From an uncultured Collinsella sp. (GTDB lineage Bacteria; Actinomycetota; Coriobacteriia; Coriobacteriales; Coriobacteriaceae), in the NCBI GenBank assembly GCA_958445065.1, contig CAUCQW010000021.1, positions 1-38,192 of the forward strand: a stretch of DNA of 38,192 nt, written 5' to 3'. How positions within the stretch are numbered: the first letter of the stretch is position 1; each line of letters begins with the position of its first letter. Of the stretch, positions 1 to 38,192 are shown piece after piece. The notes beneath the pieces are model-generated. The model ran no database searches. It had not been told where the DNA came from and worked only from the letters and a program-made list of their open reading frames with translations. The translations under genes were made by a program, and so were the position numbers.

Positions 1-1106
1 AGCTCAGCTGGGTCGATAATGCGCTGAAGGAAACGACCGGGCGCACGCGCAACGAGGTAGATGTCGACGACGATAACGGGGCCAAGGAGCAAGTCCTGGA
101 GCGCTGCTGGTCTATCAACTACACCAGCTGCACGGGCTTGTCGCACGGAGGCAATCCTTTTACCTCGGCACGAGTAGTCAACGAGCATCTGTATAAGAGC
201 CCGTACATCAACCCCAGCGGCACCGAGGATACAAAGTCAGATTACCTCAAGCACATTGGCATCATCGCATCCGACTTTGTTGATGCGGCGCTGGCCCGGA
301 GCATCTACCAGCGCAATTACGATACGGAGCACAAGCAGACGGCTTCGTACTACCTCCCGACCCGCATGCGCATGACGTACGGCGACTCGCTGAGCGATGC
401 CTCGCTCCAGGATGGCAAGACCGTTGGCGAGGGCCATTTCCGCCTTGTCGACAGCAGCAACGTACTCAACGTGGCGGCTTCGGGCCATGCGTTTGCCATT
501 GAATACGTGGATGTTGATGCCCTGGGCAACGAGACCGTTACAAGACTGCAGGGCTTTGTGCCTATCGATATCGATCCACGCGCGCTGACGCCCCATTTTG
601 AGGGACTCGAAGGCCTTAAGGCCGGCGAAGACGTGCGCGCCAAGATTGCGGCATCACTCGAGGGCAAGCTCGAAACCGATGCCTGCACGGCCCAGCTCGA
701 GTTTGTGCACGACGCGGACGGCGCTCCGGGCACGGCAATGGCCGAGGGCGAAACATTTGCCGCAGGAACGTACTGGGTGCGCGTGAACGGTCTCTTGGGC
801 GACGCGGCGCAGAACTACACGCTCGCCAGCGACGGAGCCGCAAGCTTTACCGTTGCAGCCTCGGGCAACGCGGGCGGCAACGGCGCCGGCACCGACGGTG
901 GCACGGGCTCCAACGCAGGTAGCGCCGACAAGAACGGCAAGGGCAACAAGAGAGACCAGGGCAAGAGCTCGGGCGGAAAGCTCGCCAACACGGGCGACGG
1001 TTCTGGCGTTGCCGCCGGGCTCGCTGCCGCCGCCGTGGCGACAACGGTCGCTGGCGCGGCAATGCTTACCAATGACCGCGAAAGCAACGAAGGCGCTAGC
1101 GAATAG
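1..1106 (+). CDS. C-terminal part of a LANTG-anchored cell-surface protein (5' end outside window)
   Basis: The frame is open from base 3, so the gene starts upstream of the window and about 367 residues are visible. The sequence ends in a typical cell-wall sorting signal: a Gly/Asn/Lys-rich linker, then LANTG (a variant of LPXTG), a hydrophobic stretch rich in Ala and Val, and a short tail. That tail, NDRESNEGASE, is acidic rather than the usual positively charged one. Known role of the signal: sortase cleaves it and attaches the protein to peptidoglycan. The part before the linker contains probable beta-rich extracellular domains, with sequence such as GTYWVRVNGL, but I do not recognise the family. 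A TTG at 138 is only an internal codon, not the start. A strong terminator follows directly, so this is the last gene of its transcript. Adhesin or colonisation functions would be guesses. Confidence 0.8.
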   Translation, partial: LSWVDNALKETTGRTRNEVDVDDDNGAKEQVLERCWSINYTSCTGLSHGGNPFTSARVVNEHLYKSPYINPSGTEDTKSDYLKHIGIIASDFVDAALARSIYQRNYDTEHKQTASYYLPTRMRMTYGDSLSDASLQDGKTVGEGHFRLVDSSNVLNVAASGHAFAIEYVDVDALGNETVTRLQGFVPIDIDPRALTPHFEGLEGLKAGEDVRAKIAASLEGKLETDACTAQLEFVHDADGAPGTAMAEGETFAAGTYWVRVNGLLGDAAQNYTLASDGAASFTVAASGNAGGNGAGTDGGTGSNAGSADKNGKGNKRDQGKSSGGKLANTGDGSGVAAGLAAAAVATTVAGAAMLTNDRESNEGASE

Positions 1107-1139
1107 GCAAGCCGGCTTTCAGACGCATCGGCTCAATCA

Positions 1140-1173
1140 GGGGCGCAGGATACCGTTCTGCGCCCCTATTTTT
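1140..1173 (+). terminator. Rho-independent terminator after the surface-protein gene
   Basis: GGGGCGCAG (1140-1148) pairs perfectly with CTGCGCCCC (1158-1166). A nine-base loop separates them and a U-rich tract, TATTTTTG, follows. Confidence 0.85.
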
Positions 1174-1371
1174 GTCATGAAGGAGTAGCAAAGTGTTGTT
1201 ATCCATGCGTGTCACTCCCGCGGGGTTCGCTAAAACTGCCTCTATGGCCACATTTTAGTCACCGCAAGGCTCCCATGCGAAGGTGCCAGACAGCACAGCA
1301 ATTCGTGTCCGCGCGAGGCTTTAAACTAAATGCGATAAAGATGCATTCCACAAGAGGAAAGTGGGGCGACA

Positions 1372-2424
1372 GTGATGGGCGAACTGGTAAACCGTGGAGA
1401 ATCGGCAATCGTGCCAGAAGTTTTTTACAAGCAGGTTTCCTCGATTCTCAACGCCGCTCGCGACAAGGCCTATACCGCCGTTAACTTTGCGATGGTTGAG
1501 GCGTATTGGGAGATCGGCAAGAGCATTGTTGATGAGCAGGGCGGAGAGGAGCGCGCCAAGTATGGAGAGGCGCTGCTCAAGGCCCTCGCAATCAGACTTA
1601 CCAAGGATTTTGGTAAAGGTTTTGAAGCAAGAGAGCTGCGTAAAATGCGTCAGTTCCATCTTGCATTTCCAATTCGGGACTCACTGCGTCCCGAATTGAG
1701 CTGGACACATTACCGCAGGTTAATACGCATTCCTGACCCCGAAACTCGAACATGGTACATGAACGAATGCGCCGATTCTCGCTGGAGCACGCGTCAGCTC
1801 GAACGCCAGATCAACACCATGTTCCGAGAGCGCCTACTTGCCAGCAAGGACAAGGAGGCCGTCACCAAGGAAATCCAAAAGAGCGCCCCGGCTCGTCGCC
1901 CCGAGGATATCATCCGCGACCCATACGTACTGGAGTTTTTAGGTTTCACGGACGATGCTGCGTTTCGCGAGAGCGATCTAGAGCAGGCACTCATAACGCA
2001 TCTTCAGAAGTTCCTGCTGGAGCTTGGCCGTGGCTTCGCTTTCGAGGCGCGCCAAAAGCGCATCACCTTTGATGGGCGCCATTTCTATATTGACCTTGTG
2101 TTTTACAACTATCTGATGCGCTGCTTCGTGCTCATCGACCTTAAGACCGATGACCTTACGCATCAGGACCTGGGCCAGATGCAAATGTATGTGAACTACT
2201 ACACGCGTGAGCTCATGAACGAAGGCGACAATCCGCCCATAGGCATCGTGCTCTGCGCGGACAAAAGCGATTCGATCGTCGAGTACACGCTGCCCGAAGA
2301 CAACGACCAAGTGTTTGCCGCCAAATACCTGCCGTATCTTCCAAGCAAGGAAGAGCTGGCGCGCGAGCTGAGTGCCGAGTACCGCGCCATCAACGAAGCG
2401 ACTAATGGCGAAGCGCAAGGGTAG
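1372..2424 (+). CDS. YhcG/DUF1016-family PD-(D/E)XK nuclease-like protein
   Basis: The protein of 350 residues has the two-part layout of the DUF1016 (YhcG) family. The N-terminal helical domain contains VEAYWEIGKSIVDEQ and LRKMRQFHLAFP. The C-terminal nuclease-like domain contains FAFEARQKRITFDGRHFYID, LIDLKTDDLTHQDLGQMQMY and YTLPEDNDQVFAAKYLPYLP. The acidic residue before the strand (YIDLVFY) and the ..DLK core match a PD-(D/E)XK fold. Family members are widely distributed in accessory regions and are often near restriction-modification or defence genes; the cellular role is not settled. GTG 1372 and ATG 1375 are both possible starts, with a weak purine-rich stretch upstream. It is followed 63 bases later by a DraG-like gene on the same strand. 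Family assignment is confident, activity is inferred. Confidence 0.88.
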   Translation: MMGELVNRGESAIVPEVFYKQVSSILNAARDKAYTAVNFAMVEAYWEIGKSIVDEQGGEERAKYGEALLKALAIRLTKDFGKGFEARELRKMRQFHLAFPIRDSLRPELSWTHYRRLIRIPDPETRTWYMNECADSRWSTRQLERQINTMFRERLLASKDKEAVTKEIQKSAPARRPEDIIRDPYVLEFLGFTDDAAFRESDLEQALITHLQKFLLELGRGFAFEARQKRITFDGRHFYIDLVFYNYLMRCFVLIDLKTDDLTHQDLGQMQMYVNYYTRELMNEGDNPPIGIVLCADKSDSIVEYTLPEDNDQVFAAKYLPYLPSKEELARELSAEYRAINEATNGEAQG

Positions 2425-2487
2425 CAGCACGTTGCGACCGATACCCCCGACGGTGTTTCATATCCCCCGACATAAGAGGAGCGCTCC

Positions 2488-3276
2488 ATGACAGACAGAC
2501 CGAAAACAACACTGCGCGACTGCATCTATGGACTTGCCGTCGGCGACGCGTTGGGCGTTCCGTATGAGTTCATGCCCCGCGGCACGTTCGAATGCACGGA
2601 CATGATCGGCTACGGCACGCATGGGCAGTCCGCCGGCACCTGGAGCGATGACACATCTATGACGCTTGCTACCTGTGACTCGATTAGGGAGCTCGGGCAT
2701 ATTGACACCGCAGACGTGCACGACAAGTTCGTAGGCTGGATTGCCCGTGGCGAGTATACGATTGACGGCGTTTTCGATTACGGCGGCACGACCGCCCGCG
2801 CCTTGCGTACCGGCAAAGGAGGCTCCGGCGAGCGCGACAACGGCAACGGTTCGCTCATGCGCATCGCTCCCCTGGCGTTCACCGATGCGACAGGTAAAGA
2901 GATCCGTGAGGTCTCTGCAATTACCCACGCTCACAGAACGTCGACCGACGCATGCATCATATTTGTCGAGCTGATGAGGGGCGTGATGAACGGCACGCTT
3001 CCCTCGTGGGCGCTTCATCTGAAAGGTGTGCCTGAGCAGGAAATCAGGTCCGGCGGCTTCGTGCGCGACACCCTTAAGGCCGCCAGCTGGTGCTTTGTCA
3101 ACACCAACAGCTACGAAGATTGCGTGCTTGCCGCCGTCAACCTGGGCGACGACACCGACACCACCGCGGCCGTCGCAGGCGCGCTCGCCGGCACGGCATA
3201 CGGCATCGAGGCCATCCCGCAGGAGTGGGTCGATACCCTGCGCGGAAAAGAGCTGATTGAGAGCTGCCTGTTTTAG
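2488..3276 (+). CDS. ADP-ribosylglycohydrolase (DraG-like) family protein
   Basis: The protein of 262 residues belongs to the DraG/ADP-ribosylglycohydrolase family, which removes ADP-ribose from modified proteins, nucleic acids or small molecules with a dinuclear metal centre. The family signatures are all present: GLAVGDALGVPYEF near the N-terminus, the metal-binding SDDTSMTL at about 53-60, an RDNGNGSLMRIAPLAF stretch in the middle, and the second metal site GDDTDTTAAVAGALAG at about 220-235. The two Asp pairs are intact, so the enzyme should be active. The length is slightly short for the family (usually about 280-330). ATG at 2488 is preceded by a good AGAGGAG ribosome site. The next small gene starts 32 bases later behind its own AGGAGG, which suggests one transcript. 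The substrate is not predictable from the sequence. Confidence 0.9.
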   Translation: MTDRPKTTLRDCIYGLAVGDALGVPYEFMPRGTFECTDMIGYGTHGQSAGTWSDDTSMTLATCDSIRELGHIDTADVHDKFVGWIARGEYTIDGVFDYGGTTARALRTGKGGSGERDNGNGSLMRIAPLAFTDATGKEIREVSAITHAHRTSTDACIIFVELMRGVMNGTLPSWALHLKGVPEQEIRSGGFVRDTLKAASWCFVNTNSYEDCVLAAVNLGDDTDTTAAVAGALAGTAYGIEAIPQEWVDTLRGKELIESCLF

Positions 3277-3308
3277 GGCGCGATTCAAAAAATAAGGCAG
3301 GAGGCATC

Positions 3309-3878
3309 ATGGAGAGGAAAATCACGAATATCGATGAGTTCCAAATGGACGAAAACGAGACCCCGATACTCCCAACGGGACTGAGGGAGGAAGAAAACCT
3401 TTACGTCCTCCCCGACGGGCGTTACCTCCCCTGCGCACTCGAAACGCTGAAAAGGACGCGGGCCTCGGTTCTTAACCAGGGTGCGCGTCCTTTACCAGCA
3501 TATTATCTCATCAGAGAGCAACGGCGTCGCGGAACCGATGAAACAAACGAGACGGTTCCAACCCCAGAGCGAGCCCAGGGCGGAACCGCCCAAGCAGCTA
3601 CATTCCATCAGTCCTACGGGATGGATTTGATGCTGACAGGAAGCGACCAGGAGGCAACCGATATCCGGCACGGGGCAATCATGCGTAGGCCTCCGCGGGA
3701 AGGCTACCGTCAATGGCAGCGTGGGGCTGGCCGTCGAGGTCTTCCCAGCTCGCGCAGATGTAGTCGTATTTTTCGAGCTCTACATTGTCGTTTTCAATCC
3801 ATGCAGGCTCGAGCTCATGCACAAGCTCATTCGGGACTGCCCAGCCGAACATATCCCAACAGTGCTTCCCATCGATAA
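3309..3878 (+). CDS. Small unknown gene with a genuine-looking start and a doubtful 3' part
   Basis: The reading frame starts with ATG behind a near-perfect AGGAGG (3299-3304), 32 bases after the DraG-like gene, so translation initiation here is credible. The first 60 or so residues (MERKITNIDEF, ENLYVLPDGRYLPCALETLK) look like normal protein. From about residue 70 the composition changes to Arg/Gln/Thr-rich sequence, and the last 65 residues lie opposite the well-supported minus-strand gene at 3679-4032. I infer that the original gene was truncated or frameshifted near 3500-3680, and that the remainder of the frame is fortuitous. Two small inverted repeats, GGAACCG/CGGTTCC (3531-3558) and GGGCG/CGCCC (near 3580), lie in the changed part. 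No family recognised. Confidence 0.4.
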   Translation: MERKITNIDEFQMDENETPILPTGLREEENLYVLPDGRYLPCALETLKRTRASVLNQGARPLPAYYLIREQRRRGTDETNETVPTPERAQGGTAQAATFHQSYGMDLMLTGSDQEATDIRHGAIMRRPPREGYRQWQRGAGRRGLPSSRRCSRIFRALHCRFQSMQARAHAQAHSGLPSRTYPNSASHR

Positions 3879-4032
3879 TCTGCTGACGAAAATCACAGCT
3901 ATCGAAGAAGAAACTCATTTCATGGGACGCAAGTTGCGAATTGAGAAGGTCAACGGAGTCGACGATGCAGTCGCTGTAGTCACCAGGCAGGTCTTGCATG
4001 CACCTTATTCCAAAGTGCGGTGTAATAGCCAC
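3679..4032 (-). CDS. Unknown 117-residue protein, last gene downstream of the CRISPR array
   Basis: GTG start at 4032 with a strong GAGGAGG about nine bases upstream; 117 residues; acidic, with many aromatic residues (EMSFFFDSCDF, HCWDMFGWAVPNELVHELEPAW, YDYICASWEDLDG). It has no signal peptide or membrane segment and I do not recognise the family. Such compact acidic proteins resemble immunity proteins, but this is only an impression. It lies 27 bases downstream of a solitary degenerate CRISPR repeat (4060-4095) and is the last in a row of minus-strand small genes beyond the array trailer. The plus-strand frame that ends at 3878 overlaps its 3' part and is probably not coding there. Confidence 0.65.
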   Translation of the reverse strand: MAITPHFGIRCMQDLPGDYSDCIVDSVDLLNSQLASHEMSFFFDSCDFRQQIIDGKHCWDMFGWAVPNELVHELEPAWIENDNVELEKYDYICASWEDLDGQPHAAIDGSLPAEAYA

Positions 4033-4059
4033 TGCAGCCCTCCTCGTATCTGAACAGAG

Positions 4060-4095
4060 GCTTGATTACCAGTTAGATCGACACTGTTTAAAATC
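4060..4095 (-). repeat. Solitary degenerate CRISPR repeat 1 (31/36 match)
   Basis: Read on the plus strand it differs from the array repeat at positions 2, 28, 30, 31 and 35 only. A run of 25 bases, from TTGATTACC to GACACTG, is identical to the array repeat. This run covers the part that would pair with the tracrRNA anti-repeat. It lies about 1.29 kb beyond the array trailer. It supplies the last codons (QCRSNW) and the stop of the gene upstream of it on the minus strand. Confidence 0.9.
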
Positions 4096-4682
4096 TAAAT
4101 GTCTCAGTGCGTAGTCCACGAACTCGGGCTCAAGCTCTAGGTCGTACTTCTCAACGTGATAGGCATCGCGATCGCTCCACTGCCAGTCACCGTGCCTATA
4201 CCAACCCCATGCGCGATCGCACACCGTCTTGCCCGTAGTCGCGTCTTCGAATCGTCCAGCAGTCGCACAGAACGGCGCTGGCCCGCGCATGAACGCAAGC
4301 ACCTTGTCCTTCTCCGCTAGTACCTTGATCGGGAAGTCCGCGTTCCGCGTGTAGTCTGTCGTCGCTATGCTTCTCATTTTTGCCTTCCTCGGCTGGAACG
4401 TTATGAACTCGCCCGTGTTATCCCCCACGTTTCCCCAGCCCCAAGCCCGCCGTCACCGCAAACCCGCAGCCTGTCGTCGGGTGCGACGACGAGTGCGCCC
4501 CTCTCGTAGTCATCGCGTTCCCCGACCACGTCCGTCAGCACCTTGTGGTCGGAGCGGTTGCCCATAAGGTCGACGAACAACGGGGCGCCGTGGCACATGA
4601 CAACGGCTTGGTTGCCCGCCAGAGCGGTACCGCTCCAAAAAATGGTGTCGAGTGCTTTGTTCGTTCTATTGATGCGGGACAC
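4066..4682 (-). pseudogene. Unknown gene split by a one-base frameshift in a C5/G5 homopolymer
   Basis: Two overlapping minus-strand frames (4682-4401 and 4428-4066) join smoothly if one G is added to the five-G run (plus-strand C5 at 4422-4426). The joint then reads GAGETWGDNTGEFITFQP and the product would be about 205 residues. Neither half has its own convincing ribosome site, although GTG at 4428 could serve as a separate start. The protein has no recognised family; the second half is Trp/Asp-rich (RAWGWYRHGDWQWSDRDAYH). Its C-terminus (DFKQCRSNW) comes from the degenerate CRISPR repeat at 4060-4095, so the native end was probably replaced. Near its N-terminus, FWSGTALAGNQ coincides with another degenerate repeat (4606-4641). 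GTG at 4682 directly follows the stop of the broken membrane peptide upstream. Sequencing error, true mutation or programmed shift cannot be told apart here. Confidence 0.5.
4606..4641 (-). repeat. Solitary, strongly degenerate CRISPR repeat 2 (25/36 match)
   Basis: Alignment with the array repeat gives 25 identities in 36 without gaps; eight of the eleven differences are transitions. The CGCTCCAAAA end is well kept. It lies inside a minus-strand reading frame, where it encodes FWSGTALAGNQ, compared with FWSSVDLTGNQ for the array repeat in the same frame. Less certain than the other two copies. Confidence 0.5.
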
Positions 4683-4822
4683 CTAGCCGCCCAGCAGGAT
4701 ATTAAGGATTGCGATAATAATTGCTATCGCAGCGATAATCAGAAATAGCGTAAAGGGGAAAATTACCGCTCGAGCAACAGTCTGATGAGCGCGTCGATAA
4801 ACTCGGCGTTTGCATCGGACAT
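4683..4822 (-). pseudogene. Broken small membrane-peptide gene (probable frameshift)
   Basis: ATG at 4822, with GGAG about ten bases upstream, opens a 19-codon frame (MSDANAEFIDALIRLLLER, stop 4763-4765). The next frame, which has no start codon of its own, continues across the stop into a strongly hydrophobic segment: AVIFPFTLFLIIAAIAIII then AILNILLGG, stop at 4683-4685. Joined by a shift near 4765, the two halves would form a peptide of about 46 residues with an amphipathic N-terminus and one membrane helix. Small membrane peptides of this form are common in toxin or immunity roles, but there is no direct evidence for that here. The stop directly abuts the GTG of the next frame. It sits between two degenerate CRISPR repeats. 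Confidence 0.3.
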
Positions 4823-4897
4823 GGTGACATCAACTCCAGACGAATGCGACCGCTCGTGGCGGCCGCCAGCTAGCAGTAATAAACAGAGTATATTGTC

Positions 4898-4933
4898 GTC
4901 TGCCTACCAGTCAGATCGACACTGCTCCAAAAC
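4898..4933 (-). repeat. Solitary degenerate CRISPR repeat 3 (32/36 match)
   Basis: It differs from the array repeat only at positions 3, 6, 7 and 15 (plus-strand reading). The half ending GATCGACACTGCTCCAAAAC is identical. It lies 450 bases beyond the last repeat of the array, and that gap is filled by two small genes instead of a spacer. Confidence 0.92.
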
Positions 4934-4952
4934 TATGCGGCTGTGTGCTTGG

Positions 4953-5189
4953 CTAGTACCAGAAAACGGCGCCGCCATCCCGTACGCTACCATCGCGCAG
5001 CATGCGGCGAGCCTCTGCGAACATGTGCTCCACATAGCGCTCATGCCTATCGTTCGGCGATACGGACAGAACGGAAACGATACCGACGCTGCGGTCGAGG
5101 ACCACGGTACCCGGGTCTCCCTTGCCCTCGGGATAGTATTCGAACATCGCGACATTACCGTCGTCTTCGACCTTCTTAAACTCGAGCAT
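4953..5189 (-). CDS. Unknown small protein (78 residues) with an FEYYPEGKG motif
   Basis: I place the start at ATG 5189 (MLEFKKVEDDG); an upstream in-frame ATG at 5210 is possible. The protein reads as a compact alpha/beta domain: MLEFKKVEDDGNVAMFEYYP, then a turn EGKGDPGTVVLD, a second hairpin, and NDRHERYVEHMFAEARRML as a helix, ending in GGAVFWY. From memory it resembles a family of roughly 80-residue proteins in Firmicutes and Actinobacteria with the F.YYPEG pattern, for which I know no function. It overlaps the gene before it by 14 bases, so the two are probably translationally coupled. It ends 20 bases before degenerate repeat 3. Confidence 0.6.
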   Translation of the reverse strand: MLEFKKVEDDGNVAMFEYYPEGKGDPGTVVLDRSVGIVSVLSVSPNDRHERYVEHMFAEARRMLRDGSVRDGGAVFWY

Positions 5190-5376
5190 CTTCTGGCCAC
5201 GCCACCTCATCCAACCATGCGCCCAATGTGTCCTGGTAACTGTACCGCAGGTTCGCAGCGTCGTAGGCTGCAGGCTGACCCTTTCCCTGAGTCATGTAAT
5301 GCGATTCCAGCAGCTCGCGCTTGAACATCATCACGCAGCGCGCATGCAGTTCCTCGCCATCGAAAAGCCTGCACAT
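5176..5376 (-). CDS. Unknown 66-residue protein starting right after the array trailer
   Basis: ATG at 5376 gives MCRLFDGEELHARCVMMFKR, then ELLESHYM, LRYSYQDTLGAWLDEVAWPEDARV. The frame stays open into the last CRISPR repeat (FWSSVDLTGNQT) up to a TTG, but that part is repeat-derived and not a believable start. ATG 5376 is only seven bases from the end of the last repeat, and only a weak GGGA can act as ribosome site, so the native upstream region seems to have been replaced by the array. It is mostly helical and has no known domain. It shares a 14-base overlap with the following gene. Confidence 0.5.
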   Translation of the reverse strand: MCRLFDGEELHARCVMMFKRELLESHYMTQGKGQPAAYDAANLRYSYQDTLGAWLDEVAWPEDARV

Positions 5377-5383
5377 TGTCCCA

Positions 5384-6339
5384 GTTTGATTACCAGTTAG
5401 ATCGACACTGCTCCAAAACAAGAAACAAGTTCATAGGCCGCTCCAATCGGTTTGATTACCAGTTAGATCGACACTGCTCCAAAACGGAGACTACCAGCGT
5501 CCCGGCTCCAACATGTTTGATTACCAGTTAGATCGACACTGCTCCAAAACGTTCTCCTAGCCTTGACCGTGCGAGCGACCGTTTGATTACCAGTTAGATC
5601 GACACTGCTCCAAAACCCGAACAAATCATTGCCGTGCATTGTCCTGTTTGATTACCAGTTAGATCGACACTGCTCCAAAACTATTTCATCACGAACGTTG
5701 AGTACCTTTCCGTTTGATTACCAGTTAGATCGACACTGCTCCAAAACGACGTCTATGTGCATGTACTCCATTTCTTAGTTTGATTACCAGTTAGATCGAC
5801 ACTGCTCCAAAACAACTTTCCTCTGTTGCCAAAAAAATATCGTGTTTGATTACCAGTTAGATCGACACTGCTCCAAAACGCATCGGGGAGCCTCCACTCC
5901 TCCGCTGTGTTTGATTACCAGTTAGATCGACACTGCTCCAAAACCGAGGCCGTTTCTAGTTCCCTGCCGCTCGAGTTTGATTACCAGTTAGATCGACACT
6001 GCTCCAAAACCTCCGACACCCAGCAGCGGTCGATGATGACGTTTGATTACCAGTTAGATCGACACTGCTCCAAAACGTTCGCTTGTTGAGAATGGCTTTA
6101 ATTTGGTTTGATTACCAGTTAGATCGACACTGCTCCAAAACTTAATCATGTTAGGAATCCGCGGGTCATTGGTTTGATTACCAGTTAGATCGACACTGCT
6201 CCAAAACGATAGGTATATAAACGTGAGGAAGTCTGAGGTTTGATTACCAGTTAGATCGACACTGCTCCAAAACGAGACAGACGGCTCGTTTGACCCGAAC
6301 AACGTTTGATTACCAGTTAGATCGACACTGCTCCAAAAC
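5384..6339 (-). CRISPR. Type II-A CRISPR array, 15 identical repeats and 14 spacers
   Basis: The 36-base repeats start at 5384, 5450, 5515, 5581, 5646, 5712, 5778, 5844, 5909, 5975, 6041, 6106, 6172, 6238 and 6304. All are identical by eye. Spacers are 29 or 30 bases. In the expected transcribed (minus) orientation the repeat begins GTTTTGGAGCAGTG and ends GGTAATCAAAC, the same pattern as other type II-A repeats. The leader is therefore at 6340-6394, next to csn2, and the oldest end is at 5384. Orientation is supported by the tracrRNA, whose anti-repeat is complementary to the minus-strand transcript. Even the trailer-end repeat is intact, in contrast to the three solitary degenerate copies further down. 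Confidence 0.98.
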
Positions 6340-6394
6340 CATTGGAGCAAATTCCCTACTGCGACGGGACGTTCAATCTAACCGGTCTGTTCTT
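6340..6394 (-). promoter_or_regulatory. CRISPR leader (55 bp) between csn2 and the first repeat
   Basis: The csn2 stop codon is at 6395-6397, leaving only 55 bases before the first repeat. Two parts resemble the repeat in inverted orientation: TTGGAGCA (6342-6349), which pairs with TGCTCCAA (6329-6336) of the first repeat across a five-base loop, and CAATCTAACCGGT (6374-6386), which is 11/13 like the repeat core CGATCTAACTGGT read on the opposite strand. I see no clear promoter in it, so the array may be transcribed by readthrough from the cas operon. Confidence 0.75.
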
Positions 6395-7075
6395 TCAATG
6401 CTCTAAAAACTGCAGGTCAACCGTTAGTTTATGTTCATGTCTGTAAGCCATGGTATCTTTTTTATTCTCCAGGAGCAACAGGCTCAACTTAAGGAAAAAC
6501 ACGTGGTCATAGAGCGTTTGCAGCTCATTTTCCGTCAAAAAAGTTTTGAGATTTACAAATACGATTGTCTTCCTGCAGCCAGCGTCAAGAGCAAATGAAA
6601 GGAAATTCAGCAGATTATCAAGGAACGATTTATCTTCTTGAGGCGCTGCACCAAATCCTAAAAACTTGAGGTAGCGCTTCAAATCCCATTCTAACCCAAA
6701 CCCCAAATCGGCATTAAAGCCAAGGTTCAATCCGCCTAAACGTAGCTTTATTGCACGTTCAGCCTCTTCCACCTGCATACGCAGATCTTCGTCTTCTAGA
6801 AACTCGCGCTCAACCTTCTTGGTGATTGCGGTCATAAACGCACGGTCATCCCATGGAAGGTTCAAAGCATCAGGCACTACCATCAGGGCGCTGCCGGGCT
6901 TAATCTCCTCATCGTCTTTCCAAAGGGAATAAGGCTCCATCGCCTGGCGCCCCAATCCGTTTTGCAAGGAAGCTACAATCCGCGCGAACAGGGCCGAGTT
7001 CTCGACTTGCAAAACCGATGTCTCCCCTGCCGTTAGCTCCAACGAGTTCTCAAGTCCCGAAAACACGAGCCTCAT
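6395..7075 (-). CDS. csn2: Csn2, type II-A spacer-acquisition protein
   Basis: The protein of 226 residues has the length and layout of the canonical short Csn2 family. The N-terminal strand-rich part reads MRLVFSGLENSLELTAGETS. A long helical arm follows (KKVEREFLEDEDLRMQVEEA), then a C-terminal half with FLGFGAAPQEDKSFLDNLLN and KTIVFVNLKTFLTENELQTL. Csn2 forms a tetrameric ring that binds free DNA ends and works with Cas1, Cas2 and Cas9 during spacer acquisition; it defines subtype II-A. The ATG overlaps the end of cas2 by four bases, so translation is coupled. The gene is AT-richer than the flanking chromosome. Its last codons (FLEH, stop) lie in sequence resembling the repeat end (TTTTTAGAGCATTG). 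Confidence 0.93.
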   Translation of the reverse strand: MRLVFSGLENSLELTAGETSVLQVENSALFARIVASLQNGLGRQAMEPYSLWKDDEEIKPGSALMVVPDALNLPWDDRAFMTAITKKVEREFLEDEDLRMQVEEAERAIKLRLGGLNLGFNADLGFGLEWDLKRYLKFLGFGAAPQEDKSFLDNLLNFLSFALDAGCRKTIVFVNLKTFLTENELQTLYDHVFFLKLSLLLLENKKDTMAYRHEHKLTVDLQFLEH

Positions 7076-7407
7076 AAAACCAGGAGCTCCTCCATTGTGT
7101 CTATCTCCTCATGAGCCTCGCGGTTGCCCGTAATGTACTCCATGGTCGAAAACTGAGACTCAGTCACGCGAAGGACTTGCACGAGGCCGGACGGCGGACG
7201 ATGCTTCCTGAGCCTTTGTACTGCACTTCCTGCCGCCCCATCATTAACAACAAGCTTTGCATACACGGACTCCTGGAGCATAAGATAGCCATCTTTAAGA
7301 AGAAACTTGCGAAACACGCGGTAGTCTTTTCTCTGCGCAGGAGTATCGACGGGCAAATCAAAGAAAACGACAAGCCTCATATATCTGATCCTTTCCCCGA
7401 CACTCAT
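7072..7407 (-). CDS. cas2: Cas2, spacer integration subunit
   Basis: The protein of 111 residues has the ferredoxin-like Cas2 core: RYMRLVVFFDLPVDTPAQRK, then YRVFRKFLLKDGYLMLQESV and a final strand (VQVLRVTESQF). Cas2 dimerises and holds two Cas1 dimers in the integration complex. The start is debatable. ATG at 7407 overlaps the cas1 stop (ATGA) and gives MSVGERIRYMRL, which matches the short RYMR lead of streptococcal Cas2. ATG at 7380 (MRLVVFF) has a better ribosome site (GGAAAGGA). I keep the longer form because of the RYMR resemblance. The 3' end overlaps csn2 by four bases. Confidence 0.93.
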   Translation of the reverse strand: MSVGERIRYMRLVVFFDLPVDTPAQRKDYRVFRKFLLKDGYLMLQESVYAKLVVNDGAAGSAVQRLRKHRPPSGLVQVLRVTESQFSTMEYITGNREAHEEIDTMEELLVL

Positions 7408-8285
7408 ACGACCTCAAACGACTCGATTTCGTCCACCGACAACTTCCGGTCAAGAGCCTTGAAACAGTCAGCAACATACAGAGAGATTACGGAGCCCACG
7501 CGATACGTGCCGCCTCGATACGCGATTCCCTGATTGAGCATGTCAACCAAAAGCAGCTTTGTCTCCTTAGAGAACTCGCCGTCAAAGTTATCGAATACAA
7601 TGCGGTCGACAAGAGGCCTAAACGGCTCCATAAAATCGCAGCTCAGGTTGAACTGGTTAAACTCATTTCTGTGACAAATCCCCGCCTGCGTAAGGTATCC
7701 GCGCGCCGCGATCTCACGATTGACACTCGATAGCAGAATCGCATACCCGTAATTGAGAGCAGCATTAAGAGGCGTATCGTCATCCCTCGAGAAGGACGGA
7801 CCAAACAGAGAGCTGAAATACAGCCGAGCGGCATGACCCTCGCGATTTGTTGTATCTCCAGAGCGTACCTCGGCAACAATGCTCCTGAGCGTCTCACCCT
7901 GCTCCTCACGTGCACGGGCGTGAAGCACGTCAGATTGATGCTTAATCTTGTCGCGCACGATTCGCTGCCATACGCGCTTTTTGATCGGCTCGCCCCACTC
8001 AAGCTGTTCTGCAATACGCTTACTGGTGTTATGAGCCCCATATAGCGGCAAATACTGCCCAATGGGGTCGCGCTTCTCGTCAGAAACGACAAACGCGACC
8101 TTTGCCTTGGCAAGCTCCGAGAGCAGATAAGCGCTTATGAACACCTGGTTGGTCTGGAGGACGACCGACGAAATCTCCGAAAGGTGGACCTTCGCCGTGT
8201 CGTCCTCGCGGCGGACAACCATGTAGCCGCCCTTGTACTGCAATTTGCAGGGGCTAGAAATGACAATGTTCCTAAAGCCCGACAC
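7404..8285 (-). CDS. cas1: Cas1 integrase, type II
   Basis: The protein of 293 residues is a typical type II Cas1. The small N-terminal beta domain begins MSGFRNIVISSPCKLQYKGG. The catalytic helical domain carries the conserved metal ligands: Glu149 in NREGHAARLYF, His205 in GICHRNEFNQFNLSCDF, and Glu220 in FMEPFRPLVD. The enzyme catalyses the two strand transfers that insert a new spacer at the leader end of the array. ATG at 8285 overlaps the end of cas9 by 14 bases, and the stop overlaps the cas2 start. All active-site residues are present, so acquisition should be possible. Confidence 0.96.
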   Translation of the reverse strand: MSGFRNIVISSPCKLQYKGGYMVVRREDDTAKVHLSEISSVVLQTNQVFISAYLLSELAKAKVAFVVSDEKRDPIGQYLPLYGAHNTSKRIAEQLEWGEPIKKRVWQRIVRDKIKHQSDVLHARAREEQGETLRSIVAEVRSGDTTNREGHAARLYFSSLFGPSFSRDDDTPLNAALNYGYAILLSSVNREIAARGYLTQAGICHRNEFNQFNLSCDFMEPFRPLVDRIVFDNFDGEFSKETKLLLVDMLNQGIAYRGGTYRVGSVISLYVADCFKALDRKLSVDEIESFEVV

Positions 8286-11200
8286 GGGTCCTTCTCTCGA
8301 ACATACCCGTTACGGACTGATCAATAAGGAAAACCGTCACATTTGAATCGCTCAGCAACTTTGAATAATTAGGCTGTATACAACCCGAAAACTTTGAGCC
8401 GCCCGCGGGTGACAAATCAACCATATTCATTGTTCCATTCACCAAGGCAAGCAGGCGCTTGACTACTGCAACAACATCTTCCGCATCCATAGTTGCGCAC
8501 TTTTCTATGATCGCCTCAATTTTGAGTTGACGCAGCAGCCTGCCAGAGACGGAAGAAGCCGCAGGATTAAACATATCCAAAAGCTTGATAGCATCTTCGC
8601 TACACGTATCTCCTGCGAGCAGTTTCATTTGCTCATTTGAAAAAGCCAGTTGCGTAGCATTCCTCATCTCCTTTTTCCCCGTAATAAAGAATCTCTCGCC
8701 GTCCACCTCAATCAGCTGTTTCTTGTAGATCTTCGGCCTCGTGATACCGACGTATTCCAAACCTTCCTTCTCCGCAAGTCCCCTTGCATATTCGCCGAGT
8801 ACCGCCGAGTCGCCCTCGATGCGCGCCGCAAGCCACACGGGAACCTGAGAGAACCGGAACACCGGCTTCCCCTTCTTTTTGGCCTTATAGATAAAGAAAT
8901 ACGCAAACTGCTGGCTCGAAAAACCACCGTACCGCTTAGCATCAAGCCCCTGCTTGGTCGACAACTCAAGCTTTGCACCCATCTTGGGATCACGCGGCGA
9001 GTAAATCGTTGCCTTCCAGAACGCTCCCGTATCCTCCTGCGGCATCCTCGAGATGTAACACTGGCGATAGTTGAACGCACGGCGAATGCCCTCGACCTCC
9101 GCAGCAGCATTCCAGCCGTCCGGAAGATACTTGCCCCTATAGCGCTTGACCTCATCGTCCTCGGACCAAGCATCGTCAAAGACCTCGCCCGTCTCGGGGT
9201 CAAATCCCGCAGTCATAAAGCTATTGACGACAAAACCGGCAGATCCGGGCATGCGATGGGTTTTCTTAAACAGCTCGGACTGCTCGCGCACGTACTTCTT
9301 AATCACATGCGAGTAGCCAATGGGGTTCTCGTACATACCCGGATGGCGCATCTGGATAAACAGACCCAAGCGACATGCCAGATACGCATCATGTGCATGG
9401 TGAAAATCATTTGCCTCACGGCATTTGACCAAACCGGCAGCTTCACGAAGGTTGTGCGACATGCTTGCTTTAACAGGAACGATCTTAGTTCCCTCGCCGG
9501 CATAACGCGCCTCCAGCAACGCTTGAGCCATCTTGACCATCTGGCTCGTTTCTACAAGTTGGCGAGCCACAAAGCCCTTCATCGCATTATCGTTAATGGA
9601 AGAACGCAGCAAGTTGCGATACTTTTTATCGCCAATGAGCTTCGCCTGGTGCAGTTGCTTCCATGTTTCGCCCATCTTCCAGCGAATGCTCTTATCAATC
9701 AAAAGCTGGTCGGTCTTGTGCTGATTCTCCTCGCGGTATACCAGCGCCTTGTTCTCAAGGCTGTCATCCTTAATGTATGCACGCGGGATGATATGGTCGA
9801 CCTCGTACTCACCCGAGCCCGCCATAAGCTTATTAAGGTCGATAGCGCGACCAGAATACAAGCACTTTCCGTTCTGCATCAAATAGAGGGTCAAGCGCTC
9901 GTCAAGGTTAACGTTTGCCGCCTTGAGTTCCTTGAAATCGCCCATAACAGCCAAGTCGCCGCCCTCGGCCTTAAACGCCTTGAGAGCGTCCTCGATGGCG
10001 TCCCAGCGCTTCGCGGTCCGCTTGCCCTTCTTCTTTTCGTCCTCGTCGCGAGTCACCTCAACAAATACGTTAGCCGGCGCGTATCCCGCAATCTTAGCGA
10101 TTTCGTCAACGATGCGAATCGCTTGATTCAGGCTGCGGCGAATCGCAGGAGATCCAGGGAGCTCATTTACGCCGAGAGACTTCTCGTTTTCGGCATAGTA
10201 TTTGCGATTATACTCATCCACTTTTTCCTGGAAGCCCAACGTATTGTCGTGGAGAATCTCCATCATCACCATAGTCTCGCCCAAGCGGCGCTCTGAGCTG
10301 GGATTTCCTTCTCGCAGCACGTCCATGATGCTCATAGATCGACCGGCTTGTGTATCAATCCTGATACCCGTCAGGAACTTCTCCGACAGACGTCCCCAAC
10401 CGGTCAGGCGCTTTTTGCAAATCTTCTTAATCTGTTCGGCGTCGAGCATTCCATTGCCACTTGGACCAAACTCATCCTGTAGTTTTTCCTTAAGGATTGA
10501 GCGGTCCTCAAACAACGTGTTCCAAAGAATGATTTTCTCGATAACCGGATATTCGGCACGGCTCAACTCGTCAACACCAAAGATGTCCTTGGCAAAAAAG
10601 ATATACGAGCCCATCTTCGATTCAAGACCGCTCTCGCCCTGGCCACCTCGGACAACCGGATTTGTTGCGTCACCCTCTTTTACAAGCCAGTCGGCAATCA
10701 TCTTGTAAGTAACGCGGCGCTTTTTATGGAAAAGTTCATGGACAATGCCTTCACGCTGCGCGGCATCCAAGCGCCGCCAATCGTCACCATCCTCAGACCA
10801 GCGAACGCCATTGAGCTCATTCAGGACGCAAAACTCCTCATAGAGCAGAGACTGCTTGGGAAGCACCTTCTCGTCTGCGAGATAAGTGCAGTCACCCGTC
10901 ATGCGCAGGATAAAGTTCTCTGCACTCTTGTTCTTATCGATTACGGTATCCCAGTTCCAAGGCGTGATTGCTGCATCTTCCATGCCGGGCTTGCGCTCGG
11001 ACCATTGAAATCGAGGCTTGCCGTGTTTGTCCTGGGCAGCGTTTTTAGACGTCAGCGGCCCCACATAGTACGGAATACGGAACGTGACCAGACTCTCGAT
11101 TTTTGCAGCCTCATCCTTAAGGAACGGATAAAAGCGCCCCTGGTTTTTAAGAATAGCCTGAAGTTCCTCAAGATGCAGCTGGTAGTAGATGGCGCCGTTA

Positions 11201-12495
11201 TCGCTCGTCTTCAGGCGACGCAAAAAGCGCTGTTTGTCGAATGCGTCCATCATGGCGATATAGCGCTCATCCGTCTCCGCGCCCGTTCCCGCAAAGAGCT
11301 TCTTTACCGATTTGGCAAAGTCATCGTAGGAGAGCTTATGCAGATCGTAGGCAGTGTAGCCCTGGGCCTTCGAGACATCATAGTCGCGCGAAGGATCGTC
11401 TGCATTCGCATCATGGTATGTTGACCCGCGGAAAAACGCATCATACGACCCGGGCGCATAGCCGCCAAACGTATCAGCGTCATCTTTCGGGGCACCATGG
11501 ACCAAATATTTGAGTGTTTCGAGGTCGTGATCGTATTGCTTGTACTTTTCAATCATGTTATGAGAAATCGTCTGACCCTCGGCGTACGAAAGAAGACCTT
11601 GGAGAACATAGGCGGAATAAACACCGCAGATCGCCTCGAGAAACTCGGCGCAGTCATCGGGACATGCGGCCTGCAGCGCCTCTAGCTTCTCGTCATCGGA
11701 AAGCGCGATCTTGGTTGCCTCGCACTCAAACTCGCCAAACACGTCTTTGAACTCGCACTGAAGGCCAACGACAGCGTTCGACAAACCCTTCGCCAGCTTT
11801 TTATTCGCAGTCGCGTCTCCTGTGTCAACCACTACAAGGGCCTGAATGTCTTTTGCCTTTTGCGAACGAGAAGACCTCTCATCAACGAGGATCTTTGCGA
11901 CGGCGCTTTTATTGATTTTTGCAACATCATATTCCCTCGACTCGCACCAAGCCTGCAGGGAGTCGCTAAGACGCTCGAGGGCATCCGACGTTTTCGCCGT
12001 CTTTGCCGTCAGCTTCTCTCCCTGGCGCAAGAAGTTGCCACGATGCTTAACGATGTTATGGATTGCAAGATACACCAGGCGCAGGTCGGCCTGCTCATCG
12101 GTATCCATAAGATAGGCGCGCAGATGGTAGATGGTCGGGAAACGATCGTAGTAATCGGCTTTCGTGAAGTCCTTGGTAAAGATCGGGTCGCCTTCGATGG
12201 TTCGTGACTGATTGAGTCGCATGAAAAAGCCCGGATCGACTTCGCTCATCGCGGGTTCGAACAGCTTTTGCAGCAAGTCGAGACGCCAGCGACGACGCAC
12301 GTAACGACGACGCTGGCCACGATGAACGCGCGCCTCGGATGCCGGCTGCGCACTATCGAACAAGCGGCTACCCCACGTCGGCTGCTTCTTAAAATGCAGA
12401 AGCTTGCCCTGGGCATCAGTCACCGCCCAACCAACGGAGCCGGTTCCCATGTCGAGGCCGATATTGTAGTCGCCAGAGTAGTTTCTTAAATTCAT
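8272..12495 (-). CDS. cas9: Cas9 endonuclease (subtype II-A), 1407 residues
   Basis: All nuclease motifs are intact. RuvC-I has Asp15 in YNIGLDMGTGSVGWAVTD. The Arg-rich bridge helix is at about 54-75 (RVHRGQRRRYVRRRWRLDLL). RuvC-II has Glu813 in VFVEVTRDEDEKKK. HNH has Asp900, His901 and Asn924 (YEVDHIIPRAYIKDDSLENK), with His-Asn spacing equal to that in SpCas9. RuvC-III has His1033 and Asp1036 in FHHAHDAYLACRLGLF. Residues from about 80 to 760 form the recognition lobe, and the region beyond about 1130 should contain the PAM-interacting domain; the PAM cannot be read from sequence. The length fits the long II-A type. Start ATG 12495 is preceded by GGAAGGG. A putative promoter lies inside the tracrRNA anti-repeat on the other strand. 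The protein should form a dual-RNA-guided DNA nuclease with the tracrRNA just upstream. Confidence 0.98.
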   Translation of the reverse strand: MNLRNYSGDYNIGLDMGTGSVGWAVTDAQGKLLHFKKQPTWGSRLFDSAQPASEARVHRGQRRRYVRRRWRLDLLQKLFEPAMSEVDPGFFMRLNQSRTIEGDPIFTKDFTKADYYDRFPTIYHLRAYLMDTDEQADLRLVYLAIHNIVKHRGNFLRQGEKLTAKTAKTSDALERLSDSLQAWCESREYDVAKINKSAVAKILVDERSSRSQKAKDIQALVVVDTGDATANKKLAKGLSNAVVGLQCEFKDVFGEFECEATKIALSDDEKLEALQAACPDDCAEFLEAICGVYSAYVLQGLLSYAEGQTISHNMIEKYKQYDHDLETLKYLVHGAPKDDADTFGGYAPGSYDAFFRGSTYHDANADDPSRDYDVSKAQGYTAYDLHKLSYDDFAKSVKKLFAGTGAETDERYIAMMDAFDKQRFLRRLKTSDNGAIYYQLHLEELQAILKNQGRFYPFLKDEAAKIESLVTFRIPYYVGPLTSKNAAQDKHGKPRFQWSERKPGMEDAAITPWNWDTVIDKNKSAENFILRMTGDCTYLADEKVLPKQSLLYEEFCVLNELNGVRWSEDGDDWRRLDAAQREGIVHELFHKKRRVTYKMIADWLVKEGDATNPVVRGGQGESGLESKMGSYIFFAKDIFGVDELSRAEYPVIEKIILWNTLFEDRSILKEKLQDEFGPSGNGMLDAEQIKKICKKRLTGWGRLSEKFLTGIRIDTQAGRSMSIMDVLREGNPSSERRLGETMVMMEILHDNTLGFQEKVDEYNRKYYAENEKSLGVNELPGSPAIRRSLNQAIRIVDEIAKIAGYAPANVFVEVTRDEDEKKKGKRTAKRWDAIEDALKAFKAEGGDLAVMGDFKELKAANVNLDERLTLYLMQNGKCLYSGRAIDLNKLMAGSGEYEVDHIIPRAYIKDDSLENKALVYREENQHKTDQLLIDKSIRWKMGETWKQLHQAKLIGDKKYRNLLRSSINDNAMKGFVARQLVETSQMVKMAQALLEARYAGEGTKIVPVKASMSHNLREAAGLVKCREANDFHHAHDAYLACRLGLFIQMRHPGMYENPIGYSHVIKKYVREQSELFKKTHRMPGSAGFVVNSFMTAGFDPETGEVFDDAWSEDDEVKRYRGKYLPDGWNAAAEVEGIRRAFNYRQCYISRMPQEDTGAFWKATIYSPRDPKMGAKLELSTKQGLDAKRYGGFSSQQFAYFFIYKAKKKGKPVFRFSQVPVWLAARIEGDSAVLGEYARGLAEKEGLEYVGITRPKIYKKQLIEVDGERFFITGKKEMRNATQLAFSNEQMKLLAGDTCSEDAIKLLDMFNPAASSVSGRLLRQLKIEAIIEKCATMDAEDVVAVVKRLLALVNGTMNMVDLSPAGGSKFSGCIQPNYSKLLSDSNVTVFLIDQSVTGMFERRTRVGL

Positions 12496-12517
12496 GTCGG
12501 CCAGCCCTTCCGCGCTG

Positions 12518-12526
12518 TGCTACAGT
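12518..12526 (+). promoter_or_regulatory. Putative extended -10 promoter of tracrRNA
   Basis: TGCTACAGT fits the extended -10 form TGnTATAAT with two mismatches. It places transcription start at about 12533, exactly where the anti-repeat begins. No -35 box is visible. The element sits between the cas9 start codon and the anti-repeat. Confidence 0.4.
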
Positions 12527-12536
12527 TGCCTTGTCG

Positions 12537-12566
12537 ATTACCAGTTACATCGACACTGCGAGTCAA
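12537..12566 (-). promoter_or_regulatory. cas9: Putative cas9 promoter embedded in the tracrRNA anti-repeat
   Basis: On the minus strand TTGACT (12566-12561) and GGTAAT (12542-12537) are separated by 18 bases. They would start a transcript near 12530, giving a 5' leader of about 35 bases with GGAAGGG before the cas9 ATG. The whole element lies inside the anti-repeat and the bulge region of tracrRNA. Box matches are 5/6 and 4/6, so this is a prediction. Confidence 0.45.
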
Positions 12567-12630
12567 AATACGGCTTTGCCAAAAATGCCTTCCTCGGAAG
12601 GCGTCCCGTAGGGGACAAATTGACTTGCCA

Positions 12631-12661
12631 GAGGGGTTCCATTTGGAGCCCCTCTTTTTTT
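12631..12661 (+). terminator. Terminator of tracrRNA
   Basis: GAGGGGTTCC (12631-12640) pairs with GGAGCCCCTC (12645-12654), including one G-U pair, across an ATTT loop. Seven T residues follow. Confidence 0.95.
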
Positions 12662-12701
12662 GATACTACTACCGCGAACGGACATTTTTTAATAGCTATC
12701 G

Positions 12702-12728
12702 GCAAACGTAATGTTGCACAACGTTTGC
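12702..12728. repeat. Perfect 8-bp inverted repeat between the tracrRNA and the zinc-ribbon gene
   Basis: GCAAACGT (12702-12709) and ACGTTTGC (12721-12728) are separated by 11 bases. The form resembles an operator, but no promoter or start codon is nearby, so a role is unclear. The rest of 12662-12777 holds nothing I recognise. Confidence 0.35.
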
Positions 12729-12777
12729 GCTGTGAGCATGAGCGTTTAATGGAGTGCCTGCGGGTCCTGCCGCCGAA

Positions 12778-12816
12778 TAAAAACGGGGCAGCCCGCATTC
12801 CCGTGAGCTGCCCCGT
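12778..12816 (-). terminator. Terminator after the zinc-ribbon gene
   Basis: ACGGGGCAGC (12783-12792) and GCTGCCCCGT (12807-12816) form a perfect 10-bp stem. On the minus strand it runs into a T tract (GTTTTTATT). Confidence 0.85.
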
Positions 12817-12858
12817 GCCCCTGGCTATCACGCCGTCATGTCAACCGGCGCCACTCCC

Positions 12859-14196
12859 CTACTTACCAAAAATCGCAGCGAGCAATCCCTTGCGTTTGGG
12901 CTTCTCCTCCCGGCAGGAACCCTCGGCCGCCGCTGCCACTTGACGCGGCTGCTCGCCGCCTCCACGGCGCACGATCTGGTATAGGAAGGGCGATTTAACG
13001 TATTTGACCTCGATGGGCGTGGCGTGCACGGTGCTTTCGCTCGACAGTATCACTTTGGGATTGAGCGGTGCCACCACATGCGTCTCGCGCTTGTCGCTGA
13101 ACACTACCGCGGCCGCGCGACCTGTCTGGCCGTTCACGGCGATGCGCACTTGCTCGCCGTCGCGGCTATCCGACGCCGGGCGATCGACAAAGTAGACCGG
13201 TACCATCACCAGGCCGTCCTTATGCTTGCGGGCCTTACGCGCCCAGGTGCGGATGCTCTTTTTATTGAGCCCCAGCACCGCCTCGGCATCGTTGCCGGCA
13301 ACGTCGAGCGCCAGCTTATCAATGACCACCTGGTCCTTGGTAGACGCATCGACGGAGACAACGCGGAAGTCGCCCTCCTGCATGGCAGGATCGAACGGCC
13401 CCACCTTGCCAAAGTCCCACGGCTCCAAAATGCCCATAAGGCGAACGTCCAGGTAGTTTGCCCGCGGATACGCCCAGTCGAGCACCTCGTAGTACACCAA
13501 GGTCTCCTTGCTCAGCCCCTTGCCCGGGAAGGACGCCATCATGCGCAAATCCGCCAGCGCCATGGGGAAATAGAAGAGCATCATGTCATTTTGAATCGCG
13601 TCTTCCACGTCGTGCCCGGCAAAGGCGTCGGGGTACTGGCGCACCAGCTGCAGTGCATTGGCACGCGCCTGCTGCGGAGTGATCTCGCAGGGAATGCCCT
13701 GCTCGGGTACATACTCCGCACCAACGCCCATGGTCAGGCGTTTGCTAAAAGTACCGGGCTTGAGCAGGTCGGCAACGCCGATCTTATTGCCGCAGGACGG
13801 GCATTCAAACACGCGCTGGGTCGATGACCCCTCAAAGGACGCACCGCAGAAGGGGCAGGGAATGCTCACATGCGTAGCTTCTTGGAACTCCTGCGCCGTG
13901 CCGCGGTCCTCCCACAGCAGATGCTCCAGAACCGACTGATTGCGCCAGTGCGCATTGAAGAAATACCAGTCCGGGTCTACCGGGCGCTCGAGCTGCGACA
14001 CATGGGTGAGCTTAAGTAGCCCATCCACCACCGTCAACGGCGTATGACGAATGCCCAGGGCACTCTTGGGCTCCCCCACATCGGCCTGCCACGGAACGAC
14101 CGTACCGCAATAGGCGCACTCAAAGCTGCGTTTAGCCTGGTGCGAGTACATAGGGCCGCCGCAGTTTTGGCATTTAATGGCAAACATCTCGTCCAT
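12859..14196 (-). CDS. Double zinc-ribbon protein of unknown function
   Basis: The protein of 445 residues has two CxxC-CxxC zinc ribbons: Cys9/12/27/30 (CQNCGGPMYSHQ..FECAYC) and Cys114/117/132/135 (CPFCGASFEG..FECPSC). The long C-terminal part is predicted soluble, with WAYPRANYLDVRLMGIL, VIDKLALDVAGNDAEAVLGL and MVPVYFVDRP. The last 30 residues are basic (KPKRKGLLAAIFGK) and might interact with membrane or nucleic acid. Zinc ribbons followed by a large domain are known from membrane-associated and DNA-associated proteins, but I cannot assign a family. Start ATG 14196 has a strong AAGGAGGAC upstream. It stands alone on the minus strand, with its own terminator, and is divergent from the cation efflux gene. 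An imperfect operator-like palindrome, CGACAT-N5-ATGTCG, lies at 14226-14242 just upstream of its start. Confidence 0.75.
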   Translation of the reverse strand: MDEMFAIKCQNCGGPMYSHQAKRSFECAYCGTVVPWQADVGEPKSALGIRHTPLTVVDGLLKLTHVSQLERPVDPDWYFFNAHWRNQSVLEHLLWEDRGTAQEFQEATHVSIPCPFCGASFEGSSTQRVFECPSCGNKIGVADLLKPGTFSKRLTMGVGAEYVPEQGIPCEITPQQARANALQLVRQYPDAFAGHDVEDAIQNDMMLFYFPMALADLRMMASFPGKGLSKETLVYYEVLDWAYPRANYLDVRLMGILEPWDFGKVGPFDPAMQEGDFRVVSVDASTKDQVVIDKLALDVAGNDAEAVLGLNKKSIRTWARKARKHKDGLVMVPVYFVDRPASDSRDGEQVRIAVNGQTGRAAAVVFSDKRETHVVAPLNPKVILSSESTVHATPIEVKYVKSPFLYQIVRRGGGEQPRQVAAAAEGSCREEKPKRKGLLAAIFGK

Positions 14197-14414
14197 GGAA
14201 ACGTCCTCCTTTACGCAGGGGCTGTCGACATTAAGTATGTCGGGCAGGCAGGCACATGCCTATACCCATATGGCCCAAAATGGAGCACCCGGTCGGACAA
14301 GAAGCCCTGCTCGTTAGCGCGGGCAGACCATTGCTGCATTTTCTGAGCACCGGCGCACGGCGCGCCCATGCGAGCTACACTATCCCTTTAACCATGATTG
14401 TGAGGATGACCGCC

Positions 14415-15596
14415 ATGCTATTTGTTAATCGGCTGGTACATACGCTTGTTCCCGGCAGCGAAAGCGAGCCGGTCGATACCTCCTGCCGCACCAAAGCGGG
14501 TTTTGCCGCAAGCCTCATCTGCATCGGCCTCAACATCACCCTGTGCTTGGCCAAGGGCATCGCGGGCCTGCTCGCCGGCTCTGTCTCGCTCATCGCTGAC
14601 GCCTTCAACAACCTCTCCGACGCCTCGAGCAACATCGTGAGTCTGCTCGGGTTCCGCCTTGCCAGCCGCCCGGCCGACGAAGGCCACCCCTACGGCCACG
14701 GCCGCTACGAGTACCTGGCGGGGCTGTTTGTCGCCGTTCTCGTTTGCTCCGTCGGCATCAACCTGATCCTGGAGTCAGTTGCCAAGATCATCAAGTCCTC
14801 CCCCACCGCGTATTCGGCGCTCTCCATGGCAGCCCTTGTCCTGTCCATGCTCGTCAAGTTTTGGATGGCCGCGTTCAACCGCACGCTGGGCGACCGCATC
14901 GGCTCGGAGACGCTCATCGCCACGGCACAGGACTCCAAAAACGATGTCATCACCTCGGGCTCGGTCTTGGCCGCAGCGCTTATTTCGCAAACGACCGACT
15001 TTGACCTCGATGGCTGGGCGGGCCTGGGCGTGGGCATCTTCATTTGCATCAGCGGCATGGGCCTGGTGCGCGACGCCATCAGCCCGCTGTTGGGACAAGC
15101 GCCCGACCCCAAGCTCGTCCAGGAAATCCGCGACAGGATTATGTCGTACCCCCAGGTCTTGGGCACACACGACCTCATGGTGCACGACTACGGCCCCGGC
15201 CGTCAGTTTGCCAGCGCACACGTGGAAATGCCCGGCGAGGGCGATGCCTTTGAACACCACGAGATCCTGGACACCATCGAACACGACATCAAGCATCAAA
15301 TGGGCATCGACATCACGCTGCACTGCGACCCCATCGCCACCACCGGCGACGACCTGCGCGGCTGGGTCAAGCGCGGCGTAGTGCAGATCGACCCCGCGCT
15401 TTCCATCCACGACCTTCACGAACACGATGGCTTTGTGTCATTTGACCTGGTGCGTCCCGACGACTTTGACATATCCGACGAGGAGCTGCTGGAGCTCGTC
15501 ACGCGCATCGTGCACGAGCGCCGGCCCGATGCGTCATGCGTCGTCACGTTTGACTCGGGCTTCAGCTCGCCCGACCGTCCGGCCGAGCAGCTGTAG
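14415..15596 (+). CDS. Cation diffusion facilitator (CDF) transporter, possibly manganese-type
   Basis: The protein has the N-terminal CDF transmembrane domain (GFAASLICIGLNITLCLAKG, LLAGSVSLIADAFNNLSDAS), a histidine-containing loop (DEGHPYGHGRYEYLAG), later membrane helices and a cytoplasmic C-terminal domain (TVEMP-type, here ASAHVEMPGEG). At the metal site the second membrane helix has NxxxD (Asn65 to Asp69) and the fifth has DxxxD (AQDSKNDVIT), whereas zinc transporters usually have HxxxD there. This favours Mn2+ export by known subgroup rules. The C-terminal region is longer than the usual 300-residue form. I choose ATG 14415, with GAGGATGA placed well upstream; 14406 and 14394 are alternatives. 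It is convergent with the next gene, only 18 bases away. Confidence 0.9.
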   Translation: MLFVNRLVHTLVPGSESEPVDTSCRTKAGFAASLICIGLNITLCLAKGIAGLLAGSVSLIADAFNNLSDASSNIVSLLGFRLASRPADEGHPYGHGRYEYLAGLFVAVLVCSVGINLILESVAKIIKSSPTAYSALSMAALVLSMLVKFWMAAFNRTLGDRIGSETLIATAQDSKNDVITSGSVLAAALISQTTDFDLDGWAGLGVGIFICISGMGLVRDAISPLLGQAPDPKLVQEIRDRIMSYPQVLGTHDLMVHDYGPGRQFASAHVEMPGEGDAFEHHEILDTIEHDIKHQMGIDITLHCDPIATTGDDLRGWVKRGVVQIDPALSIHDLHEHDGFVSFDLVRPDDFDISDEELLELVTRIVHERRPDASCVVTFDSGFSSPDRPAEQL

Positions 15597-15614
15597 CCCC
15601 GCTCCGCTCGGCCG

Positions 15615-16574
15615 CTAGTTTCCCTGTGCACCCAAAATGCCGTTTTGTAGGGCGTTCCAGGCATCTGTCGCCATGTCTCCCAAGTTCTGCGCGGTATCGC
15701 CCAGGTTTTGTGTCGTATCGCCCAGCTCTTGCGCCTTGTCTCCCAATTCCTGCGCCTTATTGCTCAGGTCCTCCAGCATGTTGGAGCTCGAGCTGTCGGT
15801 GCCGCTTTGGCCGTCGGACGAGTTGCCCGAGCTGTTCTTGTGCGTAAGTTGAATTTCGAGGTTACCGTTGTCGTTATAATAGGCAGAAGTAACAACCCAG
15901 TTGGCATCGACGACGGGCGTTGAGCCATCATCAGTCAGGACCACGGCATTCGAAAGATCGGCGCCACGCGACTTGAGAATCTTTTTGGCGTTGGACCAGT
16001 ACTGTCCCGGGATATCGCCCAGCTCTACTGCACCCGCCTGGGCGACCTCTGTCTGCTCGGCCGTCGTGCTGGTTGTAGCACCTCGCTTGTTGAGCATGCC
16101 CGACACAATGGCAAACACAACCGACAGCGCAAAGAAGATCGCCAGCACAATGAGGATCTTCTTGATCACGCTCGACGAACGCGACGGCGCCTCTTCCTCG
16201 TCCTCACCATACTGCGGAATCGATTTGGGATACTCGCGATAAGGCTGGCGCGCATACGGATCGCGCGACTCATAACGAGGCTGGGTCTGTGCCATACGCG
16301 GCATATACGTCGTCTGCTGAGGCTGCGGAATGGGATTTTGCGGCAGGTTGTTATAAGTGCCTGCCGCCGCATTGCCATACGGGTCCTGCGGTGCATAATC
16401 AAATGGATCCCGCGGTGTATCGCCATAGCCCATAACCCGCGTGGGTTCGGCAGAAGGCTGCGTCGCGGCGGGGTCGGTATAGCCGGGGTTGGGAACAACG
16501 CGGGTCGCATCGGCGCTATCGCCAGCCTGCGCGGAGCCGTAGCCGCCCATCACGGTTGTCTTGTCCTGATCCAT
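15615..16574 (-). CDS. Single-pass membrane protein with a Pro/Gln/Tyr-rich cytoplasmic part and heptad repeats
   Basis: The protein of 319 residues has a long N-terminal low-complexity segment rich in Pro, Gln, Tyr and Asp (1-130), a membrane helix at about 138-161 (IKKILIVLAIFFALSVVFAI), and an extracellular part. In the latter, YWSNAKKILKSRGADLSNAV then WVVTSAYYNDNGNLEIQLTH recalls a PASTA-like fold, without the usual motif, so I treat this as a weak resemblance. Tandem seven-residue units (KAQELGD, TTQNLGD, TAQNLGD) at about 273-303 should form a coiled coil; they are also visible as 21-base repeats at about 15650-15760. Start ATG 16574 has GGAAAGGA upstream. Function unknown; location in the cell envelope is well supported. 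Confidence 0.8.
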   Translation of the reverse strand: MDQDKTTVMGGYGSAQAGDSADATRVVPNPGYTDPAATQPSAEPTRVMGYGDTPRDPFDYAPQDPYGNAAAGTYNNLPQNPIPQPQQTTYMPRMAQTQPRYESRDPYARQPYREYPKSIPQYGEDEEEAPSRSSSVIKKILIVLAIFFALSVVFAIVSGMLNKRGATTSTTAEQTEVAQAGAVELGDIPGQYWSNAKKILKSRGADLSNAVVLTDDGSTPVVDANWVVTSAYYNDNGNLEIQLTHKNSSGNSSDGQSGTDSSSSNMLEDLSNKAQELGDKAQELGDTTQNLGDTAQNLGDMATDAWNALQNGILGAQGN

Positions 16575-16690
16575 GCAACGATTCCTTTCCGTCGCGCGTG
16601 AGCATCAAGTTATCCATGCATTCTACCCGCGCAAAAGCCTATGATGGGCAGAGCCCGTCGGTATCTACAAGACATGCGCGGGCCTAAGGA

Positions 16691-16728
16691 TAAAAAAGCC
16701 CCGCCGGGCCTTGTGGGCACGGCGGGGC
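16691..16728 (-). terminator. Terminator after fhs
   Basis: GCCCCGCC (16698-16705) and GGCGGGGC (16721-16728) form a perfect stem. On the minus strand it is followed by six T residues. Confidence 0.9.
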
Positions 16729-16753
16729 GGACAAGCAGCTATGGGCAGCAGGC

Positions 16754-18421
16754 TTAGAACAGGCCGGTGATGTTGCCGTCGTTGTCGACGTCGATGTTCT
16801 CGGCCGCAGGGACCTTGGGCAGGCCCGGCATGGTCAGAACACTGCCAGTCAGTGCGACCACAAAGTGGGCACCGGCGGAAACCTTGAGCTCGCGCACCGT
16901 GATGCGGAAGTTCTCGGGAGCGCCCAGGGCCTTGGCGTTGTCGCTAAAGCTGTACTGCGTCTTGGCCACGCACACCGGCAGGTTGCCAAAGCCGTTCTCG
17001 CGCAGCTCGGCGAGCTGGCGCTTGGCGGCCGGCGTAAAGTCAACACCGTCGGCGCGGTAGACCTTGGTGGCAATGGCCTCAAGAGCGTCGGCCACATCGG
17101 CGCCGTCCTCATAGGCAAACTTGAGCTCACTCGGCTGCTCAATCAGACGCATAACCTCATCGGCCAGCTCGAGCGCGCCCTCGCCGCCCTTGGCCCAGAC
17201 CTCGGATAGCTTAACGTTGACGCCGAGCTTCTGGCACTCGGACTCGATGAGCGCAAGCTCGGCCTCGGTGTCCGTCGGGAATCGGTTGATGGCGACCACG
17301 CAGGGCAGACCATAAACGTTCTGGATGTTGTCGACGTGACGCAGCAGGTTGGGCATGCCAGCCTTGAGTGCCTCGAGATTCTCCTCGTTGAGGTCGGCCT
17401 TGGCGACGCCACCGTTGTACTTCAGCGCACGAGCGGTCGCGACGATCACGACAGCGCTGGGGCGAACGCCCGTCATGCGGCACTTGATGTCGAGGAACTT
17501 CTCGGCACCCAGATCGGCACCGAAGCCGGCCTCGGTAATAGCGACATCGCCAAAGCGCATCGCCATACGCGTGGCCATGATAGAGTTGCAGCCGTGGGCA
17601 ATGTTGGCGAAGGGACCGCCGTGGACAAACGCGGGCGTGCCCTCGAGCGTTTGCACCAGGTTGGGCTTGAGCGCGTCCTTAAGCAACGCGGCCATGGCAC
17701 CCTGGGCCTTGAGGTCGCGGGCACGGACGGGCTCGCCGGCAAAGCTATAGCCGACGACAATCTCACCCAAGCGTTCCTTGAGGTCGTTGATGCTCGTAGA
17801 CAGGCACAGGATTGCCATGACCTCGGAGGCGACGGTGATGTCGAAGCCGTCCTCGCGCGGCACGCCCTGGGCCTTACCACCAATGCCATCGATAACATGG
17901 CGCAGCTGACGGTCGTTCATGTCGACGACGCGCTTCCAGGTGATGCGCTTAACGTCAATACCGAGCTGATTGCCCTGCTGGATGTGGTTATCAAGCATGG
18001 CGGCCAGCAGGTTGTTGGCAGCACCGATAGCGTGGAAGTCGCCGGTAAAGTGCAGGTTGATATCCTCCATGGGGATCACCTGAGCCCAGCCGCCACCGGC
18101 AGCACCGCCCTTAACGCCAAAGACAGGGCCGAGCGAAGGCTCGCGCAGGGCCACGGCACTCTTGACGCCGCGGCGACGCAGGCCATCGGCCAGACCGATG
18201 GTCGTGGTGGTCTTGCCCTCGCCCGCAGGCGTTGGGTTGATAGCGGTCACGAGAACGAGCTTGGCCTGGTGATCAGTCGGCTCGTTGAGCAGTGAATAGT
18301 CGACCTTAGCCTTGTCGAAGCCGTACGGAATAAGGTGCTTAACGTCGACGCCGGCGTTCTTGGCCACCTCGGTAATAGGCAGCGGCGTGACAGAACGTGC
18401 GATTTCGATGTCAGTAGGCAT
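16754..18421 (-). CDS. fhs: Formate-tetrahydrofolate ligase
   Basis: The enzyme makes 10-formyl-tetrahydrofolate from formate, tetrahydrofolate and ATP in one-carbon metabolism (purine synthesis, and the methyl branch of acetogenesis where present). The 555-residue length is standard. Visible motifs are [20 protein letters not shown] with the ATP-binding loop at about 65-72, [20 protein letters not shown], and [20 protein letters not shown]. The start is ATG 18421 ([10 protein letters not shown]), with AAAGGA at the right distance; the open frame upstream of it is not coding. It has its own terminator. A possible extended -10 (TGCTATGCT, minus strand, 18462-18467 core) lies about 40 bases upstream of the start. 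No folate partner gene is adjacent, so it is probably monocistronic. Confidence 0.97.
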
Positions 18422-18461
18422 GGGCGGTCCTTTCGTTACCGAATGAGAAAAAGACCAATTC

Positions 18462-18470
18462 AGCATAGCA
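18462..18470 (-). promoter_or_regulatory. Putative extended -10 promoter of fhs
   Basis: On the minus strand TGCTATGCT fits TGnTATAAT with two mismatches. It predicts a 5' leader of about 34 bases before the fhs start. No clear -35 box. Confidence 0.35.
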
Positions 18471-18567
18471 CGGGCGCGCAATAGTAAAACGCCCATAACC
18501 GATGAACGGCGATATGTTTACCCGATGCCCAGCGATAGCCTACAGATGCGCTAAAACAAGCCCATTC

Positions 18568-19635
18568 CTACAGGGTCGGTTCAATACCCAAATGCTCAAA
18601 GGTGCGAAGCGTTGCCTGGCGGCCCTGGGGCGTGCGAATCATCAAGCCGCACTGCAGCAGATAGGGCTCGTAGACATCCTCAAGCGTACCCGGGTCCTCG
18701 CCCACCGCGCTAGCAAGCGTCGTCAGGCCCACGGCACGGCCGGAGAACGTCTTGGCAAGCGTCTCCAAGATGCGAATGTCCATCCAGTCCAGACCAAGCT
18801 CGTCGATCTCAAAGAACTCGAGCGCCTGACGGCAAATGTCAAGCTCAATAGGACCGTTGCCGCGCACCTGCGCGTAGTCGCGCACGCGCTTGAGCAGACG
18901 GTTGGCAAGACGCGGCGTACCGCGGGAACGCGAGCCGATCTCGAGTGCACTGGCATGGTCGATCGTCACACCCAGAATGGTCGCCGAGCGTGTCACAATC
19001 TGGGCGAGCTCCTCGACGGTGTAGTAATCCAGGCGATACGAAATGCCAAAACGGTCGCGTAGTGGGCCGGTCAACATGCCCGAGCGAGTCGTTGCCGCTA
19101 CCAGCGTAAACTTGGGGATATCCAGGCGAATCGAGCGCGCCGCCGGACCCTTGCCAATCACGATATCGAGGGCAAAGTCCTCCATCGCGGGGTACAGGAC
19201 CTCCTCGACCGAACGGTTGAGGCGGTGGATCTCGTCGATAAACAGCACATCACCCGGCTGCAAGTTAGTAAGGATGGCCGCCAGGTCGCCCGTGCGCGCG
19301 ATGGCGGGGCCACTCGTGGTCTTGATCTGAGCGCCCAGCTCGTTGGCGATAACGGTGGCCAGCGTGGTCTTGCCCAGGCCCGGAGGACCCGAGAAAATCA
19401 CGTGGTCGAGCGTCTCGCCACGGTTCTGCGCCGCTTCGATCAACACGCGCAGGCTCTGCTTGATGTGCTCCTGGCCGCAGTAGTCGTCCAGGCGCTGGGG
19501 GCGCAAAGTGCGGTCGACATCGAGGTCCTCGGCCGTCAGCTCCGAGCCCACCATGCGCTCGCCGTGCGCCATGGATGCCGCCGGCGAGTTACCGGGCGTC
19601 GCCCACAGGTCCTGAGAGTCATCGGCTTCCCACAT
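18568..19635 (-). CDS. ruvB: Holliday junction branch migration helicase RuvB
   Basis: RuvB is the AAA+ motor that, with RuvA, drives branch migration of Holliday junctions. The 355-residue protein shows [15 protein letters not shown], Walker [10 protein letters not shown] (83-91), Walker [11 protein letters not shown] (Asp134, Glu135), sensor 1 and arginine-finger region [16 protein letters not shown], and the C-terminal winged-helix ([13 protein letters not shown]). The N-terminal extension of about 40 residues ([20 protein letters not shown]) is a little longer than in E. coli. ATG 19635 overlaps the ruvA stop by one base (TGATG), so the genes are translationally coupled; a GTG three bases earlier is an alternative. 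Confidence 0.97.
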
Positions 19636-20255
19636 CACGCATCCATTCCGAGTCGCTTAAGCGCCGCGCCGAGCAGATCCTCGACACGCATATTCTGCCC
19701 ATCATACCCGCTCAGGGCAACATCGGTCTCCTGCGGGCTAAAGCCCATGGAAAGGAGCGCCGCACGGGCATCATCGATGGCCGAGGGAGCAGCAGCGGGC
19801 ACGGGCATCGCAACCTGGCCGGGAATCACGTCGACCGGCACAAAGCCCTTATCCTTGGCAAAGGTGCTCTTGAGTTCCAGGATCAGGCGCTGAGCTGTCT
19901 TTTTGCCCACACCGGGTACCTTGGCCATGCCCTTGTCGTCCTCGGCCATCACCAGCGAATACAGCTGCCCCACGGTATAGGTGGAAAGCACGGCGAGCGC
20001 CAAGCGCGGGCCAACGCCCGAGACGGACACGAGCCGATCGAACATCGTGCGCTCATCCTTGGAGGAAAAACCGAAAAGTGTCATGGCGTCCTCGCGCACC
20101 TGCATACGCGTATAGAGGCGGACCTCGCCGCCGGGCGTCGGCAACGTGGCCGCAGTGCTGCCCGAGATGCCGAGCTCAAAGCCAACGCCCGACACATCGA
20201 CGACAGCAGAGCTCATCGTGGCCTCGACAAGCGTTCCATGGAGCTGGGAAATCAT
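19635..20255 (-). CDS. ruvA: Holliday junction-binding protein RuvA
   Basis: RuvA holds the four-way junction and positions RuvB. The 206-residue protein has the N-terminal OB domain ([20 protein letters not shown]), two helix-hairpin-helix regions ([20 protein letters not shown] and [19 protein letters not shown]) and a C-terminal three-helix domain ([20 protein letters not shown]) that contacts RuvB. The open frame extends far upstream, but that part lies within ruvC. The start ATG 20255 overlaps the ruvC stop (TGATG), as in other actinobacteria. The acidic-pin region is not obvious by eye. Confidence 0.97.
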
Positions 20256-20776
20256 CAGTATCCGGTTCCTCTCTGTTGATAGAACTCGCCACCGGTGAGG
20301 GCGCGGGTGCGGCTGAGGTTTACGTGGCAGATGGCGCAGGCCAGGGCATCGGCGGCATGGTCGGGATGCGGGTCGTGGTCGAGCTGCGTGAGCGTGCGCA
20401 CCATGTAGGCGACCTGCCGTTTGTCCGCGGCGCCGGTGCCCACAACAGCCTGTTTGATCTGCATGGGCGTGTACTCGCCAATCTCGAGCGCGCATTCCGA
20501 AAGCGCCACGAGTGCAGCACCGCGGGCATGAGCCGTAGGGATGGCCGAGCGAACGTTGGCGCCAAAGTAAATGCTCTCGATAGCAGCGGTATCGGGGCGG
20601 TAGCGCTCCACGACACCCTTGAGGTCGCGGGCGATATGCGACAGGCGCACCGCGAGCGGACTTCCGGCACTGGTCTCGATGCAGCCATAGGCACGGCAGC
20701 GAACCTCGCCACGACGCTCCTCGATAATCCCCCAACCCGTATGAGCCAAACCGGGGTCAATGCCCAAGATAACCAA
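20255..20776 (-). CDS. ruvC: Holliday junction resolvase RuvC
   Basis: RuvC cuts Holliday junctions symmetrically in the RuvABC complex. The 173-residue protein starts MVILGIDPGLAHTGWGIIEE with catalytic Asp7. It continues with Glu67 in AAIESIYFGANV, and His140 plus Asp143 in HPDHAADALACAICH. The His at the third position is the same as in the Thermus enzyme, so the site is complete. The C-terminus is slightly extended (LTGGEFYQQRGTGY). It is the first gene of the ruvC-ruvA-ruvB operon, with a LexA-type box about 56 bases upstream. Confidence 0.97.
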   Translation of the reverse strand: MVILGIDPGLAHTGWGIIEERRGEVRCRAYGCIETSAGSPLAVRLSHIARDLKGVVERYRPDTAAIESIYFGANVRSAIPTAHARGAALVALSECALEIGEYTPMQIKQAVVGTGAADKRQVAYMVRTLTQLDHDPHPDHAADALACAICHVNLSRTRALTGGEFYQQRGTGY

Positions 20777-20831
20777 GCCAACCTCCCCTCGTCTTTTTCA
20801 AAGCACAAGGCAAGGCCCCGCGCACTATTCA

Positions 20832-20845
20832 CGAACGTCTGTTCT
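20832..20845 (-). promoter_or_regulatory. LexA (SOS) box upstream of ruvCAB
   Basis: CGAAC-GTCT-GTTCT differs from the Gram-positive/actinobacterial SOS box CGAAC-N4-GTTCG only at the last base. It overlaps the likely promoter region (minus-strand TATTCT just upstream of it). RuvAB or RuvCAB are known LexA targets in many bacteria. Confidence 0.6.
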
Positions 20846-20912
20846 AGAATAACACAACAGCGACCGTATCTAGCAAGCAAGGTTGAACCATAGGTTGAGC
20901 ATAAGTCAGCGA

Positions 20913-21052
20913 GCGAGTCCCTGCCGTGGCAAGGTGTCACGAAAGAGGAGCGCCGCGTACTTCTGTACGCAAGCGACGGTTTGAGCGGCAGATTGCCCGG
21001 CAGGGGCTCGCGCAGCGTCGACTCGTTACGCGGTTTGGTAAAACCGCGTAAC
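20913..21052. repeat. Nested inverted-repeat element downstream of the NAD synthetase-like gene
   Basis: The gap 20777-21070 holds an outer arm pair GCGAGTCCCTGCCG (20913-20926) and CGGCAGGGGCTCGC (20998-21011), with one wobble position. Inside is a hairpin GCGTAC-TTCT-GTACGC (20955-20970). Next to it is a perfect 12-bp hairpin, GTTACGCGGTTT / AAACCGCGTAAC (21025-21052, GGTA loop). There is no T run, so it is not a simple terminator. It may be a dispersed palindromic element or a structured RNA. Confidence 0.55.
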
Positions 21053-21070
21053 CTTGGCCCTATCCCAGAG

Positions 21071-23056
21071 TTAGTTTTGAGAGAAAAAGGGGAACTGCCT
21101 TGGATCCACCGGCGGGTGCGGCATCGGTCCGCCCTGGGGCCCACCTTGCGGGCCGCCCTGACCGCCCATCATCTTATCGATGGCGTCCTGAACCTCGCCC
21201 TCGAACTTTTTCATTCCCTCGTGCAAACGACGCTGACCGTCCTCGGAGCGCAGCTCCTCCATTTGCTCGGGCGAAATACCCAGTAGCTCGCCCAGCACGC
21301 CCATCATCTCGTTTCGCACGCGCTCGCTCGTATCCTCGTCAGCAAAACGGCGCACCTCGGCGCGCGCCAGCGAATCGACCGTCATACGCTCCTTGCCGTT
21401 AAGCCCCAGGTCGGACCACGCGAGCATATACGGCCAGGCACGCTCGGCAAACGAACGGGCCGAGACGATCGGCGCCATCGGCAACATGCGGCGGGCAGCC
21501 TCACCCTGTCGAACGAGCATCAGCAGCAGCGAGCAAGCCTCAGGCTTGCCAGCGGCCATCGGGATGTCGTCGAAAGCTCGATTGCGGTCCACGTGCGCCT
21601 CGAGCGCGCCATCGACCTCACCCGGCTCAAGCCCGCCGAGCAGCTGTGCCGCGCGGTCGAGCATATCGACCGGACCGTCGATCGTCGAGAGCGCTTGCGC
21701 CAGCACGCGCTCCATGCAATCCTCCACCGCGTTGAGCGTCACGAGCTCTTGGGGCACCACGGCAGACGTGCGGTTGCGCACACGTGCCACAAACTCAAGC
21801 GTCGACAGGTACACATCGCCAAAGGGCGCAAAGTCGCCCTGGTAGCCGCCGCAAAGCGCCGGCGCCGCCAGCGCATACTCGGTTTTGGACAGCGGGCTCA
21901 GCGCCATCGCACCCAGCTCGAGCGCCGTGTCCTCCAGCATGAGGCCCAGCGTGCGCGAGCGCAGACGCTCGGCATCGCCCGCCGACACGTCGCGATCGAG
22001 CACACGCGCCGCATCCGGTGCATCGCGCTCGACGGTGCGAATGTGCAAACGCTCGGCGATGGCACGGACGGCGGCACAGCGGGCAGCCTCGGCCTCCTCC
22101 TGCGCCGGCGTAAAGATACGGTTGCGCCCCAGCACCAGGCCAATTACGTTACGCGAACCCAGAGCGTCAACGGCCAGCGCCGCCAGCAGGGATGACGGCA
22201 GGTCACCCTCGAGTGCCACCACAGCACGCGACGCACCGTGGGCCCGAGCGTTGTCGCGCACGGCGAGCACCAGCGCCTGCCACAACCACTCCTCGGAACG
22301 GAACTCGGGCAGTTCGTGATCTTCCAGGGCATCGAGCATCACGCCGCGCTGAATCTCCTGAACCAGCAGGCTCTCCTCAAAACACGGCGCCTGGGCCACC
22401 ACGCGACCGCAGTCGTCGAGCACAAACGAACCGCCGGTATACACCGACTCGTCATAGGCACCGACCGGCGCCATGCAGGCAAACCACACGCTGCGCTTGG
22501 ATGCGATCTTGCGGTAGGCGCCGCTGCGAACGGCGGCAATGGCGGCAGTCTCGCGGTCGGTCATGTCAAACGCGTTGAATTGGAAATACGCGATGAGGTC
22601 GACGCCGGTCGGCAACATCTCGAGCTCGCGGTCCAAGTCAAAAATCACAGCGATGCGCACGCCGTCCACGTCGAACACCGGCGGCGCCCAACGCGTGTCG
22701 TTGTTCTCGCCACGCTGCAAGGCAATGCTCGAACGCGCCGGCACCACATGACCGTCCTTGAGCATCATGTAGTCGAGCAGCGGCTGGCCTTCAAACGAAA
22801 CCGCCGCGGGCACGATGCAGATCATGTCAAGCTCCTGGATACGCTCGGCGACACCAGTCAAGCCGGCAAGCATGTCGTGCTCAAAGTCGGCAGCGCCCAC
22901 CAGGCCACCGGGCATGGCGCCCATAAAGAGCGGAGCTGGAACGCACAGCACGCGCGCTCCGCGCTCGTGGGCCAGACGAGCCTGGTCCTCGATGCGGCCG
23001 CAAATGCCCTCAATATCACCCAGGCGCATATCGATCTGTGCAAGCGCGAGCTTCAT
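21071..23056 (-). CDS. NAD+ synthetase-like protein with both catalytic sites degenerate
   Basis: The 661-residue protein has the two-domain plan of glutamine-dependent NAD+ synthetase: nitrilase-like amidase domain at about 1-240 (MKLALAQIDMRLGDIEG, VYTGGSFVLDDCGRVV) and synthetase domain at about 255-560 (SKTEYALAAPALCGGYQGDF, DVYLSTLEFVARVRNRT). The amidase Glu-Lys-Cys triad is absent: the FPEL motif reads VPAPL (about 40-43), the Lys position is in ARSS, and the ICED motif reads IFDLD (138-142). The ATP-loop SGGxDS reads LEGDLPSS (282-289). A C-terminal extension ends in a Gly/Gln/Pro-rich tail (GGPQGGPQGGPMPHPP). ATG 23056 has GGAAAGGG upstream. It is a full-length open gene, so I infer a non-enzymatic or altered role rather than a dying gene. 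Confidence 0.8.
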   Translation of the reverse strand: MKLALAQIDMRLGDIEGICGRIEDQARLAHERGARVLCVPAPLFMGAMPGGLVGAADFEHDMLAGLTGVAERIQELDMICIVPAAVSFEGQPLLDYMMLKDGHVVPARSSIALQRGENNDTRWAPPVFDVDGVRIAVIFDLDRELEMLPTGVDLIAYFQFNAFDMTDRETAAIAAVRSGAYRKIASKRSVWFACMAPVGAYDESVYTGGSFVLDDCGRVVAQAPCFEESLLVQEIQRGVMLDALEDHELPEFRSEEWLWQALVLAVRDNARAHGASRAVVALEGDLPSSLLAALAVDALGSRNVIGLVLGRNRIFTPAQEEAEAARCAAVRAIAERLHIRTVERDAPDAARVLDRDVSAGDAERLRSRTLGLMLEDTALELGAMALSPLSKTEYALAAPALCGGYQGDFAPFGDVYLSTLEFVARVRNRTSAVVPQELVTLNAVEDCMERVLAQALSTIDGPVDMLDRAAQLLGGLEPGEVDGALEAHVDRNRAFDDIPMAAGKPEACSLLLMLVRQGEAARRMLPMAPIVSARSFAERAWPYMLAWSDLGLNGKERMTVDSLARAEVRRFADEDTSERVRNEMMGVLGELLGISPEQMEELRSEDGQRRLHEGMKKFEGEVQDAIDKMMGGQGGPQGGPQGGPMPHPPVDPRQFPFFSQN

Positions 23057-23093
23057 GGCCCAGCCCTTTCCGTCGTAAACCATCGAAATCGTA

Positions 23094-23128
23094 GTAAAAG
23101 CGCCGGCCGCATAATGCAGTCGGCGCTT
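23094..23128 (-). terminator. Terminator after the superoxide reductase gene
   Basis: AAGCGCCG (23098-23105) and CGGCGCTT (23121-23128) pair perfectly, and a short T run follows on the minus strand (CTTTTAC). Confidence 0.65.
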
Positions 23129-23173
23129 GCATGTGCATATGCTAGCTATGATACCCCGAGCGGGGACGCGCTC

Positions 23174-23536
23174 CTAGAATGTCGCGGACCACAGCCCGTG
23201 CAGGTTGCAGTAGGCATAGACGGTACCGGTCTTGGAGCCGCCCGCGAAAAACGTCGCGGGCTTCATGCCGGGCTGGAGGTAATGGACCTCCAGACGGCCC
23301 TCGGCCTCAAGGGCGATCCACTCAATGTAGTGCTCGGGCAGGCTGGGGTGCTCGACCGAGCCAACGCGTGCGCGAATCACGTGACCGTCGCGCTCGGTCT
23401 CGACGACGGGCACGTGCTTCTCGTGCGCCGCGTCCTCAGTATTTGCGGTCAGCTCCGTGCAACCGGCAGGGGTCGCAACGCCGTCGCCAAGGGCAGCGAT
23501 GAGCTTACCGTCGGGGTCCTTAAAGAATTTCGCCAT
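23174..23536 (-). CDS. Superoxide reductase (neelaredoxin/desulfoferrodoxin family) without the N-terminal rubredoxin-like iron site
   Basis: The enzyme reduces superoxide to hydrogen peroxide at a non-haem Fe(His)4Cys centre, an anaerobe defence. The 120-residue protein has the full ligand set: EKHVPVV with Lys40 and His41, VEHPSLPEHYIEWI with His63 and His69, and YCNLHGLW with Cys110 and His113. The N-terminal 35 residues (MAKFFKDPDGKLIAALGDG) resemble the desulforedoxin domain in outline but have none of the four iron-binding cysteines, so only centre II is present. ATG 23536 has AAAGGAG upstream; the longer frame is not coding. It lies 166 bases downstream of the SNF2 gene and ends with its own hairpin. 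Confidence 0.92.
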   Translation of the reverse strand: MAKFFKDPDGKLIAALGDGVATPAGCTELTANTEDAAHEKHVPVVETERDGHVIRARVGSVEHPSLPEHYIEWIALEAEGRLEVHYLQPGMKPATFFAGGSKTGTVYAYCNLHGLWSATF

Positions 23537-23701
23537 GATGTTCTCCTTTGCTGATGTGCCAATGTTCTTGATGGTTCTTATGCCCAAAGGCAGACAAACC
23601 ATCCACGGCATTGCAAATGAACACATAACGGATCAGGCAAGCGGTCGGGCCAAAATGCGTCGACCGTCCTGTCCGCTCCAGCAGTCCCACCCCGCGCGCG
23701 G

Positions 23702-26700
23702 CTAGCGACCGTCGCCACCGAGCAGCGCCAGAACATCCTCGCGCGTAAACAGTGCCGACGAGATACCATCGCCGCCGAGCACGCTGTTGACCAGATCGCG
23801 CTTGGACTCCTGCATCTGCATAATGCGCTCCTCGATCGTATCCTTGGCGATGAGTTTGTACACGGTCACGGTGTGCTGCTGGCCAATGCGGTGGGCGCGG
23901 TCGGTCGCCTGGTCCTGTGCCGCCACGTTCCACCACGGGTCGTAGTGGATGACCACGTCGGCGGCCGTCAAATTGAGACCCACGCCGCCCGCCTTGAGCG
24001 AAATCAAGAACACCGGCACCTCGCCCGCCTGGAACTGCGCAACCATCTTGGCGCGGCTCTCCTTAGACGATGCGCCCGTAAGCTTAAGGAAGGCGATATC
24101 CTCCTTTGCCAGGCGCTTACCGATAATATCGAGCATGCCCGTAAACTGGCTGAACAGCAAGATGCGATGACCGCCGTCGAGCGCGCCGTGCACGAGCTCC
24201 ATGCACGTATCGAGCTTGGCGCTTCCCGCCTTGTAGTCCGCATAGTGCAGATGCGGGTCGCAGCAGATCTGACGCAGCTTGGTGAGCTCGGCAAGCACCT
24301 TGAGCTTGTCTTTCTTAAACTCGGATGCCTCGCGGTGCTGCACCTGCTGGGCGATGCGGTCCTGGTTGGCCAGGTAGAGCTTGCGCTGCTCTCCGGTAAG
24401 CTGCGCCATCACCGTGTCTTCGATCTTCTCGGGCAGGTCGGTCACCACGTCTTCCTTAACGCGACGCAGCACAAACGGCGACACAAGCGCCTGCAGACGA
24501 GCGGCGCTGTCGCCCTCGGCATGCTCGACGGGACTCTCAAAGCGCTTGGCAAATGAGTCGCGCGTACCCAAAAGGCCCGGCATCAAAAAGTCGAAGATGC
24601 TCCAGAGCTCGGACAGGCGGTTTTCGATGGGCGTGCCCGTCAGGGCAAAGCGCACGCCGGCCGGCAGGCGCTTGGCGGCGCGGGCCACCTGGGTGAGCGG
24701 GTTTTTAATGTACTGGGCCTCGTCGAGTACCACGCGGGCAAAGTCCTGCTCGACGTATTCGTCGATATCGCGGCGCATGAGATCATACGACGTCACGACC
24801 ACGTTGTGCTCGGCGGCACCGGCAATTTGCACGCGACGCTGGGCCTTGGCGCCCACGATGGCACACACATCAAGCGAGGGGGCAAAGCGCTCCAGCTCGG
24901 CAGCCCAGTTGTACACGAGCGACGCGGGGCATACCACGAGCGTGGGCTTGGTATCCCCCGCCTCCACGCGCGCCAGAATGTGCGCGATCATCTGCAGCGT
25001 TTTGCCCAGGCCCATATCGTCGGCCAAGATGCCGCCTAGGCCCAGGTGCTCAAGCGAGCCGAGCCACTGGTAGCCGTCGACCTGGTAGCCACGCAGTGTG
25101 GCCTTGAGCGAGGCGGGCACCGTAAAGTCCATCTTGCCGAGCGTGTCCAGGCGCTCGACGGTACGGAGGAACGCAGCGTCGCGATCGGCCTCAAGCGCTG
25201 GCGTGCGCGCGAGCATGCTATCGACAAACAGGGTGCTCGACGCGGGAAGCGACATGCCGTCGAGCAGGTCGACGGCATCGACGCCCAGGTCCTCGGCAAG
25301 TCCAAACGCGGCGCGCGCTCCCTCGTCCAGGCGAACGATGTCGCCGGACGTAAGGCGCGCGAACGTCTGGTGGCGCTTATACGAATCGAGATAGATGGCA
25401 AGGTCGGCCGCCGAAAGCCCGCTCGCACCCAGCTCGACGTCGAGCAAGTTGCTCTTGACGGTGGCGCGCACCGAGAGCTTAGGCGCAGGGCGCACCGAGA
25501 TCTGGCGCAGGCGGTCGCTGAGCATGACCTCGCCCAGCTCGGACAGAGCAGACAGGCCCTCGGTCAACAAGTGGAACAGGCTCTCGTCATCGCGCTCCTC
25601 AAATGCCAGGCCGCCCTCGTAAAAGTCGAAATACAGGGCAGCCGTGTCCATAACGCGAAACTCCGCCACCGTATCGCGGGGCGGAACGCCGGGGCGTTGC
25701 TCTTCGAAAGGACTGCCCGGAGCACCAAGACTAAAGAGATCTGCCGACCAATCGCCGTAGGCCACCGTAATCTTGCAGGTCACAAGACCATCGTCGACGC
25801 CAATCGCCATGGCAAAACTCGGCTCGGGCGCCACGGCGTCAAGTACGGCGGGAGCGGTCAGGTCGGTGTAGTCGCGCAAGATGGGCAGCGCCATGCGGCA
25901 GAACTCACCCACCTGGTCGGCAGCGATATGGACCGGCGTGCGGCAGGGCAACAAGTGCGATAGGAACGGCGCCGCATGTTGGGCAAACGCCGCGTCGGTA
26001 CGGCGCGCGCGGCGCGTATCGACCAGATAGGCTGCGTCACCTGCGACAAAGCAGTACGTATCGGCCGGCAGGCGCAAGTCGTAGCTGCCTCCCGCCGCCG
26101 GTGCAATCTTGGCGGCAAGGAGCGGCGGGCGCTTAGCCGGGACTTCGCCCTCCCCCTGCGGCGACGGCTCGACCGCCACCTCGTAGGAGCGATGCGTCGT
26201 CGTCCCCCGCGACCAAGCAGGCTCAAAGGACATGGTCCTGCCGCGCAGCAGGTCCAGCACGGACACGATGGAATACTCGGATACCGGCAACTGACGCTCG
26301 GCAACAAAGCCGCTGCGAGCAAAGTCATACGATGCCGAGCGCGAACTCGTGATGTCGCTCAGGTAGGCGACCGTCATTGCGACAAAGTCGAGCAGCTTTG
26401 TCGACACGTCATCGAAAGCCTCGGGTACATGGGCAAACGTAAGCTTCTTGCCATAGGAGAACGTACCACCACGCACATAGGCATCGGCCATGCCGTCGAT
26501 ATCCTTAACCACGTAGGACACCGAACCGCAGCGAATGCGAAACTCGAGCGCCCAGTTAAAGCGATCGGCAAACAGCGGATTGTAGTACGGCACCAGCGAG
26601 GGCTCCAGCACCGCTTTGGGCGCATCGGGGTCAATGGTGCCGGCGAGCTTGCGACGCATGGCCGCGAGCTCGTCCATGCGCGCGTCCGAAAGATCGGAAA

Positions 26701-27175
26701 GCGCCGCCACAAGGCTCGGGCTCGTGGGGACGGGCGCAGGGAAGGGAAAGTTGGGGTTGACCGAAGATGCGCTAGGCGCGGGGCGTGCGGACTGTTTGGA
26801 TTGTGCGGGCGGTGCCGTAAACGTGCGGACCGGCGTACGCAGGCCCTCGACAGGCTCGGCGCCACTGGCATCCAGATACGCCAACGCCGTGGCGATGGCG
26901 TGCTTGCACATGCCGGAATAGCGGAAGGCAGCGGGGCAATCGCAGTCGTAGTCAATAACCTCGTGCTCGTCCATATCGAGCGCCACGTGCGTCTTGTACA
27001 GGTCGCCGCGCGAGCCACGCACCGTGCCCTCGATGTTCACGTTTTTGGAGAAGCGCGAGCCGGAGTCCTCAAACGACAGCACGGCACCGTTGAGCATGAG
27101 CGAGCGCCCCTTCATAAAGGTGCTGCTAAGCGCCGCCTCCTTACGAAGCGCCTGCACAAACGTCCCCTGCGCCAT
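23702..27175 (-). CDS. SWIM zinc-finger SNF2-family helicase
   Basis: The protein of 1157 residues is a bacterial SNF2-type DNA translocase. A SWIM zinc finger lies near the N-terminus (Cys78, Cys80, Cys90, His92 in DYDCDCPAAFRYSGMCKHAI). The ATPase begins at about 710 with LGGILADDMGLGKTLQM (Walker A), VVLDEAQYIKNP (about 818) and LTGTPIENRLSELWSIFDFL. The second RecA lobe has ILLFSQFTGMLDIIGKRL (about 1003) and QATDRAHRIGQQHTVTVYKL (about 1095). All ATPase motifs are intact. Such proteins remodel protein-DNA complexes or assist repair; the exact role in this group is not known. I choose ATG 27175 with GGAGGAAGTG directly before it; a GTG at 27193 is in frame. The gene follows dnaE across a 38-bp inverted-repeat element. 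Confidence 0.93.
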   Translation of the reverse strand: MAQGTFVQALRKEAALSSTFMKGRSLMLNGAVLSFEDSGSRFSKNVNIEGTVRGSRGDLYKTHVALDMDEHEVIDYDCDCPAAFRYSGMCKHAIATALAYLDASGAEPVEGLRTPVRTFTAPPAQSKQSARPAPSASSVNPNFPFPAPVPTSPSLVAALSDLSDARMDELAAMRRKLAGTIDPDAPKAVLEPSLVPYYNPLFADRFNWALEFRIRCGSVSYVVKDIDGMADAYVRGGTFSYGKKLTFAHVPEAFDDVSTKLLDFVAMTVAYLSDITSSRSASYDFARSGFVAERQLPVSEYSIVSVLDLLRGRTMSFEPAWSRGTTTHRSYEVAVEPSPQGEGEVPAKRPPLLAAKIAPAAGGSYDLRLPADTYCFVAGDAAYLVDTRRARRTDAAFAQHAAPFLSHLLPCRTPVHIAADQVGEFCRMALPILRDYTDLTAPAVLDAVAPEPSFAMAIGVDDGLVTCKITVAYGDWSADLFSLGAPGSPFEEQRPGVPPRDTVAEFRVMDTAALYFDFYEGGLAFEERDDESLFHLLTEGLSALSELGEVMLSDRLRQISVRPAPKLSVRATVKSNLLDVELGASGLSAADLAIYLDSYKRHQTFARLTSGDIVRLDEGARAAFGLAEDLGVDAVDLLDGMSLPASSTLFVDSMLARTPALEADRDAAFLRTVERLDTLGKMDFTVPASLKATLRGYQVDGYQWLGSLEHLGLGGILADDMGLGKTLQMIAHILARVEAGDTKPTLVVCPASLVYNWAAELERFAPSLDVCAIVGAKAQRRVQIAGAAEHNVVVTSYDLMRRDIDEYVEQDFARVVLDEAQYIKNPLTQVARAAKRLPAGVRFALTGTPIENRLSELWSIFDFLMPGLLGTRDSFAKRFESPVEHAEGDSAARLQALVSPFVLRRVKEDVVTDLPEKIEDTVMAQLTGEQRKLYLANQDRIAQQVQHREASEFKKDKLKVLAELTKLRQICCDPHLHYADYKAGSAKLDTCMELVHGALDGGHRILLFSQFTGMLDIIGKRLAKEDIAFLKLTGASSKESRAKMVAQFQAGEVPVFLISLKAGGVGLNLTAADVVIHYDPWWNVAAQDQATDRAHRIGQQHTVTVYKLIAKDTIEERIMQMQESKRDLVNSVLGGDGISSALFTREDVLALLGGDGR

Positions 27176-27195
27176 CACTTCCTCCAATCTCACCC

Positions 27196-27324
27196 GGGGT
27201 AGCTAATTTGGGACGGGGCTATTTTAGCTACCCCCATATGTCGGTTGAGATGCATTCCGACCCCGACTCATTCGCCGTCAGTCAAAGGGTAGCTAAAATA
27301 GCCCCGTCCCAAATTAGCTACCCC
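27196..27324. repeat. 129-bp element with perfect 38-bp terminal inverted repeats
   Basis: The left arm (27196-27233) begins GGGGTAGCTAATTTGGGACG, and the right arm (27287-27324) is its exact reverse complement. The 53 bases between show nothing coding. Each arm is itself palindromic at its ends (GGGTAGCTAA / TTAGCTACCC), so arms can fold alone or with each other. It lies between the 3' end of dnaE and the 5' end of the SNF2 gene. There is no transposase; it could be a MITE-like element or an attenuator-type structure. Confidence 0.85.
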
Positions 27325-27337
27325 GCCAACGCCGTCC

Positions 27338-30300
27338 TTAAATTACCGTCACTCTGCCTTGGTTACCCACAATCGCCTTTGCCTCTGCCAGCAGCGGAAT
27401 CGAGCGTGCGTTGACCTTGGCCGGCACCTCGGCACGCAGTACGCGCCCGTCCACCTGCTCGATAAAGATCTCCACGCGGTCGCCGCCCGGGTTAGTGGTG
27501 AGCACCGTGGCCAGGCGCGCCATATTGCCCTGGCTAAAGCGGCTGTTGGGCACCATGACCTCAAACACCTTGGGCTTGTTTTTCTCCTCGCTAAGCTCCA
27601 GCGGCACAATCTCCTGCGCGATGATCTGGTCGCCGCGGTCCGAGCGCTCGAGCTTGCCCTTAATGCGCACAAACGCATCGGACAGCTGTGCGCCGGTCTC
27701 GGGATCGACCTCGCCGTATAGATACCCCTCGGCCTCCTTGTAGGTCTTGGGGAACACCACGACCGTGGCCTCGCCTTCCATGTCCTCGAGCTGCACGATG
27801 CCCATGGGGTCGCCGTTTTTGGTCACGCGCTTGGACACGCTCGAGACCATGCCGGCCCACCACAGCGCCTTACCCTCGGGAATCTCCTGGTTGATGGTGC
27901 CGCCCGTGGGGTTCTGTACTTCGTAGCCGGTGTCGATCTGCGAGAACGAGAAGTCGCGCGCCTTACTGAGCGCATACTCAAACGGGCGCAGCGGGTGGTC
28001 CGAGACATAGATGCCCAGAACCTCCTTCTCCTGGCTCAGCTTAAGGTGGCGGTCCCACTCCTGGCCATCCGGATCGGGCACGCTCACCTCAAAGCCCGAG
28101 CCCTCAACGTCGCCAAACATATCGAAGAACGAGGTCTGACCGCTCGCGCGGTCCTTCTGGCGCTTTACCGCGGCGTCGATGATGTTCTCGGGGTTGTTCT
28201 TGTCCACAAAGTGCATCATCTGGCGACGCGGATACCCCGTGGAGTCGAAGGCGCCTGCCTTGATCAGCGATTCGATCACGCGACGGTTGGCCTGGCTCGA
28301 GTCCACGCGCTCGACAAAGTCGTGCAGCGTCTTAAACGGGCCGCCTGCCTCGCGCTCTGCGATAATCGCCTGCGCCACGCCGGTACCCACGCCGCGGATG
28401 CCGGCCAGACCAAAGCGCACGCCCTCCTTGGTAGCCGTGAACTCGGTGCCGGACTCGTTGACATCTGGCGAAAGCACGGGGATGCCGTCGTGACGGCATG
28501 CCGAGACGTAGTGCACGATCTTGTCGGTCTTGCCCGTATAGGACGTCAGAACGGCCGCCATGTACTCGTGCGGATAGTGCGCCTTGAGCCACGCCGTCTG
28601 CATAACCAGGATGGCGTAGCCGGCGGAGTGCGACTTGTTGAAGGCGTAGGATGCGAACTCGAGAACATCGTCCCAAATTTTCTGGGCGACCTCGCGCGTG
28701 TAGTTGTTCTTGATAGCGCCGTTCATCCAGTGGTCGTAGGTGGTCTCGTCCGAGCCATCCTCCCAGTGCAGCACCGTCGACGTAAGCAGCTTAATCTTTT
28801 TCTTAGCCACGGGCTTACGGATACGCGAGTCCGATTCGCCCTTGGAGAAGCCGCACATCTCGACGGAGATGAGCATAACCTGTTCCTGATAGACCATGGT
28901 GCCGTAGGTTTCGCCCAGGATGTCGTCCAGACGGTCGTCGTAGGAGACGGCCGGCTCCTTGCCGTTCATACGGTTGATGTAGGACGAGACCATGCCGGCG
29001 CCCAGCGGGCCCGGGCGGTACAGGGCGATCAATGCCACGACGTGTTTGTACTCGGTGGGCTTCATGTTCTTGATCGTGGCCGTCATGCCGGCGGACTCGA
29101 CCTGGAAGACGCCGGCGGTGTGGCCGGAGCCCATGAGCTTAAAGATCTCGGGATCGTCAAAGGGAATCTCTTCCTCTTTGATGTCGATGCCGAAGTTCTT
29201 TTTGATGTTTGCCTTGGCCTTGGAGATAACCGTCAGCGTGCGCAGGCCCAAGAAGTCCATCTTGAGCAGGCCCATGTCGGCGACGGTATGGCCCTCGTAC
29301 TGGGTAATCTCGACGCCGCCCTTGGTGTCGAGCTTGGTGGGCACGTGCTCGTTGACGGGGTCGCGGCAGATCAGAACGGCGCACGCGTGCACGCCCTCGC
29401 CACGGGTGAGGCCCTCGATCGAGAGCGCCGTGTCGATGATGCGGCGAGCGTCGTCGTCCTTTTTATAGGCCTCGGCAAAATCGGGGTTAAACAGATCCTC
29501 TTTGCCGGGTTGCTTTTCGAGCACCTGCTTGAGCTTGACCTTGGGGTCGCTCGAGACCATCTTGGACAGGCGCTGGCCCATGTAGACCGGGTAGTCCAGG
29601 ACGCGCGCGGCGTCGTTGATGGCCTGCTTGGCCTTGATGGTCGAGTAGGTGATGACGTGGGTGACCTTCTCGGGGCCGTAGAGCTGACGAACGTGCTCCA
29701 CGACCTCGAGGCGTCGCTCATCGTCGAAGTCCATATCGATATCGGGCATCTCGGTACGTTGCGGGGACAGGAACCTCTCGAACATCAGGCCGTTCTCGAG
29801 CGGGTCGAACGCGGTGATGTTCATGGCGTAGGCGACGATAGCGCCGGCGGCCGAGCCACGGCCGGGGCCGACGCCGATGCCGTTGTCCTTAGCCCATTGC
29901 ACGTACTCGGCAACGATCAAAAAGTAGGCGGCAAAGCCCTTGTCGCAAATGACCTTGTATTCGTACTCAAAGCGCTCTTTGATGTTGACGCCACCGATCT
30001 CGCGCGTGGCCCAGTCGTCGCCATAGTGCTGGCGCAGGCCCTTCTCGCACTCGCGGCGGAACTGGCTCTCGTGCGTCTCGCCGGGATCGAGCAACGGAAA
30101 GCGCGGCAGGATGATAGAGTCCCAGTCCAGCTCAACGTAGCACTTGTCGGCGATCTCGAGCGTGTTGTCGCAGGCCTCGGGGCAATACGGGAACATCGCC
30201 CGCATCTCCTCCTCGGTCTTCATGTAAAACTCCGAGCCGGTCATGCGCATGCGGTTGGGGTCATCGACCTTGGCGTTCATGCCAATACACATGATGACGT

Positions 30301-31141
30301 CCTGCACGGGCGCATCCTCGCGGCGCAGGTAGTGGAAGTCGTTGGTGGCGATGACCTTGACGCCCACCTGCTTGGCGATGTCGATGAGCGTGCGGTCCAT
30401 CTGCTCGTCAGTCAGGCCGTTGTCGGTGGTGATGCCGTGTTCCTGGATCTCGATGTAGAAGTCACCGGGCTCGAAGGTATCACGGAAGGTCTCGGCCCAC
30501 TTGATGGCGCCTTTCATGTCGCCGCGGTCGATGTATTTGGGGATGATGCCCGCGATACAGGCGCTCGTGCAGATCATGCCCTTGGCATGGCGGCGCAGGT
30601 TGTCGAGCGTCACGCGCGGCTTGTAGTAAAAGCCCTGCACGGCGGCCTCGGAGACCGTCTGCATTAGGTTGACGTAGCCCTCCTGGTCCTTGGCCAGAAG
30701 GATCATGTGGTAGAGCTCGGGCTTGTGGTCGCGGGCAAGGGTCTCGTCCGGCGTAAAGTAGACCTCGCAGCCAAAGATGGGCTTGATGACCAGGGGCGGT
30801 TTGAGCTCGTCGATGTTGCCCTTCTCGTCCCACATGGCCATGTCTTTGACGTACTGGGCATGCTCGCGCGGGTTTGCCTCGGGGTCGGGCTCCACCAGCT
30901 CGTCGCGGCGGTCCTTTTCCAAGAAGGCCTTGTCGTGGCTCCAGGTTTTGTACTCGGGCGTGTTGTGATTGACGGCGTCGCAGGCCAGCGCCAGGTCGGG
31001 CACGCCATACATGTAGCCGTGGTCGGTAATGGCCACGGCGGGCATGCCAAGTTCAACGGCACGATTGACCATATCCTGGATACGGGTTGCGCCGTCGAGC
31101 ATGGAGAAAACAGTGTGATTGTGCAGATGGACGAATGCCAT
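27338..31141 (-). CDS. dnaE: DNA polymerase III alpha subunit
   Basis: DnaE is the replicative polymerase catalytic subunit. The 1267-residue protein has an N-terminal PHP domain (FVHLHNHTVFSMLDGATRIQ, AITDHGYMYGVPDLA), the polymerase core with catalytic aspartates in PDIDMDFDDERR and VGPGRGSAAGAIVAYAMNIT, the fingers region, the tandem HhH region (FGLAGIRGVGTGVAQAIIAE), and a C-terminal OB-fold (GDPMGIVQLEDMEGEATVVV). The length is a little over the usual 1160-1180. The PHP domain has an acidic insertion after residue 70 (DELVEPDPEANPREHAQYVK). Start ATG 31141 has a GGAG about 11 bases upstream. The addA-dnaE gap contains a long imperfect hairpin. Confidence 0.97.
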   Translation of the reverse strand: MAFVHLHNHTVFSMLDGATRIQDMVNRAVELGMPAVAITDHGYMYGVPDLALACDAVNHNTPEYKTWSHDKAFLEKDRRDELVEPDPEANPREHAQYVKDMAMWDEKGNIDELKPPLVIKPIFGCEVYFTPDETLARDHKPELYHMILLAKDQEGYVNLMQTVSEAAVQGFYYKPRVTLDNLRRHAKGMICTSACIAGIIPKYIDRGDMKGAIKWAETFRDTFEPGDFYIEIQEHGITTDNGLTDEQMDRTLIDIAKQVGVKVIATNDFHYLRREDAPVQDVIMCIGMNAKVDDPNRMRMTGSEFYMKTEEEMRAMFPYCPEACDNTLEIADKCYVELDWDSIILPRFPLLDPGETHESQFRRECEKGLRQHYGDDWATREIGGVNIKERFEYEYKVICDKGFAAYFLIVAEYVQWAKDNGIGVGPGRGSAAGAIVAYAMNITAFDPLENGLMFERFLSPQRTEMPDIDMDFDDERRLEVVEHVRQLYGPEKVTHVITYSTIKAKQAINDAARVLDYPVYMGQRLSKMVSSDPKVKLKQVLEKQPGKEDLFNPDFAEAYKKDDDARRIIDTALSIEGLTRGEGVHACAVLICRDPVNEHVPTKLDTKGGVEITQYEGHTVADMGLLKMDFLGLRTLTVISKAKANIKKNFGIDIKEEEIPFDDPEIFKLMGSGHTAGVFQVESAGMTATIKNMKPTEYKHVVALIALYRPGPLGAGMVSSYINRMNGKEPAVSYDDRLDDILGETYGTMVYQEQVMLISVEMCGFSKGESDSRIRKPVAKKKIKLLTSTVLHWEDGSDETTYDHWMNGAIKNNYTREVAQKIWDDVLEFASYAFNKSHSAGYAILVMQTAWLKAHYPHEYMAAVLTSYTGKTDKIVHYVSACRHDGIPVLSPDVNESGTEFTATKEGVRFGLAGIRGVGTGVAQAIIAEREAGGPFKTLHDFVERVDSSQANRRVIESLIKAGAFDSTGYPRRQMMHFVDKNNPENIIDAAVKRQKDRASGQTSFFDMFGDVEGSGFEVSVPDPDGQEWDRHLKLSQEKEVLGIYVSDHPLRPFEYALSKARDFSFSQIDTGYEVQNPTGGTINQEIPEGKALWWAGMVSSVSKRVTKNGDPMGIVQLEDMEGEATVVVFPKTYKEAEGYLYGEVDPETGAQLSDAFVRIKGKLERSDRGDQIIAQEIVPLELSEEKNKPKVFEVMVPNSRFSQGNMARLATVLTTNPGGDRVEIFIEQVDGRVLRAEVPAKVNARSIPLLAEAKAIVGNQGRVTVI

Positions 31142-31242
31142 GTGATGAGCTCCGATGCGGGTTCGTGTTCTGACTGAACGATTTTACCGCACGGCACGGA
31201 CAGCACCCGAACCTAGCCAAACCAACACGGCTACTCACGCAG

Positions 31243-31305
31243 TTGCGGTGAAATGCGGACTGTTTGGCGGCTTTTTTGGCCAAAACAGTCCTTATTCCAC
31301 CGCAA
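31243..31305. repeat. Two-tier hairpin in the addA-dnaE gap
   Basis: The outer stem is TTGCGGTG (31243-31250) / CACCGCAA (31298-31305). The inner stem is GGACTGTTTGGC (31257-31268) / GCCAAAACAGTCC (31279-31291) with one bulged base. A T6 run is in the loop, not after the stem, so it is not a typical terminator. It may be a dispersed palindromic repeat like the other elements in this part of the window. Confidence 0.6.
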
Positions 31306-31317
31306 GTTATCTGAGGA

Positions 31318-34300
31318 CTAGAAGTTGTAGGAGACTACTTGAGGTTCGGCGGGTTCGACGAAGATGGCTGGATTCGCCTGCTCCACGCGAACGAACTTGA
31401 CCGTCACCGTCTCAAAGCCCGCCTTGTGCAACACGTCGGCGTAAACGCGCGCCTGCAGGGCGTGCTTCTCGAGCAGCTGGTCCGGCGTCTCGTCCGGCGT
31501 GCCGCCCGTCTTGTAATCGATGACCAGTGCGCGTGACGGATCGGCCGGGTCGGTCGCCAAAGCGTCGATGGCGCCTTCGGCATATGCACCGTAGCGGGCG
31601 ATGTCCTCGTCCTCGCAGCCCAGCGAGAAGAACGGCACCTCGGCGCGAACGCACGGCCACGCGAACAGCTCGGCACGAACCGACGACTTGAGCCAGCGCT
31701 CCAGAGCGACATCGAAGCGCTCGCGCTGTTCTGGCGTCAGGTGCCACAGGCGAGCCAGGGCGTCGGCACGCTCAGCGGGCAGCGCATCGGCACCCATCTC
31801 GATGAGCCACTGGCAGGCGGCGTGGAAGGCCGAGCCCAGCGCCATGGGATTGCCGGCGGGCTCGACAGCGGCCACGTCTGCATCCGTCATCTCCGAGCCA
31901 TCCGACTCTGCATCATCGCCGGACTCGTCCATGGGAACACGAGCCTCGGCGGCACGGTCTTCCGTCTCGGCATGGAGTGCCGCGGCGATTGACGAGTAGC
32001 TATACGAGTCACGCGCCGGGAACGGACAGATGCCCATGCGCACGCCCACTGCCTGGGGATACACAAGCTCAAACGAATCGGGCTTGGGGTCAGCAGGACC
32101 GGGCACAGTTGAGTGCGCAGCACTATCGGCGACATCGACATCGCCGCGAACAAGCCTGCTCTCGGCATCCAGTGAAGCGTTGGCTTCAAACGCCTGCTCG
32201 CCAAAGGTAAAGCCCGCGAGCGAAATGAGCTCGTAGTCGCCCGGCTGGGAGTTATCGAACACCAGGCGGTCGGCATCGAGCTGCGGCATGTCCAGAGCGT
32301 CGGTCGGCAAAATACGGCGCAGCACGTCGTAGGTCAGATCGGTCTCGACGTCGAAGGTCGGCACCGTCACCTTGCCACGGCTCACGCCGGCATCCATCGC
32401 CAAGATCACCAGCTCGCGCGCACGCGTCATGGCAACATAGAGCAAGCGGGCCCGCTCCTCGAGCGAAAGCCGCAGATCATCGTTGCGCAGGCGGGCAAAT
32501 GCCTCGGCGGGAGAATCCGTCGCGCAGACGTCCTCCATGAGCTCCGGCGGCAGCCACAGCGACGTGCCCTTGCCCTTAAACGCATGCTCAAACTGCTTTT
32601 TGACGTCGTCGCCCTTCACAAAGGTTCCGTCGGCGAGCTTAACGCCGTCGAAGCGTGCCGGCAGTGCCACGACCTGCGCTCCGCCATCGACGCGACCCAT
32701 CTGTGCCGCACCCGAGGACTTACGCACGCCAAAGCACTCGGCGACCGCCACGACCGGATATTCCAGACCCTTGGAGGCATGCACCGTCATGATGCGTACC
32801 GCGCCGTCACCCTCCTCGTTGAGCGCGCCCGGGGCCTCCTTGCCCGCCAAGAAGCGGTCGAAGGCCAGCGCGATGGAACGCGGCGAGTTGCCGAACTCGG
32901 CCTCAGCCTCAGCCACGGCGTCGAGCGCCTTGAGCACGTTGGCGGCAATGGCCTTGCCCTCGGGGCCGCGCTGCGCCAGGCGCACAAACCAGCCGGAGGC
33001 GTTGACCACGTCGCGCGCGATGGCGGCGAACGAATCGCGGCCCGCGCGACGAAGCGCATACCGCAGCACCTCGCGGGCGCGCTTCACAAGCGGCAAGTCT
33101 TGCAAACCCGGCACGTCGGAATCGCTCATGATGCCCATGTCGATATTCCGGCGCGAGGTCTCCCCTGTCTCGCTATCGAGCTTGGTCGCCAGCGCCAGGA
33201 ACTCCTGAGCGCCGAGCGCAAACATCGGCGAGGCGAGCAGCGGCATAAGGCCCCGCGCCGTATCGGCCGGATTGGCGAGCGCACAAACCAGGGCGCGCAC
33301 CGTCTGCACCTCGGCTGCTTGGGCAAAGACCGAGCCGCCCGCGATGACGCAGTCGAGCCCCTGATCGCGGAAGGCCTGGGCGTAGACGTCGGCGTTGGTC
33401 ATGCGGCCCAGCAGCAGCACCATGCCGCCCTGGGGCTGGCCCGCTTTAACAAGCGCTTGGAACCGCTCCGCAATCGCACGGGCTTTCGCCTGCGTTCGTT
33501 CCTGGGTGCTGCCGCCGGCAACGAGCAGCGCCTGGCGGCGCGAAGCCTTTGCCTTGAGCTTGTCCTCGCGATCGTCACTCGGCTCAAGATCCAAGAACCC
33601 CTGCATCAAACCACCGGTATCGCCGTCGAAGACGCGTGCCACGTAACGCAGTACCTCGTCGTGGCTGCGGAAGTTGCGCACGAGTTTGACGAGTTCGCCG
33701 GCAGGGGCGTCGACCACGGCAGTCGCCTCGGGCGCGGCAGACGAGCCCACCTTGCGCTCCTGACGACGGAACACCTCGACCTCGGCGCCACGGAAGCGAT
33801 AGATGGACTGCTGCGCATCGCCCACGGTGCACAGCGCGCGCTCCCCCGCACCCGTCAGGTAACGGATCAGATCGACCTGCATCTGGTCGGTATCCTGAAA
33901 CTCATCGATCATGACCATCTTAAAGCGGCCCTCGTACGCAGCACGGATGGCAGGGTAATCGCGCAGGGCCTCGTAAGCCATACGCAGCAGGTCGTTATTA
34001 TCGAGGGCGGACTGGGCAGCCTTCAGCGCGCGATACTCGGCCTCCACGGAACGGGCCAGGCCCACCAACGCATCGAGCGCCGGGCCACCACAGGCAAGCA
34101 CGATATTGATAAACGCATCGGCGGCCTCGGCCTTGAGCAGCTCGACCTGCTCCTTGGGGAACGCCTTGCTCGCGCGCGGCATGGTGCACGACATCATGAG
34201 TCGCGCCGCATCGACCATGGTCTTGTCGCTCGCCTCGAACGCGTCGATGGCATCGAGCGCCGCCTGCGCCTTCTCGGTCGCGGCCTTGCTTGCGCCCAGC

Positions 34301-34944
34301 GCCGCGCGATAGGCATCGGCGAGTGCCGAGGTATCGGCCTGCCCGCGCGCCACGCACACGTCGTCCATACCGCCCGGCAACTGGCTCGACAGCTCCAGCA
34401 GGTCGCGCACCAGGCCCTTGATGGTCGTGCCGGTGCCAAAGGAACCGCCCTCGCCCGCCATGGGATACCAGGCATAGAGGGCCTTGAGCGATGCCGCGAG
34501 CTCGGGGGCGGCATCGGGCGCCGTCGCGCGGGCCAACACATGCTCAACAGCCTGGTCCATAAGCTCGTCGGTATCGGTGAGCACCGTGAACTCGGGGTCG
34601 ATGCCCAGCTCCAGCGCATGCGCGCGCAGGATACGCGAGCACATGCCGTGAATGGTCGAGATCCACGCGTCGTCGACGGTCAGTGCTTCCTCGTCCATGC
34701 CCTCGTCGATAAGCGCACGGCGCACGCGGTCACGGATCTCGGCCGCGGCATCTTTGGTAAAGGTAATGGCGAGCACCTGGTCCAGATGCTCGACGAACGG
34801 ACCTGATTCGGGCGAGAGCGCGTAGACGATGCGGCGCGTGAGGGTAAAGGTCTTACCCGAACCGGCGCCCGCCGAGACAAACAGCGGGCGGTCGAGCGTT
34901 TTGACAATCTGCAGCTGTTGCGGCATCAAAGTCGAAAGATCCAT
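31318..34944 (-). CDS. addA: AddA-like helicase-nuclease subunit
   Basis: AddAB (RexAB) processes double-strand breaks for recombination, doing the job of RecBCD. The 1208-residue protein is a UvrD/Rep-type helicase fused to a RecB-type nuclease. Visible motifs are SAGAGSGKTFTLTRRIVYAL (Walker A, Lys31), TFTKDAAAEIRDRVRRAL (Ia), MVMIDEFQDTDQMQVDLIRY (Walker B), GDAQQSIYRFRGAEVEVF, KLVRNFRS, TVHASKGLEYPVVAVAECFG, YVAMTRARELVILAMD and, near the end, VIDYKTGG with LQARVYADVL from the PD-(D/E)XK nuclease. All helicase motifs are intact. ATG 34944 follows the addB stop by three bases, with the ribosome site (GGAGGGACG) inside the end of addB, so the two are translationally coupled. The last residues read QVVSYNF. 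Confidence 0.95.
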   Translation of the reverse strand: MDLSTLMPQQLQIVKTLDRPLFVSAGAGSGKTFTLTRRIVYALSPESGPFVEHLDQVLAITFTKDAAAEIRDRVRRALIDEGMDEEALTVDDAWISTIHGMCSRILRAHALELGIDPEFTVLTDTDELMDQAVEHVLARATAPDAAPELAASLKALYAWYPMAGEGGSFGTGTTIKGLVRDLLELSSQLPGGMDDVCVARGQADTSALADAYRAALGASKAATEKAQAALDAIDAFEASDKTMVDAARLMMSCTMPRASKAFPKEQVELLKAEAADAFINIVLACGGPALDALVGLARSVEAEYRALKAAQSALDNNDLLRMAYEALRDYPAIRAAYEGRFKMVMIDEFQDTDQMQVDLIRYLTGAGERALCTVGDAQQSIYRFRGAEVEVFRRQERKVGSSAAPEATAVVDAPAGELVKLVRNFRSHDEVLRYVARVFDGDTGGLMQGFLDLEPSDDREDKLKAKASRRQALLVAGGSTQERTQAKARAIAERFQALVKAGQPQGGMVLLLGRMTNADVYAQAFRDQGLDCVIAGGSVFAQAAEVQTVRALVCALANPADTARGLMPLLASPMFALGAQEFLALATKLDSETGETSRRNIDMGIMSDSDVPGLQDLPLVKRAREVLRYALRRAGRDSFAAIARDVVNASGWFVRLAQRGPEGKAIAANVLKALDAVAEAEAEFGNSPRSIALAFDRFLAGKEAPGALNEEGDGAVRIMTVHASKGLEYPVVAVAECFGVRKSSGAAQMGRVDGGAQVVALPARFDGVKLADGTFVKGDDVKKQFEHAFKGKGTSLWLPPELMEDVCATDSPAEAFARLRNDDLRLSLEERARLLYVAMTRARELVILAMDAGVSRGKVTVPTFDVETDLTYDVLRRILPTDALDMPQLDADRLVFDNSQPGDYELISLAGFTFGEQAFEANASLDAESRLVRGDVDVADSAAHSTVPGPADPKPDSFELVYPQAVGVRMGICPFPARDSYSYSSIAAALHAETEDRAAEARVPMDESGDDAESDGSEMTDADVAAVEPAGNPMALGSAFHAACQWLIEMGADALPAERADALARLWHLTPEQRERFDVALERWLKSSVRAELFAWPCVRAEVPFFSLGCEDEDIARYGAYAEGAIDALATDPADPSRALVIDYKTGGTPDETPDQLLEKHALQARVYADVLHKAGFETVTVKFVRVEQANPAIFVEPAEPQVVSYNF

Positions 34945-34947
34945 GGT

Positions 34948-37900
34948 CTACACGTCCCTCCTTACAAACGTTCCTTCGTGGTTATACGAGCAGCGCGCAT
35001 GCGCGGCCTGAACCGACGCCGGGTCGACGGCGGCAACGTTGCCCGCCTCGAGCTCGCGCAGGCGCTCGGCGATGCCGGCCTCAACGCGATCGAGCAGGAC
35101 GTCGAAGTCCATGCTGCCACCCTCGCCGGGGAAACCTTTCTTAAGGCCCGGGATGCGGCCGTCGCCGCGCTCTTCCTCGAGCAGCTCGGCGCTCGCGGCA
35201 CCGCGCAACGCCGGCTTGCCGCCCTTGGTCGAAAAGTAGAGCGCCGCGCGGGTGTCCAAATCCAGCGCCCGGCGCATGGCCTGGGCGTAGATAAGCGTTT
35301 GGGTATGTGGTGGCAACCAGCGCGGATCGTCGATGGGCGCCGTGCCCGATTCCTCGTCGCGCACCGTAGGGTCGGCGAGCTTAAACTCCTCAACGCCCGT
35401 GCGATGCTTGTAGTCGATCACCACGGCACGATTCTCGGCGTCCACGTCCACGCGGTCGATGCGCCCGCCAAGCGGCCAACCGGCATACTCGACCTTGAGC
35501 TCGTTGAAGGTGAACTCCAGGTAGCGCGGGGCAAAGGGGGCAAGCGCCTCGGACTCGTAGGCAAGCACGCCCTCCAGCTGGGGCAAAATCTCGGCCACCT
35601 GGCGCTCCTCCACCGGGGAGAGCGGCACGAGCGGGCCCTCCGTGCCGCGCTTGCCAGCGTGCTCGGCCAACGTCTCGTCAAAGACCTCGTGCAGCAGCTC
35701 CTGTGCACGCGGCAGATTCTCGGGCGTCACGCGCTCCATGCCTTCTTGGGGCAGACGGGCATGCAGATGCTCCAGCACGTCGTGGACAAAGTTGCCCTTC
35801 TCCATGTTGCCAAAGCCCGCGTCGATCGACTGGGGCTTGACGCGATACGACACGAACCAGCACAGTGGACAGGTAGAATAGGCCTCGATCTGCGAGGCGG
35901 ACGTCAGACGCGGCACGAGCGGCGCGTTCTCGCCCTCGCCATCGCGACGGCGCAGAACCAGATACGGAATGGCTTCATCGCTCAGGTGCTGAGGGGCTTC
36001 GCAGGTCACGCGCTCGCGCTTGAGGCCTTCACCTGCCGCGGGATCAAAGTCGGCGATGATATCGCCCTCGCCCACGCACGTGGGCTTGGCAGCGCCAGCG
36101 GCCTCGGCACGTGCCCGCAGCTCGGTCCATACGGCTGCCGGGTAGCACTCTCGCGCCTGGCGATCGTGTGTCACGCGGGCAAGCGCGACCGGACCGCTCG
36201 TCGCCTGCATTGCACGGCCAAAGCGCACGCGCAGCAGGGCGGCGGGCTCCAAAGACACGCCGTCGCGGCGCAGCTCGGTCGTCAACGTGGCAAGCGGGCC
36301 CTCTTCGTGCGAAAGCGGATAGCTGTCCAGGTCGACATCGGCAAACAGCACGGCATCGTAGCCGCCAGGACGCAAAACCGACGCATCGGCAAGCGACACG
36401 AAGCGCACTTGCGCCCGTGGCGTGCGATCGACCTCGTAGGTCTCGTAATCGTAAGCGGTGCTGCGCTTGTCCACCTTAGTTCGAACGCCGTCGAGAACCG
36501 GCACGGTCGCGGCCTGCGACACGTCGAGCGCGCGAGCATCGTTCATAAGGATGTCGATGGCATGGCGCAGCAAAGCCGTCTCTGCCTGACGACGGGCCTG
36601 GCCGTCAAGACCGCCTAGAGCGCGATCGGGCAGCGCCTCTGCAACGGCGAGCATGGCCTTGAGCGCCGTCACGGGTTTGTCGCGCCACAGCGCCTGAAAC
36701 ACGTCCGAGACCACGCACGGCACATTCTTAAACCAGTTATCGTCGCTGGCGGCCTTGCGGGCGCCCCTCACCTGGCCCTGCACGCTCTGCAGCAGGCTCT
36801 TGACGCCCGCAGCGGTCTTGCTGCGCGACAGGCGCATGTTCTTGTCGAAGCCGCGGGCGCTCGCGGCGTCGGCACCCGAAAGCGGACTGTAGATCCAGTC
36901 GGTAAGCTCCGGCGCGGGCCACCACTCGGTCTTTGACGCCATGCCCTCATCGGCGGCCTTCATGCGCTCGATCAGGCCGGCAAGCGCCGCAAACTGCCTG
37001 CCCGCGATGGACTGGGAAAACGCCGTGAACTCAGTTGTCTCGGCAGCGATATGACGAGCCGCCAGACGAGAGGCGAGCTCACCGAACAGCTGGGGTGCCC
37101 GGGCAGAAACGGCAAGCACGCGCACGGGGTCGGCAGAGGCGCCGTCGACCTCGGAACCCCGGCACGTTTTTACCAGATCATCAATTGCGTCCGCATAAGC
37201 ATGAGCACGGGCATGGGGGCCAGCGACCTCAATAAAGGCAGGCTGAGCGGCGGTCCCGCAAGCGGCATCAGACGCGCCGACATCCTCCCCTAGCGGCGCG
37301 ATCTCAAACAACACATCGCGGGCATCAAATGCCGCGGCAAGCTCCTCGCGCATCGCCGCCTGTTCGCGGGCAAGCAGCACGACGACCTCTCCCCCATTGT
37401 TCGCCACGGCAGACAGCAGCTCGAGCAGACCGTGCGTAAACGACGTGATACCGCGCACGCATACGGCGCGAGTGCACGCCGGCAGGCTATCGGCCAGGAC
37501 ACTGGTCATAATGTCAGCTGCCTCGCAGGGCTCAACCATATCTCGACGGTCCAAACCGCCCGCGTAGGCGCGCAAAAGCTCGAACACACGAGTCTCGGCA
37601 TCGCTTTTTGGCTCAGGCTGGCAGTTGTCGCCACGGCATCGTTCGGCACCCGTCCCCGCAACGCCCGGCAACACGTCGCGGGCCATGCGCGCGAGCATGC
37701 GCACTGTGCCCTGACTGCGCGAAAGCGGCTGCAGGTCGGCATCGTCGAGACGCGTGACCATGTCCGAGAACAGCATCTGGCGCTGCAGGTTATCCACAAA
37801 GCTGCGGCCATCGCCCATAAGCTCCCACAGCGAGCGGAGCCACGATGTGGGCGTCTTGTAATCGATACCCAGTGAAACCCCGGCTTCTGCCGCATCATGA

Positions 37901-38037
37901 CGGCACAAGTCGAGCTCGGCAAACGAGGGCGCCAACAGAACAGCGCGCCCGTGGCGGGCAACCAGGTCGGCCAGCAGCGCCGCCTCGGCATCGCTCAAAT
38001 CCGTGCCGGCATTGGTGGTATAGATTCGAACAGGCAT
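34948..38037 (-). CDS. addB: AddB-like nuclease subunit lacking half of the Fe-S cysteines
   Basis: The 1029-residue partner of AddA has the usual AddB plan: an inactivated helicase-like N-terminal half without a Walker A motif (MPVRIYTTNAGTDLSDAEAA, AVLLAPSFAELDL) and a C-terminal PD-(D/E)XK nuclease (SASQIEAYSTCPLCWFVSYR, GGRIDRVDVD, RAVVIDYKHRTG). In B. subtilis AddB four cysteines hold a 4Fe-4S cluster: one before the nuclease core and three after it, spaced C-x2-C-x5-C. Here the first is present (STCPLC), but the C-terminal site reads RCSYNHEGTFV, with Asn and Val at the second and third positions. So a normal cluster is unlikely. Start ATG 38037 has GGAGGACC upstream. It is the first gene of addB-addA. 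Confidence 0.9.
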   Translation of the reverse strand: MPVRIYTTNAGTDLSDAEAALLADLVARHGRAVLLAPSFAELDLCRHDAAEAGVSLGIDYKTPTSWLRSLWELMGDGRSFVDNLQRQMLFSDMVTRLDDADLQPLSRSQGTVRMLARMARDVLPGVAGTGAERCRGDNCQPEPKSDAETRVFELLRAYAGGLDRRDMVEPCEAADIMTSVLADSLPACTRAVCVRGITSFTHGLLELLSAVANNGGEVVVLLAREQAAMREELAAAFDARDVLFEIAPLGEDVGASDAACGTAAQPAFIEVAGPHARAHAYADAIDDLVKTCRGSEVDGASADPVRVLAVSARAPQLFGELASRLAARHIAAETTEFTAFSQSIAGRQFAALAGLIERMKAADEGMASKTEWWPAPELTDWIYSPLSGADAASARGFDKNMRLSRSKTAAGVKSLLQSVQGQVRGARKAASDDNWFKNVPCVVSDVFQALWRDKPVTALKAMLAVAEALPDRALGGLDGQARRQAETALLRHAIDILMNDARALDVSQAATVPVLDGVRTKVDKRSTAYDYETYEVDRTPRAQVRFVSLADASVLRPGGYDAVLFADVDLDSYPLSHEEGPLATLTTELRRDGVSLEPAALLRVRFGRAMQATSGPVALARVTHDRQARECYPAAVWTELRARAEAAGAAKPTCVGEGDIIADFDPAAGEGLKRERVTCEAPQHLSDEAIPYLVLRRRDGEGENAPLVPRLTSASQIEAYSTCPLCWFVSYRVKPQSIDAGFGNMEKGNFVHDVLEHLHARLPQEGMERVTPENLPRAQELLHEVFDETLAEHAGKRGTEGPLVPLSPVEERQVAEILPQLEGVLAYESEALAPFAPRYLEFTFNELKVEYAGWPLGGRIDRVDVDAENRAVVIDYKHRTGVEEFKLADPTVRDEESGTAPIDDPRWLPPHTQTLIYAQAMRRALDLDTRAALYFSTKGGKPALRGAASAELLEEERGDGRIPGLKKGFPGEGGSMDFDVLLDRVEAGIAERLRELEAGNVAAVDPASVQAAHARCSYNHEGTFVRRDV

Positions 38038-38192
38038 GGTCCTCCGCTCAAACTGTTCGCAATAATCAATGCATCCATCCTACCCGCCCACGCGGACACA
38101 TTGCCACCACAGCTCCATCTTTTGGTACAAAGCAACCTGGGCTTATAGGACAAAATGTGTGTCCCGATAGAACATCCGTTTCCATCCATTAA
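38038..38192 (-). promoter_or_regulatory. Upstream region of addB
   Basis: This region holds no gene. A TATAAG on the minus strand (38142-38147) could be a -10 box, giving a leader of roughly 100 bases, but no -35 is clear. The inverted repeat GGACA-N7-TGTCC (around 38148-38164) overlaps it. A GAAC-N4-GTT half-match to a LexA box lies at 38170-38180 and is too weak to call. Confidence 0.25.

Follow-up and report, generated by a model that had tools for sequence, protein, structure and literature searches.

The stretch of DNA analysed here (38,192 nucleotides from an uncultured Collinsella sp., contig CAUCQW010000021.1, hereafter the window) carries a CRISPR-Cas locus of type II-A, in which cas9, cas1, cas2 and csn2 lie together with a tracrRNA bearing an antirepeat. 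The array sits beyond csn2, is read on the minus strand and consists of 36-base repeats (starts 5384 to 6304) separated by 14 spacers that are all of normal length (29-30 nt). The locus comprises:

8272..12495, minus strand: Cas9, 1407 amino acids (PADLOC Cas9, E 5.5e-265)
7404..8285, minus strand: Cas1 of type II (PADLOC Cas1_II, E 8e-108)
7072..7407, minus strand: Cas2 (PADLOC Cas2_II, E 5e-40)
6395..7075, minus strand: Csn2, marker of subtype II-A (PADLOC Csn2, E 5e-98; Pfam PF09711, E 1e-16)
12532..12567, plus strand: antirepeat of the tracrRNA, 26/36 against the repeat (followed by a hairpin and by a T run starting near 12655)
5384..6339, minus strand: CRISPR array of 15 identical repeats and 14 spacers
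5420..5449, minus strand: oldest ordinary spacer

The tracrRNA is read on the plus strand and had no match in Rfam, and the spacer array had no match at E 1 in phage records. The oldest ordinary spacer resembles the start of a 30-amino-acid ORF (34 nt, 88%) that is found in some relatives at the same chromosomal site. A CreTA-like control of this ORF was considered but seems doubtful, as no spacer of the other arrays searched matches it (155 spacers in all).

Short uniform spacers are confined to 5384-6339. Between 4060 and 5383 they give way to three gene-sized intervals bordered by degenerate repeats:

4934..5383, minus strand: interval 1, 450 nt, with frames g5176 (5176-5379) and g4953 (4953-5210)
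4898..4933, minus strand: solitary repeat, 32/36
4642..4897, minus strand: interval 2, 256 nt
4606..4641, minus strand: solitary repeat, 25/36
4096..4605, minus strand: interval 3, 510 nt, holding g4066 (start near 4377), whose frame enters the next repeat
4060..4095, minus strand: last tail repeat, 31/36, which gives g4066 its stop codon
3679..4032, minus strand: gene g3679, just outside the last repeat

The three repeat copies and the gaps between them had been claimed in a preliminary description of this DNA, and repeat scoring recovered each with the same position, spacing and score, on the strand of the array. Even the 25/36 copy stands out, since 100 mononucleotide shuffles of 3601-5383 gave a top score of 22/36 and the rest of the 38 kb holds nothing above 21/36 except the tracrRNA antirepeat. 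The preliminary description had further stated that the gaps are filled with small minus-strand frames; this holds for the intervals of 450 and 510 nt, while that of 256 nt is without a supported gene. The tail genes, like the repeats, run in array orientation.

The genes of the tail had no Pfam match above the cut-offs and no PHROGs match below E 0.1. Seventeen relatives of g4953 were found (P0006-P0022), and a distant one lies in a prophage region of genome G023, flanked by a minor-capsid/Ntox50 gene and a scaffold gene. The predicted model of the g4953 family reached a pLDDT of 92; a fold search with it gave nothing below E 0.5, and the weak matches included a papain-like toxin/immunity pair. 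For g4066, whose family model was poor (pLDDT 65), the relatives are P0001-P0005. In the window and in P0001, which is 99% identical, the frame continues into the repeat and takes its stop codon from it, while the other four (P0002-P0005) terminate in ...YALxH or ...YALRY. A truncated relative of g3679 occurs in G013, just outside the last repeat of that genome, and the ORF of a 506-nt interval in G017 matches g3679 weakly (31%, E 0.001).

Family-wide searches revealed 29 repeat-to-repeat intervals of at least 100 nt in 10 genomes, the window included (a count that excludes the listed entry G013_7895_8157, an ordinary array), with lengths reaching 2.2 kb and a gene content that varies from genome to genome. 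At least one long interval is present in 8 of the 9 arrays or repeat series with a readable trailer side, G025 being the one without. Where cas genes are present, namely in the window, G021, G057 and G063, long intervals are found at the trailer end only (in G063 the cas genes are on another contig and the leader side lies outside the view). The two interleaved cases, G013 and G017, are both without a cas1 hit, and so are G015, G019, G024, G027 and G031, which nevertheless carry, as these two do, solitary or interrupted repeats. The clearest arrangement is that of G017, whose 15 identical repeats enclose 14 alternating units, 8 long ones (178-547 nt) and 6 spacers of the ordinary kind. All eight long intervals are bounded by complete repeats, as expected of target duplication, and none breaks a repeat, an outcome with a probability of 0.0018 under random insertion into 66-nt units; one source region is present in both orientations. 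Since its repeats are identical and long intervals alternate with ordinary spacers, repeat decay is ruled out as the cause, in agreement with the earlier argument that normal trailer decay does not suffice. The cas genes of G017 seem to have been lost through recombination between antirepeat and repeat.

Several of the recognisable contents of these intervals are phage genes, including toxin tails with a small gene behind them. The 339-nt interval of G058 combines a toxin tail with a relative of the gene that directly follows a papain-fold toxin in a viral contig (L097), and the 516- and 431-nt intervals of G017 likewise hold toxin tails and the next ORF. A 297-nt interval of G017 resembles an Ntox50 tail by eye, for which BLAST gave no support. 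Other contents are less clearly phage: G031 has a HicB-like antitoxin, and G057 gave a weak helicase-like match. None of the carried genes matched an immunity family in Pfam. Overall, 7 of the 29 intervals match the fetched phage loci and 22 match none of them, versus 2 of 116 control segments with a match (p = 0.0002); without the four intervals that had served as queries, the comparison is 3/25 versus 2/116 (p = 0.04). Assigned genes follow the direction of the array in 11 of 15 intervals, which is not significant (p = 0.12; 1 mixed and 13 unassigned intervals omitted).

In five of the intervals with phage relatives, homology extends to the repeat or nearly so. It comes within 1 nt of the repeat for a terminase small subunit in G013 (E 3e-34), within 4 and 1 nt for the 516- and 431-nt intervals of G017 (E 8e-22 and 7e-21) and within 2 nt in G021 (E 4e-31), and in the 339-nt interval of G058 it covers almost the whole length, leaving 1 nt at one border and 11 nt at the other (E 2e-28); in two further intervals it begins 18 and 22 nt from the border. 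In the five intervals of the border test, foreign sequence thus reaches the repeat, a result that concerns the homology and not the adjoining sequence of the parent, since all queries but that of G013 were cut at the border. At the G013 junction, terminase relatives in other genomes run through without a repeat. The Pfam scores of this terminase fragment and of a DUF2513 gene lie under the Pfam cut-offs, and the terminase reading is based on PHROG 83 and on the longer relatives. One search of viral contigs gave relatives at 33-53% amino-acid identity, but phage records, viral contigs and family genomes yielded no parental phage close enough for a PAM to be read, so that the Cas1-Cas2 step is a putative one.

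Based on these sequence comparisons, we propose, with a probability of roughly 0.55, that the tail represents the old part of a type II-A array, farthest from the leader, and that it holds gene-length pieces of foreign and at least partly phage DNA, which would have entered by Cas1-Cas2 integration. The chemistry would be the normal one, in which Cas1-Cas2 joins a prespacer to the repeat and the repeat is duplicated, with prespacers that entered without being trimmed to length. In type II-A systems studied in vitro, trimming is done by Cas9, and Cas1-Cas2 by itself also integrates substrates that were left untrimmed (PMC8034620). Long units might be tolerated because a type II guide needs only the ~20 nt adjoining the downstream repeat (PMC8034620), the carried genes may be read from the array transcript, and later decay of the oldest repeats would yield the 25-32/36 copies of the window. 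Against this proposal stand the normal length of every spacer in the window array, the restriction of long intervals to the trailer end in cas-bearing genomes, the lack of a cas1 hit in both interleaved cases, the array of G025, the majority of intervals without a phage match, the contents that are not clearly phage and lengths of up to 2.2 kb, which far exceed those given in the accessible text on in vitro integration. A more far-reaching version, which we regard as speculative and rather unlikely, is that the array of Coriobacteriaceae is a dual store: Cas1-Cas2 would take up gene-length phage fragments including whole immunity-type genes, which would be transcribed from the CRISPR leader, cut apart at the repeats by tracrRNA and RNase III, and give protection from toxins carried by phages; the last 20 nt of every unit would continue to act as a Cas9 guide.

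Intervals whose borders coincide with repeats might also have spread as cassettes by homologous recombination, with crossovers in the 36-nt repeats releasing repeat-flanked units as loops or swapping them among arrays, in an integron-like manner that does not need Cas1-Cas2 each time. The recurrence of related genes across genera (intervals of G060 and G063 share 46 nt at 78%, and G060 has a distant g4953 relative and a counterpart of the g4066 C-terminus) and the apparent loss of cas genes in G017 fit such exchange, to which we assign a minor share of the probability. It does not account for the first appearance of repeats on both sides of a phage segment that ends within a gene, and the longest DNA match seen between intervals of different genomes is 57 nt. 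It appears quite unlikely that the tail is simply a relic, with no particular mechanism behind it beyond unrelated insertions and deletions in an array that was ageing or already dead. Repeats do persist in genomes without a cas1 hit, those of the window tail are degenerate, and one solitary repeat lies at the same chromosomal site in L022, L023 and L024 (from G031, G024 and G019); yet G017, with its identical repeats, interleaved long intervals and respected borders, disfavours it, and so does phage homology that in the testable cases extends to the border, leaving little room, if any, for the remains of an earlier spacer. We reject an insertion into a spacer already in place on the same grounds: ~15 nt of it would be left per side on average, but at the four ends open to the test homology starts 1-4 nt from the repeat. 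The preliminary description's own alternative, an array broken up by insertion, comes close to the outcome of the family comparison. The conserved stretch beside the solitary repeat of L022-L024 was rejected as CRISPR-linked: the link is positional only, since the element or a diverged copy of it occurs in L058-L061 and L072 without a repeat-like site of at least 21/36 (~3 kb each).

The preliminary description had favoured a regulatory role, in which the small genes would be controlled through the cutting or binding of a common transcript by tracrRNA, RNase III or Cas9, the solitary repeats being retained for this purpose. The common orientation of genes and repeats and the presence of an antirepeat are in line with this, as are terminator-like sites that are not above chance in 3400-6500 (2 against an expectation of 2.6; the one at 5098-5083 is on the array strand). 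Yet repeats are also found where a cas1 search gave no hit, the genes between them vary from one genome to the next, and the solitary copies are changed in both halves (10 copies together have 21 changes in positions 1-18 and 32 in positions 19-36); we regard such control as a very improbable reason for keeping the repeats. Finding the same small genes and repeats with no CRISPR locus nearby had been named as speaking against it; this is partly seen in G060, where a 90.8 kb contig with no cas hit carries 7 solitary repeats and, among them, a distant g4953 relative and a gene that aligns with g4066 over the last 27 residues of the latter only. Repeats borne by phages themselves, that is, solitary repeat units (SRUs, RNA anti-CRISPRs) brought in with prophage pieces, are scarcely credible as the source. 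Phage genes do adjoin the solitary repeats, and SRUs have been suggested to take part in viral integration (PMC10651486). But two exact repeat patterns matched 0 viral contigs (with limited variation allowed and the G017 repeat not covered), no copy above 22/36 occurs in the 29 prophage and viral loci compared, relatives of the G013 junction are uninterrupted, and the repeats come in series.

The length of a spacer is taken to be set by the uptake machinery. Gene-length foreign DNA alternating with 30-nt spacers between identical repeats would show that natural systems can lose or evade this length control, as predicted by the in vitro behaviour of Cas1-Cas2 lacking Cas9. Such arrays would fit the view of Cas1-Cas2 as a transposase relative and raise the possibility that a CRISPR array carries and expresses genes, and may be a means of storing, perhaps even using, whole phage genes. 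The carried sets of phage toxin tails and the genes behind them allow a direct functional test. Software that searches for arrays on the premise of uniform spacers would presumably miss these loci or break them up.

When compared to a regular type II-A array, the loci described here are alike in cas gene set, repeats, ordinary spacers and tracrRNA antirepeat, but 8 of the 14 units of G017 and the last three of the window measure 178-547 nt instead of ~30. Integron gene-cassette arrays likewise consist of short genes separated by a common repeat, but the repeat here is that of a CRISPR and the segments are often cut inside genes. The integrase studied in vitro without Cas9 trimming likewise accepts untrimmed prespacers, and spacers of 30-45 bp still conferred immunity (PMC8034620); its lengths are tens of bp, versus hundreds and up to 2.2 kb here, and natural arrays of the present kind are absent from the accessible account. 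We found no earlier report of gene-sized spacers in the literature, as judged from titles and the openings of abstracts, with subscription papers mostly out of reach. With SRUs, as described in the accessible text of PMC10651486, these loci share lone repeat copies near phage genes; the copies here, however, lie on the host chromosome as series that follow the array orientation and either adjoin an array or take its place, with three copies beyond the 15 repeats of the window, and the viral encoding expected of SRUs was not seen in the viral contigs. An SRU should have no other full or partial repeat beside it; the published filter checks this within 100 bp, so that the window copies would each pass it singly. 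CreTA (PMC9458426, as far as available) also has degenerate ectopic repeats near a CRISPR locus, but there one or two repeats make a short guide for Cascade that matches a toxin promoter, whereas here the intervals are 256-510 nt long and the effector is Cas9. Finally, the orphan immunity-gene arrays of polymorphic toxins, in the available descriptions (PMC5361080, PMC12247911), resemble the present loci in toxin tails followed by a small gene, several per array, and differ from them in that CRISPR repeats stand between the units here and that the contents are related to phage minor-capsid toxin loci.

On the minus strand of the window lies a type II-A locus, in the order cas9, cas1, cas2, csn2 and then the array, and beyond the leader-distal array end sit three extra repeat copies, with 450, 256 and 510 nt in the successive gaps. 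Identity to the 36-nt repeat is given as n/36.

5384-6339, minus strand: CRISPR array, 15 identical 36-nt repeats
4898, array orientation: repeat copy, 32/36
4606, array orientation: repeat copy, 25/36
4060, array orientation: repeat copy, 31/36

Shuffled versions of the tail region reached a best score of 22/36, and the tracrRNA antirepeat at 12532 is the sole further site in the window scoring above 21. The preliminary description of degenerate same-strand repeat copies past the array, separated by gene-length gaps, is confirmed. Database relatives were found for both g4953 and g4066, the small minus-strand genes of the 450- and 510-nt intervals. The g4066 frame enters the repeat in the window and in the relative P0001, its stop codon being repeat-derived, whereas four other g4066 relatives terminate at ...YALxH or ...YALRY. 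Elsewhere in the window (15615-38037) lie several very long minus-strand frames of 1029-1267 aa.

The first DNA query found matches in 10 of 43 Collinsella genomes, the match in G040 lying outside the repeat, and a cas1 search in 8 of the 43, with no cas1 match in G013, G015, G017, G019, G024, G027 and G031, all of which have repeat copies; a repeat pattern search matched 10 of 65 genomes of the family Coriobacteriaceae. Counting as an interval any repeat-to-repeat stretch of at least 100 nt, we found 29 (117 to 2235 nt) across 10 genomes, after removal of one listed entry that was ordinary array: window 3, G013 4, G017 8, G021 1, G027 1, G031 1, G057 1, G058 3, G060 6 and G063 1. At least one occurs in 8 of the 9 arrays or repeat series with a readable trailer side (window, G013, G017, G021, G057, G058, G060, G063), the ninth, G025, having none; this count leaves out G023 and G043 (contig edges), the relics of G027 and G031, with two copies each, and G015, G019 and G024, with one copy each. 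The series of G058 and G060 may themselves be relics, since they lack ordinary spacers and consist of repeats scoring 24-32/36. The series in G013, read away from a csn2 remnant, begins with a repeat, 1143 nt and a second repeat, then one spacer and a third repeat; 423 nt lead to a block of five repeats and their four spacers, followed by 472 nt, a repeat, 652 nt and a last repeat. Two of its long intervals (L021, 6735-7386 and 8193-8615) have a stretch of about 300 nt in common, 86% identical, whose opposite strand holds a small hydrophobic ORF, MDVTETIALLALIIAAIELGYRIGKDIGRRKK, for which Pfam returned no family. The interval anatomy is recurrent at the family level and is not simple decay. 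To this extent the earlier interpretation stands; its proposal that tracrRNA, RNase III and Cas9 act on one transcript of array and small genes was neither supported nor contradicted.

The decisive case is the array of G017, in which 15 identical repeats bound eight long intervals (273, 178, 506, 338, 547, 297, 516 and 431 nt) interleaved with six ordinary spacers of 29-30 nt. None of the eight disrupts a repeat, an outcome with a chance of 0.0018 under random insertion (36 of every 66 nt being repeat). One further spacer lies between the first repeat of this array and an element resembling an antirepeat/repeat hybrid (L081/L082, 635953), adjoined by a tracrRNA-like stretch with a terminator, and the window Cas proteins have zero matches in the 40 kb of G017 examined. 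Taken together, these features fit an apparent loss of the cas operon via antirepeat-repeat recombination.

Several intervals resemble phage DNA almost up to their borders. Homology to a terminase small subunit comes to 1 nt from the repeat in G013, phage homology to 4 nt in one G017 interval, to 1 nt in another and to 2 nt in G021, and in the 339-nt interval of G058 it begins 1 nt inside one border and ends 11 nt before the other; in a window interval and one G060 interval it stops 22 and 18 nt short, respectively. For the remaining 22 of the 29, no phage relative was found for border comparison. Placement of the segments inside older spacers is ruled out in the testable cases by this homology reaching the repeat. 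Phages that carried the repeat are likewise ruled out as a source in these cases, since none of the 29 prophage and viral loci compared has a repeat-like site above 22/36, and in other genomes the terminase gene (PHROG 83) passes the point of the G013 repeat junction with an uninterrupted frame and no repeat there.

Of the 29 intervals, 7 matched the retrieved phage loci, versus 2 of 116 control segments, which came from nine retrieved chromosomal stretches (p = 0.0002). Four of these seven had themselves been queries in the search for the loci, and their removal leaves 3 of 25 versus 2 of 116 (p = 0.04). The 516- and 431-nt intervals of G017 each consist of a papain-fold toxin tail plus the next ORF (Pfam PF15644, E 2e-7, for the 516-nt copy, to which the other is 69% identical), and a G058 interval combines a tail of this kind with a complete relative of the gene that immediately follows the toxin in the viral contig L097. 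The G021 interval holds an HK97 gp10-like gene together with a gene from a PHROG without known function, the G013 intervals a terminase fragment and a DUF2513-like gene, and the G031 interval a HicB-like antitoxin. A distant relative of g4953 (32%) lies in a prophage region of G023, in the order minor capsid protein with C-terminal Ntox50, 64-aa ORF, g4953 relative, 121-aa ORF, scaffold protein. The capsid gene there (L044, 21-1271) encodes a phage minor capsid protein 2 with the Ntox50 toxin domain at its C-terminus, and phage capsid proteins with polymorphic toxin domains may be common in Coriobacteriaceae. Genes in the intervals were array-sense in 11 cases and antisense in 4, which is not significant, in a hand-compiled list that has some weak assignments and excludes one mixed interval and 13 without an assignment. 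A small ORF family (..EAQ(K/R)RA.AKY.. ending ..RLIR.DM.R) occurs within or next to stretches bounded by repeats in three genera (the G017 trailer, the last G060 interval and the G063 interval), with 46 nt at 78% common to the G060 and G063 stretches.

From these sequences we infer that long segments were taken up by Cas1-Cas2: foreign DNA, cut anywhere, would have been integrated with duplication of the repeat. This would be the simplest process, since the segments are cut anywhere, bounded by whole repeats and interspersed, in either orientation, among ordinary spacers. In type II-A systems, according to the excerpted text of PMC8034620, Cas9 complexed with the integrase trims prespacers to 30 bp, Cas1-Cas2 alone integrates unprocessed substrates, and protection is equal for spacers of 30-45 bp. 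On this basis we propose that untrimmed phage fragments were taken up, perhaps while Cas9 was absent or limiting. A point against this is that genomes retaining cas genes have their long intervals at the old array end. Repeat-repeat recombination may also have spread or rearranged units. Extending the preliminary idea, captured genes could possibly be expressed from an array transcript cut at the repeats; such expression is not needed to account for the anatomy.

The oldest ordinary spacer of the window (5420-5449) has a 34-nt, 88% match to the start region of a 30-aa ORF, MNLFLEILRLSMYVTGIARNLYSIWREYKQ, present at an identity of at least 96% in 5 of 43 Collinsella genomes (located at L023 3455-3674, L022 7797-8016 and L024 8645-8865). 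Four of the five carriers have it less than 1 kb from a relative of a CRISPR-flanking gene (window 12859-14196); in the fifth, G031, it shares a contig with an ADP-ribosylglycohydrolase, the gene flanking the other side of the CRISPR locus. Downstream of a solitary repeat in L022, L023 and L024, the element with this ORF comprises 152 nt without a difference among the three genomes, and the surrounding 650-673 nt differ by 6-10%; diverged copies occur in other family genomes (L058-L061, L072). The element resembles a type I toxin-antitoxin unit and may be one.

Judged by titles and abstract starts, the open-access literature yielded no report of gene-sized spacers. Repeats, antirepeat and cas genes make the window structure part of a type II-A array, but the tail departs from the uniform spacers of such arrays. 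As far as the excerpted descriptions go, the window copies differ from solitary repeat units (PMC10651486) in standing in series beside an array, in host DNA, and the tail differs from CreTA (PMC9458426) in effector and spacing.
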